DNA from: a virus
Virus record (IMG/VR): IMGVR_UViG_3300030616_000048
Coordinates: 1-42,137 of that record
Direction: 5' to 3' (one strand)
Length of the DNA: 42,137 nucleotides
Part shown: in pieces, positions 1 through 42,137 of the stretch
How the letters are laid out: each line of letters opens with the position of its first letter
Numbering within the stretch: the first letter of the stretch is position 1
The notes under the pieces: generated by a model
Seen by the model: only the letters and a program-made list of their open reading frames with translations
Databases searched by the model: none
What the model was told of the DNA's origin: nothing
Translations under genes and position numbers: made by a program

Positions 1-127
1 TCGAACCCTTGAACTTCCGAGCTTTCGCCGTGACTATGGTGTTGTGAGATATCCACAACCTTACATACTAGTATATATAATACATTCATACGGTAGCTAA
101 CCGTAATAATTGAACCATACTTTATTT
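1..127. repeat. 127-bp exact terminal repeat (circle joint)
   Basis: Bases 1-127 are identical to 40781-40907; the first mismatch is T at 128 against A at 40908. An exact 127-base overlap equals the largest k-mer commonly used by de Bruijn assemblers, so this is probably the node at which the circular genome closes and a second path branches off. The repeat holds part of a tRNA-like element on the minus strand, including most of a T-arm (AAGGG-TTCGACT-CCCTT, whose last bases lie outside this copy). Confidence 0.9.
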
Positions 128-130
128 TAG

Positions 131-248
131 CACCCTTGGAAGGAATTGAACCCCCACACGGAAATTACTAAATATTAGTTTATAATATCGTACGCATACT
201 AAAACCTCTAATATTCTAATTTAACCTTAAATGCAACCAGCTAGGGTA
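131..248 (-). ncRNA. tRNA-like structured element downstream of MuF copy A
   Basis: On the minus strand this 118-nt stretch begins ACCCTAG and ends CAAGGGT, which pair at 6 of 7 positions like an acceptor stem. A T-arm-like hairpin (GGGGG-TTCAATT-CCTTC) lies immediately before the 3' half. The centre holds an 8-bp perfect stem AATATTAG/CTAATATT enclosing 29 nt, far more than an anticodon loop, and a tiny TTTAA-GG-TTAAA hairpin where a D-arm would be. It is not a normal tRNA; it could be a degenerate or insertion-bearing tRNA gene, or another structured RNA. It replaces the Acb2-like gene and the extra RNA found at the same position in branch B. Confidence 0.4.
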
Positions 249-250
249 TA

Positions 251-1078
251 TTATTTATTTCTCCATTCCTCATATGTCTTATAATTTATATATTTTCCTG
301 TTGTCTGCTCATATCTTGTATCTGTACCTTGTATTTCTTCAAACACTTGTATTGTAGTACATCTACACCTGATATCTTCTTTAGCTATACCAAATCCACC
401 AGGATATTTTGTTTTTCCTCCAGAACTATAAAAATATCCTTCATTATCTGCATACTTCCCGTCAAGTTTCTGGTGTGTATCTCTGGTTCTCATATCCAAT
501 GTTGAAACCCATCTAACACGAAAATTTATTCCTGCTATTCTTGCTCCTTGATATCCTTTGTTTGTTGCCTCTTCTTGTATACGATGTGCTTCGGTTCTTG
601 CTATTAATAAACTTCTATCCTTGTCAACATTAAGCCTATTTCTAAGCTTCTTTGCAATCTTATCAATTGATTCTCCTTTTTTAACACTCTGCTTAACTAT
701 TCTTTTAGCTTCAATTAAGATATTATTTCTATTTCTTGTTAATCTTTGTATAAGTGTTTTCCCTGCTACTTTTCTATTGATAATTTTATTGACAATTTCG
801 TCTACTTTATTAATCAAACTTTTACTTATGTTTATTTTACCTTTTTTTTCGGAATTATACAATGTTCTTAAGTATTTTTGATTTGCTATTTGTTTGAATC
901 TTTTGAATAAAGATGGAGTCATTTTGTCATAAGACTTATTAATCTCATTCTCTATCTTTCTAACAAGCTTATACATGCCTTTTAATTTTGTATCTTTAGA
1001 TTTATCAAATATTAATAAATGCTTTTTAATCTTACTTATCAATAAAGCATATAATTTTCTAATTTCATTTTGAGTCAT
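251..1078 (-). CDS. MuF-type minor head protein, copy A
   Basis: This 275-residue protein has the C-terminal signature of the phage Mu gpF / SPP1 gp7 family: ARTEAHRIQEEA, then RWVSTLDMRTRDTHQKLDGK, then the DIRCRC motif. Residues 1-150 are lysine-rich and helical. MuF proteins are minor capsid components associated with the portal and enter the head in low copy; in some phages they are ejected with DNA or carry toxin domains, but none is fused here. It lies downstream of the portal in the late leftward block. A second copy at 41298-42125 differs at 12 residues, including Y36D and a GGKT/GENT change near the C-terminus. Confidence 0.88.
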   Translation of the reverse strand: MTQNEIRKLYALLISKIKKHLLIFDKSKDTKLKGMYKLVRKIENEINKSYDKMTPSLFKRFKQIANQKYLRTLYNSEKKGKINISKSLINKVDEIVNKIINRKVAGKTLIQRLTRNRNNILIEAKRIVKQSVKKGESIDKIAKKLRNRLNVDKDRSLLIARTEAHRIQEEATNKGYQGARIAGINFRVRWVSTLDMRTRDTHQKLDGKYADNEGYFYSSGGKTKYPGGFGIAKEDIRCRCTTIQVFEEIQGTDTRYEQTTGKYINYKTYEEWRNK

Positions 1079-1101
1079 TTTATCAACTCTAATCCTCTAT
1101 T

Positions 1102-1284
1102 TTAAATTATATCAGAAACATGGATGTTATATGATATTGAACCATCGTTTAAGTTCATAATATCTACCGTTTGCGAATCTTCGTTTACTTTGATTATTCT
1201 ATAAATAGTATCCATATAACAATATCTTACAACCATACCTACAATATATTTAATTATTGCTCCATTTAAATTTTTTTCAATCAT
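1102..1284 (-). CDS. Small protein of unknown function
   Basis: A 60-residue product beginning MIEKNLNGAI, with GGAG eight bases before the ATG. It is beta-rich with alternating charged and hydrophobic residues in the second half (IIKVNEDSQTVDIMNL), compatible with a small SH3-like barrel, but I do not recognise a family. Its ATG overlaps the stop of the upstream membrane-peptide gene as TAATG, so the two are probably translationally coupled within the portal-MuF stretch of the late operon. Confidence 0.6.
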   Translation of the reverse strand: MIEKNLNGAIIKYIVGMVVRYCYMDTIYRIIKVNEDSQTVDIMNLNDGSISYNIHVSDII

Positions 1285-1409
1285 TAATCTTTCTCCATCA
1301 ACTTATAAATTCTCTTCTCTAAATCATCCAGCTTTTTAGTATCTTTGATAACTATTAGAGAAATTATAATACTTGCTATACAGCATATAGTCATAATTAC
1401 ATCAATCAT
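1284..1409 (-). CDS. Single-pass membrane peptide, 41 aa
   Basis: The translation starts MIDVIMTICCIASIIISLIV and ends with a charged helix (KDTKKLDDLEKRIYKLMEKD). Residues 3-20 form a hydrophobic transmembrane segment followed by a cytoplasmic amphipathic tail. The ATG overlaps the stop of the 139-aa gene as ATGA, and its own stop overlaps the next ATG, so it fills an otherwise empty slot in a tightly packed operon. Phage spanins and small holin-like proteins have this shape, but nothing specific identifies it. Confidence 0.55.
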   Translation of the reverse strand: MIDVIMTICCIASIIISLIVIKDTKKLDDLEKRIYKLMEKD

Positions 1410-1825
1410 AAATTATGTTCCCTCACAAAACTTTTACAATCAATAAGCTTTTCTAAATCTCCATAATTAGTCATGCTACCTTGTGATGTAAATCCATTAT
1501 CAATATATTTCTTTGCGCATTCTTCATTACATAATGGATGATTATTTTCAAATTTACTTCTACTCATAAACTTATCTTTACAAATAAAGCAAGTATATTC
1601 CTGCTGTTCTTCTTCAAAATTATCAATTGTTTCAGCTTCATTTGTTTTATTTAATTTATATATTACAAATCTTAATATCCAAATATATATACATGTCACC
1701 ATTGCTAGAATAATACCAGTATGCCAAGAAACGAAAACAATAATTAATGTATCAATAATACAAAATGACATTAATATAATTGCTAATATTGCATTAATTT
1801 TTAACTCCTTAATAAAATCACTCAT
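1406..1825 (-). CDS. Two-pass membrane protein with a zinc-finger-like tail
   Basis: A 139-residue protein with two adjacent hydrophobic segments (about residues 10-31 and 35-56), then an acidic linker and a cysteine cluster at about residues 78-103: CFICKDKF, then CNEEC. The C-terminal part resembles a treble-clef or TRASH/MYM-type zinc-binding module. It is located between the portal and MuF. It overlaps the preceding gene as ATGA. A membrane-anchored zinc protein in a head operon is unusual and the role is unknown; superinfection exclusion would be one guess. Confidence 0.6.
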   Translation of the reverse strand: MSDFIKELKINAILAIILMSFCIIDTLIIVFVSWHTGIILAMVTCIYIWILRFVIYKLNKTNEAETIDNFEEEQQEYTCFICKDKFMSRSKFENNHPLCNEECAKKYIDNGFTSQGSMTNYGDLEKLIDCKSFVREHNL

Positions 1826-2166
1826 TCTTCATCACCTTCTAAAAATTCTAATTCTGAAGTTTTAGTAATTTTACTTGCTAAATCTTTAATTTTATTCAAT
1901 TTATTTTTATCTATTTTTTCTAAAATAAGTTCATCTTCAGTTATATATCTTTTTTCTTCATCTTTTCTATCATCATCAATTTTATTTAACCTGTCAAAAA
2001 CATCATTGAATGATAATGAATCATTAGTTACTACATTGACTAATATATTACTAAAGTCTTTATCATATTTATTTAATGTAGCTGCTATCATTCCTAAATT
2101 AAAACATAATGTTTCATACAAAATTCTATATTCTTCATTACTCATCTTCATCACCATCGTTTTCAT
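1822..2166 (-). CDS. Unknown protein downstream of the portal
   Basis: The longest frame is 114 residues, helical and charged, ending in an acidic tail (SELEFLEGDEE). The better start is probably the internal ATG at 2145 (MSNEEYRILYETL), which lies just past the portal stop with a GGTGATGAAG stretch upstream; the longer frame would overlap the portal gene by 29 bases. No family recognised. Its position suggests a small head-associated or accessory protein. Confidence 0.6.
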   Translation of the reverse strand: MKTMVMKMSNEEYRILYETLCFNLGMIAATLNKYDKDFSNILVNVVTNDSLSFNDVFDRLNKIDDDRKDEEKRYITEDELILEKIDKNKLNKIKDLASKITKTSELEFLEGDEE

Positions 2167-3562
2167 TTTCTGTATTCATACCAAATCTTTCATCATATTG
2201 AGCCTGTTCTTTTTCTATCTGTTTTTCTTCTTTATCAACATCGTTAACCTGAGTATGATTTGCCAATAATGTTTTATTGCTAATTCTTCCACCTTGGTTC
2301 ACAAAATTTTCTATCATTTCAGTTTCATTGAATATCATCTTTTTATCAAACACATAATCAAGATTATTTACATCAATTTGAGCCTGACCTTTTATTTTTC
2401 TATATATATTTACAAACTTAAACCATCTTTTCAAAAATGCTTTAATCTGCTTTATAAATTTATTAGCTTTTAGATCCAAGTCTGCATATCTACTTTTTAT
2501 AACTATATTAGTAATATTCCCATCTCCAACTTGTTTTGTATCAACTCCGAACCCATGTTCATATATATCTTTTCTTATTATTTCAAGGAATGTTTTTCTA
2601 GCTTCGACAGGTATTTCAAGTGTAAGATAATGTGCTCCTCCACCTTCAGCTTCTTCATTATCTATTTCTATAATTTTATGTTTTTTAAGCTTTTCTCTAA
2701 AGTCATCTAAATCCTGTGCTCCTCTGTTTATAATAACAAGAATTGCTGTTTGATGAAATTCTAAATCATTTGCAAAATCACTCTTTACTATATCGTATAA
2801 ATCTATATCTCCTTTAACATTTTGCAAATCATATACAGCTTTTTTTGTGTTGAATAGAGGTATAAAAGGAACTTGACCCCATCCAAAATTCTTTATTTCT
2901 GTAACATTACCCATTGTGACATAATGATTAGAATTGTAATAAATTTCATTATTTACACTATTGTCATATATGTAATTATGGTCAGCATCTTCGATATAAT
3001 AAGTAACTTTTTCTTTGTCATATAATTCTACTTTATTTCTAGTAAAAGTTTTCCCGTTTTCAACCATGTCAACCTTGTAAAATCTTATCATTGTCTGTAA
3101 TGTATCCTCAAACTCAGTATCCCAAATAGGTATACATTCTAAAGAGTTTATTACTTTATAATCAAGTTCTCTTTCTGCATTAATATAAGGATACAGCCAT
3201 TCTACCCCTTTGATACTTGCCTCCGTTGCCATATCTATAGTAAAATCATTTATATCAATCAAATCATCATCTTCTGGAAGATTTTCAACAACAATATCAT
3301 TTCCGCAACAATAATTAACTTTTTGGTCAACAAGCTTTTTATAAAAGCCTGATGCAATTTTATGATTAATTATTAAGTCTTTTTCTTTTCGTTCCTTTAT
3401 TGCTGTGTTCTCAGAATCATAATAATTAATTCCATCAAATTTTTTTTGTCTTTCCTCAGATTTCATATAAAATTCTATCAAGCTTTTAATAATAGACTCT
3501 GTAGTAATTTCACTATCTGCTTTAAGTTTTTGGTATAACAAAGTTGCATTTGTAATACTCAT
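2138..3562 (-). CDS. Portal protein, SPP1 gp6 family
   Basis: A 474-residue protein of the length and composition of SPP1 gp6-like portals. It starts with a helical segment (TESIIKSLIEFYMKSEER) and contains the clip/stem region with a conserved asparagine-rich patch and the helix TNIVIKSRYADLDLKANKFI that typifies this family. The C-terminal tail is strongly acidic. Portals form the dodecameric DNA-entry ring at one capsid vertex and dock the terminase. It lies four bases downstream of a small gene and next to the large terminase, the usual packaging-gene order. Confidence 0.88.
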   Translation of the reverse strand: MSITNATLLYQKLKADSEITTESIIKSLIEFYMKSEERQKKFDGINYYDSENTAIKERKEKDLIINHKIASGFYKKLVDQKVNYCCGNDIVVENLPEDDDLIDINDFTIDMATEASIKGVEWLYPYINAERELDYKVINSLECIPIWDTEFEDTLQTMIRFYKVDMVENGKTFTRNKVELYDKEKVTYYIEDADHNYIYDNSVNNEIYYNSNHYVTMGNVTEIKNFGWGQVPFIPLFNTKKAVYDLQNVKGDIDLYDIVKSDFANDLEFHQTAILVIINRGAQDLDDFREKLKKHKIIEIDNEEAEGGGAHYLTLEIPVEARKTFLEIIRKDIYEHGFGVDTKQVGDGNITNIVIKSRYADLDLKANKFIKQIKAFLKRWFKFVNIYRKIKGQAQIDVNNLDYVFDKKMIFNETEMIENFVNQGGRISNKTLLANHTQVNDVDKEEKQIEKEQAQYDERFGMNTENENDGDEDE

Positions 3563-3566
3563 AATA

Positions 3567-3962
3567 TCAGCCCTCTTGTTTTATTTCCTTCCTTTTTTCC
3601 ATTTTTTCAATATGTCCATTCCAAGCATTAATCATCTCTTCATGAGTCAATGTATTTGACATCAATGTAAATCTCGCCTGGATTGAGTCAATTAATTCCT
3701 CTGCAAATTCTTTTTTTGCTTGTACCAACATTTTATCATTTGCACCTTGTTCACGTAAACAATAATAATTAGCCTGAACAAAATCAAACTCCTCATCTTC
3801 TTCTCTAATTTTTAGTATCTGAGATTCAAAATCTTTATATTTACATTTTTTAAATAAACTAACAAAAAACCAATCATTCAAAACCATGCCATCTCTTAAA
3901 TTTAATATTGGTTCATCATTTGATGGTGTCGCAATTATATTACCTATATCCTTATTTCCCAT
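3567..3962 (-). CDS. Unknown protein between large terminase and portal
   Basis: A 131-residue, mostly helical protein rich in glutamate and lysine, starting MGNKDIGNIIATPSND. It fills the gap between terminase and portal with only a few bases on each side, so it is part of the packaging/head operon. I do not recognise a family; proteins at this locus in other Firmicute phages are usually uncharacterised. Confidence 0.7.
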   Translation of the reverse strand: MGNKDIGNIIATPSNDEPILNLRDGMVLNDWFFVSLFKKCKYKDFESQILKIREEDEEFDFVQANYYCLREQGANDKMLVQAKKEFAEELIDSIQARFTLMSNTLTHEEMINAWNGHIEKMEKRKEIKQEG

Positions 3963-3971
3963 AATCTTCTC

Positions 3972-5393
3972 CTAACCAAAAAACGGCTTTTTACTTTTCA
4001 TTGTTTTTTCACACAATCCAGTTACGCAATCAGCTCCATCATCTTTCTGATTTTTACCGCCTCGTATATATTTTTTTATATGCTTTGCATAATCTGGATA
4101 TCTATATTCCCAGTCCTCAGGATAATATACATATTCCTGGACATAATTAGAATTTGTTATAATTCTAGCTTCCTTGTTTTCTGATTGATGAAACCAGTAT
4201 ACGACAGGATTACTTGTTTTATAATCATTCAACAATATTCTTCTTATTGCTCTGGCGTAACCACGACCCCCGTTATTGCTTTCTATCCACGCCGTTGTCG
4301 TATTATAATCATCTAATAAAGCCGCACATATACCTTCTGTTTTTTCCATACTCTCCTGACTATAGTATATGTGTAATATATATAATCTAAAATCTTTTAA
4401 TCCTGCAATAATCATACAATGATAGTCATTTCCTTCGTCTGCTGTATCTGTGTAACTTACAATTCTTTCAAAGTGTATGCCTTTAACTGTTTTATAAGTT
4501 TTGAATATTTTAAATAATGATTTTGTTGTTGATACAATCTGCTGATGATAGTTAGCGTAAAATATGTCTGGCATCATTATGCTTTTTAATTCTAAATAAT
4601 CCTTTTTTGAAAGAAGCTCAGAACACAACATTTCGTCTTTTTCTTCGTCATATGCCTCAAATTTTAAAACATACCATTTTCCTTTTTGTTTTTCAAGGAC
4701 CCGTCCACATAAATCGGTTTCACTCCACCTAGTATGATTAATTATGTCAATGTGTTCTCCTGATTGCCTGCTTAGAAATGTACCTCTGTAGTATTCCCAT
4801 ATTTTTTCAAGTTTATTTTCGTTCACAGCTTCTTCTAAATTTTTTATCGGATCATCTATTATTCTAATGTTACCCGATTTACTTGTTATACTTCCACCTA
4901 TACCAGTTCCAAGATAATTAAAATGCTCTCCTTCTAATGCCCACTTAAAAGCTGAAGATGTCCCTTTTTTAAGTTTAATCCCTTCAAATATTTCAGAATA
5001 ACTTATTTTTTCAATATCGTCTGATTCTTCAATTATTCCATCTCTTGTATATTTTGAAAAGTCAGAAGCTGTATTATCATTGTATGATACAGTAACTATC
5101 CTGTTTTTCTTTGACTTACCAAGACACCACATACAGAAATTAGTTAGTGTTCGTGTTTTTCCTGTCTGTGGTGGCATATTGATAATTAATTTATTTGTAA
5201 CCTCATCATTTACTTTTAATTTTCCTTCATAAAGCATCTGAAGAGTATCGCATAGTTTTTTTAGATATTTTCTATCTTCTTTGTAAAATTCAGGAGATGT
5301 AATCTTACAAAATTTCCAAAAGTTTTTTCTTGCTGCTGATATTGCTGTATTCCTAAGTTTTGCATAATTAATTAAAACTCTACTTTTAATCAT
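3972..5393 (-). CDS. terL: Terminase large subunit
   Basis: This 473-residue packaging motor has the full ATPase-nuclease layout. The Walker A-like loop PPQTGKT is at residues 74-80 and the Walker B IRIIDDP at about 176-182. The RNase H-like nuclease domain supplies D316 (SYTDTADEG), E371 (WIESNNGG) and the acidic DDGAD at 451-455 as metal ligands. It drives DNA into the prohead through the portal and cuts concatemers. It overlaps the small subunit gene by eight bases. Confidence 0.95.
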   Translation of the reverse strand: MIKSRVLINYAKLRNTAISAARKNFWKFCKITSPEFYKEDRKYLKKLCDTLQMLYEGKLKVNDEVTNKLIINMPPQTGKTRTLTNFCMWCLGKSKKNRIVTVSYNDNTASDFSKYTRDGIIEESDDIEKISYSEIFEGIKLKKGTSSAFKWALEGEHFNYLGTGIGGSITSKSGNIRIIDDPIKNLEEAVNENKLEKIWEYYRGTFLSRQSGEHIDIINHTRWSETDLCGRVLEKQKGKWYVLKFEAYDEEKDEMLCSELLSKKDYLELKSIMMPDIFYANYHQQIVSTTKSLFKIFKTYKTVKGIHFERIVSYTDTADEGNDYHCMIIAGLKDFRLYILHIYYSQESMEKTEGICAALLDDYNTTTAWIESNNGGRGYARAIRRILLNDYKTSNPVVYWFHQSENKEARIITNSNYVQEYVYYPEDWEYRYPDYAKHIKKYIRGGKNQKDDGADCVTGLCEKTMKSKKPFFG

Positions 5394-5994
5394 CTTTTAA
5401 CTTCCTATACATTTCAGTCGCTTTTTTTATTTCTTCTAAAGTAAATGGAAATTTCTCGCCTTCTTCTCCCGACAAATCTTTAAAATGTTTTTCTAAATAA
5501 TCAAACGCCTGTTTCTTATCAGCTAATTTTATTTTAAAACCATCTTTACCACTGCTAACTTCCTGGACCAATGACGTGTCAACTTTAGAGCTACTTTTAA
5601 CTTTAACGAAATTTTTTATATAAGTTCTGTCTTCTCCATTTTCATCTTTTAAAACATTTCCAAACATGTCCCTATGTTTTTCTATTTTATAATCCCATTC
5701 TATGTAATCACCAATATCAGAAAATGCAATCTTTAAATATTTTATAAATAAATCCTTAGTATCAACAAATGTATCTTTATTTAACTTTTTTTTCAAGCGT
5801 TTAATTTCTTTTTTTATGCAAGTATTTGCAAGCAATTTCGGACCGTTGTTTTTTGCTGTATTATATGTGACATCATAAGCATTTAAATATGCTTGAGTAG
5901 CATTGTATTTATTTATATATTGATTACAAAATTCTTGTTGATTTGCTGTTAACCCATAAGGATTATCTTTGTCTATTACTTTTTTTCTTGCCAT
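5386..5994 (-). CDS. terS: Terminase small subunit
   Basis: A 202-residue protein whose N-terminus (LTANQQEFCNQYI, then ATQAYLNAYDV) matches the helix-turn-helix DNA-binding domain of the Terminase_2 family. The central region (FIKYLKIAFSDIGDYIEW) is the oligomerisation core and the C-terminus contacts the large subunit. It recognises the packaging site on phage DNA. Placed directly before the large subunit and after the endolysin gene. Confidence 0.9.
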   Translation of the reverse strand: MARKKVIDKDNPYGLTANQQEFCNQYINKYNATQAYLNAYDVTYNTAKNNGPKLLANTCIKKEIKRLKKKLNKDTFVDTKDLFIKYLKIAFSDIGDYIEWDYKIEKHRDMFGNVLKDENGEDRTYIKNFVKVKSSSKVDTSLVQEVSSGKDGFKIKLADKKQAFDYLEKHFKDLSGEEGEKFPFTLEEIKKATEMYRKLKDD

Positions 5995-6012
5995 ATAACC
6001 ACCTTCCAGTGA

Positions 6013-6180
6013 TTATTTATTAGATATGTTAATATTTTCATGTAAAATATCAAATTTATTTTCATCACTACAATTAAAACAATCTTTGTAATTACATCTT
6101 TTTTTGCATAAATTTACTATACACCCTAAATATATTCCATCTTGAAATAACATTTTTTTAATCCATTTTATAATATTCAT
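6013..6180 (-). CDS. Cysteine-rich small protein
   Basis: Starting at the ATG placed seven bases after a GGTGA site gives 55 residues (MNIIKWIKKML), preferred over the longer frame that reads back into the endolysin gene. A cluster of five cysteines (CIVNLCKKRCNYKDCFNC) could bind zinc. The ATG lies one base after the amidase stop, so it is co-translated with lysis and packaging genes. Function unknown. Confidence 0.5.
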   Translation of the reverse strand: MNIIKWIKKMLFQDGIYLGCIVNLCKKRCNYKDCFNCSDENKFDILHENINISNK

Positions 6181-6181
6181 T

Positions 6182-6898
6182 TTATTCACCACAAACATAA
6201 TATAATCTTTCAACTAATCCCTTTAAATTTACCTCTTCATGCTTATCAATAAACTTAAGCCAAACCTTATAATAATCCGAAACCTCTTTTAAAATTTCAT
6301 CATATTTTTTTCTATCACTCTCAGGTTTCCAGTTGATACCAATATATTTCAATGCACCCTTAGCTATTTCAATACCGCATTCTAGTTGAAATTTAGCATC
6401 CTGCATCAATTCTGATTCTCTTTTATTTGTCATAAATCCACATTCAACTAATGCAGCTGGACAGTGTGTATTTCTTAATACATAAAAGTCGGCGTATTTT
6501 GTTCCTCTGTCTAATTGTTTAGTACCCTGGATAAGATAATCGTGCAAATATCTAGATAATAATTTTCCACCTTCTGATGGAGCATTTGGATGAGAAAAAG
6601 TTTCTATACCTTCCACTTCGTTATATTCTTCACCGTTGCCATAAGCATTAAAATGTATAGAACAAAACCCTTTAGGCTTTACATTATTAATACCTCTGTT
6701 AACCCTGCTGCATCTTACAGATAATGGTGTATCATCACTTTCTGGTGATGCATCAAGCATAGTTACACCATGCCTTTTCATTTCTCTAATTGTATGTATT
6801 TTTGCAGCATTATTAAAAAAGTTTTCTTTATATCCATCTGGTGTTCTTTTTCCCTGAGTTTTTTCGCCATGTCCATCGCCTACGGCAAATACTATCAT
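6182..6898 (-). CDS. Endolysin, N-acetylmuramoyl-L-alanine amidase (Amidase_3)
   Basis: A 238-residue zinc amidase that cleaves the bond between muramic acid and the peptide stem in peptidoglycan. Zinc ligands are visible as H10 (GDGHG), E25 (YKEN) and H82 (SIHFNA), with the catalytic E152 in VECGFMTN. Residues 190-238 form a short helical tail with no recognised wall-binding repeat. There is no signal peptide, so release depends on the holin encoded far away at 26.4 kb. It is the first substantial gene of the late block, separate from its holin, which is less common than a holin-endolysin pair. Confidence 0.92.
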   Translation of the reverse strand: MIVFAVGDGHGEKTQGKRTPDGYKENFFNNAAKIHTIREMKRHGVTMLDASPESDDTPLSVRCSRVNRGINNVKPKGFCSIHFNAYGNGEEYNEVEGIETFSHPNAPSEGGKLLSRYLHDYLIQGTKQLDRGTKYADFYVLRNTHCPAALVECGFMTNKRESELMQDAKFQLECGIEIAKGALKYIGINWKPESDRKKYDEILKEVSDYYKVWLKFIDKHEEVNLKGLVERLYYVCGE

Positions 6899-6902
6899 AA
6901 AA

Positions 6903-7106
6903 TCACCTTTTCTTTATTTCTTTAATGCTTGATATTTCAGAAGTATCAAAACAAATATTATCGTTATTTTCTGTTTTGCAAGACACCCATTCTTTGTCAT
7001 TATTAGCTTTTGGATAATACTTTTTTATAGTCTCAAATGGTTCAGTTATTCCATCAATTCTTACAGTTTCAGTTATTCCGTTTTTAAAACTTATTTCTAC
7101 TAACAT
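6903..7106 (-). CDS. Small unknown protein before the endolysin
   Basis: The start is the ATG six bases after GGAG (MLVEISFKNG), giving 67 residues; a longer TTG-initiated frame would swallow that RBS. The protein is beta-rich with TETVRIDGITEPF and ends in a basic tail. It is the promoter-proximal gene of the apparent late transcription unit. No family recognised. Confidence 0.6.
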   Translation of the reverse strand: MLVEISFKNGITETVRIDGITEPFETIKKYYPKANNDKEWVSCKTENNDNICFDTSEISSIKEIKKR

Positions 7107-7126
7107 TTCTATCTCCAATTATGTAT

Positions 7127-7157
7127 ATATTACTTCCCCCATAATATATTATGTCAT
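7127..7157 (-). promoter_or_regulatory. Possible late promoter overlapping a perfect palindrome
   Basis: A -35-like ATGACA and a -10-like TAATAT are 19 bases apart on the minus strand. Between them lies a perfect 14-bp palindrome, CATAATATATTATG (7140-7153), that could be an operator. The site is just upstream of the first gene of the lysis/packaging block. Spacing is long, so the call is tentative. Confidence 0.35.
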
Positions 7158-7186
7158 CACCAAAATATTACAGAGGAAGCTTAAAT

Positions 7187-7438
7187 TTAATTCTTTTTAA
7201 TGCTTCTTTTCAAGCTTAAGTTATATTTAGCCTGCTGTTCTAGGCTATTTTTAATTCTAGTCTGTAATTCTATAGCAGCCAAACTATTATATATTCCTAG
7301 CAACTCATAAGATGCTATCTGGTATTTATTAATCATTTTTTCAACAAAGATATTAAAATCTTTAGATATATCTAGCATCCTCTTATTATGCTTATTTTCT
7401 TCTTTTTCAAATTCTGCTTTTAATCCAAAATCAATCAT
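7187..7438 (-). CDS. Small coiled-coil protein of unknown function
   Basis: An 83-residue helical protein beginning MIDFGLKAEFEKEENKHNKR, with long amphipathic stretches that should form a coiled coil, and a basic C-terminus (LKRSIKKN). It directly follows a small HTH gene with no gap, so the two may act together. No recognised family. Confidence 0.6.
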   Translation of the reverse strand: MIDFGLKAEFEKEENKHNKRMLDISKDFNIFVEKMINKYQIASYELLGIYNSLAAIELQTRIKNSLEQQAKYNLSLKRSIKKN

Positions 7439-7648
7439 TTATTTCTCCAGTTCTATATCAAGTATTCTTTCTATTTTCTCAACGTAAATTTTTTTCAACC
7501 TATCATTTTTGAGTGCATCATAAAAATTTTGCCTTGTCATGTAAAGTTTATCACTTATTTCATATAATCTTATACCTTTTTCTTTGCATGTATCTTTAAT
7601 AAGCTTGTAATTTTTATTCATTTTTTCATCTATGCCTAATATTTTCAT
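7439..7648 (-). CDS. Small HTH DNA-binding protein (XRE-like)
   Basis: A 69-residue protein that is essentially one Cro/CI-type helix-turn-helix: IKDTCKEKGIRLYEISDKL, then MTRQNFYDALKN as the recognition region, then KIERILDIEL. The start may be the second methionine (MNKNYKLIKD), which is where such domains usually begin. It is driven by the near-consensus promoter at 7854-7882 and precedes the late block, so it is a candidate early-to-late switch regulator. Confidence 0.65.
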   Translation of the reverse strand: MKILGIDEKMNKNYKLIKDTCKEKGIRLYEISDKLYMTRQNFYDALKNDRLKKIYVEKIERILDIELEK

Positions 7649-7653
7649 TTTTC

Positions 7654-7676
7654 TACCTGCTTAATTAGAAAAGGCG
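7654..7676. other. Hairpin in the leader of the HTH gene
   Basis: An inverted repeat of seven bases (GAAAAGG / CCTTTTC) with a 10-base loop lies just upstream of the 69-aa HTH gene. There is no uridine run on the minus-strand transcript, so it is more likely a translational or stability element than a terminator. Confidence 0.4.
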
Positions 7677-7853
7677 GCATGGAACCTTTTCTTATCTGGA
7701 TGTAAATAAACACTAAATCTATATTAACAAAATAACCGCAAAAACGCTATATTCTATAAATTATAAAGGAACGTCTGATAATGCTTTATTATTATTATTT
7801 TTTTAGGACCAACTAAATAATTCGTTTCTTGAAATATCCATGCCTTTTGTAAA

Positions 7854-7882
7854 ATTATATGTCAAATTTTCATAAATGTCAA
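7854..7882 (-). promoter_or_regulatory. Near-consensus sigma-A promoter for the HTH gene
   Basis: TTGACA and TATAAT are separated by exactly 17 bases on the minus strand. A second TTTGACAT sits directly before the -10 element, making an 18-base direct repeat within the promoter. It starts inside the 3' end of the Rha-family gene. The transcript would have a leader of about 200 nt before the 69-aa HTH gene at 7648; I see no convincing gene in that leader apart from a 12-codon frame (MDISRNELFSWS). Confidence 0.75.
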
Positions 7883-8610
7883 ATTAGGCTCAGCTGCGTA
7901 TAATAAGGAATCTTTGTAATATCTATAAGGCTTGCAAATATTTCAATATCTTTTTTGGTATTTTTATAAATATCATGATACTCACTTTTATTGTCTAAGC
8001 CTTTTTTTATACTTTTTCTAATTATGTTTTCTGCATTTGAAACAATTATTAATTGCTCAGTAGTTAGAAAGTTTCTGTCTATATTTTCGTATCCTGGTTC
8101 TATTGTAAATAATTTTTTCCAAATTAAATTAGAGAAGTGAGTATAATAATTATCAGCGTTTTCTGATCCGTTTTCTCTTGCATATTCAATCATCTTTTTA
8201 ATTTCATCAGTTTCTTTTAACCTTATTTTTTTATTTTCATTTCTTGTCTGTTTCCATTCTTCGGAATTGTAATTTATAATCATATTTTCTATAAATTTAG
8301 ATTTTTCATTAAATTCATTTATAAAAGCTTCTTTAATTTCTGCAGCTTTTTCTCCTCTAAATCCCATAACCAAAAATAAAAACCCATCTTTTGTAATATT
8401 ATATAATTTAGTCATTCTATTTGACTTATCATTAAAATAGGTCACCTCATAATTGAGGAGCTTAAAACTTTCAGAGCAATCTAATTTTTCTATTGCTCTT
8501 AATATATTGTCATGTCTTCTGTTGAAATATTCTGCAATTTTAACAGATGTTGTAATTATCTTAGCTTTTTTAATATTCTTAATATTATTTATTTTTACCA
8601 AGCCTTCCAC
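7879..8610 (-). CDS. Rha-family phage regulatory protein
   Basis: The N-terminal 110 residues match the pRha domain: ITTSVKIAEYFNRRHDNILRAIEKL, then KLYNITKDGFLFLVMGFRGEKAAEIKEAFINEF. Rha proteins bind DNA and act as antirepressor-like regulators or interfere with phage growth in some hosts. The C-terminus is a charged, helical region of unknown role. The start is taken as the GTG nine bases after AGGAG (243 residues); an ATG abutting that RBS is too close. Expression should be limited by the terminator-like hairpin immediately upstream. Confidence 0.8.
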   Translation of the reverse strand: MEGLVKINNIKNIKKAKIITTSVKIAEYFNRRHDNILRAIEKLDCSESFKLLNYEVTYFNDKSNRMTKLYNITKDGFLFLVMGFRGEKAAEIKEAFINEFNEKSKFIENMIINYNSEEWKQTRNENKKIRLKETDEIKKMIEYARENGSENADNYYTHFSNLIWKKLFTIEPGYENIDRNFLTTEQLIIVSNAENIIRKSIKKGLDNKSEYHDIYKNTKKDIEIFASLIDITKIPYYTQLSLI

Positions 8611-8624
8611 AAAAATCATCTCCT

Positions 8625-8728
8625 AAAAAAATAGAAATTGTATTTACCAAATTCGCACCTCGATAAATACAATTTCTATTAACTTTTAGAAGCTTTGAAT
8701 TGGATGCGATTCAATTCAAAACTTCTAA
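8625..8728 (-). ncRNA. Leader RNA with two 17-bp hairpins and complementary loops; terminator-like attenuator
   Basis: The minus-strand leader folds into two long hairpins. Hairpin 1 (8686-8728) has a 17-base stem with one mismatch and a nine-base loop AAUCGCAUC. Hairpin 2 (8630-8680) has a perfect 17-bp stem, a 17-base loop containing GGUGCGA, and is followed by seven uridines, so it is a Rho-independent terminator ending just before the AGGAG of the Rha-family gene. Loop bases UCGCAUC and GGUGCGA can form seven consecutive pairs, a kissing interaction. Confidence 0.75.
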
Positions 8729-8736
8729 TTTCTAAC

Positions 8737-8764
8737 ATTATAGCATTTACAAAATAATTGTCAA
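8737..8764 (-). promoter_or_regulatory. Extended -10 promoter for the Rha leader
   Basis: TTGACA (8759-8764) and TATAAT (8737-8742) are 16 bases apart on the minus strand, with an extended TGC before the -10 element. The -35 box abuts the uridine tract of the upstream terminator, so one transcription unit ends and the next begins with no spare bases. Confidence 0.8.
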
Positions 8765-8765
8765 T

Positions 8766-8787
8766 AAAAAAATAGCCTTTCGGCTAT
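8766..8787 (-). terminator. Rho-independent terminator of the replication-side operon
   Basis: A six-base-pair hairpin (ATAGCC-GAAA-GGCTAT on the minus strand) is followed by a run of seven uridines. It lies one base after the stop codon of the 40-aa zinc-ribbon gene. Confidence 0.8.
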
Positions 8788-8788
8788 C

Positions 8789-8911
8789 TCAACTAAACGT
8801 CCAACCGCAGTCACTACACTGCCATCTTCCATTTCCAATTCTGTGAACTCTTTTACTTCCACAACTTGGACATTTTTTGAAAATATTTTTTATTTTATTA
8901 AATAAAATCAT
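8789..8911 (-). CDS. Zinc-ribbon protein, 40 aa
   Basis: The translation starts MILFNKIKNIFKKCPSCGSK and contains CPSC and CSDC pairs 16 residues apart, ending in GWTFS. This is a one-domain zinc ribbon like the DNA- or transcription-binding ribbons found in many Firmicute phages. A good GGAG lies seven bases before the ATG. It is the last gene of its operon and is followed at once by a terminator. Confidence 0.75.
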   Translation of the reverse strand: MILFNKIKNIFKKCPSCGSKRVHRIGNGRWQCSDCGWTFS

Positions 8912-8961
8912 CGTATATCTCCTTTCAGTTATTTATTATCTTTAATACTTATTTTATATAA

Positions 8962-9135
8962 TTAATCCATCCATACATTCTCACCTCCACCCCTTTGCTC
9001 TTTCAAATCTTTATTAATCTCATCCAGCTTTTCAAAATTAACTGGACTATTTACGATAATATAATTTATCAAAGTGTCCTTATCATATTCTTGCAATTTT
9101 AACCTTGCTATATCTTTGCTTATATGCATCCTCAT
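8962..9135 (-). CDS. Small unknown protein
   Basis: Starting at the ATG that overlaps the upstream stop as ATGA gives 57 residues (MRMHISKDIARLKLQEYD). The protein is charged and helical, with a glycine-rich patch (RGGGEN) near the C-terminus. No family recognised. Confidence 0.55.
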   Translation of the reverse strand: MRMHISKDIARLKLQEYDKDTLINYIIVNSPVNFEKLDEINKDLKEQRGGGENVWMD

Positions 9136-9413
9136 AATCCTTGCCCATCCCATCTTGGTTCATAATTATACGCTTCGTGCCATTGCTCTTCCTGCTCAAT
9201 ATTTATTCTTGCCTCATCAATCAAATTAAAATTATTTTCAGTTATGCAATTTACTAAGTCATTTATAGTAGCTGGATATAAATTATATTCCAGTAAATCA
9301 ACTATTTCATCAATTAAATCCTGCTGAGTTTCAAATATAATTTCAGTTTTTCCATTATGTATAATTTTTAAATATAAATATCCGATTTTAGCTCTTAATA
9401 TTTCTTTTTTCAT
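9132..9413 (-). CDS. Unknown acidic protein
   Basis: A 93-residue acidic protein starting MKKEILRAKIGYLYLKI. It has a beta-hairpin-like start and a helical, aspartate- and glutamate-rich second half ending RWDGQGL. It overlaps both neighbours by four bases. Function not recognisable; acidic small early proteins are often host-takeover or DNA-mimic factors, but that is only a possibility here. Confidence 0.6.
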   Translation of the reverse strand: MKKEILRAKIGYLYLKIIHNGKTEIIFETQQDLIDEIVDLLEYNLYPATINDLVNCITENNFNLIDEARINIEQEEQWHEAYNYEPRWDGQGL

Positions 9414-9724
9414 AATATCATTTCCCTTCCATACAGCTTACTCAAGTCATCCTCTATAATGTAATAATCTACAAGTGTAAATACTGTTTCGTAATCTGGT
9501 TCACAATAAGTACCTGCATCAACACTTTCAGCCTTAAATACTGCAATTATCATTTTGTTATAGTTTTCTTTATCAGCTAAAATACTCTGGCACATATCAT
9601 CTATTTCAGCCTCATCTATATAATCAGTTTGGATCCATTCCTGATATTCTAAAAAATCATGATTAACTATATTCCCATTTTTACTTATATCAATTGACAT
9701 AACTAAGTTTATTTCTTTTTTCAT
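9410..9724 (-). CDS. Unknown acidic protein
   Basis: A 104-residue protein starting MKKEINLVMSIDISKNGN, preceded by GAGGTGA. Very acidic (DYIDEAEIDDMCQ; EPDYETVFTLVDYYIIEDD), like its downstream neighbour. The N-terminal eight residues resemble those of that neighbour (MKKEI), possibly reflecting only a common start-site context. No family recognised. Confidence 0.6.
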   Translation of the reverse strand: MKKEINLVMSIDISKNGNIVNHDFLEYQEWIQTDYIDEAEIDDMCQSILADKENYNKMIIAVFKAESVDAGTYCEPDYETVFTLVDYYIIEDDLSKLYGREMIL

Positions 9725-9733
9725 AATATCACC

Positions 9734-10225
9734 TCAATAATCAATAGCTGAATTTGTTGATAAACTAATAGTAAATCCATTATTACAAGCTCTTCCACTA
9801 TTATTATCATCGTCAAGTCCTAACGCTTCTGTCCAATCTTCTTTTCTTTGTTCCCATTCTTCTTTACTGCATGTCTCATCTTCATCAACATTATTCCAAT
9901 ATCCATAAAATACTAGATTTAATTTTTCTTTTATCTTTAGCAAAATTTTAGAAGTTTCAAATATTTTACCAATATAAATTATTACTAAAAAATAATCATT
10001 TACTGGAAATAATGTTATGTCAATATTTACACCTAAATCATTTACTACAAAGTCTATATCTTTTTTATATCCTTCCCAATCTTTTTCAATTTTAGAATCA
10101 TGTACATGTCTTTTTATTTGAACTTTTTTAAGCTCTCTTACTTCTTGATTCAAGCTCAAACAATGTGTTCTTATTGCTTTTAAGCTCAAATTTGTTTTGT
10201 ATCCATCATAAATTTTTACACTCAT
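9734..10225 (-). CDS. Unknown protein next to the annealing protein
   Basis: A 163-residue protein with a basic N-terminal third (LKKVQIKRHVHDSKIEKDWE), a hydrophobic beta core (FLVIIYIGKIF) and an acidic C-terminal third. It sits directly downstream of the single-strand annealing protein gene, so a role in recombination or replication is plausible from context only. Confidence 0.65.
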   Translation of the reverse strand: MSVKIYDGYKTNLSLKAIRTHCLSLNQEVRELKKVQIKRHVHDSKIEKDWEGYKKDIDFVVNDLGVNIDITLFPVNDYFLVIIYIGKIFETSKILLKIKEKLNLVFYGYWNNVDEDETCSKEEWEQRKEDWTEALGLDDDNNSGRACNNGFTISLSTNSAIDY

Positions 10226-10243
10226 AATATCACCAAGAGAGCA

Positions 10244-10984
10244 TTACGCTCCCTTTTTCTCCTTCATCTTATTTTCATACAACTCTTTTACCTGTGCATA
10301 TAATTCAGGATAATCCTTCTGCACCCTGTCATAAGTTGTATTAAGCCTTTTATCTTTCAGTTTATTTATATCAGATATTCCTGGAACTTCTTTCCCATCT
10401 CTCCCAGTGAATGAAGTATACTTTTCTAATAATTCAACAGCTTTATTTTTATCTTTTTTAGCTGCAAAATATAATATATTCATAAGCTTGTCTCTTATCT
10501 CTTTTTCAAGATTGTTGCTTTTTTGTTGATTTCCAGAATCTCCATTTTCAGTATATTTTGTTTTATCTTTATTCCAATATACATCTGCCCCAATACCTAG
10601 CTTTTTACATGCGACACTCAAAGCGTCTGTTTCGGCCATTTTTAAAGCTTCATCATTATTCTTTAACCCTGCATTTGTAAAGTTGTTTATAAGTGTATTT
10701 CCTCCAGTTCCTTCGATTCCATGAGACCATTCGCCATTATAATTAATATATAATTTTAATTTAACAAACATCATTACTTCGTCTTTTGCGCCTTGCTCAG
10801 TCCATTCTTTTATTATTTCTGTATACCATCCAAATCCACAAGGGCCAAATAATTCAGTTAACTGTTTTATACGCCACATTGGATTAATATCAGACTTTCC
10901 TGTTAGTGGACCTTTTTCAATTGTCCTTAAAGCTGTATCTGGTACAACTCTACACTTTTCATATATTTCTAAGTTGTTACTCAT
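10244..10984 (-). CDS. Single-strand annealing protein (DUF1071, Rad52-like)
   Basis: A 246-residue protein whose N-terminal 140 residues match DUF1071 annealing proteins: INPMWRIKQLTELFGPCGFGW, then a beta sheet (VMMFVKLKLYINYNG), the glycine-rich GTGGNTLIN, and the helix DEALKMAETDALSVACKKLG. Such proteins coat single-stranded DNA and anneal complementary strands for phage recombination and concatemer formation. The C-terminus is a charged tail that may recruit other replication proteins. No paired exonuclease is adjacent. Confidence 0.82.
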   Translation of the reverse strand: MSNNLEIYEKCRVVPDTALRTIEKGPLTGKSDINPMWRIKQLTELFGPCGFGWYTEIIKEWTEQGAKDEVMMFVKLKLYINYNGEWSHGIEGTGGNTLINNFTNAGLKNNDEALKMAETDALSVACKKLGIGADVYWNKDKTKYTENGDSGNQQKSNNLEKEIRDKLMNILYFAAKKDKNKAVELLEKYTSFTGRDGKEVPGISDINKLKDKRLNTTYDRVQKDYPELYAQVKELYENKMKEKKGA

Positions 10985-11150
10985 CTAAACACCTCATTCT
11001 ATTGTAATATCCTGAATTTACCAAGAAGTTTTCGTATTCTGCTGCTTCTACTTTTTGTATATCAGCATACCAATCCGGTTCAATTTCGTACCCTTCGATG
11101 TTTTCGCAGTCAACACTGTTGTAATTGTATAAAGTTTTCATAATACTCAT
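10977..11150 (-). CDS. Small unknown protein upstream of the annealing protein
   Basis: Fifty-seven residues starting MSIMKTLYNYNSVDCENIEG, with an AAGGAGG site before the ATG. Acidic, with an aromatic-rich centre (EIEPDWYADIQKV). The stop overlaps the annealing protein start by eight bases, implying translational coupling. No family recognised. Confidence 0.6.
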   Translation of the reverse strand: MSIMKTLYNYNSVDCENIEGYEIEPDWYADIQKVEAAEYENFLVNSGYYNRMRCLDE

Positions 11151-11170
11151 AATACATCCTCCTTGATATT

Positions 11171-11223
11171 TTTAGGAATAAGATATATAATAAATACTTA
11201 AAGTATATACCTTATTCCTAAAG
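11171..11223. other. Long inverted repeat in the leader of the 57-aa gene
   Basis: Twelve perfectly paired bases (TTTAGGAATAAG / CTTATTCCTAAA) with further AT pairing inward lie between the 63-aa zinc protein gene and the 57-aa gene. There is no uridine run on either strand, so it is not a standard terminator; an RNase processing site or translational control element is more likely. Confidence 0.55.
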
Positions 11224-11239
11224 AAATTTTTACTAGATA

Positions 11240-11431
11240 TCAGTTTTTAACTGGTATCTTTTTGCGTTCTTCCTCAATCTTATTCATACATTCTTTGCAA
11301 ATATTATAAGCGTCATATACATTTGTTAACTCTTCTTCATAGACGTAATGATCTCCAGCATTGCAATATATTTTATCCATCTCATCATCATTAACAAAGT
11401 TTTCACATAGTTCGCAATATATTTTATCCAT
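11240..11431 (-). CDS. Small protein with duplicated cysteine motif
   Basis: Sixty-three residues. The first half contains two copies of MDKIYC, at residues 1 and 18, matching a 19-base direct repeat in the DNA (11363-11381 and 11414-11432). Cysteine/histidine pairs CELC, CNAGDH and CKEC suggest one or two zinc sites. Overlaps the upstream gene by eight bases. Function unknown. Confidence 0.6.
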   Translation of the reverse strand: MDKIYCELCENFVNDDEMDKIYCNAGDHYVYEEELTNVYDAYNICKECMNKIEEERKKIPVKN

Positions 11432-11639
11432 CAGCTTTTACCTCACTTTCATTTACACAAATAATATTTAAAGTTAATTCAGCACCCAAACAACCATCGC
11501 CAGCGCTATTTATTTCAAACTTTGGGCTTAATGTAAATATTCTTTCTTTATTGCAAAAATATATACTTATTTCTCTAGCTCTTCCACTTGCGCCTTTTTC
11601 TACTGATTGTAATAGTTTAATCAATTCAGTTGTTGTCAT
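11424..11639 (-). CDS. Unknown protein, promoter-proximal
   Basis: Seventy-one residues starting MTTTELIKLLQSVEKGASGR. It is the first gene after the promoter at 11657-11685, with GAGGTGA just before the ATG. Mixed alpha/beta composition with a glycine-rich centre (NSAGDGCLGAE). No family recognised. Confidence 0.6.
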   Translation of the reverse strand: MTTTELIKLLQSVEKGASGRAREISIYFCNKERIFTLSPKFEINSAGDGCLGAELTLNIICVNESEVKADG

Positions 11640-11656
11640 CTCATCACCTCACTATA

Positions 11657-11685
11657 ATTATACATCGAATATCGGCATATGTCAA
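11657..11685 (-). promoter_or_regulatory. Consensus early promoter with operator-like spacer
   Basis: TTGACA and TATAAT are 17 bases apart, with the spacer TATGCCGATATTCGATG. The same promoter, identical over at least 38 bases, occurs at 20552-20580, and a variant occurs at 17266-17294. The shared interior with a CGA...TCG dyad suggests one phage regulator controls all three. Confidence 0.85.
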
Positions 11686-11722
11686 ATTATATTATCTATT
11701 CTTCCAACATTTATAAAACATT

Positions 11723-11968
11723 TCAATAGTCTTTCTGTTCAATTCTTTTTCTTTCTTCAATATTATCAACTCTGCCAATAATCTCAATTAATACATCAAC
11801 TATTTCATAATCTTCACCACAGCCACGAATTAGAAATTCTGTTTCAACTTCAAAAGCATATCCCCATGTTAGCGCTGCATTTCTAGATGTAAATTGTCTT
11901 CTTGGGTTATATCTATAATCAGTACCGGTAACAAACTTTTTAGTCTTTTTGTTTATAATTGCATACAT
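11723..11968 (-). CDS. Unknown small protein
   Basis: Eighty-one residues starting MYAIINKKTKKFVTGTDYRY. The N-terminal half forms a short beta meander followed by TSRNAALTWGYAFEVE, a pattern seen in small uncharacterised phage proteins that read like mini-domains for binding peptides or nucleic acid. Acidic and charged C-terminus. Function unknown. Confidence 0.6.
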   Translation of the reverse strand: MYAIINKKTKKFVTGTDYRYNPRRQFTSRNAALTWGYAFEVETEFLIRGCGEDYEIVDVLIEIIGRVDNIEERKRIEQKDY

Positions 11969-11980
11969 TTTTCATTCCTC

Positions 11981-12211
11981 CTAATAATCTTGTCTTATCC
12001 ACAATTCACAACAAATGCTACAATAAATCATATTTATGCAAATGCTTATATCGTTAATATCATCATTATGAGATATAACTTCTAAACTCTTATATCTATT
12101 AGTATGTAAGCAAAATTCTTTGCATTTTGGACAATTGCTAAACCGTCTTTCTTTAGTTTCAATAATTTCACCTGTATCAATATTTGTCCATTTCCAATTA
12201 TTTTTACTCAT
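11981..12211 (-). CDS. Small zinc-binding protein
   Basis: Seventy-six residues with a CPKC pair after a tryptophan-rich start (NNWKWTNIDTGEII) and a CSICC cluster near the C-terminus, the spacing of a zinc ribbon with an inserted loop. A strong GGGGTGA lies before the ATG. One of about eight tiny zinc proteins in this genome. Confidence 0.6.
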   Translation of the reverse strand: MSKNNWKWTNIDTGEIIETKERRFSNCPKCKEFCLHTNRYKSLEVISHNDDINDISICINMIYCSICCELWIRQDY

Positions 12212-12317
12212 TTAATCACCCCTTCCATTCCTTCCAAAAATATGCCTAAAATCGATTCTAGTTTTTATAGTATAATTTTATTAATTTATTATTTAAATCA
12301 ATTCTAGCGTTTTTTCT

Positions 12318-12407
12318 CGCGTAGTTTTCTTTGTTCTTGAAGCATGTTTTTCATTCTTTCTGAAAGTTCTTTTCTTTTTTCAAAATCATATTATAAATTA
12401 TTTTTAA
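12318..12407 (-). pseudogene. Possible frame-broken small gene
   Basis: After the ATG at about 12407 the reading frame gives 19 codons and stops. In the adjacent frame the next 27 codons read DFEKRKELSERMKNMLQEQR and then KLREKKR, a highly charged, protein-like helix with no start of its own beyond an internal methionine. One indel near the TATAATATGAT stretch would join the two. It may be a decayed gene or chance. Confidence 0.3.
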
Positions 12408-12413
12408 CATTTC

Positions 12414-12587
12414 TCATTCCTCCAATCTATATATTTTTACAATCTGTACTTTTGTTTCATCATCATTATATAAGTTTGCACCATTTACACATTCATGGCA
12501 TATATCATTTTTGCCATTATTTATGCACCATTCGCAATCACTTGATAATTGCTTATTATGTCTTTCAATCATTGAATCAAATTTCAT
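12414..12587 (-). CDS. Small zinc-binding protein, 57 aa
   Basis: The translation starts MKFDSMIERHNKQLSSDCEW and has CEWC and CHEC pairs nine residues apart, a compact zinc knuckle, then an acidic tail ending KIYRLEE. A GGAGG lies before the ATG. Its own stop codon overlaps another GGAGG used by the downstream frame. Confidence 0.6.
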   Translation of the reverse strand: MKFDSMIERHNKQLSSDCEWCINNGKNDICHECVNGANLYNDDETKVQIVKIYRLEE

Positions 12588-12695
12588 TTCTCATTCCTCC
12601 AATCAATTTAAAATATAATTTAAGCTTTCATTTTTGTACCTACAGCAAATTTAAATTTAATTCTATAGTAAATTTACCTTTATTTGTTCTAGGTA

Positions 12696-13259
12696 TTATT
12701 TTGGCTTAAATAATCTATATTTATCAAAACCAATTTTATTTATTCCTTCACAAAAATATTTCTTATATCTTTCATCGGCTTCTTCACCTTCAAAAACAGG
12801 TATTCCAAAAGGTGTAGATTTGATAATTTCAACTTTTTTATCTTTTATTAACTGATATGTTTTAGCATTCATACATAAATATTTCTCATGTAATATCTGG
12901 CAATCATCACCCTTTACAAATTTAGTAACAAGTATTTCTATAATTCCAGGCTTAATTTTTTCTTTTTTCAAAGTTTCCATCATTTCTTTTATTGCATCTT
13001 CATTTAGTTCTGTTGTTGTTGCTGATGTTGTGCAATTACTTTCACTAAAAGCTTTATCAAATATATCAGTTTTCATATCTTCCATGGCTTTATCAAAAGC
13101 ATATCTAAGTAAATTATGCACTGGCTGACCTAAGTTAATCTGAGGATAATTATATTCTTCTGGTAATATCGGAGTTTTCTTTTTTGATTCCTGTAAAACT
13201 TTTTCACCTATTTTTGAAAGAATCTTATTGTTTAACTCTTGTATTTTTTTATAATCCAT
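12696..13259 (-). CDS. Unknown protein of the replication region
   Basis: Starting at the ATG nine bases after AGAGG gives 187 residues (MDYKKIQELNNKILSKIGEK). The protein is helical and charged in its first half, with a serine/threonine-rich linker (SNCTTSATTTE), and has a mixed C-terminal domain containing GIPVFEGEEADERYKKYF. Possible structural protein or replication accessory; I do not recognise it. Confidence 0.6.
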   Translation of the reverse strand: MDYKKIQELNNKILSKIGEKVLQESKKKTPILPEEYNYPQINLGQPVHNLLRYAFDKAMEDMKTDIFDKAFSESNCTTSATTTELNEDAIKEMMETLKKEKIKPGIIEILVTKFVKGDDCQILHEKYLCMNAKTYQLIKDKKVEIIKSTPFGIPVFEGEEADERYKKYFCEGINKIGFDKYRLFKPK

Positions 13260-13437
13260 TCTTATCATCCTCTCTTCTCATAATTGCTCTTATTTCTGAA
13301 ATAACATCTGTTACTCCCTCACAATAGCCTTCATCAAATGTAAGAGAAAATTCATTAGGTATTATGTTTTTCATTCTTGCTTCATTTTTATTATCTAATA
13401 TACTTAATTTTCTTGATATTTTTTCCAAGATATCCAT
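13249..13437 (-). CDS. Small unknown helical protein
   Basis: About 62 residues from the ATG at 13437 (MDILEKISRKLSILDNKNEA); two upstream in-frame ATGs sit too close to the AAAGG site but cannot be excluded. Helical, with TFDEGYCEGVTDVISEIRAI in the second half. Overlaps the next gene by about eleven bases. Confidence 0.55.
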   Translation of the reverse strand: MDILEKISRKLSILDNKNEARMKNIIPNEFSLTFDEGYCEGVTDVISEIRAIMRREDDKNGL

Positions 13438-13528
13438 ATCATTCATCATCCTTTCTAAAACATATTTCTTTATATTTTTTTATAGTTTTATTAAGAAAAA
13501 TCAACTTTCGTCTTTCTCACCTTCCTCA

Positions 13529-13705
13529 CTAAAACATATAATCTAATGTTCCTGTTTTTCTTAACATGTTCCAAATTTCCCATTTAAAGCTTTTATATTT
13601 GTCTTCAAATTCTTTTATATCAATCTCATCATTTTGAAATTGAGTTCGATGTATTTTGCCATTAACTTCAAGTTCACATATAATTTTTAGCTTAAATTCT
13701 TTCAT
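13529..13705 (-). CDS. Small unknown protein, 58 aa
   Basis: The translation starts MKEFKLKIICELEVNGKIHR and ends NMLRKTGTLDYMF. A beta-strand start followed by a helical acidic middle. The ATG overlaps the upstream stop as ATGA. No family recognised. Confidence 0.6.
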   Translation of the reverse strand: MKEFKLKIICELEVNGKIHRTQFQNDEIDIKEFEDKYKSFKWEIWNMLRKTGTLDYMF

Positions 13706-13932
13706 CTTTCTCGCTTCCCTTTCTCACAAAGTTTTTGAAATTCTTCTTTATTAAAATTCAATATATCTCCTATTTTATATTCTGCTAAATCAATAGTTTT
13801 AAAGTATATTTTATAATTTGTTTTCTTCCCATAAATTTCATATTCTATATCAACAGAAGTTGAACAACCATCTATGTCTATTCTTTTAATAACCATTTTT
13901 TCATTTGCAATTATATCTATTATTTTCATCAT
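13702..13932 (-). CDS. Small unknown beta-rich protein
   Basis: Seventy-six residues starting MMKIIDIIANEKMVIKRIDI, with GAGGTGAG directly before the ATG. Alternating beta strands (SVDIEYEIYGKKTNYKIYF) and a charged C-terminal helix. No family recognised; it is in the helicase operon. Confidence 0.6.
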   Translation of the reverse strand: MMKIIDIIANEKMVIKRIDIDGCSTSVDIEYEIYGKKTNYKIYFKTIDLAEYKIGDILNFNKEEFQKLCEKGKRER

Positions 13933-13948
13933 CTCACCTCACTTTTCA

Positions 13949-14053
13949 TCAACTTTGTTTTATTTTTGCTTTACCTTTCAGTATTAGTATTATAAATCTG
14001 CATTTTTGAGCATCTGTTAAACTTAAAAATTGTCTCATTGTAAAAATTACCAT
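13949..14053 (-). CDS. Small basic peptide, 34 aa
   Basis: The translation starts MVIFTMRQFLSLTDAQKCRF and ends LKGKAKIKQS. An amphipathic basic helix. The ATG lies four bases after the helicase stop with GATGAT before it; the RBS is weak but the gene fills the only gap behind the helicase. Confidence 0.45.
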   Translation of the reverse strand: MVIFTMRQFLSLTDAQKCRFIILILKGKAKIKQS

Positions 14054-14057
14054 TGCA

Positions 14058-15353
14058 TCATCTCTTTTCAATAAGCTTCAAATTATTTTTAATAAATATC
14101 ATTTCTTTATCTACTCCAGCTAGTCCATTTCTTTGTTTATCAACTGTTAACATAATTGTCTTTTCGTTCAAGTTGCTATTATTCTCATCAGCTTTCTCCC
14201 ATAAAAATAATATATTGTCCGCATTCTGTTCTATTGCTCCACTATCCCTTAAATCAGACTTTCGCGGTTTTCTTTCACTTCTTTGATGTACTCCTCGATT
14301 TAATTGAGACACTAAAAGTATAGGAACCTGCATATCATTTGCTAATATTTTTATATCCCTTGAAATGTTTGAATATTTTATGTTTTCATTTGCATATTTT
14401 TTTGATGTATCAAGTAGCTGCAGGTAGTCAATAATTACATAATCAAGCTCATTTTTATTTTTAAGCTTTCTGCATCTTAATCTAATATCTTCGATTGTGT
14501 TGTCCTGATAAATATTTAAGTTAGTTTCCTGTAAATCGCCAGCACTTTCAAATAATGCTCTAAAATCTATTTCATCAAGCTTACCTGACCTTGTCTTTTT
14601 TCCGTCAATACCTGTCATCGTTATTAGCATCCTTTCAATTAAGTTTTCTTCACTCATTTCAATTGAAAAAATAACTACATGATTATCTTTTGCAATTAAA
14701 TTGCTTGCAATATTTAAAGCAAAAGCTGTTTTACCAGTTCCAGGAGTTGCCCCAAGAATTGTTACTTCTCCCTTATGAACACCAGCAGTCATATAATCAA
14801 GCCATGGATACCCATATTTATATTTGTCTTTGTACTTTGACTTATCACGTTCGCACCTGGACGAGATAAGTTCTAAAGTATTTGTTATTAAATCCCTCAA
14901 GCTTTTATTTTTATTTTCTAAAAGTTCAATATCCAACATCGTTTGACATTCAGCCTTTAAATTTTTTATATCACAATTATCATCTACTGAGCTTTCATGT
15001 ATTTTTTTCTGGATGTTCACAGTTGATGTATATAGTTTTCTTAAAAAAGACTTAGCTTTGACTTTATTTATATAATCTGATAAATTAGCACCATACAGGT
15101 GATAGTCTGATATTTTAGTAATGTATTCCATTCCCTCAACATCAGAGCCAAAAATATCAAGTTCTGAGAGTTGTAATAAATCAATGCTATCACCTTTTGT
15201 ATACTTATCAACAATGATTGTGTATAACTTTTGATTCAAAGGATTATATAAATCATCAGGATCTAATTTGTCCATCACATCAGGTATGATATCAATATTT
15301 CTTACCATCTCCATGATAATATAATTTTCAAGCTCATAATTCCCAAAGCTCAT
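14058..15353 (-). CDS. Replicative DNA helicase, DnaB-like
   Basis: A 431-residue hexameric helicase that unwinds DNA at the replication fork. An N-terminal helical DnaB domain (residues 1-105) leads to the RecA-like motor: Walker A GATPGTGKT at 201-209, the catalytic glutamate in FSIEMSEE at about 232, Walker B YVIIDYLQLL at 305-314, and the sensor/finger region SQLNRGVHQRSERKPRKSDLR at about 349-369. It follows the replisome organizer by one base, the usual loader-helicase pair. Confidence 0.95.
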   Translation of the reverse strand: MSFGNYELENYIIMEMVRNIDIIPDVMDKLDPDDLYNPLNQKLYTIIVDKYTKGDSIDLLQLSELDIFGSDVEGMEYITKISDYHLYGANLSDYINKVKAKSFLRKLYTSTVNIQKKIHESSVDDNCDIKNLKAECQTMLDIELLENKNKSLRDLITNTLELISSRCERDKSKYKDKYKYGYPWLDYMTAGVHKGEVTILGATPGTGKTAFALNIASNLIAKDNHVVIFSIEMSEENLIERMLITMTGIDGKKTRSGKLDEIDFRALFESAGDLQETNLNIYQDNTIEDIRLRCRKLKNKNELDYVIIDYLQLLDTSKKYANENIKYSNISRDIKILANDMQVPILLVSQLNRGVHQRSERKPRKSDLRDSGAIEQNADNILFLWEKADENNSNLNEKTIMLTVDKQRNGLAGVDKEMIFIKNNLKLIEKR

Positions 15354-15354
15354 A

Positions 15355-16206
15355 CTATATCTCCTTTACAATAAATTCTCCTGTTTCAATATCAACAGTT
15401 GTTATTTTAGTTTTTTTCTTATCACTATTAGCAAATTCGTCTATATTATTTTTGTAATCAATATAATCTTTATAATCTCCATTGAAAAAAGTAGATCCTG
15501 CCTTAATAAATTTTTGCTCAGTACCAGCAACTTTATTTCTATAATTTTCAAGTGCAATTTCAACATTATCCTTATCTTTATAAAGCTCTTTTAATTTTGT
15601 TTTACTTCTTGTTATTCTGTTTTTACCTTCTTTACGTGGATATTTAAGCCAAATACTTTCAAACCATTCTAAAAATAAAAAATCATCATTTGTATTTTTT
15701 TTGTCTATATTTATATCTTTTTCTTTCTCTAGATCTAACTCTTTCTCTATCTCTTTCTCTGTGGGACACTTTGTGACAGCTTGTGACTTATTCTCGTTTT
15801 CTTGTGACATTGTCACACTTTTTTGTGAATCTGTCACATTTTTATTTTTTCTACTCTTTCTTTTTCTTCTAGCTGAATCTGTCTCACTCCCTATCATTTC
15901 TGGTACTTGAGTCATAAAATATGTATAATTGTCTATTTTTTTCATAAGTTCATTTTTTAATAAAAACATTATTGTCATTTGAATGTCTTCAACATTTTCA
16001 TCTAATTCTAAGCTCATTTCATCTTCAAAAGTTTCTTCTATTTCTTCAAAAAATATATTGCCTTCATTTTCTAAACTCAGCAGTAACATTTTTTGATAAA
16101 TTATAGTGTAAGTATCTCCACCTGCTATTCTTCTTAATTTTTTAATCACTCTATCTTTAAAAAAATCAACAGGTAATTTCAACCAGAAATATTTTTTTTC
16201 AGCCAT
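15355..16206 (-). CDS. Replisome organizer / replication initiator (Phage_rep_org_N)
   Basis: A 283-residue protein. Residues 1-120 match the phage replisome organizer N-terminal winged helix: YFWLKLPVDFFKDRVIKKLR, then GGDTYTIIYQKMLLLSLENEG. The middle is a low-complexity, repeat-like linker rich in K, S, Q and E. The C-terminal 90 residues (FESIWLKYPRKEGKNR and on) resemble DnaD-type helicase-loading domains. It should bind the phage origin and load the helicase encoded next; the origin itself is often inside this gene or just upstream. Confidence 0.85.
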   Translation of the reverse strand: MAEKKYFWLKLPVDFFKDRVIKKLRRIAGGDTYTIIYQKMLLLSLENEGNIFFEEIEETFEDEMSLELDENVEDIQMTIMFLLKNELMKKIDNYTYFMTQVPEMIGSETDSARRKRKSRKNKNVTDSQKSVTMSQENENKSQAVTKCPTEKEIEKELDLEKEKDINIDKKNTNDDFLFLEWFESIWLKYPRKEGKNRITRSKTKLKELYKDKDNVEIALENYRNKVAGTEQKFIKAGSTFFNGDYKDYIDYKNNIDEFANSDKKKTKITTVDIETGEFIVKEI

Positions 16207-16221
16207 AACTATACCTCTTTC

Positions 16222-16416
16222 TTAATTATCAGCATCATAAACTTCTCTACGTTCTGCTGTTATTGTTATTGTTTTAGTTTTTTTATCATAAGAAACATTG
16301 AAATATTCAGCATCAATATCTTTCTGTATATCTTTATCAATTAATATACCTTTTGAATAACTGCCTATTCTTTGTAATTTTTTTAATCTGGTAACATCTA
16401 ACATTGAAATTTTCAT
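16222..16416 (-). CDS. Small protein, possibly AbrB-like transcription factor
   Basis: Sixty-four residues starting MKISMLDVTRLKKLQRIGSY. The pattern RIGSYSKGILIDKDIQ followed by FNVSYDKKTKTITITA resembles a swapped-hairpin AbrB fold. It is the first gene of the replication operon and lies directly behind a palindromic operator, so autoregulation is plausible. The family call is weak. Confidence 0.5.
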   Translation of the reverse strand: MKISMLDVTRLKKLQRIGSYSKGILIDKDIQKDIDAEYFNVSYDKKTKTITITAERREVYDADN

Positions 16417-16430
16417 AATAACCTCCTTAT

Positions 16431-16445
16431 TTAGTTATTAACTAA
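16431..16445. promoter_or_regulatory. Perfect dyad, candidate operator
   Basis: TTAGTTATTAACTAA is a perfect seven-base inverted repeat around a single central base, between the leftward -10 element and the RBS of the first replication gene. Its position is that of a repressor site blocking transcription start. Confidence 0.6.
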
Positions 16446-16454
16446 TGTAGTATT

Positions 16455-16482
16455 ATTATATCATACTCATAACATATTCAAA
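16455..16482 (-). promoter_or_regulatory. Leftward promoter of the replication operon
   Basis: TATAAT with an extended TGA (16455-16460) lies 16 bases from TTTGAA or 15 from TTGAAT. It reads into the 64-aa gene, replisome organizer and helicase. Confidence 0.65.
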
Positions 16483-16545
16483 TAAATTTTTATATACAAA
16501 ATAACCAAAAATAATAATAAAATTTGTGAATTTTGTATGTGAGAA

Positions 16546-16725
16546 ATGTGGTATAATTATAAAAAATAAAATGTTTTGTGTCTTTTTATTTTTTTTGCGT
16601 TTATGAAACAAGGTTAATTTGCTTAGGAGCTTTACCTTGTATAGAAAAAGTTCTTTGTTAATTTGGGGTTAACAGCTAGTATAAAAAGTTCTCTTGTCTA
16701 GGGTTTAGGGGACTTTTTTTATATA
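16546..16725 (+). ncRNA. Candidate small RNA A with three hairpins
   Basis: An extended -10 (TGGTATAAT, TATAAT at 16552-16557) would start a rightward RNA at about 16564. No gene follows. The RNA folds into ACAAGGT/ACCTTGT around GCT-TAGG-AGC, then TGTTAA-TTTGGGG-TTAACA, then a terminator hairpin (AAAAGTTCTC / GGGGACTTTT) with a run of seven uridines ending at 16720. Promoter, ordered hairpins and terminator in about 155 nt are what a small RNA gene looks like. The AGGAG in the first loop could pair with mRNA or bind a regulator. Confidence 0.65.
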
Positions 16726-16730
16726 AAGAA

Positions 16731-16830
16731 ATATGGTATAATTATTTAGATTAAAAATAGATTAAAAAAAGTAAATTAAAGTTTTAAACCACGGCCCGGT
16801 ATTGCTAGTACTGGGCCAACTCTATGTAAA
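16731..16830 (+). ncRNA. Candidate small RNA B with a GC-rich hairpin
   Basis: A second TATGGTATAAT (TATAAT at 16737-16742) directly follows terminator A. The transcript would contain the strong hairpin GGCCCGGTA-TTGCTAG-TACTGGGCC (16794-16818), remarkable in such AT-rich DNA. There is no uridine tract, so it may run on to the terminator of unit C. No coding frame is present. Confidence 0.55.
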
Positions 16831-16839
16831 ATAAAATAA

Positions 16840-16927
16840 ATATGGTATAATAAATGAGTGTATATATAATGTTTTTCAATTATAATAACTAAATAAAGCT
16901 ACCTGGATTCCAGGTAGCTCTTATTTT
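16840..16927 (+). ncRNA. Candidate small RNA C
   Basis: A third TATGGTATAAT (TATAAT at 16846-16851) is followed after about 45 nt by a ten-base-pair hairpin with a three-base loop (16898-16920) and a T-rich tail. The resulting RNA would be about 70 nt. A 12-codon frame beginning MSVYIMFFNYNN lacks an RBS and is not called. Confidence 0.5.
16898..16927. terminator. Bidirectional terminator
   Basis: AGCTACCTGG and CCAGGTAGCT form a perfect ten-base-pair stem with loop ATT. T-rich DNA flanks it on one side and A-rich on the other, so it can end both the rightward small RNA and the leftward 98-aa gene. Confidence 0.75.
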
Positions 16928-16934
16928 AGCTATA

Positions 16935-17231
16935 TTATTCTATTATTTCATACATTATATTAGAACCTGTTAACGCTAAAGATGCCGCATTTTCGCCGTT
17001 ATCTCTATCGTATAGCCACGGGTCAAATATATTACTTTTTAAATCTATCTTAATTACTCTGCCGTAAACATAATCAAAATAAGTTTGATTGGATAATAAT
17101 TTTTGTGCTTCTTCTTCACTTATCATATTTTGTCCTCTAGGATCTAAAAATCCCATACCTTGTTGTTTTGATGCATTATATAAGCATGACAATACTTTTG
17201 CTTTATCGTTTTCTTTAAACTTAATATTCAT
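16935..17231 (-). CDS. Unknown protein, single-gene unit
   Basis: Starting at the ATG eight bases after GGAG gives 98 residues (MNIKFKENDKAKVLSCLYNA); the longer frame would start inside the promoter. Contains GMGFLDPRGQNMISEEEAQK and a tyrosine-rich middle (YFDYVYGRVIKIDL). It has its own promoter and terminator. No family recognised. Confidence 0.65.
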   Translation of the reverse strand: MNIKFKENDKAKVLSCLYNASKQQGMGFLDPRGQNMISEEEAQKLLSNQTYFDYVYGRVIKIDLKSNIFDPWLYDRDNGENAASLALTGSNIMYEIIE

Positions 17232-17265
17232 AATTGAATCTCCTTTATAATAAATTATTATATAT

Positions 17266-17294
17266 ATCATGCATCGAAATTCGTCATATGTCAA
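17266..17294 (-). promoter_or_regulatory. Third member of the shared-spacer promoter family
   Basis: TTGACA is followed by spacer TATGACGAATTTCGATG (17 bases) and a weak -10, CATGAT. The spacer differs from those at 11.66 and 20.56 kb in a few bases but keeps ATG-CGA-TTCGATG and contains the odd-centred dyad CGAA-T-TTCG. Confidence 0.7.
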
Positions 17295-17310
17295 GTAATT
17301 TATTATAAAA

Positions 17311-17340
17311 ATAAAACTATCCGGAATTACCGGATAGTTG
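17311..17340 (-). terminator. Terminator of the 20.5-17.4 kb operon
   Basis: A perfect ten-base-pair stem (AACTATCCGG / CCGGATAGTT, loop TAATT on the minus strand) followed by TTATTTTTAT. It closes the leftward operon and sits just upstream of the next promoter. Confidence 0.8.
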
Positions 17341-17388
17341 AGAAATTATGAAACTTTTCAGCGAAATAATAATATGTTAATTATATCA

Positions 17389-17757
17389 TCATTTTACAAC
17401 CTCAGCATAATTGACAATATTGTCAATCTCCTTGACATTTAATCTTATCTTAGAACCATCTGCAAAAATATAAGTATAATCCTTGTATCCATCAAATTCA
17501 GAATCAAATATTTCTAAGTCATATACTTCATAACCTAATTTATACCAGCCATTAATAGAATATTCTATATTAACACACTTATTCTTTTCGACTATTTCTA
17601 GTGCATCATCTGCAATATTGGTATATATTTTTTGCTCAGGTTCATAATTGTCTATGATTTGCTCAGCTTCCTTTAAGTCAGTAGCTAGAGACATACAAGC
17701 TGCAAAGCTGAATATTATCATTGTGCTTAATAAGGCTATTTTCACTATTTTACTCAT
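17389..17757 (-). CDS. Putative lipoprotein or secreted protein
   Basis: A 122-residue protein with a signal sequence (MSKIVKIALLSTMIIFSFAA) ending in FAAC, a reasonable lipobox, so mature residue C21 may be lipidated. The remainder is acidic, with a beta-rich C-terminus (YIFADGSKIRLNVKEID). An early-expressed surface lipoprotein in a phage is a classic candidate for superinfection exclusion, but no family is recognised. Confidence 0.65.
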   Translation of the reverse strand: MSKIVKIALLSTMIIFSFAACMSLATDLKEAEQIIDNYEPEQKIYTNIADDALEIVEKNKCVNIEYSINGWYKLGYEVYDLEIFDSEFDGYKDYTYIFADGSKIRLNVKEIDNIVNYAEVVK

Positions 17758-17778
17758 TTCATCAATCTCCTTCTCTTT

Positions 17779-18108
17779 CTAAGCTTCCTCTATATTAATT
17801 AATTTACAAAAATTATTATATCCAATTTTTATATTGCTTATTTTTTGGTCTATATAATTTTCAAATATTTCTTTGATTTTGTAAAAATCAATATCATCTT
17901 GATATGAAGAAAAATAAACTGAATATGCTGATACTTTATATTTATTAAAATCATCTTTATGTACGCCAACAGAATATTTTTTATCATCATCTTCTATATT
18001 TGACCAACCTTCTAAATAATTTTCAGTTTCAACAATATCATGTATGACAGTTCTTTTTATGTTTCCAGTTTCAAAAGAAATATTATATGTATATATTTTT
18101 TTATCCAT
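17779..18108 (-). CDS. Unknown protein of the early operon
   Basis: A 109-residue protein starting MDKKIYTYNISFETGNIKRT. Beta strands in the first half and a helical second half (FYKIKEIFENYIDQKIS). No family recognised. Expressed with neighbours that share the MDKK start and RBS context. Confidence 0.6.
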   Translation of the reverse strand: MDKKIYTYNISFETGNIKRTVIHDIVETENYLEGWSNIEDDDKKYSVGVHKDDFNKYKVSAYSVYFSSYQDDIDFYKIKEIFENYIDQKISNIKIGYNNFCKLINIEEA

Positions 18109-18117
18109 TCTTGCATA

Positions 18118-18375
18118 TCACCTTTCTAAGCTTCGTTTTAATTTAAGCCTAAGTAAATTTAAATTAGCATCACTTGCTGAATCATAATGTATTGTTAAAT
18201 ATTCTTTGCCGACTTCTAAATTTTTTATGCAATCATACGATAATGCATGGTCAAAATTATAATCTTTTATTTTCTTTCTTTTTGGATTCCATATTAATAA
18301 TGCATTATCAAATAATTCATATGGATTAATAGGTATATTTCTCTTAAAAAATATTTCTACAGTTTTTTTATCCAT
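18118..18375 (-). CDS. Unknown protein of the early operon
   Basis: An 85-residue protein starting MDKKTVEIFFKRNIPINPYE, with a basic centre (IWNPKRKKIKDY) and a leucine-rich basic C-terminal helix. The start overlaps the preceding 49-aa gene by eight bases. No family recognised. Confidence 0.6.
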   Translation of the reverse strand: MDKKTVEIFFKRNIPINPYELFDNALLIWNPKRKKIKDYNFDHALSYDCIKNLEVGKEYLTIHYDSASDANLNLLRLKLKRSLER

Positions 18376-18517
18376 TATTACACTTCCTTCTCTTTCTAAG
18401 CTTCCTCAGCATCATTACCATAATTTTATTAAAATATAATTCATTGTCATTTTTATTTTTACAATGAGATAGAATCAAATCCGCCTCATCTTGTTTAAAT
18501 ATTTGTTTTATTGTCAT
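18368..18517 (-). CDS. Small basic protein, 49 aa
   Basis: The translation starts MTIKQIFKQDEADLILSHCK and ends in a very basic stretch (MLRKLRKRRKCNNG). The ATG overlaps the upstream stop as ATGA and the stop overlaps the next gene, so the unit is fully coupled. Function unknown; the basic tail could bind nucleic acid. Confidence 0.55.
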   Translation of the reverse strand: MTIKQIFKQDEADLILSHCKNKNDNELYFNKIMVMMLRKLRKRRKCNNG

Positions 18518-18708
18518 AATAATTTTAACTCCATATCTAAAATATTATACTTTCCACAATTATACATGCTTTCGTTAATAATCCTAAAATATGTATAACA
18601 TCCGTTGCATTTATATTGTCCTATTTTATTTTTATCATCTTCACTATATGAAAATCTTTCTAATTCTAATTTACAATCAGGACAAATTAAAACTTTTTGA
18701 GTAACCAT
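18514..18708 (-). CDS. Zinc-ribbon protein
   Basis: Starting at the ATG six bases after GGAGGAAG gives 64 residues (MVTQKVLICPDCKLELERFS). CPDC and CNGC pairs are 22 residues apart, a typical zinc ribbon. The longer TTG-started frame overlaps the upstream membrane-peptide gene and has no RBS. Confidence 0.65.
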   Translation of the reverse strand: MVTQKVLICPDCKLELERFSYSEDDKNKIGQYKCNGCYTYFRIINESMYNCGKYNILDMELKLL

Positions 18709-18836
18709 ATCTTCCTCCAATCCATCATCCTCCACACATATATACCAAGCACACACATTAGGCTTAATATTATCCAATATATATGTATGTCAGAATATTT
18801 TTCTGTAAATATATAATTTAATATTTGATTAATCAC
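18687..18836 (-). CDS. GTG-started membrane peptide, 49 aa
   Basis: A frame starting at a GTG ten bases after GGAG reads MINQILNYIFTEKYSDIHIY, then a transmembrane segment (WIILSLMCVLGIYVW), then a basic tail. The GTG overlaps the stop of the 89-aa gene, and the gene fills an otherwise empty 120-base gap. Too small for standard callers; function unknown. Confidence 0.5.
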   Translation of the reverse strand: MINQILNYIFTEKYSDIHIYWIILSLMCVLGIYVWRMMDWRKIWLLKKF

Positions 18837-19098
18837 AATCATACAACTCCTTTTCGATTTTTATATATGTATCCTCAAATTCAGAACCAACTATGTCGCT
18901 TATAGTATAATTCCAATGTAATTCAAGTAACTTCAATTTATTAGCAATTTTAAGTTGTTTAGCAATTTCTTTTATTGCTGGGTCTTCTAAATATTCTAAT
19001 GTACCATTTTCTAATACTTGAATAGGTTGATTTTCAATATTACTTTTAAAATATTTTGCTATCCCTTCTTTTATTCTTTCTTTTTGTTTATCATCCAT
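18829..19098 (-). CDS. Unknown helical protein
   Basis: An 89-residue protein starting MDDKQKERIKEGIAKYFKSN, with GGAGTGATATAG before the ATG. Helices, an acidic loop (LENGTLEYLEDPA) and a C-terminal acidic helix. No family recognised. Confidence 0.6.
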   Translation of the reverse strand: MDDKQKERIKEGIAKYFKSNIENQPIQVLENGTLEYLEDPAIKEIAKQLKIANKLKLLELHWNYTISDIVGSEFEDTYIKIEKELYDCD

Positions 19099-19103
19099 CT
19101 ATA

Positions 19104-19460
19104 TCACTCCTTATATAAATTAAAAGGCAAATTATATTGTAGTGGCAATATCCAAAGATGATACATATTAGCACCATCAACAAGCTCATCTTGCTTAGGA
19201 TATATTTCTATTGCTACAGCAGATTCACCAAATATTTTATTTTTTATTTCTTGCTTTTCATACCATGTGACCTCAGTAGATTCTAAATTTCTTATAGCTG
19301 CATGTTTGCATAATCCAAACTCATTCTTTACAGTTCTTACAATAACTGAAAATTTTCCATTTACATAAGCTCTATCTATTTCTTTGAACCATCCAGTAGC
19401 AGAGTATTTACTTTTTATTTCTTTAAATTTTTTATTTGATACTCTTGCAAAGTTATCCAT
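19104..19460 (-). CDS. DUF7694-like protein
   Basis: About 118 residues from the ATG at 19460 (MDNFARVSNKKFKEIKSKYS); an ATG nine bases upstream is also possible. The segment WYEKQEIKNKIFGESAVAIE followed by LVDGANMYHLWIL is the hallmark of the DUF7694 family found widely in phages. The function of the family is unknown; the conserved tryptophan, glutamate and histidine residues suggest a compact alpha/beta fold. Confidence 0.65.
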   Translation of the reverse strand: MDNFARVSNKKFKEIKSKYSATGWFKEIDRAYVNGKFSVIVRTVKNEFGLCKHAAIRNLESTEVTWYEKQEIKNKIFGESAVAIEIYPKQDELVDGANMYHLWILPLQYNLPFNLYKE

Positions 19461-19692
19461 CTTCTTCATCCATCATTCTCTCAATAATTGTTAAAGCTGT
19501 AATCAATAATAAATGCATTATATCTTCTTTCTCAAAATCTTCTTCCAAGCATTCATCTAATATTTTTTTAATATGAACATTAGTCATTTCTAACTGTACT
19601 TTTTTTCTTTTATTCTTTGCATACCATTTGTTGTTTATCTTCTTGAAGTATAATTCACCATATTTTATTAATTCAATCATATCTTTATCCAT
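19453..19692 (-). CDS. Unknown protein of the early operon
   Basis: About 79 residues from the ATG eight bases after GGAG (MDKDMIELIKYGELYFKKIN). A beta-rich start with KKINNKWYAKNKRKKVQLEM, then helices ending in an acidic tail. No family recognised. Confidence 0.55.
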   Translation of the reverse strand: MDKDMIELIKYGELYFKKINNKWYAKNKRKKVQLEMTNVHIKKILDECLEEDFEKEDIMHLLLITALTIIERMMDEEDG

Positions 19693-19703
19693 CTTCATCA
19701 CTC

Positions 19704-20051
19704 CTAATAATTATTCATATCCTTAACCATCTTAAAATTAATATCCTCTTTTTTAAGTGCTGTATTAAATGTAGCTACCATCTTTTTATATTCATTCTTA
19801 TCTGGAATTGTAGCAACTGATTCTATTATTTTATATTTCTGCTTATTTGTTGTATTAATAAGCACTAGTTTTATTTCGTAAGGTAATTTACATTTCCATA
19901 TCTCAAAGAAATCATTAATCTCAAGAAGCTCTGAATATCCTTTTAATACTTGTTTTTTCTTTTGTTCTAGATTTAGTTTCTTCTGATGACTTTTGTCATC
20001 AGAAGAATCTGATTCAATTATATATTCTTTAATATATGTTGGCTCATTCAT
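19704..20051 (-). CDS. Unknown protein carrying an internal perfect hairpin
   Basis: About 115 residues from the ATG seven bases after AGGAGG (MNEPTYIKEYIIESDSSDDK). A charged N-terminus precedes a mixed alpha/beta domain (KCKLPYEIKLVLIN). Codons about 15-24 form a perfect 13-bp inverted repeat with a four-base loop, which may affect translation. No family recognised. Confidence 0.6.
   Translation of the reverse strand: MNEPTYIKEYIIESDSSDDKSHQKKLNLEQKKKQVLKGYSELLEINDFFEIWKCKLPYEIKLVLINTTNKQKYKIIESVATIPDKNEYKKMVATFNTALKKEDINFKMVKDMNNY
19978..20007. other. Perfect 13-bp inverted repeat inside a gene
   Basis: TTCTTCTGATGAC and GTCATCAGAAGAA flank TTTT without a mismatch, about 45 bases into the 115-aa gene. 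On the transcript this is a stable hairpin near the start codon. No uridine run follows on either strand. Confidence 0.8.
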
Positions 20052-20053
20052 TA

Positions 20054-20281
20054 TCATTCCTCCTCATATTTTAATAAATCACTTAATTCACATCCAAAAA
20101 ACTCTATAAGCTTTTCAAGATGTCCGTTAGGGATGGACTTATATATCCCATCCCTATAATTTCTCAAGGCTTCATCTCTTAATCCAGTCTCTTTTTTTAG
20201 CATTTTTATTGTTAAATTTTTATTATGCTTAGCCTGCCATAAAATTACTAAATTTTGCAGATTAAATTTAACTTTTTTCAT
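20054..20281 (-). CDS. Cro/CI-type HTH regulator
   Basis: Seventy-five residues starting MKKVKFNLQNLVILWQAKHN. The HTH is LTIKMLKKETGLRDEALRNY followed by HLEKLIEFFGCELSDLLKYE, the pattern of small XRE-family repressors. It is a promoter-proximal gene of the leftward operon facing the rightward operon at 20.7 kb, so it may be the lambda Cro- or CI-like switch protein acting on the divergent promoters between. Confidence 0.8.
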   Translation of the reverse strand: MKKVKFNLQNLVILWQAKHNKNLTIKMLKKETGLRDEALRNYRDGIYKSIPNGHLEKLIEFFGCELSDLLKYEEE

Positions 20282-20285
20282 TTAA

Positions 20286-20369
20286 TCACCTTCCCCAAGC
20301 TAAAAACATTGCAGCAAATAGTATTAAAATTACAACTATGCACAATAATATAAAATGTGTTACTCTCAT
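20286..20369 (-). CDS. Membrane peptide, 27 aa
   Basis: The frame begins MRVTHFILLCIVVILILFAA and ends MFLAWGR, almost entirely one transmembrane helix. It has an AAAAAGGAG-type RBS and is packed between the zinc peptide and the HTH gene. Likely a small membrane toxin-like or regulatory peptide, function unknown. Confidence 0.5.
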   Translation of the reverse strand: MRVTHFILLCIVVILILFAAMFLAWGR

Positions 20370-20370
20370 A

Positions 20371-20523
20371 TTATTTCTCCTTTTTCTTTTTACCCAATAA
20401 TCCATATTTAACTTTATCTTTCAATACTTTATATTTTTTATTTCTCTTTTGTATCTTTTTAGCTTCGCAAGCAGAACAATAACCATCATAATTAATTAAG
20501 CATCCGCATCCTTTACATTTCAT
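20371..20523 (-). CDS. Zinc-ribbon protein, 50 aa
   Basis: The translation starts MKCKGCGCLINYDGYCSACE, with CKGCGC and CSAC forming a zinc site, then a lysine-rich tail (GLLGKKKKEK). GGAGTG precedes the ATG. It is the first gene of the leftward operon driven by the promoter at 20552-20580. Confidence 0.65.
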   Translation of the reverse strand: MKCKGCGCLINYDGYCSACEAKKIQKRNKKYKVLKDKVKYGLLGKKKKEK

Positions 20524-20551
20524 ATATATCACTCCTTTTTATTATATATAT

Positions 20552-20580
20552 ATTATACATCGAATATCGGCATATGTCAA
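20552..20580 (-). promoter_or_regulatory. Consensus leftward early promoter
   Basis: TTGACA, spacer TATGCCGATATTCGATG and TATAAT; identical to the promoter at 11657-11685 including flanking AT bases. It diverges from the rightward promoter 38 bases away, forming a lambda-like switch region. Confidence 0.88.
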
Positions 20581-20617
20581 ATTATATTACAGTTATATTG
20601 CATTATACTTATTAGTA

Positions 20618-20646
20618 TTGTTTTATACACATATATATGGTATAAT
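20618..20646 (+). promoter_or_regulatory. Rightward promoter of the plus-strand operon
   Basis: TTGTTT is followed by a 17-base spacer and TATAAT with an extended TGG. The TATGGTATAAT block is the same as in the three small-RNA promoters at 16.55-16.85 kb, suggesting coordinated recognition. It is the only promoter leading into plus-strand genes. Confidence 0.82.
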
Positions 20647-20697
20647 GTATTTAGAGGTTGAGAGAACAACCTACTAAATTATAAAGGAGATAATACA

Positions 20698-21318
20698 ATG
20701 ACTAATTCAAATTTATTCGTACAAGCTCACAAAATTACTAGGGAGGATATGAAATTATATACAAATTTAAACTATAGAGTGCAATTCGGAATGAATTTGA
20801 AAGCATTGTATAGTGATGAAATGAAAAAAATTAAATTTGAAGATTTTAAAAAAGTTAAATTTGAAGGGCCAAGCATAGGTTGGGTATTTGAAAATGGAAA
20901 AAAATTAAAAGCGTTTAAAGAAGATGGTATGTCTGGCGAATGCTACGAATTAGAAGGATATGAAGGAACATTGGAATATGTTTATGGTTATGGATTTATG
21001 ATAATAAACAAAGAAAGAGATTTGTCAAAAATGATTCCATTAAAAAGCATAATTGAAACTAAAAAAGAAAATAAAACTGAAAAAGAAGTTGTAAAAAATA
21101 CTCATAATTATAAATTCAAAGAAGGAGACAAAGTAAAATTTAGAAATAAAATATTAACAATAAAAAGCACTGGATTAGTAGATGATGATATTGATTATGG
21201 AAAGATGTATAAATCACATATTACTTTTGTAGAAGATGAAAAAATATTTACAAATGATTTATCTCAATCAGTTGCAATAAATCAAAATAACAAAGATGAA
21301 ATTATGGAATTAGTTTAA
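20698..21318 (+). CDS. Unknown 206-aa protein, first gene of the plus-strand operon
   Basis: Starts MTNSNLFVQAHKITREDMKL, with AAGGAGATAATACA before the ATG. Two parts are apparent: an N-terminal alpha/beta domain of about 125 residues (VQFGMNLKALYSDEMKKI), and a C-terminal domain of about 65 residues starting FKEGDKVKFRNKILTIKS, which looks like a small beta barrel of SH3/KOW type, joined by a lysine/glutamate linker. It is transcribed against all other genes, as accessory or anti-defence genes often are. No family recognised with confidence. Confidence 0.7.
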   Translation: MTNSNLFVQAHKITREDMKLYTNLNYRVQFGMNLKALYSDEMKKIKFEDFKKVKFEGPSIGWVFENGKKLKAFKEDGMSGECYELEGYEGTLEYVYGYGFMIINKERDLSKMIPLKSIIETKKENKTEKEVVKNTHNYKFKEGDKVKFRNKILTIKSTGLVDDDIDYGKMYKSHITFVEDEKIFTNDLSQSVAINQNNKDEIMELV

Positions 21319-21323
21319 TTGAC

Positions 21324-21351
21324 CGTTAGTGCTTATCTATAAGGTAGGCAC
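21324..21351 (+). other. Intercistronic hairpin
   Basis: TAGTGCTTATC and GGTAGGCACTA pair over eleven positions (three wobbles) around a five-base loop, between the 206-aa gene and the broken gene. There is no uridine run, so it probably sets relative expression within the operon. Confidence 0.5.
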
Positions 21352-21393
21352 TATAGAGTTAATTACTCTAAATAAAATATAAGGGAGATTATT

Positions 21394-21596
21394 ATGAATA
21401 AATTAGTAATGAAACATATGTTGTGCTTATTAAAAATAAAAATAACAGTGATTATAATAATAATTATTATGATGAAATAACTTACAAATGTATAGCATAT
21501 GTTGGTGATGAAGGCTGTTATAAATTTGAGCATGAAGAAATTATTAAAAAATATGATATAGATAAGAAAGTATTGGAGGTAAAAAATGAAAACTAA
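21394..21596 (+). pseudogene. Frameshifted small gene
   Basis: A good RBS (AAGGGAGA) precedes the ATG, but the frame ends after 28 codons. If one A is added to the AAA at codon 3 the product becomes MNKISNETYVVLIKNKNNSD, then YNNNYYDEITYKCIAYVGDE and GCYKFEHEEIIKKYD, ending at a TAA that overlaps the next ATG, i.e. a normal 67-residue gene. This is either a true one-base deletion, a phase-variable run or a sequencing error. Function unknown. Confidence 0.7.
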
Positions 21597-21759
21597 AAAA
21601 ACATATACGTTTTCGGATGAAACACTCCGGAAACTTAAAGAAATAGAAGAAAAAACATTGTTAAAGCCTAACATGATTGTAGAAGATGCAATAAGTAGAT
21701 ATCTCGACATGATTGAAAAAAATGGATACGATTTGAACAAATTGAGTTTCTCAAAATAA
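21586..21759 (+). CDS. Ribbon-helix-helix DNA-binding protein, 57 aa
   Basis: The translation starts MKTKKTYTFSDETLRKLKEI. The pattern of a short beta strand (KTYTFSDE), helix A (LRKLKEIEEKT), the turn KPN, and helix B (MIVEDAISRYLDMIEKN) is that of MetJ/Arc/CopG repressors. It ends the plus-strand operon, so it may autoregulate the 20618 promoter in the way Aca proteins do in anti-CRISPR operons. A GGAGG lies before the ATG and overlaps the upstream frame. Confidence 0.8.
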   Translation: MKTKKTYTFSDETLRKLKEIEEKTLLKPNMIVEDAISRYLDMIEKNGYDLNKLSFSK

Positions 21760-21837
21760 TAATATATAATGATTATGCCAGCCGAAAGGCTGAGTAAAAT
21801 CCTTATATAATATTAAAAAAAATAAAAATAAAAAACT

Positions 21838-21866
21838 AAAAAAGAGCCATATTAAGGCTCTTTTTG
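21838..21866. terminator. Bidirectional terminator between convergent operons
   Basis: AAAGAGCC and GGCTCTTT pair around ATATTAA, with A-rich DNA on one side and T-rich DNA on the other. It separates the rightward RHH operon from the leftward 49-aa zinc-ribbon gene. A second small hairpin (CAGCC-GAAA-GGCTG, 21779-21793) without a T tract follows the RHH gene. Confidence 0.85.
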
Positions 21867-22016
21867 CTATTCATTTTCATAATGATTACAACCGGGACAT
21901 CTCCACTGTTTTCTTTTTATTCTCTTTTTACCGAATAATGTTTTCTTTTCTTCAACAACATATCCATCACTTACCATAGGCTTTCCGCATTTTGGGCATA
22001 ATTTTATACCAAACAT
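21867..22016 (-). CDS. Zinc-ribbon protein, 49 aa
   Basis: The translation starts MFGIKLCPKCGKPMVSDGYV; CPKC and CPGC pairs flank a basic middle (TLFGKKRIKRKQWR). The ATG overlaps the stop of the upstream HTH gene as TAATG. Last gene of the 26.2-21.9 kb operon. Confidence 0.7.
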   Translation of the reverse strand: MFGIKLCPKCGKPMVSDGYVVEEKKTLFGKKRIKRKQWRCPGCNHYENE

Positions 22017-22243
22017 TATTTATCCTCCTCGTATAGTTGCTTTACGCTTACCCCAAATAGCGCAGCAAGCTTTTTTTCTTCTTTATTTTTTATAATCCTC
22101 TTGTTATTTTCTATAGAAGAGATAACACTATATGGAATACGAGTTTTTATAATAACATAAGCCTGTGTAAAATCGTTCCATAGTCTTAACTTTTTAACAC
22201 AATTTATTTTAATAGGTTTCAATTTCCTATATTCATGTTTCAT
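22016..22243 (-). CDS. Small HTH DNA-binding protein
   Basis: Seventy-five residues from the ATG overlapping the upstream stop as TGATG. After a basic N-terminus the HTH is LWNDFTQAYVIIKTRIPYSV followed by ISSIENNKRIIKNKEEKKLA and ends ALFGVSVKQLYEE, typical of XRE proteins. Possible regulator of the nuclease operon. Confidence 0.7.
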   Translation of the reverse strand: MKHEYRKLKPIKINCVKKLRLWNDFTQAYVIIKTRIPYSVISSIENNKRIIKNKEEKKLAALFGVSVKQLYEEDK

Positions 22244-22629
22244 CAATACACTTCCTTTATTTTAAGTTTGAATTTTTCTTCAAATAGTTTCTTTTTAATT
22301 TTATACACATCTGTCTTAAATCCTTTTACATCAATAATCTCGGTCGTTCCATCTGTATTCCAGATAATAAAATCTGGTCTATATGATATACTATTGCTAA
22401 GAATAAATTTAGGCTGGATGCAAAAACCTAGTATGTCATTTGCTTTTAACCTAATTTTTAATTCTTGATAGTATTCAGACTCTTTTATTGAGTCAAAGGT
22501 ATGGCCATCGATTTTTATTTTTTTGTTGTTGTATTTAGATTTTTTCTTTGGTTTATAAGGGTGAAATTGTGATTCACCCTTATTTATTCTTTCCAGATAA
22601 CTTTTTAAATCTTCTTCACTCCATCTCAT
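22243..22629 (-). CDS. DUF1064 nuclease
   Basis: A 128-residue protein with the DUF1064 signature: SKYNNKKIKIDGHTFDSIKE, then YRPDFIIW and EIIDVKGFKTDVYKIKKKL. The E..PD...D.KG arrangement is the PD-(D/E)XK nuclease core. Family members are thought to be Holliday-junction or structure-specific phage endonucleases. It overlaps the DHH gene by four bases. Confidence 0.8.
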   Translation of the reverse strand: MRWSEEDLKSYLERINKGESQFHPYKPKKKSKYNNKKIKIDGHTFDSIKESEYYQELKIRLKANDILGFCIQPKFILSNSISYRPDFIIWNTDGTTEIIDVKGFKTDVYKIKKKLFEEKFKLKIKEVY

Positions 22630-23561
22630 TTGGTTTCTACCAATTCTTTCAATACATCAAATTTATATCCAGCAGCATTTTTATGTCCGCCGCCACCGTT
22701 TTTCTTTGCAATTTCAGATACATCAAAATCTCCAATACTTCTTAATGCTATTCCAGAACTATAAATTAATGCAGCAAATTCTATTTCAAATTCTTCACAC
22801 ATTTTGTTTCCTAACATACTTGTACAATCTGCATTGTCACAAAATACATATCCAACTCTATTTCCATCTTTATCATACTCAAAAATAACTTCTTTCATTT
22901 TTGAATCAATGTACTCATTATTTTTCTTATTGAAATATTGTAATAAATATTGATGATTTGGTCTTATATCAAATACGCTTGGATGTCCATTTTGTAAAAT
23001 ATCAGTATATTCTTTTACAAAATCATCTTTACCAATAATTTTAAAAACATCATTCAGCATTTTAGCTTTAATATTATCTGTCTTACTCCATTCCCATGTA
23101 TCATAAGCCCTTACCAAGTCTACAAAAATAGATATATTTGTATGATTCTTATATAATAAATCATTATCAATTAAATGCTTGTAAAATAAACTTGTTCCAG
23201 ATTCTAATATTTCTTTATTGATATCATTTGTAGAAACACATACATAAGCCCACTCATACTTATTAAGCCATAAAGCTGTTTTATGATGGTCAAATAATAA
23301 TATTTTTTCTTTAGCATATTCAGCAGGATATAATTTATCAATTAAATCTGCTGTTTCTTCATTTACTGAAATATCTGTAATGAAAATAAAAGTATCAAGT
23401 GTATTTTCATCAGATTTCAAATAATTCTGAATCTTTTCATCGATTTCAGAATATGCACAATATTCAATATCAATTTCTTTAAATGCCAATTTTCCCAAAA
23501 TTCCACATGATACACCATCTTCATCATTATGCGTAAATAATTTTGTTTTTTTCATATTCAT
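22626..23561 (-). CDS. DHH-family phosphoesterase
   Basis: A 311-residue metal-dependent phosphoesterase. The motifs are HNDEDG (residues 11-16), TDIS (62-65), DHHKT (91-95) and the C-terminal GGGGHKNAAG of the DHHA1 substrate-binding domain. DHH/DHHA1 enzymes degrade short RNA or DNA oligonucleotides or cyclic dinucleotides. The role in the phage could be nucleotide recycling or, speculatively, removal of defence signals such as c-di-AMP-like molecules. Confidence 0.85.
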   Translation of the reverse strand: MNMKKTKLFTHNDEDGVSCGILGKLAFKEIDIEYCAYSEIDEKIQNYLKSDENTLDTFIFITDISVNEETADLIDKLYPAEYAKEKILLFDHHKTALWLNKYEWAYVCVSTNDINKEILESGTSLFYKHLIDNDLLYKNHTNISIFVDLVRAYDTWEWSKTDNIKAKMLNDVFKIIGKDDFVKEYTDILQNGHPSVFDIRPNHQYLLQYFNKKNNEYIDSKMKEVIFEYDKDGNRVGYVFCDNADCTSMLGNKMCEEFEIEFAALIYSSGIALRSIGDFDVSEIAKKNGGGGHKNAAGYKFDVLKELVETK

Positions 23562-23602
23562 TTTAAATCTCCTATCTTATTCTCATTGTTAACTCCTATA
23601 TT

Positions 23603-23779
23603 TTAAATACAAATATCACTTATCCTATGCCTAATCTCGGCAAATAAACTTCCTAAAATTATTAATTTCTGTGTATCCGATTCAGCTTCGCAAGCTAAAC
23701 TCCATTGTCTATAACATTTTTCAAGAAATTGTCTTTCTGTTTCATCTCCATCAAAATAAACAAATAAATCTTTCATCAT
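23603..23779 (-). CDS. Unknown 58-aa protein
   Basis: The translation starts MMKDLFVYFDGDETERQFLE and continues with a helical stretch (LACEAESDTQKLIILGSLF). The ATG overlaps the exonuclease stop as TAATG. No family recognised. Confidence 0.55.
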   Translation of the reverse strand: MMKDLFVYFDGDETERQFLEKCYRQWSLACEAESDTQKLIILGSLFAEIRHRISDICI

Positions 23780-24312
23780 TATTTCTTCTCCAGTTTTAAT
23801 AGTTTTTGATATATTTTATTTGTAGCTAATGCATCATTTAAAGCTCTATGGCTTTTTGTATTTATGCCAAATTTCTTTTTCAAGCTTTCTAGTTTGTGGC
23901 TTTCATCAGGAAGCAATTTTCTTGATAGCTCTAAACTGCAAATAATATTACAGCTTTTAAATTTATTTACATATTCATTTAATTTATCTGAAAATCTATT
24001 AACATGATACAAAATGAAATTATAATCAAACTCTGAATTATGTATGACAAGATTAGTATTTTTATCAATATTTAAAGTATCTATAAATTTTATAAACACA
24101 TCATCTAAATCATTAGAATTTTTACACATTTCATTTGTTATACCAGTTAAATTTCTTATATATTCTGTAATTATCCCAGTTATTTTAATTGTACTTGAAA
24201 ATGTTGTTAATACTTCACCATCTATTACATTGCATCCTGCTATTTCTGTTATTTCAGCTCCTTTTTCTGGATATAATCCAGTGGTTTCTATATCTATGAC
24301 TGTGTACTTCAC
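23779..24312 (-). CDS. DnaQ-like 3'-5' exonuclease (DEDDh)
   Basis: The start is taken as the GTG overlapping the upstream stop as GTGA, giving 177 residues (MKYTVIDIETTGLYPEKG). Catalytic residues D7 and E9 (DIET), D96 (HNSEFD), H155 and D160 (HRALNDALAT) complete the DEDDh set. Such enzymes trim 3' ends in proofreading or in RNA and DNA processing. No polymerase is encoded nearby. Confidence 0.88.
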   Translation of the reverse strand: MKYTVIDIETTGLYPEKGAEITEIAGCNVIDGEVLTTFSSTIKITGIITEYIRNLTGITNEMCKNSNDLDDVFIKFIDTLNIDKNTNLVIHNSEFDYNFILYHVNRFSDKLNEYVNKFKSCNIICSLELSRKLLPDESHKLESLKKKFGINTKSHRALNDALATNKIYQKLLKLEKK

Positions 24313-24533
24313 TTTATAATATCCTCCAGTTCTTTTATAATTTTCTTGCAATATTTTATTTCAACAGATAACCTGGTTATTGATGTATTAATCTTTATCT
24401 TTTTTCGTTCTATATCATAATCAAAATTATCTTTTAATCTTGCATGTTCAATTTCTAAGTATTTCTTATTTCCTTCTGCTTCGCTGAGTATTTTTTTATA
24501 CTCAGCGATTAATTTTTTAATTCTTGTTTTCAT
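24309..24533 (-). CDS. Coiled-coil protein of unknown function
   Basis: About 74 residues from MKTRIKKLIAEYKKILSEAE; a TTG four codons earlier abuts the AAAAAGG site and is less likely. Strongly charged helix throughout, ending IIKELEDIIK. Probably a small structural or scaffolding partner. Confidence 0.55.
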   Translation of the reverse strand: MKTRIKKLIAEYKKILSEAEGNKKYLEIEHARLKDNFDYDIERKKIKINTSITRLSVEIKYCKKIIKELEDIIK

Positions 24534-24600
24534 AATATTTATCAACCTTTTTATTTTATAACTGCATTTATCAAAGTTTCTTTAAATTCATTTTCATAAT

Positions 24601-24906
24601 TCAATAATTAGATATCAATTGATACCTTTTCTTTCCTGTTTTCTCATATATATTTGATGCATATTTTTTTATTGTATTAGTTTGAACATACATGATTTTT
24701 GCTATTTCATCATTTTTCAAACCACACCTAATATGCATTAATACCTCTGTTTCTCTTTTAGTTAACTTATTATCAAATGTTAATGATGTTATTCCTTTGT
24801 TTTGTAATTCTTCAAGCATTAATATTTCATTTCTTAACTTTATAACTTCTTTGCATTTAGTTTTTATTTTATTTTCATATATTGATATAAGCTTACTAAA
24901 ATCCAT
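24601..24906 (-). CDS. LuxR/GerE-type HTH protein
   Basis: A 101-residue protein with an N-terminal coiled coil (VIKLRNEILMLEELQNKG) and a LuxR-type HTH: LTKRETEVLMHIRCGLKNDE, then IAKIMYVQTNTIKKYASNIY. There is no receiver or autoinducer-binding domain, so it is a stand-alone LuxR-type regulator, unusual in phages of this size. It is co-transcribed with two membrane proteins. Confidence 0.78.
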   Translation of the reverse strand: MDFSKLISIYENKIKTKCKEVIKLRNEILMLEELQNKGITSLTFDNKLTKRETEVLMHIRCGLKNDEIAKIMYVQTNTIKKYASNIYEKTGKKRYQLISNY

Positions 24907-24907
24907 T

Positions 24908-25273
24908 TCAAAACTCCATCTTACTTATCTCCAAATTACAATAATCAAAATCATAATAAAACAAGTAAAATGTAAACCTCCATTTTTCATCTTGTTTCAA
25001 ACTTCCAATATTACAAATGTCAGTAAGTATAATTCCTTCATCATCAAACATTTGCAATTCTATTTCAATATACTTTATATCTTTGCCTGAAGTATTTTTT
25101 ACCTCTCCTGTTATTCTCCTAGTACCATTTTCTATAACCAGTTCAAGATTATCTAATTTAATCTCTTTATCATCAGATAAATTAAATTTAAGCGACAACA
25201 TTATAGCTGTTGTAATTATCAGCATAAATATGATTATTGTGATAATTTCTTTTTTAGTTAATTGCCCTCTCAT
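24908..25273 (-). CDS. Membrane-anchored FxLYD-like protein
   Basis: A 121-residue protein with a transmembrane anchor at residues 10-28 (TIIIFMLIITTAIMLSLKF), then an extracellular beta-sandwich with RRITGEVKNTSGKDIKYIEI and ELQMFDDEG, the FxLYD pattern of Gram-positive cell-surface proteins. It would be displayed on the outside of the host membrane. Confidence 0.65.
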   Translation of the reverse strand: MRGQLTKKEIITIIIFMLIITTAIMLSLKFNLSDDKEIKLDNLELVIENGTRRITGEVKNTSGKDIKYIEIELQMFDDEGIILTDICNIGSLKQDEKWRFTFYLFYYDFDYCNLEISKMEF

Positions 25274-26220
25274 AATTGATATCCTTGATTATAATTGTTT
25301 TCATGATTACATTTGTAAATATCTTCAATAGCATTGGTAGATATGTCAAAATCAAACTTATACTTGCCTGTGTTGAAATCTTTATTTACAGTCACTTTTT
25401 TATCATCAAAATCAATTATTGAGGCATTTTTACAATACTTCTCTAATTTTTTTGAAATTAAAATATCTTTGCAATCTTTTGGGCAATCTTCAGCATTAAA
25501 TTTTTCTTGAATTAAAGTTTTAGCGACTTTCAATTGTTGTTCATTAGAAAGAGACCGAAATAAATCTAAAGATAAGTTATCATTCTGCTTTTCAAAAATA
25601 ATTTCTGTATCTTCAATGATAGGCAATTCTGTGATTTCTTCACCTTCAATAAAGCTACAAGATAAATCTGTTTCTTCAATGCTTCGTTCAATTTTGCTTT
25701 GATAAGGTATATCATCCTTATCAAAATTAACTATAGATAAGCTTTCTAACTCTTCCTTAATACTTTTTTCATCTAATCCTAATTTTTCATTTTCAATTAA
25801 TTTTTCATGTATAAAATCAATTTCTTCTTCGCCATATTCTTGATCAACTTTTTTAAATTCTTCTGGCTCTTCAACAGTTTCGTTTATTTTTTCAATAATT
25901 TCTCCGCTGTTTATTGTTTCTGTTTCAGAATATTTTTTATTTATTTCTGCTCTTTCAAGTGTTGTTGTCTTTAAAAAATTACTCAATCTATGCCTCTTAT
26001 CAATTTCATCATATGGCTTATCACCATCATCATTATTTCCTGAAATTTGTTTCATTTCATTGTTTTTGTATTTTCCATTCATAAAATTTAATGACTCTTT
26101 AATGTCATTCCTAAATAGTTTCATGAATGCAACAAACCAGACCCCAAAAAATGTACCTCCAACAATCATAACTACTATCATAATAAATATAGCAACAATT
26201 AAATTATCAATATTATTCAT
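25270..26220 (-). CDS. Membrane protein with a long acidic domain
   Basis: Starting at the ATG after GGAGGGAATAAAA gives 316 residues (MNNIDNLIVAIFIMIVVMIV). One or two transmembrane segments occupy residues 7-40, followed by about 270 mostly acidic, low-complexity residues rich in E, D, I and S, and a short structured end. It resembles phage-encoded anchor/scaffold proteins, but no family is recognised. First gene of the operon. Confidence 0.6.
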   Translation of the reverse strand: MNNIDNLIVAIFIMIVVMIVGGTFFGVWFVAFMKLFRNDIKESLNFMNGKYKNNEMKQISGNNDDGDKPYDEIDKRHRLSNFLKTTTLERAEINKKYSETETINSGEIIEKINETVEEPEEFKKVDQEYGEEEIDFIHEKLIENEKLGLDEKSIKEELESLSIVNFDKDDIPYQSKIERSIEETDLSCSFIEGEEITELPIIEDTEIIFEKQNDNLSLDLFRSLSNEQQLKVAKTLIQEKFNAEDCPKDCKDILISKKLEKYCKNASIIDFDDKKVTVNKDFNTGKYKFDFDISTNAIEDIYKCNHENNYNQGYQL

Positions 26221-26252
26221 TTTTATTCCCTCCATTTACAATTATTGTATAT

Positions 26253-26281
26253 ATCTTAACATTTTTATATTGAAATGTCAA
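26253..26281 (-). promoter_or_regulatory. Promoter of the 26.2-21.9 kb operon
   Basis: TTGACA and TAAGAT are 17 bases apart, with an extended TGT before the -10. It reads into the acidic membrane protein gene. Confidence 0.7.
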
Positions 26282-26296
26282 ATTTTTATATTTGCA

Positions 26297-26323
26297 CAAA
26301 AAAATAAGAGCGAAAACACTCTT
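26297..26323 (-). terminator. Terminator of the late structural operon
   Basis: On the minus strand AAGAG and CTCTT pair around TGTTTTCG, followed by ATTTTTTT. It lies between the holin gene and the next promoter. A second hairpin (AAAGCCC / GGGCTTT, 26408-26434) lies closer to the holin but is followed by T residues only on the plus strand. The remaining 26324-26448 holds no gene. Confidence 0.65.
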
Positions 26324-26448
26324 TATAGGGATTGGTAATTTCTATTTTTCAAGAAGAAAATACATTAATTATATTTATTCTCAAATTTGTATGATATATA
26401 GTATAGTCAAAGCCCAACATAGGAGGGCTTTATATTATTATAACATAT

Positions 26449-26862
26449 TTATTTTTTATTTGTATCATTTTCTTTATTTCCGACTTTTTTAATCTGCTTC
26501 AAAACATTAGTCAATTGACTTGGCAGTGGAACTCCAATGTCTGCGAAGTTTTCCAATATAGATATTCCCTCATTGGCTAAATAAAATAATATTGTTCCAG
26601 TTCTAAAAGAACTTCCATCACCTATAAATACAGTGTCTATAATATTAGCTATGCCAACAATTAAAAATATGCATACCTTTTTTAATATTCCTTTGTATCC
26701 TATTTCTGATGATAATTTTCCGTTTATCACAGCTTTTATTATGCCCGAAAAATAATCCATTACAACAATTATCATTAATGCTGTTAGCAGTGGGTCTATT
26801 TCTCCAAAAAAGAATCCTATCCAAACTCCTATGAATAAAAATATAAAACTTATATCTTTCAC
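26449..26862 (-). CDS. Holin (Phage_holin_4_1 / BhlA-TcdE type)
   Basis: The start is the GTG preceded by AAGGAGTAAGATA, giving 137 residues (MKDISFIFLFIGVWIGFFFG). Three hydrophobic segments and the motif VVMDYFSGIIKAVINGKLSS followed by EIGYKGILKKVCIFLIVGI match the toxin-secretion/phage-lysis holin family. It forms membrane holes that release the amidase encoded at 6.9 kb. The C-terminus is charged. It ends the structural operon. Confidence 0.85.
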   Translation of the reverse strand: MKDISFIFLFIGVWIGFFFGEIDPLLTALMIIVVMDYFSGIIKAVINGKLSSEIGYKGILKKVCIFLIVGIANIIDTVFIGDGSSFRTGTILFYLANEGISILENFADIGVPLPSQLTNVLKQIKKVGNKENDTNKK

Positions 26863-26873
26863 TATCTTACTCC

Positions 26874-28607
26874 TTATAAATTCTGTTGTAATTGTTCGAT
26901 TTTTGTTGTTTTTATATAGCTTCCTGCTTCTACAACTGTAGGCGTAACTTTTGATGCAGATTGGCCCCATCTAAATGCTAATTTACCGCCATTTACACCA
27001 GTTTTTACTATAAACAAATCTTGCAATATTGATGGATAAGTTGTTCCTCCATCTGTACCATAGCTTACATTAGTCGTTGCATCTGGATATGCTGCATATT
27101 TTACATTCGTATCTCTAGCATCAGTAGTATTTGTTGGTATACCTAATCCAAATTTTTTGGTTACATATTCTATGTCGCCAGTTTCTTCCCAATCTGTATT
27201 AATATCGCCATCAGCATCATCATTATAATATGCTAAGACTAACAATATTTCAAACATGGAATTCGGAGGTAAAAAAACATATAATTCAGGGTCGTCTGTC
27301 AATGCTATTGTTGTATCTCTTGAAGTATCATATTTTTTGATTGTAATTTTGGGTTTATCCCAATTGCTCAAATCCATGTTATTTACATTAGATATCATAA
27401 AATCAGGTATCAGAGACAAGCCAACATCATCATAACCAAAATATAAATCGCCTTGTGTCACTGCATTTATACTTGTTTCATATTCTAATACCTTAATAAT
27501 TTCGTTACCTTTTGACACTATTGCTCTTAATGTATCAGAATTTTTTTCTAATGTTATTTCAAGTCTTTCACCATAATCAAGGGATGTATTCAAAGTAAAT
27601 GTTTCACTCGTTGGAGTACCATCTTCATTAATCAAAAGTGTAAAGTCATCATCATCAATCCATGCAGCAGCGTAATTATCAGAATCTATATACCAAGTCA
27701 TTATACTACTATAATCATCATAACGACAATGCATAATAGTTTTCCAAACAAAATTTATAATATTGGATCTAACTTTTAGTCCATCATATTCATCGGTATC
27801 ATTTGAATCATTTAGTAATTGTATGCATAAATCATTAAGGTTAGGGTCAAAATGTAGATTCCACATATCAGTATTCTGTTCAAAAAAACTACTCCACGCA
27901 CTTCCATCATAAATTTGAAATGGGTTGCCATAACCATCATTATCTGGGTCATTACGATACATCATTAATGATAATCCGGTTATCGTAAATCCTAGTTTGT
28001 CAGCTGCTGTAGTTGTTTCAAGAGCAACATATGTAATTGCCCCCCAACCTCCAGCAGGTACACCAGTTTGGCTAAATGCACTCTTTTTTGCCTGGAATGT
28101 AACTCTTCCAGATTCAGTCATAGAAAAAGTATAGGAATAATAATTTCCATTATCTTCGCCAATTTTTAGAGTTAGGCCTGCCGTAAATGCAGTATAGTCA
28201 AGAATGCTAACATTTAAACAAATAACATCTGCTGTAGTTGATGATTCTCCATCGTTAAATTTAGTTAAGTCAATAGATGCTATTGTGTCATCCATTCCTA
28301 TATCTCCGGCATTATTATCATTATCCCCAAAAGTAACATCTTCATTTCCTGTGTCTGGGTCAGATGCTTCGCCTAGTGAAGTACTTGCATTTATCGCAGC
28401 CCAATCATCCTGGTCATCAAACATATGAATTTCTTTGCAATTTCGCATCCAGAAATATCTTTTCAACGAATCAAATCTATAATTTGATGAATAAGCTAAT
28501 TCATCATCTATTTCATTTATTTTGTTTTCTCCAGGCTGCCAGGTTGATGGATTAAATGCCGTTACTCCATATTGGAATGTTTGTTTGTCATAATCTCCAA
28601 AAGCCAT
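26874..28607 (-). CDS. Tail tip / receptor-binding candidate, 577 aa
   Basis: Starts MAFGDYDKQTFQYGVTAFNP. Beta-rich, with many Asp/Asn/Thr/Ser residues and repeated jelly-roll-like strands (GNYYSYTFSMTESGRVTFQA; DDDFTLLINEDG), resembling lectin-like carbohydrate-binding domains. It lies last before the holin, behind the baseplate hub, the usual place for receptor-binding proteins. No specific family recognised. Confidence 0.6.
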   Translation of the reverse strand: MAFGDYDKQTFQYGVTAFNPSTWQPGENKINEIDDELAYSSNYRFDSLKRYFWMRNCKEIHMFDDQDDWAAINASTSLGEASDPDTGNEDVTFGDNDNNAGDIGMDDTIASIDLTKFNDGESSTTADVICLNVSILDYTAFTAGLTLKIGEDNGNYYSYTFSMTESGRVTFQAKKSAFSQTGVPAGGWGAITYVALETTTAADKLGFTITGLSLMMYRNDPDNDGYGNPFQIYDGSAWSSFFEQNTDMWNLHFDPNLNDLCIQLLNDSNDTDEYDGLKVRSNIINFVWKTIMHCRYDDYSSIMTWYIDSDNYAAAWIDDDDFTLLINEDGTPTSETFTLNTSLDYGERLEITLEKNSDTLRAIVSKGNEIIKVLEYETSINAVTQGDLYFGYDDVGLSLIPDFMISNVNNMDLSNWDKPKITIKKYDTSRDTTIALTDDPELYVFLPPNSMFEILLVLAYYNDDADGDINTDWEETGDIEYVTKKFGLGIPTNTTDARDTNVKYAAYPDATTNVSYGTDGGTTYPSILQDLFIVKTGVNGGKLAFRWGQSASKVTPTVVEAGSYIKTTKIEQLQQNL

Positions 28608-28610
28608 AAT

Positions 28611-29078
28611 TTACCCCCTTTCTATACTATCCTGTCTGATTATGTGTATTTCTTCATCAGCTGATTTATCATAACTCCATAAAATTCTAGATAATAGTGT
28701 TCCACTATCTACAGCTGCTCCTGCACTACTTCCGCAAAATATTCCAACCTCTTCTATAGTTCCAACCGCTTCGGCTTTTAATAGCACAAATTCAGATTGA
28801 ACTATAGTATTTGATACTATAGAAAGTGTTGCTACTGCCTTTCTTTCTGTTTCATTTACAAGAGTTGTTTCATTACCAGTAACGGCTGTGTCATCGTCAC
28901 CAACAGCAACATATTTTATTTCAAGGTCTGGACTATCTCCATTTAAAGGCTTTGCCATTTCCGCCAAAGCTGTGGCTGTAATAATATTATGTATTTCAAA
29001 GTTTTTTATTTTATTTGTTTTAGCATTAATAACTTTAATAAAAAACTTACCTTTTCTTATAAACTTTTCTTTAATCAT
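28611..29078 (-). CDS. Tail tip structural protein, 155 aa
   Basis: Starts MIKEKFIRKGKFFIKVINAK. A pattern of TATALAEMAKPLNGDS, then EIKYVAVGDDDTAVTGNETT and a beta-rich end, is seen in small distal-tail or fibre-attachment proteins of Firmicute phages. It overlaps the hub gene by eight bases. Function inferred from composition and position. Confidence 0.6.
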   Translation of the reverse strand: MIKEKFIRKGKFFIKVINAKTNKIKNFEIHNIITATALAEMAKPLNGDSPDLEIKYVAVGDDDTAVTGNETTLVNETERKAVATLSIVSNTIVQSEFVLLKAEAVGTIEEVGIFCGSSAGAAVDSGTLLSRILWSYDKSADEEIHIIRQDSIERG

Positions 29079-30537
29079 TTACAACCTCCGTCTTTGTCAA
29101 GTCACCCATAACTACATCATCAGACATAACTACATCATCAGACATATATACACAATCATAACAATAAAAAGTGGTTTGCCCATCATCTGTAATTACTTCA
29201 TTTTGCTGTGTAACTATTATCAATACATCAGTGTCATTGATACTATAATCCTTAGCATTCTTTATTAACTCTAAGAAATATCGTTCCCATCCTCCGACAG
29301 CAGCGCCGTCTAAAGCTTCTACATCATATATCAATTTTGTTTGAGATGCCTGCGTAATTCCAACAGACCTCACTAAAAAATAATCATCTATATTATAATA
29401 AGATTTTTCAACTTTTAATAATTGCCCTGCACTTATACCACTTGTTTCGGTTTGAAATGTAACTGTATCTTTTATTTCACCATATTTTTTCAGTAATCCG
29501 TTTCCGTATTCTATAGCCTGTGTAGTATCATCTATTTGACTTTCTTTGTACATATTTTCATATTTACCGCTATTGCCTTCTATAAGTGCTCTTGCATCTA
29601 TTCCGTGGGGATTATTAGTTAATATTAGTAGGCTTCTGAGTCCTACATAAGTTATTTCTAATGTATCCCCTCCACCGGCATTTAATGCAGCTTCACCATC
29701 GTCGTGAGTTAAAAGGTTACTTCCGTATGTCCAATACCATTTTTTACCCGTGTCAATTCCGTTTATTCCAACATCACTAGACGCGACTGGTGCTCCGTTT
29801 ACTGTAACTGTTGGCTCTTCGGCAAACGGATATCTTGAATAGTATTTTTTTATAACTCCATCAGGTGTTGGGTCTGGTACTTCATCTGTTTGTGTATCAG
29901 TTCTGGCTTTTCCACCCCACACATATTGATTATTTCTATATGTGTCAAGAGACTTTGACCTTCTAAAATTTCTGTGGTATAAATTATTATTTAATATTAC
30001 ACTTGAAATATTATCTACTTTGTTAATAAAATATAGCTTTTTAGACATATCTATATACCAAATATATCCATCAACTAAATCTGCCAATATGTCTAATGCT
30101 TCACTGCATTTGCAATAAGAAAATATTGCCTTTGTAATAGATATATCGCAATCTATTGTACCTGCACTTATATTTTCCTCAGCTAGAATTGGAATTATTG
30201 TGTTTGTAACTATATTTTCAACTGTTTCACTAGTTTCTACACTTGCAACTAATCTTTTATCAGCTAGTTTAGAATAATCATTTGCAACAATAGAATAATT
30301 AAGATAAGTGTCATGTCCATCTGGTGCAAAATCTTCTATAGACGTTACCAGCCCTTCAAAAATTTTGTTGTCGTCATGGTCATACATTTGTATTATGCTG
30401 CCTAAATTTAGGCTGGATAAATCCTGTAAATCAGTTACAATACATGTGAATATGCTTCTAACTTCTATGTTGTTGTCTATTCTCCAGTTATCATCTATTA
30501 ATACTGTTTCGGTATCTATTTTACAATAATGAGCCAT
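29071..30537 (-). CDS. Baseplate hub / tail-associated protein
   Basis: A 488-residue protein directly downstream of the tape measure. The N-terminal 380 residues follow the fold pattern of tail hub proteins (gp27/Tal-like: DDNWRIDNNIEVRSIFTCIV, then EILADLVDGYIWYID-type segments). The C-terminus carries a short tandem MSDDVV repeat (18-base DNA repeat at 29107-29146). It forms the distal end of the tail tube and anchors fibre proteins. No lysozyme or peptidase domain is visible. Confidence 0.75.
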   Translation of the reverse strand: MAHYCKIDTETVLIDDNWRIDNNIEVRSIFTCIVTDLQDLSSLNLGSIIQMYDHDDNKIFEGLVTSIEDFAPDGHDTYLNYSIVANDYSKLADKRLVASVETSETVENIVTNTIIPILAEENISAGTIDCDISITKAIFSYCKCSEALDILADLVDGYIWYIDMSKKLYFINKVDNISSVILNNNLYHRNFRRSKSLDTYRNNQYVWGGKARTDTQTDEVPDPTPDGVIKKYYSRYPFAEEPTVTVNGAPVASSDVGINGIDTGKKWYWTYGSNLLTHDDGEAALNAGGGDTLEITYVGLRSLLILTNNPHGIDARALIEGNSGKYENMYKESQIDDTTQAIEYGNGLLKKYGEIKDTVTFQTETSGISAGQLLKVEKSYYNIDDYFLVRSVGITQASQTKLIYDVEALDGAAVGGWERYFLELIKNAKDYSINDTDVLIIVTQQNEVITDDGQTTFYCYDCVYMSDDVVMSDDVVMGDLTKTEVVND

Positions 30538-32651
30538 TAGAAACTACCAGCTCCTATCTGTTGTAAATACCTTACAAAAGGCTGATATATATATTTCTTA
30601 GCGTCATTAGTTTGCCATACATTCGGATTATTTATTTGTAATATTATTTGTTTATCCATTCCAAAACCTGCATTACTTTTATTTATTTTTGAATTAATTC
30701 CTATATTAGTGTTAATTCCATTTGACATATATAATTCGCTACTTAATTTATTCATTGCTGCTCTTACTTTATCTTTGTTGTTTATAATGTCATCTGAAAA
30801 CATTGTAACAAGATTAGGTCCCCAGGTATCAGCATCTTTTCCGGGTCCTTCTTCTGTAGGAGAAGAAAAACCAAGAAATTTTTTAACTTCACTTGATATA
30901 TTAGATACTGCATTTCTAGCATCTTGTATTTTACTATTTATTCCTCTTATAAAGCTGCTTATTAAATTTTTACCCCACTGCAAAGCCTTTCCCGGAAGAG
31001 CTTTAAATGCTTCAATTATAACTTTTGTGGTGTCTTCACTAGCTTTTTTTACTTTTCCTACTCCGTCTTTTATACCTGTTACAAATTTGTATACCCATTT
31101 TATAGCTCCCCAAATTGTTTTAGCAGATTCAACAACCTTTATAGCGAATTTAACCCACTTTTCAATAATTTGAGCTATTTCTTTTCTATGCTCGTAAACC
31201 CATTTTGAAGCATCTTTTATTTTTACAGCCAATATTTTTATGGCTTCAATAAATTTTTCTTTAATTTTTCCAGCTGTTTCAATTATTTTTTCTTTTAGTT
31301 CCATGACTTTGTCAGCGAATTCTTTAGCTTCTGTTTTTGTATATCCAAATTTTTCACGTAATAAATCTATAACTTTTTGTTTATCAGCTGAAAAGATTGC
31401 TTTTATTAAACTTCCTACATCTTTAGCAATTTCAATAAATTTTTGGATAGCATGTTTAGCATCTAAAATTTTAGTCATAAATTCACCAGCTTTTTCTTTG
31501 CTCATGCCTAATTTTTCTGTAAGTATTTCAAGAGATTTTTTAAAGTCTCCTTTTATAACTAAAGAAATTGCTGTAAATATATTTTTCAAAAAGTAAAAAG
31601 CTCTATGAAAAATGCCTAATTTATATGTAAAAACAGTAATAGCTGTTACTATACCGCTAATAACGCCTATAATTGGAAGTAATGCAATAATTGCAATTGT
31701 TACAGGCAATCCGATTGTTCCTATTGCTGCAACCAAGCCACCTATAAAAGTAATTAATGTTCCAACCGCTAAAACTACTGGACCAACTCCACCGGCCAGT
31801 ATACCAAGAATTACAAATATTTTCTGTATAGGTCCAGGTAAATTTCTAAACCTATCCAAAAGTTTATTAACAATATTTACAGCCTTTGTAAAATAAGGTA
31901 AAAATAATATTCCTATTTTCGCTGCACCTTCTTTTACTCCTTCTGTAAATATTCTCATTTGGTTAGCTGCACTATCTTGAGTCCTTTGAAAATCGCCTAT
32001 ACTATTTTTCGCTGAATCCATTACATAGTTATATCTAAGCTGTATTTTTTCAGCCTGTGTCATTTGCTTAATGTCTTTTTTAATTCCTTGCGTTTTTGCA
32101 TATTGAGCCAAATTAGACTCTAGCATTACTATACCAAGACGTTTTAAACTCTCTGTTTCTCCTGTGTACACTCCGGTTAAAGCAAGGTGAATTTCATCAG
32201 GACGCATATTTTTAAAGCTTGCCATATCTCCGGTAAGATTAACTAAATCCATTGACATTTCTCTTGCAAGTTTAGCATTTAATCCCATTGATGTTCCCAT
32301 ATCTCCATTTACGGCAGCATAATCAAGAGCTGTGCCTTTTGCTAAGCCAATACTTTTAAGTGTAGTATCAGACCAACTTAATACCTCTTTTGCTGCGCTT
32401 CCAAATACAACTTCAGTCTTAGAAATTGTTTCGTTTATATCTGAAGCTCCTTTTATAGCTGCTCCAATTCCGGCTAATATAGGAAGAGTAATAAATTTTG
32501 ACATCGCCCCACCAGCATTAGACACAACACCGCCAATATTTTTTAATTTTCTTGCTGCGTCATCAACACGATTATTAAAATTTCTTAATCCTGTTATAGC
32601 ATTTCCAGCATCAAATATAATAGAGCCTGCAATTCTGAATGCCTCAAACAT
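30537..32651 (-). CDS. Tape measure protein
   Basis: A 704-residue protein with the N-terminal TMP core (DAGNAITGLRNFNNRVDDAA; TLPILAGIGAAIKGASDIN; TALDYAAVNGDMGTSMGLN), a hydrophobic glycine/alanine/isoleucine region of several membrane-spanning segments (about 265-345), and two related helical repeats (LEILTEKLGMSKEKAGEFM; IDLLREKFGYTKTEAKEFA). Tape measures set tail length and are ejected into the host membrane. At about 1.5 A per residue the tail would be near 100 nm. Confidence 0.92.
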   Translation of the reverse strand: MFEAFRIAGSIIFDAGNAITGLRNFNNRVDDAARKLKNIGGVVSNAGGAMSKFITLPILAGIGAAIKGASDINETISKTEVVFGSAAKEVLSWSDTTLKSIGLAKGTALDYAAVNGDMGTSMGLNAKLAREMSMDLVNLTGDMASFKNMRPDEIHLALTGVYTGETESLKRLGIVMLESNLAQYAKTQGIKKDIKQMTQAEKIQLRYNYVMDSAKNSIGDFQRTQDSAANQMRIFTEGVKEGAAKIGILFLPYFTKAVNIVNKLLDRFRNLPGPIQKIFVILGILAGGVGPVVLAVGTLITFIGGLVAAIGTIGLPVTIAIIALLPIIGVISGIVTAITVFTYKLGIFHRAFYFLKNIFTAISLVIKGDFKKSLEILTEKLGMSKEKAGEFMTKILDAKHAIQKFIEIAKDVGSLIKAIFSADKQKVIDLLREKFGYTKTEAKEFADKVMELKEKIIETAGKIKEKFIEAIKILAVKIKDASKWVYEHRKEIAQIIEKWVKFAIKVVESAKTIWGAIKWVYKFVTGIKDGVGKVKKASEDTTKVIIEAFKALPGKALQWGKNLISSFIRGINSKIQDARNAVSNISSEVKKFLGFSSPTEEGPGKDADTWGPNLVTMFSDDIINNKDKVRAAMNKLSSELYMSNGINTNIGINSKINKSNAGFGMDKQIILQINNPNVWQTNDAKKYIYQPFVRYLQQIGAGSF

Positions 32652-33377
32652 TATTCTTCACCTTCTTGTTTTTACTAACTGGCTTAATTTTATGTAAATC
32701 ATTGTTCGGATTAAGCCTTCTCCTTGCTTCTTTTGCTTTTGCTCTTGCTTCTTCCAAATCAGCTTTCTTTTCTTCTTCTGTTCTATTTGCCATTCTTCCA
32801 AGTTCTAATACAAATCTTTTGTAATCTTCAAAACTTTTAAAATTGCTTTCATCCATGTAAGGTAGCTCAACAAGCCACCTTTCCCATATCATTTTTTCAT
32901 TAATTTTCTTCCTAGCTACTTTTATAATTTCGCCAACTTCTAAAAAATGCATGGAAAAAATGTATGACGGGTCATTATATCTATTTAGTATTAGGTCTTT
33001 TTCTTCTGCGATGCCATTTGTTTTTTCTTCTTGTCTATGTAAGATTTGACAACACGCGAAAAAAAACTCACTAATTCCTCATCTTTGAATAAATTCTCCC
33101 ATAATTTCACCTCAAACATTAATCCTTTTTCTCTTAAATGTTCAGGTTCTATTTTATATATAGCTGCTATAAAATTTAAACTCTCCTTATCTGTAGTTTC
33201 AAAATTAAATAATGCATTTTGAATCATTTTTACAAACATTATAATATCATTAAAACTTTTTATATTTTTTGGATCTATATCAAGATCCAACTTAGCTAAA
33301 ATTTTTGTAAATAAATATACATGATTTCTTTCTAAAAAATAACTATATTCTTTACCATCAATTTTTATTTTATTCAT
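32644..33377 (-). CDS. Tail assembly chaperone fusion (gpGT-like) by -1 frameshift
   Basis: The G product ends at 32991, but slipping back one base at AAG-AAA-AAG (32997-33005) keeps the frame open: DLILNRYNDPSYIFS and then MHFLEVGEIIKVARKKINEK, down to 32644. The joined T domain has WERWLVELPYMDESNFKSFE and a lysine-rich tail. The frame of the T region has an ATG at 32952 but no RBS there, so it is made mainly as the fusion, as in lambda G/GT. The two chaperones load tail tube protein on the tape measure, encoded next. Confidence 0.8.
32991..33377 (-). CDS. Tail assembly chaperone (gpG-like)
   Basis: Starting at the ATG after GTGAGATATAACAGA gives 128 residues (MNKIKIDGKEYSYFLERNHV). Helical, ending in a lysine/glutamine-rich tail (DKKKKQMASQKKKT) that contains the slippery AAGAAAAAG. 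Fits the small chaperone that precedes tape measure genes in nearly all siphoviruses. Confidence 0.8.
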   Translation of the reverse strand: MNKIKIDGKEYSYFLERNHVYLFTKILAKLDLDIDPKNIKSFNDIIMFVKMIQNALFNFETTDKESLNFIAAIYKIEPEHLREKGLMFEVKLWENLFKDEELVSFFSRVVKSYIDKKKKQMASQKKKT

Positions 33378-33420
33378 TCTGTTATATCTCACTTTCAAAA
33401 ATATTAATATTAATACTAAT

Positions 33421-33804
33421 TTAATTACTTTTATAAACATCATATAATCCTATAATTTGTATCCTGTTTAAACTTTCCTCCTGCGTTGGTACATCTCTAA
33501 CAACTTCTATTTGCCCAGCAAAATGTATAGAGCCATTATTTTCTAAGTTGTTAATCCTGTCAAGCGAATTGATTAAGGTATCGGCCTTTTGATTAAATTC
33601 AATTAAACCGAGCGAATCATCCCATAAATCAATAAGTATTTCGAGTTGTACACCTGGAGGTTCTGACCTTAATTCAGATTCAAAAACAGCAAAAGGGTAA
33701 TTTACATTATAGAGAGGCAATTGATTATATACTCTTTCAAAAGTTTTACTTATTATATCTTTTATTATGCTTTTGCTACAATATAATATATTCATACTGC
33801 CCAT
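33421..33804 (-). CDS. Tail completion / terminator protein
   Basis: The start is taken at the ATG after AGGAGAGG (MGSMNILYCSKSIIKDIISK), 127 residues. Pattern and position (between HK97 gp10-like and the chaperones) fit the tail-terminator/closure family: FAVFESELRSEPPG, then LEILIDLWDDS. It caps the tail tube. Overlaps the preceding gene by a TGATG. Confidence 0.7.
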   Translation of the reverse strand: MGSMNILYCSKSIIKDIISKTFERVYNQLPLYNVNYPFAVFESELRSEPPGVQLEILIDLWDDSLGLIEFNQKADTLINSLDRINNLENNGSIHFAGQIEVVRDVPTQEESLNRIQIIGLYDVYKSN

Positions 33805-34157
33805 CAAAAACCTCTCCTTAATTCCTGCCTTATAAAACTTCGTATCCTTGACATATTTTCTCTTACAGCATCATATAAAAACCTTCGAGGCCTCATTCTT
33901 CTAGTGCCTTCATGGACATATCCAGCATATTCAGCCCTTGCATATATAACAAGTTTCTTTTTAAATACCCTAAATCTTTCTACTTTGCTTCCTATACTTC
34001 CGCGTAAATATCCAATATCTACAGGACACCTCAATTTAGCCTGAGAGACAAGAAATCTACCAAGCAAAATTAAACATCTATCTACATTTCTATTAAGATT
34101 AGATTCTACTACACCTAAGTTGTTTCTAACAGTTACCCTAATACCTGATTGTGCCAT
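33804..34157 (-). CDS. HK97 gp10-like head-tail joining protein
   Basis: A 117-residue protein: MAQSGIRVTVRNNLGVVESN, then ILLGRFLVSQAKLRCPVDIG followed by YLRGSI, then EYAGYVHEGTRRMRPRRFLY. The segment from KLRCPVDTG-like to PRRFL is the signature of the gp10 neck family. It completes the connector before tail attachment. Confidence 0.88.
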   Translation of the reverse strand: MAQSGIRVTVRNNLGVVESNLNRNVDRCLILLGRFLVSQAKLRCPVDIGYLRGSIGSKVERFRVFKKKLVIYARAEYAGYVHEGTRRMRPRRFLYDAVRENMSRIRSFIRQELRRGF

Positions 34158-34166
34158 ATTATCACC

Positions 34167-34511
34167 TTAATTCATATGTGTTACATACTCTAAATCTAAT
34201 TTATAATGATGTCCTAAATTTAATGTATCTTTCGGTTTTCCGCTTAACCTATATATTTTACCATCTGTGTCCTTTAATCTATTTTCAGGTTTCAAATATA
34301 TTGTTGATGTATCTGTAATTTCAAAAAGTCCATTATAATTACTAAGTTCTCCGCTTTTACCGCCTTGGTTACTCTTGTTTGCATATCTTACATTTATTAC
34401 ACCTTGAACCGTTGCGACTTCTCCCCAATTTTCTATTCTTCCCCCAAGCTGGTCATCCCCTTCTATTTGTGCTAATACTGTAATGTCTCTGAAATAATCT
34501 TCTAAAGCCAT
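34167..34511 (-). CDS. Head closure / stopper protein (SPP1 gp16-like)
   Basis: The start is the ATG after GGTGATAAAT, giving 114 residues (MALEDYFRDITVLAQIEGDD). The beta-rich pattern with GEVATVQGVINVRYANKS and LKDTDGKIYRLSGKPKDTLN fits the head-tail joining fold. It seals the connector to hold DNA in the head. Confidence 0.78.
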   Translation of the reverse strand: MALEDYFRDITVLAQIEGDDQLGGRIENWGEVATVQGVINVRYANKSNQGGKSGELSNYNGLFEITDTSTIYLKPENRLKDTDGKIYRLSGKPKDTLNLGHHYKLDLEYVTHMN

Positions 34512-34567
34512 ATTTATCACCTTATTTTTTTAATGGGTATAATCTTTATTATACCCATTAATTTATA

Positions 34568-35110
34568 TTAATCCTCTAAGCGGATAGCAAAAGGCGGTGT
34601 AGTTGGTGTTGCTGTTCCGTAATGTGCCGTATACTGAACATTTGCAACAACATCTTCCTTATCCTTAATAGGTAATTCCATTTTTCCGTCACCAAGAGCA
34701 TTGTATAATATAATTATTCCATATTTACCATCATGCCTTTCTCCGTTCCAAGAGACATTTTCATGATAGTCACCTGCTGCAATTGTCAAATCTCCGACGA
34801 TTTGATGATATGCTCCAGCATCTGTTACTGCTAAACCCACAAAGCAATCATCAAAGTTTTGCCATGTAAGTGTAAGAAGCCCGAATGTAAGCGTTTGTAC
34901 ACTTTTTATAATTTCTGTCAATCCTTCAATTGGTCCATACATACCATTGAATTCAGGGTAACGGAATTCTTTATCATCTATAAACTTTATTTCGTCCTTT
35001 GTTGCTCCAATTTCTCTTGCACTTCCTTCTCCATATTCTTTGTATACTATTCCTGTACCTCTCCACGTACCTGTAGCTGTTGGTACGCTCGGCGTAATAG
35101 CTGAACCCAT
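34568..35110 (-). CDS. Probable major tail tube protein
   Basis: A 180-residue beta-rich protein starting MGSAITPSVPTATGTWRGTG. Size, threonine/glycine-rich strands and a lack of helices fit siphovirus tail tube proteins. It lies before the neck genes, while no other tube candidate precedes the chaperones, so the order is slightly unusual. A capsid decoration protein is an alternative. Confidence 0.55.
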   Translation of the reverse strand: MGSAITPSVPTATGTWRGTGIVYKEYGEGSAREIGATKDEIKFIDDKEFRYPEFNGMYGPIEGLTEIIKSVQTLTFGLLTLTWQNFDDCFVGLAVTDAGAYHQIVGDLTIAAGDYHENVSWNGERHDGKYGIIILYNALGDGKMELPIKDKEDVVANVQYTAHYGTATPTTPPFAIRLED

Positions 35111-35125
35111 AATTACACCTCCCTT

Positions 35126-35494
35126 TTATTCTAATTTATAAGCACATGCAGAAATGTCCGTGACATCACTATTTGCTGTTAATCTAATTGTAACTTTCCC
35201 ATTTTCATCATTAAATCGATGTTTAGGAAAAGGACCAACCAAATAGTCATCTGCTGCCGGAATTGCAATCTCAACATCATGTACAGCTGTTCCTCCGAAA
35301 TCACAAGGCTGTGGATTGTCAACTGTTGCTGTCAACTCTCCATCATCTGCATTTATTATATTTACAATTGTTTTCCCATCATTGACAAACTGAAAACCAT
35401 CCGCTGCTGTCGCTGCTGTATAATCGGCTGTATCGCTATAAGCTTCAACACCCTCATAATTAACCGTTTTTGGTGTTAGTGTTGCAACTGCCAT
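35126..35494 (-). CDS. Small beta-rich structural protein
   Basis: A 122-residue protein starting MAVATLTPKTVNYEGVEAYS. Threonine- and aspartate-rich beta composition (GTAVHDVEIAIPAADDYLVG; PFPKHRFNDENGKVTIRLTA) resembles capsid decoration or small structural proteins in Firmicute phages. Precedes the connector genes. Family uncertain. Confidence 0.6.
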   Translation of the reverse strand: MAVATLTPKTVNYEGVEAYSDTADYTAATAADGFQFVNDGKTIVNIINADDGELTATVDNPQPCDFGGTAVHDVEIAIPAADDYLVGPFPKHRFNDENGKVTIRLTANSDVTDISACAYKLE

Positions 35495-35503
35495 ATTATC
35501 ACC

Positions 35504-36115
35504 TCATTTATAATACTTTCTAGAGTTTTGCATCATGGCTATTATTTCGTTAGGATAACCATATTTAGAACTCCCTTTACTTTTATCATATTTAATATTA
35601 TAATCATCAACTTTTTCAGATTCTATGCCTTTATTTTTCTTTGTAGAATCAGAACTCATTTTATAATTAATCATTGCAGCAATAGCAAATTTTAATTCTT
35701 TTGGATACCATAATTTATATATGCTTATTGCTTCCCCTGCATCCTCATCTGTCAAACTTCCATAATCAGAATTTATTGTCAAATAACTTCCATCTTCTGC
35801 AACTGTATCAACATAATATACTCCATCATTTTCTAAACTTCCAAATACCTTAATAGAATTTCCAGATATAAAAGCATCATATAAATTATTGTCACTGTCT
35901 AATATTTTATAAGTATCAGCCTCAAAGCTTATTGTATCAGTAGATGGAAGGTATTTTTCATTAATTAAATCTCTGTCTCTTATAAAATCATTTTTACAAA
36001 TTGTATGTATCTCTTCTTCGCAAATCTGCATAAAAAATTTTATATCATCATCTTTTGATGAATTAGATTGTGCAATATGATTTATTCTTTTTATTTCTGC
36101 TAGTATTGCAATCAT
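35504..36115 (-). CDS. Head-tail connector (gp6-like)
   Basis: A 203-residue protein with a helical start (EIKRINHIAQSNSSKDDDIK), EEEIHTICKNDFIRDRDLIN, and a central beta stretch (TYKILDSDNNLYDAFISGNS). This fits the DNA-packaging connector family that joins the portal to the neck (SPP1 gp15 / HK97 gp6). Preceded by AAGGGTG. Confidence 0.7.
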   Translation of the reverse strand: MIAILAEIKRINHIAQSNSSKDDDIKFFMQICEEEIHTICKNDFIRDRDLINEKYLPSTDTISFEADTYKILDSDNNLYDAFISGNSIKVFGSLENDGVYYVDTVAEDGSYLTINSDYGSLTDEDAGEAISIYKLWYPKELKFAIAAMINYKMSSDSTKKNKGIESEKVDDYNIKYDKSKGSSKYGYPNEIIAMMQNSRKYYK

Positions 36116-36116
36116 G

Positions 36117-36617
36117 TTAACACCCTTTTACAAATAGATTTATCAAAAATTCTATAGAAGCTGATGGTGTAAATGCTCCATCGGTTTCTAGAATTCCATA
36201 AAGTTTTTTACCTGGACAATCTAACACCTGATTTATTGACGTTTTCTGACTTATTATACTACTACCAACATCTGTACAGGCAGCAAATTGAAAATTACCT
36301 ATATAATTTGGTCTATCTGCTTCAAGGCAATCCCATACTGAATTGTCATTTTTTGCAGTAATGGCAGCCCTATATAAATGTAGTGTCCATGTATCCATTC
36401 CTGATATTGCAGCATCAAGATATATAATCAATTGTGCATTAAATATTTCTACAGCATTATGTTGCAATGTACCAAAATCCAATAATGTTGGTTCTGTTGT
36501 TGAATCACTCACAACATCCCCAGCTCCATAAGCTGTTGTATTATTAGGCCTTGTGAATGAATCATATATTCTTTGATAAGCATTTTCATGTAATTCTGTT
36601 AATCTTGTAATACTCAT
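36117..36617 (-). CDS. Unknown structural protein, 166 aa
   Basis: Starts MSITRLTELHENAYQRIYDS. A beta-rich, threonine/alanine-heavy protein (AGDVVSDSTTEPTLLDFGTL; AVEIFNAQLIIYLDAAISGM). It lies between the head fibre and the connector gene, so a minor head or fibre-attachment role is likely. No family recognised. Confidence 0.6.
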   Translation of the reverse strand: MSITRLTELHENAYQRIYDSFTRPNNTTAYGAGDVVSDSTTEPTLLDFGTLQHNAVEIFNAQLIIYLDAAISGMDTWTLHLYRAAITAKNDNSVWDCLEADRPNYIGNFQFAACTDVGSSIISQKTSINQVLDCPGKKLYGILETDGAFTPSASIEFLINLFVKGC

Positions 36618-36628
36618 TCAATCACTCC

Positions 36629-38584
36629 TTAGGCTATATATCCGCCATCTTCACACGCACAATATTCAATTATGACATCTAAATCGACCGCTGTTGCACC
36701 AGTACCTTGTAAGTCAATTGTAATTGTTTTTGTAGCATCTAACGCAGAAGCACCTGAGAATGAAACTTGTTCATCATCTGCATTAATCGAAGCCGTTACC
36801 GCTGTAGCTGCTGAAATAAATTCAACTACCTGGCTTGCTCCTCCTTCAATTGCTGCGCTTGTTAGGTCTGCTGTTGTAACTCCATTTGCTTTTAAAACAA
36901 TTCTATTTATCATACATGATTGTGTTGTGATTGTTCCAACTGTTGTTACTCCTGCATTTGCTGCCGATGTAATGTTTTTTGTAAAGATTTGAGTTTTACC
37001 AGCTTGTCTTTTACACGCATCAGAAGGTGTTTCGATTTTATTTGCTTCTGTCTGTAAATTACCAAGTCTTGTTACAAGACTACTATTAGCAAAATCTCCC
37101 AATAGCGCTCCTAATGTTGCTGTTCCACCTGCGTTTACTATTGTTCCTATTACGTCAGTGTCTTCTATAATCTGTAATGCCAATGCATATAAACTGTCAC
37201 CTGCTGTTGTATCTGTTTTATTTCCAAGGACATCACTTACGACTGCGTTATCGCTAGAATTTTGTGCTGGAACATCGTGGAAAGCATCAATTACAACTAA
37301 TGCAGCTAATACTTGTTTTAATAATGCTATTGCACTAGTTCCGCCAACTGTATCATTTTTATTTCCAACTACATCACTCATCAGGCTGTTATCGGCTGTG
37401 TCAGCAGTTGGCACATCTAATGTAGCTGGAATAGTTGTTCCGGTATCTGTCAATATGTCAGCCACTTCTGTATTTACAGCATTTAATATTGCAGCAACTT
37501 CTGTGTCAACATATCCAGAAATTGCATCAACCACAGTTTTGATTGCTGCTATATCTGTGCTCATATCTGTTCCGGCTGGAGACCCTTCATTTGCTAATAT
37601 TTGCAATGCTAAAGCATAAATGCTATCCCCACCAACTGTATCTGTTTTATTACCTATTACATCTCTCATCTGAGAATTGTCAGCACTATCTTGAGTTGGT
37701 ATATCATGAAATGCGTCAATTGTAGCTATTCCGCTTGTGTCTGCTGCTGCAATTGCACTATCTTGCGAACCTGAACAATTTGCACCAGTTTCACCATCTT
37801 GACCATAAAATGTCCACGTGCTTGAACCTGCTGTATCTATAACATGTTTTGCATAATTTGTCATTCCTTGATTATATACTCTTGCAAATATCTTTACATT
37901 TTTACAAGATGTTGTGTGCATTTCCACAAGTGCTGTTGTTGCCTGCCCAAAATAATCTACATTAATAGTAGCATAATCAGATCCAACTAATCTAATTACT
38001 GAATCATTTCCAGAGCCATCTGTAAATCCAACATATCTTAAATTCAAATCAAGATAATCCGCTGTAGCTTCTGTCAATACTCCAATATTAGCCTCAACCG
38101 TATTTGATGTATCTCTTATTTCAATATCGAGTTTACATCCACTTCCAGAAATTAATACAGGCTGTGTTGCTCCATCTTTATTTACAATAATTATAAAATT
38201 CTTGAATATTACACCATTTCCACTGATGTCAACTCCTGCATCTGCTGCTGTTTTAACCGTTAATTTTGGTCTGTTTTCGCCTTTTCCAAGTCCTATTACT
38301 TCAACCCCATTTGTGTCTAATACACAAGCTGTCGCACTTGCCAAATCTTCTGCATGATTTGGGCATACAAATATTTTATCCCCATTATTTGCTGTTGTTA
38401 AATTATTTGCATTGTCAATAGTATCAATAGGGCTATCCATTGTTCCAGAACCTACACTACTTCCGGAATCATCAACAAAATATGTATTACCTGTAATTGG
38501 CCCGTTCTGTTCAGCATATTTTTCAAATGCTTCCTCTAACTGTTTTCTCATATCTTGATTTCTTACTTTTGTTAACTCTACCAT
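36629..38584 (-). CDS. Large head-fibre-like protein with beta-helix and repeats
   Basis: Starting at the ATG after GGAGG gives 651 residues (MVELTKVRNQDMRKQLEEAF). A short helix is followed by a right-handed beta-helix-like region (about 30-275: GNTYFVDDSGSSVGSGTMDS, then ISGNGVIFKNFIII). Residues 289-330, 388-427 and 432-473 hold three degenerate copies of IDAFHDIPTQDSADNSQMRD followed by VIGNKTDTVGGDSIYALALQ; alanine-rich helical linkers separate copies 1 and 2. The C-terminal 110 residues are beta-rich. Adjacent to the capsid gene and expressed with it, so a head decoration fibre is the best guess; a pectate-lyase-like enzyme is an alternative. Confidence 0.65.
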   Translation of the reverse strand: MVELTKVRNQDMRKQLEEAFEKYAEQNGPITGNTYFVDDSGSSVGSGTMDSPIDTIDNANNLTTANNGDKIFVCPNHAEDLASATACVLDTNGVEVIGLGKGENRPKLTVKTAADAGVDISGNGVIFKNFIIIVNKDGATQPVLISGSGCKLDIEIRDTSNTVEANIGVLTEATADYLDLNLRYVGFTDGSGNDSVIRLVGSDYATINVDYFGQATTALVEMHTTSCKNVKIFARVYNQGMTNYAKHVIDTAGSSTWTFYGQDGETGANCSGSQDSAIAAADTSGIATIDAFHDIPTQDSADNSQMRDVIGNKTDTVGGDSIYALALQILANEGSPAGTDMSTDIAAIKTVVDAISGYVDTEVAAILNAVNTEVADILTDTGTTIPATLDVPTADTADNSLMSDVVGNKNDTVGGTSAIALLKQVLAALVVIDAFHDVPAQNSSDNAVVSDVLGNKTDTTAGDSLYALALQIIEDTDVIGTIVNAGGTATLGALLGDFANSSLVTRLGNLQTEANKIETPSDACKRQAGKTQIFTKNITSAANAGVTTVGTITTQSCMINRIVLKANGVTTADLTSAAIEGGASQVVEFISAATAVTASINADDEQVSFSGASALDATKTITIDLQGTGATAVDLDVIIEYCACEDGGYIA

Positions 38585-38603
38585 ATTTTTACCTCCAATA
38601 ATA

Positions 38604-38660
38604 TAAGCTATACATAACAAATGTATAGCTTATTTGTTATGTAGACAGGTTCAAGCCTGT
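38604..38660 (-). other. Two hairpins between the 73-aa gene and head fibre
   Basis: The first is an 11-bp stem (AAGCTATACAT / ATGTATAGCTT) and the second a six-bp stem (GACAGG / CCTGTC). Neither has a good uridine tract. They may process or attenuate the late mRNA, lowering fibre expression relative to capsid. Confidence 0.55.
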
Positions 38661-38676
38661 CATTCGTTCCATAACC

Positions 38677-38898
38677 TTAATTTATTTTTTCATCAGTTTC
38701 TTTTTTTGTTTCTTTTTCTTCAACCCAACTAATAAAAGGATATTTTTCTTTATCTTTCAAAAGTTTAATTAACTTTGCATCCTTTGTTTCAAATTCTCCA
38801 CTGGTTTTAGAAACTGGTTCAAATTTGCAAATATCTTTACCATCTTTATTTGTTAATTTTATATTCCTGTACCTTCTTTTTGTTGTATAAAAAATCAT
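38677..38898 (-). CDS. Small protein downstream of the capsid
   Basis: The start is the ATG after GGTGAGAAG, giving 73 residues (MIFYTTKRRYRNIKLTNKDG). Basic beta-rich first half and a KE-rich tail (EEKETKKETDEKIN). Overlap with the end of the capsid gene is avoided by this start. Similar small genes after phage capsids are of unknown function. Confidence 0.6.
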   Translation of the reverse strand: MIFYTTKRRYRNIKLTNKDGKDICKFEPVSKTSGEFETKDAKLIKLLKDKEKYPFISWVEEKETKKETDEKIN

Positions 38899-38917
38899 CT
38901 TCTCACCTTCTTTTCTG

Positions 38918-39871
38918 TCAACTTGTCGAAAGACCAGTAAGTGAACCATGGTATTCTTCAGGTCCAAAATCTAATCCGATTTGTAGATATAATTGATTTT
39001 CATCTTTAGCCCCTGTTTTTGCTAAAGGTTCATCAACCATAAGCATCCCTTTGTATGGACAATACATAGGAGCAACAACGGCCATATCTATAATATATAA
39101 ATCGTCTGTAAGCATTTGTGGAGCAAAAACCACACCTATCATTGCAAAATCTGTTTCTATTTGTTTTATATTTACACCACCAACATTTCTGTCTTCTGGA
39201 GCATATCCATATATATCACTTAATTGCTGTTTTTGAAAAGCGTTGCAGAAAATAACAGGGTTAATAAATTGTGCACCATTTCCGACCATTGTTCTTAATA
39301 TATTATTAATTAATGCTTTAGAAAGTGCAGCGCCTCCTGTTGCGACTGTATTTGTAGCAATTGCATTTGCAAAGCCTTGTGTTTTTGTATTTGTGCTTGA
39401 ATCGGTTACAGCTGTTTCACTGCCTTGAAAAAATGAAAATTCTATATTAACTGCTAATTGTCTTAAGGCTCCAGTTCTTTGAAATGCTTTTTCATCTGTA
39501 ACTGGGTTTCCTCCATCAGTTGGCCCTGCTACATTTGTTATTGCTCCGATTTCTCCTGTTGTTGATTGTTTTGCATAACTTGAGCCATATGCTTCATGCA
39601 TAATCTGTATCGTATTTGTGTCCTGTCCTCTTGTGTAAGTTCTTACTGTTGGACCTGCTGCTGCTGTATCCTCTGATACTGTGTCCTGATTTGCTGCATC
39701 TAATGCCCAAGGTTGTGCAACTGAGAATGTAAAACCCTTGCATGTCTTACCTCCACCACCTGCTAAACCACCCATCATATTTAACAATGGTGTTTGATTA
39801 GCTCCGATTAAATATAATTCACCTAGATAATTCAGATCTTCTCTTTGCGCGTAAGCGTTATGATTAGCCAT
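38918..39871 (-). CDS. Major capsid protein (HK97-fold, DUF5309/SU10-like)
   Basis: A 317-residue protein with a pattern typical of the DUF5309/SU10 capsid family: AQREDLNYLGELYLIGANQT, then PLLNMMGG, VSEDTAAAGPTVRTYTRGQD, TRGQDTNTIQIMHEAYGSSY and the end LYLQIGLDFGPEEYHGSLTG. It follows the scaffold gene directly. The capsid assembles around the scaffold; no prohead protease is visible. Confidence 0.88.
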   Translation of the reverse strand: MANHNAYAQREDLNYLGELYLIGANQTPLLNMMGGLAGGGGKTCKGFTFSVAQPWALDAANQDTVSEDTAAAGPTVRTYTRGQDTNTIQIMHEAYGSSYAKQSTTGEIGAITNVAGPTDGGNPVTDEKAFQRTGALRQLAVNIEFSFFQGSETAVTDSSTNTKTQGFANAIATNTVATGGAALSKALINNILRTMVGNGAQFINPVIFCNAFQKQQLSDIYGYAPEDRNVGGVNIKQIETDFAMIGVVFAPQMLTDDLYIIDMAVVAPMYCPYKGMLMVDEPLAKTGAKDENQLYLQIGLDFGPEEYHGSLTGLSTS

Positions 39872-39882
39872 GAATTACACCT

Positions 39883-40515
39883 CTATTCTAATTGATTAAT
39901 TTGCATTCTTATTGATTGCATTCTTATAACGTCTTTTTGTTCTGCTGCTTTGTTGTAACTTTCTATTAATTGCTGTTTCTTGCTTAAATTACTTGTATTG
40001 CTTGTCAAAGGATTGTTGTTACCTGGTTCAACATTCCCCTGTGTTTGGACAGTTTCAAACATATTAGGGTATTGTTTCTTCTTTGCTTCAATATCAAAAT
40101 TTTTAATACTATCTCCTTCTAATTCTATTTCATCAAGATTAATAGTATTAAGTAATAAGTCAGGATAAACAGCTTTATTATCTGTCAATAATTTTGATAA
40201 TGCACTTTTCTTTGATATATCTGTAATTTGCTTATCCTTAGCCTTCAATTTACCTGTAAAATCATTGTTCAATGTATCAATTTGACTCTTCAACTCTTGA
40301 TTGCTTTCAACTAATTTATTGATATCTTTACTATTTTTTTTATATTCTTCAATTTGCTCTTTCAAAAGTTTGTTTTCTTCATTTTTTTCATTGAACTTAT
40401 CCCTTGGTAAATAATCTCCCTTTGATATATCTGCTATTTTTACCTTTGCTTCTTCAAGCTTAGGCTTAACTTGATTATACAAATCTTCTCCTAAAATATG
40501 TTTTAACCATTCCAT
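39883..40515 (-). CDS. Scaffolding protein (GP20-like)
   Basis: A 210-residue protein starting MEWLKHILGEDLYNQVKPKL, with a long coiled coil (NEKNEENKLLKEQIEEYKKN) and a C-terminal helix, and with LLTDNKAVYPDLLLNTINLD, the pattern of phage scaffold proteins (phage minor structural GP20). It guides capsid assembly and then leaves. GAAGGAGAAATAAAA precedes the ATG. Confidence 0.88.
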   Translation of the reverse strand: MEWLKHILGEDLYNQVKPKLEEAKVKIADISKGDYLPRDKFNEKNEENKLLKEQIEEYKKNSKDINKLVESNQELKSQIDTLNNDFTGKLKAKDKQITDISKKSALSKLLTDNKAVYPDLLLNTINLDEIELEGDSIKNFDIEAKKKQYPNMFETVQTQGNVEPGNNNPLTSNTSNLSKKQQLIESYNKAAEQKDVIRMQSIRMQINQLE

Positions 40516-40536
40516 TTTTATTTCTCCTTCTATTCC

Positions 40537-41055
40537 GATTTAGTTTTTTAGCCTGGTATACTATCCAGGATATCGACGGTTAAGTGAGTAACCGACTCTT
40601 TTATAATAGCATGGATGGATTTGCACCATCACCTTGGCTTTTTACACCACATTCTACTTGTTAAAATACACACTATACCAACTCGGATTAACATACGATT
40701 TAATCCTATTGAATTGCATATATTGCCTCATTGAAAATACGTTCAAATATTGGCTCAATGCGGAAAGCCACTCAAGGGAGTCGAACCCTTGAACTTCCGA
40801 GCTTTCGCCGTGACTATGGTGTTGTGAGATATCCACAACCTTACATACTAGTATATATAATACATTCATACGGTAGCTAACCGTAATAATTGAACCATAC
40901 TTTATTTATAATAATATAAGTGTGTTGTTACACCAAAGAGACTGGGACGCTCCCATAAAATTTATGTGTGTTCCGGCATTTTGCCATCTTGCTATACATA
41001 CAAGACCTGTTGTCTCACTCCTTAGATGATAGCTACCTCTAAGCCCACATCCTTA
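40537..41055 (-). ncRNA. Gene-free, hairpin-rich region with tRNA-like elements
   Basis: About 520 bases between the Acb2-like gene and the scaffold contain no credible gene. On the minus strand several T-arm-like hairpins occur: GATGG-TGCAAAT-CCATC preceded by TAGTGTG pairing fully (with wobbles) to CATGCTA, which gives a 69-nt tRNA-like fold with an anticodon-like loop GTAAAAA; and AAGGG-TTCGACT-CCCTT in the shared 127-mer, with GCTAC/GTGGC pairing upstream. Near 40980-41005 a CTTGT-ATGTATA-GCAAG stem-loop is followed by a GGCAAAATGCC hairpin, similar to a tRNA-Tyr anticodon plus variable arm. None folds as a complete normal tRNA, so they are degenerate or unusual tRNAs or parts of a large structured RNA. 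Confidence 0.45.
40781..40907. repeat. Second copy of the 127-bp repeat, branch point
   Basis: Identical to 1-127. To the left lies the scaffold side in both paths; to the right the main path continues as at base 128 and the other as at 40908. Unlike the start copy, the complete tRNA-like T-arm can be seen here with its left flank. Confidence 0.9.
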
Positions 41056-41061
41056 TATTAT

Positions 41062-41298
41062 TTATTCTTCTAAAACAATATTTTTTGTTGCAAACATTAA
41101 TGACTCTTCTAATTTTGTTATTGCAAGACTTTGTTCTCTGGATTGCTTACTATTTTCTAAAAGTGCTCTAACTAAAGATTTATAAAGCGTTCTTATAATT
41201 TCTATCCTATTTATTTGTTCCTCGTTAGGCTTTATATTTGTCATGCCTTTTTGTATCTGCTCAATTCTTTCATCAACTGTTAAATCTCTAATATCCAT
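41062..41298 (-). CDS. Acb2-like anti-CBASS cyclic nucleotide sponge
   Basis: Seventy-eight residues: helix MDIRDLTVDERIEQIQKGMT, then NEEQINRIEIIRTLYKSLVR, then SREQSLAITKLEESLMFATK and NIVLEE. The helical hairpin with the pattern SRExSLAxTKLEExxMxAxxxI is the hallmark of the Acb2/Tad1 hairpin (DUF7681) family, whose members sequester cyclic di- and trinucleotides made by CBASS defence systems. The ATG overlaps the MuF copy B stop as TAATG. The gene is only in branch B. Function is by family similarity seen by eye. Confidence 0.78.
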   Translation of the reverse strand: MDIRDLTVDERIEQIQKGMTNIKPNEEQINRIEIIRTLYKSLVRALLENSKQSREQSLAITKLEESLMFATKNIVLEE

Positions 41299-42125
41299 TA
41301 TTTATTTCTCCATTCCTCATATGTCTTATAATTAATATATTCTCCTGTTGTCTGTTCATATCTTGTATCTGTACCTTGTATTTCTTCAAACACTTGTATT
41401 GTAGTACATCTACACCTGATATCTTCCTTAGCTATACCAAATCCCCCAGGATATTTCGTATTTTCTCCAGAACTATAAAAATATCCTTCTTCATCTGCAT
41501 ACTTCCCGTCAAGTTTCTGGTGTGTATCTCTGGTTCTCATATCCAATGTCGAAACCCATCTAACACGAAAATTTATTCCTGCTATTCTTGCTCCTTGATA
41601 TCCTTTATTTGTTGCCTCTTCTTGTATACGATGTGCTTCGGTTCTTGCTATTAATAAACTTCTATTTTTATCAACATTAAGCCTATCTCTAAGCTTCTTT
41701 GCAATCTTATCAATAGATTCTCCTTTTTTAACACTCTGCTTAACTATTCTTTTAGCTTCAATTAAGATATTATTTCTATTTCTTGTCAATCTTTGTATAA
41801 GTGTTTTTCCTGCAACTTTTCTATTGATAATTTTATTGACAATTTCGTCTACTTTATTAATCAAATTTTTACTTATGTTTATTTTACCTTTTTTTTCGGA
41901 ATTATACAATGTTCTTAGATATTTTCTGCTTGCTATTTGTTTGAATCTTTTGAAAAGTGATGGATTCATCTTGTCATAAGATTTGTTAATCTCATTCTCT
42001 ATCTTTCTAACAAGTTTATCCATACCCTTTAATTTTGTGTCTTTAGTTTTGTCAAATATTAATAAATGCTTTTTAATCTTACTTATCAATAAAGCATATA
42101 ATTTTCTAATTTCATTTTGAGTCAT
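41298..42125 (-). CDS. MuF-type minor head protein, copy B
   Basis: A 275-residue full-length homologue of copy A, with the same ARTEAHRIQEEA, RWVSTLDMRTRDTHQKLDGK and DIRCRC motifs. Twelve substitutions separate them, clustered in the N-terminal helical part and near the C-terminus (ADNE/ADEE; GGKT/GENT; TGKY/TGEY). DNA upstream of the ATG matches copy A as far as the window runs. It is most likely the same gene from a strain variant rather than a tandem duplicate. Confidence 0.85.
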   Translation of the reverse strand: MTQNEIRKLYALLISKIKKHLLIFDKTKDTKLKGMDKLVRKIENEINKSYDKMNPSLFKRFKQIASRKYLRTLYNSEKKGKINISKNLINKVDEIVNKIINRKVAGKTLIQRLTRNRNNILIEAKRIVKQSVKKGESIDKIAKKLRDRLNVDKNRSLLIARTEAHRIQEEATNKGYQGARIAGINFRVRWVSTLDMRTRDTHQKLDGKYADEEGYFYSSGENTKYPGGFGIAKEDIRCRCTTIQVFEEIQGTDTRYEQTTGEYINYKTYEEWRNK

Positions 42126-42137
42126 TTTATCAACTCT

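Follow-up and report, generated by a model that had tools for sequence, protein, structure and literature searches.

Does the leader in front of the antirepressor gene of this phage carry an RNA control element, and do the loops of its two hairpins recognise each other? A first-pass annotation of the window (the whole 42,137-nucleotide stretch of viral DNA analysed here) had described a promoter and two 17-bp hairpins, the second read as a Rho-independent terminator, within positions 8625–8764, and all of these parts were found to be present at the coordinates given. On the minus strand, the region contains in order an upstream hairpin, the promoter, the two hairpins (HP1 and HP2), a tract of seven U residues (U7), a Shine-Dalgarno site and the antirepressor gene. 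The promoter (8764–8737) is of the extended -10 sigma-70 type, TTGACA-16-TATAAT with TG before the -10 box (12/12 match), and its position gives an expected transcription start at about 8730. The upstream hairpin (8790–8769, minus strand) is terminator-like, belongs to the unit of an upstream zinc-ribbon ORF, is identical in the sister contig L003 described below, and is predicted to insulate the leader promoter from that unit.

The expected transcript has HP1 (8728–8686) right at its 5′ end. This hairpin folds into 17 pairs, one of them U·G, between a 5′ arm at 8728–8712 and a 3′ arm at 8702–8686, with a 9-nt loop AAUCGCAUC (8711–8703) that consists of AA followed by UCGCAUC. HP2 (8680–8630) has 17 perfect outer pairs between arms at 8680–8664 and 8646–8630, and its 17-nt loop (8663–8647) contains GA followed by GGUGCGA; the minimum free energy structure adds inner pairs around this loop, giving a longer stem. 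The leader of the window folds at -45 kcal/mol, compared with -20.9 ± 2.9 for dinucleotide shuffles (z = -8.4). The loop heptamers UCGCAUC (8709–8703) and GGUGCGA (8659–8653) on the minus strand are complementary over the seven bases that had been claimed, of which six form Watson-Crick pairs and one a G·U pair. The U7 tract (8631–8625) makes HP2 a predicted intrinsic terminator and is followed by the Shine-Dalgarno sequence AGGAG (8624–8620), 9 nt before the GTG at 8610. The Shine-Dalgarno site lies outside the hairpins and is not buried in them. Compared by eye, its region is partly complementary to segments of HP1 in both the window and L003, at different places in each.

The antirepressor gene (7879–8610, minus strand) encodes a Rha N-terminal domain and a C-terminal domain that is common to the L003 protein. 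The window protein matched PF09669 (Rha) with 89.5 bits against a cut-off of 29.9 (E 2e-25) and was also matched to Rha-like and antirepressor families of PHROG, and searches of viral and bacterial contigs returned no close relatives of it. Its start is probably GTG 8610 rather than ATG 8619 because the former is aligned with the start of the L003 sister protein. A leader peptide before the gene was considered and rejected, the frames in the leader being only short or weakly started. A second promoter with a 12/12 match (7882–7854) overlaps the 3′ end of the gene, and the ~200 nt between it and the next HTH-like ORF (7439–7648) have no notable structure (z 0.23). Another promoter-like element of the window is a 38-nt repeat, identical at 11657–11694 and 20552–20589 and 74% alike at 17266–17303, which on the minus strand reads TTGACA-17-TATAAT with a spacer containing ATGCCGATATTCGAT and looks like a repeated early promoter, possibly operator-bearing. 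The ends of the window (1–1078 and 40781–42125) are near-copies, 127 nt of which are identical (1–127 and 40781–40907). A minor head gene is present in each (251–1078 and 41298–42125), the copies differing from one another and being unequally spaced; the ends suggest either a true duplication of the gene or a genome that is circular and was closed across variants of the strain.

The sister contig L003 (IMGVR_UViG_3300028920_000428), which was found by a terminase search, covers part of its phage only and has about 12 kb in common with the window. It matched window positions 13425–8726 at 99.5% and 8261–1005 at 97%, the stretch between them being unmatched, and a finer alignment showed near-complete identity to just past the -10 box, which was full again from about 7900. 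The identity was 97–100% in the flanks and 0.35–0.85 in the leader and gene. The exchanged segment spans 8728–7900 in the window and 4690–5540 in L003, and the Rha-type gene is replaced in it by an AntA-type gene (PF08346, 76.3 bits, cut-off 27), behind the same promoter (4661–4688 in L003). The N-terminal domains of the two proteins differ, and their C-terminal domains are 53% identical. The alignments indicate that leader and antirepressor gene were swapped together, as a single cassette, between two phages that are nearly identical elsewhere.

The L003 leader has the same two-hairpin architecture (fold z = -7.2), with an HP1 of 17 pairs and the loop AA followed by UAGGCCC, and an HP2 of 17–18 pairs with GA followed by GGGCCUA in its loop. 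These heptamers are perfectly complementary over 7 nt without G·U and occupy the same loop positions as in the window (two purines followed by 7 nt). The leaders align poorly, their arm sequences being different, and the hairpin arms of the two alleles showed no significant similarity (P 0.09 and 0.62). By the first-pass annotation's own test, its reading would have been refuted if related phages lacked the loop complementarity; the complementarity is retained in L003, and the claim of a kissing-loop leader before the antirepressor gene is supported by a second leader of other sequence and the same design.

When loops were shuffled, at least 7 complementary nt with one G·U allowed were obtained at P 0.014 for the window, and the loop match of the window taken alone is only suggestive. 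For L003, a 7-nt match without G·U had P 0.0009, and the joint chance of both matches is about 1e-5, with the identical register not yet counted. An ordinary leader made of a 5′ hairpin and a terminator, the loops of which match by chance, might account for the window, since hairpins are common in AT-rich DNA and a 7-nt match is about 1–2% probable given both loops. This explanation becomes very improbable with L003, where the architecture recurs and the loops match anew, perfectly over 7 nt and in the same register, and such pairs of stems were found to be very rare in other phage DNA. Read from two alleles only, two stem-loops with complementary loops appear to be retained through covariation, as is characteristic of a kissing loop. 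Since the L003 leader, of unrelated sequence, keeps both hairpins and the match of their loops, the pairing of the loops is in all probability a genuine control element, whose mode of action described below is a prediction.

The strand on which this element works was judged from its four wobble pairs, which are U·G in HP1, in HP2 and in the kiss of the window, and G·U in HP2 of L003. Only the sense RNA lets all four pair as G·U; in the antisense strand they become A·C. With four of four wobble pairs fitting the sense strand only, an RNA of that strand is favoured over an operator in the DNA or an antisense transcript; the evidence is modest (one in sixteen under no preference). The same pairs bear on the possibility of a DNA-level element, in which the palindromes would be operators, bound by the antirepressor or by some other protein, and the loops would match incidentally. 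That long near-perfect palindromes adjoin the promoter and that the leader changes along with the DNA-binding domain would suit an operator, but within either allele the two palindromes have no half-site in common (P 0.57 and 0.82 for the best arm identity), the non-Watson-Crick pairs are tolerated in sense RNA only and the loop match in both alleles is left unexplained. We consider a DNA-level element highly improbable, and the direct-operator reading was rejected on the arms lacking a common half-site.

The pairing of cognate heptamers was calculated at -8.6 and -12.1 kcal/mol, and that of mixed-allele heptamers at -1.8 and -3.7 kcal/mol. Since the shared flanks stayed the same when the loop code changed, the 12 kb in common are unlikely to encode a trans target, and, as far as the part of the phage covered by L003 shows, the loop partner should be within the cassette or in another copy of the cassette. 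The weak mixed-allele pairs and the exchange of leader and gene as a cassette are also what would be seen with a trans immunity RNA of the c4 or sar kind, in which the leader of a resident phage kisses the leader on an incoming antirepressor mRNA and silences it, and differing loops ignore each other; RNA control of antirepressors is recurrent in phages, and P1 and P7 are an example of heteroimmunity (PMC12197685). Against it, both loops here are on one sense transcript, whereas c4 and sar pair with the ribosome site of their target, Rfam gave no c4 match, and neither an integrase nor a clear repressor was found in the contig. Immunity of this kind is, in our judgement, quite unlikely. No match to phage integrase or resolvase families was obtained in the contig, with the integrase search covering the two main families, and the phage may therefore be virulent; the usual lysogeny switch may be absent, and a classical role of the leader in lysogeny is uncertain.

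The attenuator part of the earlier claim stood in the window, where HP2 is directly followed by U7 upstream of the gene and scores as a terminator, and was weakened in L003, where the tail after HP2 is interrupted (UUUUGUUAU) and scores lower. The TransTerm-style tail score was 4.7 for the window and, depending on the stem end chosen, 4.0 or 2.2 for L003. The HP2 of L003 was not listed in a consensus terminator scan, which was limited to loops of 3–8 nt. Termination may be conserved but weaker in L003, and the attenuator reading is possible, its conservation across the alleles being uncertain. HP1 and HP2 do not compete in the predicted fold.

A weaker terminator in L003 would be in line with a leader that is purely structural in cis, in which locked 5′ hairpins protect the antirepressor mRNA against decay and keep the ribosome site clear, with neither a switch nor a trans RNA. 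Such a role would also fit HP1 being at the very 5′ end, HP2 ending 5–8 nt before the Shine-Dalgarno site in both alleles, this site being outside the hairpins, and the phage being without the integrases that were searched. Protection of the mRNA, however, needs no 7-nt loop match kept across a complete change of sequence, and the clear U7 terminator tract of the window opposes simple mRNA stability. We regard a purely structural leader as possible but rather unlikely.

The geometry of the kiss was estimated roughly with rods and linkers, using stems of 17–19 bp, a kiss of 7 bp and a linker of 5 nt (window) or 8 nt (L003). For both stems to stay intact in a cis kiss, the hairpins would have to lie at no more than about 36 degrees to each other in the window and 58 degrees in L003, and a straight or 120-degree cis kiss would require 3–5 base pairs to be opened at the foot of each stem. 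For two separate leader molecules, the same estimate gives a kiss free of strain, and a dimer would be closed by two such contacts. The geometry thus speaks against a plain cis kiss that leaves both stems whole; more probable are a kiss joining two leader RNAs, or one in cis for which the terminator hairpin opens at its foot. In cis, kissing would weaken HP2 at its foot, beside the U tract, and under this model such a strained kiss could act as an antiterminator. A further possibility, which we consider a long shot, is that the leader is a self-recognising dimer, in which HP1 of one copy kisses HP2 of the other and reciprocally, making an allele-specific double kiss. If so, the leader would report the number of active copies of the same phage per cell and set the output of antirepressor accordingly, and the phage would have a protein-free means to tell its own kind from relatives. 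The two purines 5′ of the pairing bases in both loops (AA and GA) offer a lead by analogy, as the dimerisation loop of HIV-1 is likewise purine-flanked (PMC7357161).

Further instances were sought by script, as long hairpins lying side by side and having complementary, GC-containing loops; the thresholds differed somewhat between scans. The scans covered loci of the C-terminal domain, 12 Rha and 11 AntA loci from sampled Clostridia-type genomes, ten phage Rha/AntA loci, related replication-gene loci, 80 terminase loci and four whole phages. No second paired-loop leader was found in about 1.9 Mb of DNA from other phages and prophages, including the other Rha/AntA loci scanned, and the few isolated pairs there are apparently due to chance. 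One match was obtained in a set of 451 kb, none in 265 kb around related replication genes, and two isolated hairpin pairs in 1.18 Mb around related terminases. The match in the 451-kb set is a duplicated hairpin array of Fusobacterium phage FNU_1P, where two identical tandem hairpins with a partly self-complementary loop TTGCAA (25229–25338 of L063) lie downstream of the gene for a site-specific integrase and of the small ORF next to it. When the settings were loosened, weak pairs turned up here and there, several of them elsewhere in the window and none there with two long stems. Upstream of an AntA-type gene of C. difficile (969–1050 of L094), two weaker hairpins of 12 pairs (2 G·U each) have loops that match over 8 nt (AGAGAAAC/GTTTCTCT), probably by chance. 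Searches by promoter pattern returned L003 or unrelated sites only. The whole window gave no Rfam match at gathering, c4 and mini-ykkC/guanidine-II included, and the leader loci L001 and L003 gave chance-level matches only (up to E 5). As far as these scans reach, the paired-loop leader is known from one lineage only, in two alleles.

The explanation we prefer, with about even confidence, is a sense-strand regulatory leader RNA in which a kissing contact sets the output of antirepressor. The promoter match, the fold, the loop complementarity in two unrelated leaders, the wobble bias and the cassette boundaries were all computed, and from them we infer transcription, termination, actual kissing and the direction of regulation as follows. 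Transcription would start from about 8730, with HP1 forming first at the 5′ end and HP2 next, and HP2 with its U tract would end many transcripts just before the Shine-Dalgarno site. The predicted products would be a leader RNA some 105 nt long and, as a minority, antirepressor mRNA made by read-through. The kiss of the loop-1 and loop-2 heptamers would set the amount of antirepressor made, either in trans, with the short leader acting on the read-through mRNA as IsrK does, or in cis, at the price of about 3–5 pairs opened at each foot. Leader and gene would travel as one cassette, with each allele retaining its own loop code.

Among known RNAs, the guanidine-II (mini-ykkC) riboswitch resembles this leader in having two neighbouring hairpins with a loop-loop contact before a gene. 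In guanidine-II, the loops bind guanidine and have the conserved motif ACGR in common, whereas the loops here are variable, complementary over 7 nt and without a match to that family in Rfam. In the pRNA of phi29, two different mutually complementary loops drive the formation of RNA oligomers (PMC7357161), but pRNA pairs over 4 nt and serves DNA packaging, while the present loops belong to an antirepressor mRNA leader in a phage with another type of terminase. A search of open-licence papers found no description of a kissing-hairpin antirepressor leader, and the papers on IsrK, c4 and sar contain none. Leader and antisense RNAs are known to act on antirepressor genes (PMC4825925; PMC12197685), and it is these three RNAs that appear closest in logic to the leader described here. 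The c4 RNA of phages P1 and P7, which pairs with the ribosome-site region of ant mRNA (PMC12197685), is, as proposed here, an allele-specific RNA control of a phage antirepressor, but here both complementary parts are within the leader. The sar RNA of phage P22 also limits antirepressor synthesis; it is an antisense RNA, whereas here both partners are on one sense transcript. IsrK of the Salmonella prophage Gifsy-1 is made by a leaky Rho-independent terminator, which gives a short RNA, acting in trans upon its own leader, and a read-through antirepressor mRNA (PMC4825925), and the predicted promoter and terminator here agree with this layout of a small RNA from a promoter before an antirepressor operon. 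IsrK acts through alternative structures and the upstream ORF orf45, with kissing loops unmentioned in that report (PMC4825925); the present leader has instead two stable hairpins, complementary loops and no clear leader ORF, in an unrelated host and before an unrelated gene. Phages have thus repeatedly placed antirepressors under RNA control, each by a different trick, and another would be added by a leader that keeps its loops complementary although nearly all of its sequence has changed, and that is exchanged along with the DNA-binding domain; its specificity code would be built in.

Follow-up and report, generated by a model that had tools for sequence, protein, structure and literature searches.

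Why would a phage carry the gene of a putative signal-binding protein within its head operon, and in only one of two haplotypes? The question is raised by the virus record IMGVR_UViG_3300030616_000048, whose 42,137 nucleotides (the window) contain two versions of the region between a MuF minor head protein gene and a scaffolding protein gene. A reading made from the sequence only had described the 78-residue product as an Acb2-like anti-CBASS protein. We analyzed the protein, its predicted fold, its genomic position, and the RNA elements around it. The reading that we favor, to which we assign a probability of roughly two in three, is that an exchangeable two-part cassette, consisting of a sponge protein and an rRNA mimic, lies between MuF and scaffold, and that the protein more probably binds a cyclic trinucleotide or some other signal than 3′3′-cGAMP.

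A protein of the Acb2/Tad1 hairpin superfamily

The gene in question is the following:

41062–41298, minus strand: Acb2/Tad1-hairpin protein, 78 residues (PF24729 match, AF2 model, Foldseek)

The open reading frame starts with ATG, has GGAG upstream, and overlaps the MuF stop codon in the sequence TAATG, in agreement with the coupling to MuF proposed from the sequence. In a Pfam profile search, the protein matches Acb2_Tad1_hairpin (PF24729) with 39.7 bits (E = 5.6e-10), and since this score lies above the curated cut-off of 27 bits, the family signature is not due to chance. It also matches phrog_1454 in PHROGs (E = 1e-10). The best solved relative by sequence is PDB entry 9ptq (‘Acb2 homolog 43’), found with E = 5e-4 as a single sequence and 1e-8 as a profile, although the similarity is confined to 49 hairpin residues; Tad1 chains rank after it in the PDB profile search. 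An NCBIfam search yielded only a sub-threshold match to TIGR02574, and the annotated phage collection held no close relatives. Membership in the Acb2/Tad1 hairpin superfamily, as claimed by the sequence-only reading, is confirmed by these sequence profiles, on which the family call depends.

Helical hairpins are a common shape, and structural similarity has to be read accordingly. An AF2 model based on 43 relatives (pLDDT 90.2) contains helices at residues 8–19, 26–49, and 54–76 and no strands. The short N-terminal helix, as expected of Acb2 proper, precedes a long hairpin of two antiparallel helices with S53-R54-E55 at the turn, whereas the N-terminal antiparallel β-sheet of the Tad1 type is absent from the model. 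When the model was compared with the PDB using Foldseek, chains of T4 Vs.4/Acb2 (7uq2) took ranks 1–3, but with weak E values of 0.57–0.88; the top 12 also include Acb2 8h2x and Tad1 (E = 0.57 or worse). VIA-align gave Z scores of 6.2, 6.1, and 5.9 to 7uq2, 8h2x, and 8h2j, respectively, where about 6 is the range of unrelated hairpins. With a first model based on eight sequences, Foldseek did not place Acb2 in the top 50, and it was VIA and the deeper model that recovered it. The model thus contains the helical hairpin that had been anticipated, but since the Foldseek E values are weak and such Z scores are reached by many hairpins, the predicted fold agrees with the sequence evidence without being proof of the family.

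N-terminal motif and ligand

The N-terminal motif of the family, FTYHAP, is strongly conserved, the individual conservation of F, T, Y, and H being at least 90% among the 43 relatives. The 78-residue protein has MTNIKP in its place, with Asn21 in the column of the conserved Tyr, and F19, H22, and Y32 are also missing. MTNIKP recurs in contig L023, at 58–63% identity to the protein; this was the only further member of the subclade in the viral contig set, and the genome contig set had none. The FTYHAP Tyr would correspond to Tyr8 of T4 Acb2, an equivalence that comes from alignment rather than from a structure of the 78-residue protein, and it is probably the residue that stacks on cyclic dinucleotides; in T4 Acb2, the Y8A mutation abolishes cyclic-dinucleotide binding (PMC12657218). 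The hairpin is the part common to the Acb2 and Tad1 families. Its turn, SREQSLAIT, is common to Tad1 and intact in the 78-residue protein, and the channel by which Acb2 binds trinucleotides, at its trimer interface, is reported to resemble that of Tad1 (PMC12043709). Because the Tyr is lost, the turn shared with Tad1 is kept, and the trinucleotide channel is similar in the two families, we predict 3′3′-cGAMP to be a less likely ligand than a cyclic trinucleotide or some different signal. With Asn replacing the conserved Tyr, a canonical cGAMP sponge, and hence the anti-CBASS title, appears less likely than the earlier reading suggests.

The protein could still be a canonical Acb2 that tolerates the Asn and binds both dinucleotides and trinucleotides in the manner of the T4 and PaMx33 proteins. 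This alternative, which we consider improbable, draws on the match of profile and fold across the whole protein and on the retention of the C-terminal helix and of the rest of the family motif, but it has to accommodate the loss of so conserved a Tyr, whose inferred T4 equivalent is needed for dinucleotide binding (PMC12657218), together with that of the three other residues. We therefore file the protein, by the missing Tyr, as a variant member of the superfamily and not as Acb2 proper. It is like Acb2 (T4 Vs.4, PaMx33/PaMx41 gp24; anti-CBASS 2) in length, in the short N-terminal helix followed by an antiparallel hairpin, in the PF24729 match, and in the turn motif, but unlike it in having Asn for the FTYHAP Tyr, in its location in a low-GC phage, within the late head operon, and in that its function is putative. 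With Tad1 (Thoeris anti-defence 1) it shares the profile match and the hairpin with its SRE..A.T turn, but it lacks the N-terminal β domain and has no assignable gcADPR pocket.

A variable slot in the head operon

Downstream of the region that contains acb2, the head operon continues with two genes:

39883–40515, minus strand: head scaffolding protein, the downstream border of the slot (PF06810, E = 2.9e-19; phrog_194)
38918–39871, minus strand: SU10-type major capsid protein (PF17236, E = 4e-54)

The order MuF–Acb2–scaffold is also found in contigs L086 and L068, and Acb2 lies at most about 2.2 kb from MuF in L094, L093, and L039. In relatives whose capsid protein is 43–56% identical, the number of small, mutually unrelated genes in the gap upstream of scaffold varies from none to two or more. 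A search with PF04233 in the major capsid protein relatives L012–L022 returned no matches, and their slot was read from the order of the open reading frames that precede scaffold and capsid. Comparison across phages thus upholds the proposal of a variable MuF–scaffold slot within the head operon. A search of the coding strand from MuF to scaffold returned no sigma-70-like promoter, which is consistent with read-through from upstream. In L068, a second hairpin-like protein containing SITKLQEAKMW (2031–2264) adjoins Acb2 in the MuF–scaffold gap, possibly as a tandem pair. Elsewhere in the window, two large open reading frames on the minus strand, 26874–28607 and 36629–38620, have no Pfam match (577 residues) and no PHROGs match (663 residues), respectively; a search for the host through prophages found none.

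The position between MuF and scaffold could reflect a role in head assembly or as a virion component, the hairpin being shared with Acb2 but unrelated to signaling. Small helical proteins are common in such operons, and both the position and the coupling would suit this explanation, yet we judge it very improbable: the gene is absent from the main haplotype, in which MuF, scaffold, and capsid are nonetheless all complete, the Acb2 hairpins of other phages have varied and unrelated neighbors (primases, terminases, portals, endolysins), and the SREQSLAIT turn is shared with Tad1. For an anti-defense cassette, a place in the late head operon would make sense, as capsid mutations help phages to escape CBASS (PMC10419184).

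Two haplotypes around a branch point

The two versions of the region are delimited by an exact repeat and comprise the following:

1–127, unstranded: branch vertex of the assembly graph, 127 nt, copy 1 (exact repeat)
40781–40907, unstranded: branch vertex of the assembly graph, 127 nt, copy 2 (exact repeat of 1–127)
128–250, minus strand: segment found only in the main haplotype, with T-arm-like and acceptor-like pairing and no gene (sequence and fold)
251–1078, minus strand: MuF minor head protein, main allele, with no acb2 downstream and a TAATAT junction (PF04233, 70.8 bits)
41298–42125, minus strand: MuF minor head protein, alternative allele, whose stop codon overlaps the acb2 start in TAATG (PF04233, 73.5 bits)

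After the 127-mer, the main path (128–1078) and the alternative path (40908–42125) diverge, and they merge again in the first 74 nt of MuF. The two MuF alleles, which have 86 nt in common at the far end, are distinguished by 41 of their 828 nt; 25 of the affected codons are synonymous and 12 non-synonymous, and the amino acid identity is 95.6%. Neither an acb2 gene nor a remnant of one is present in the main path. Two contigs end exactly at the branch bases, namely L011 (sample 3300028883) at base 40907 and L010 (sample 3300028920) at the last base common to both MuF alleles, from which it follows that the branch recurs in other samples. As L010 differs from the window at 34 of 4074 nt, it represents a separate strain that branches at the same point. 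The split into two haplotypes is real, and acb2 belongs, as the sequence-only reading had it, to only one side of it. The alternative allele is assigned to this phage body on the basis of the 127-nt overlap and of the assembly. An assembly artefact, in which the last 1.2 kb came from another phage and were joined through the 127-nt repeat, might explain why the record is linear with an end that repeats its start inexactly and why the overlap equals a typical de Bruijn k, but it is about as improbable as a head-assembly role, given that contigs from two other samples stop at the two branch bases, that one of them is a separate strain, and that the MuF alleles are 95% identical and rejoin at the far end.

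The same earlier reading had placed a tRNA-like element on the main path where the alternative path has acb2. The T-arm (GGGGG-TTCAATT-CCTTC) and an acceptor-like pairing (6 of 7) are present in 128–250, but the cloverleaf is not: no tRNA was called there by ARAGORN or Rfam. The segment folds no better than shuffled sequence (fold z 0.13), and the element is suggestive only. Both haplotypes share a further RNA region:

40516–40907, minus strand: structured RNA region common to both haplotypes (RF00005, fold)

It includes a tRNA-like gene at 40606–40675 (minus strand; RF00005 with 32.9 bits, Rfam cut-off 29) and a T-arm or minihelix at about 40755–40815; a search for the shared RNA part in E. 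coli found nothing. The tRNA-like gene lacks a clear anticodon loop, and its T-loop, TGCAAAT, is unusual. The stretch 40755–40907 (minus strand) folds strongly (z −3.2); a T-arm sits on an acceptor-like stem, without a clear D or anticodon arm.

An RNA resembling the GTPase-associated centre

While the acb2 gene on the alternative allele had been recognized, a second element on the same allele was missed:

40911–41061, minus strand: RNA that mimics the GTPase-associated centre of 23S rRNA, confined to the alternative allele and immediately downstream of the acb2 stop codon (fold, family covariation)
41052–41061 with 40911–40920, minus strand: outer 10-bp H42-like stem (pairing)
41025–41051, minus strand: H43-like hairpin (29/37 identity, pattern common to 26 viral contigs)
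40920–40937, minus strand: H44-like hairpin, UUUGGUGUAACAACACAC (sequence comparison)

The 151-nt RNA closed by the 10-bp stem has a fold z of −2.46. The identity of its H43 side is to E. coli 23S rRNA 1053–1089 and rises to 35 of 37 positions in other phages; for the H44 side of the window copy it is 11 of 15, by eye. The Rfam LSU model does not match the window's own copy, none of the large phage RNAs in Rfam (ROOL, GOLLD, others) matches in the slot, and a search for the slot DNA in plasmids found nothing. The window copy is more divergent than its relatives, and its link to 23S rRNA runs through those that are closer to it.

A BLAST match in the Xanthomonas jumbo phage XaC1 gave the motif AGGAUGUGGGCUUAGAGG, which we take to be the GTPase-associated centre of 23S rRNA. 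Of 5426 E. coli genomes, 5375 contain a 23S rRNA match to the XaC1 copy, the best with 94% identity over 36 nt, and the Rfam LSU model matches contig L112 over model positions 1077–1160 with E = 6e-9, below the gathering score. A pattern scan found the motif in 26 viral contigs, the pattern columns being conserved by search selection; in all 26, an insert of about 60–234 nt is followed by an H44-like hairpin. In the outer stem and H44, which the scan left free, compensatory changes occur in five of six outer pairs and in both H44 pairs. In an alignment of 20 sequences, which leaves out the insert between H43 and H44, 94.4% of the cells are paired, the covariation is 0.361 compared to 0.141 for shuffled alignments, and seven of 16 pairs have changed on both sides. 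The conservation of the H42, H43, and H44 pairings across relatives is thus supported. Contamination by true 23S rRNA was considered as a source of these loci and rejected, because none of them continues as 23S. The RNA has the H42/H43/H44 arrangement of the GTPase-associated centre (E. coli 1051–1108) but, unlike it, carries the insert between H43 and H44 and is a stand-alone phage gene, often beside tRNA genes.

Proposed mechanism

In the cassette that we propose, the 78-residue sponge protein would be translated by coupling to MuF and, like its relatives, may form an oligomer that would sequester alarm molecules of the cyclic oligonucleotide type and thereby keep abortive-infection effectors, of CBASS or similar systems, switched off while capsids are being made. 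The second part would be the RNA that mimics the GTPase-associated centre of the ribosome. The cassette could be exchanged between strains by recombination within the MuF and RNA sequences on either side, so that haplotypes with and without acb2 arise in the same samples. It can be argued that such a polymorphism would be favored by opposing pressures from CBASS and Panoptes, the latter triggered by Acb2 (PMC12657218). If the reading is true, the MuF–scaffold gap is a recurrent place for anti-defense genes, which would help to find others, and the dilemma between evading CBASS and tripping Panoptes becomes measurable in the wild through a natural acb2+/acb2− polymorphism.

A bolder version, which we regard as possible but doubtful, makes the acb2+ allele a double decoy. 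The sponge would be tuned off cyclic dinucleotides, the RNA, as a member of an undescribed phage family, would capture ribosomal protein L11 or else translation GTPases or enzymes that attack the site, and the polymorphism would be kept by opposing defenses, with, for example, CBASS favoring and Panoptes-like guards disfavoring the sponge.

The RNA in other phages

Acb2 and the RNA were found together only in the window; the DNA retrieved around the other loci held no Acb2. The RNA corresponds to no family in Rfam 15, and we found no paper on it in the open literature, although a prior description is possible. Among cultured phages, matches lie at unannotated places in GAP32, CBB, pf16, UNO-G1W1, 4_4572, XacN1, Pd_22F, and XaC1; its presence in the cultured jumbo phages GAP32, CBB, and XaC1 raises the question of why phages encode a piece of 23S rRNA. 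A tRNA gene lies at most 1 kb away at 15 of 27 loci. Two further loci illustrate the inserted arm:

L104, 1501–1740: mimic locus, arm inserted after H43 and before H44
L112, 7278–7458, minus strand: mimic locus, arm inserted after H43 and before H44

The 26 strict matches seem to be only part of the RNA family. The H44-side 18-mer TTTGGTGTAACAACACAC is present in 35 viral contig stretches (L130–L164), which form a larger and more divergent set with the H44-like hairpin; some of them, for example L137, L144, and L156, have a divergent H43 upstream.
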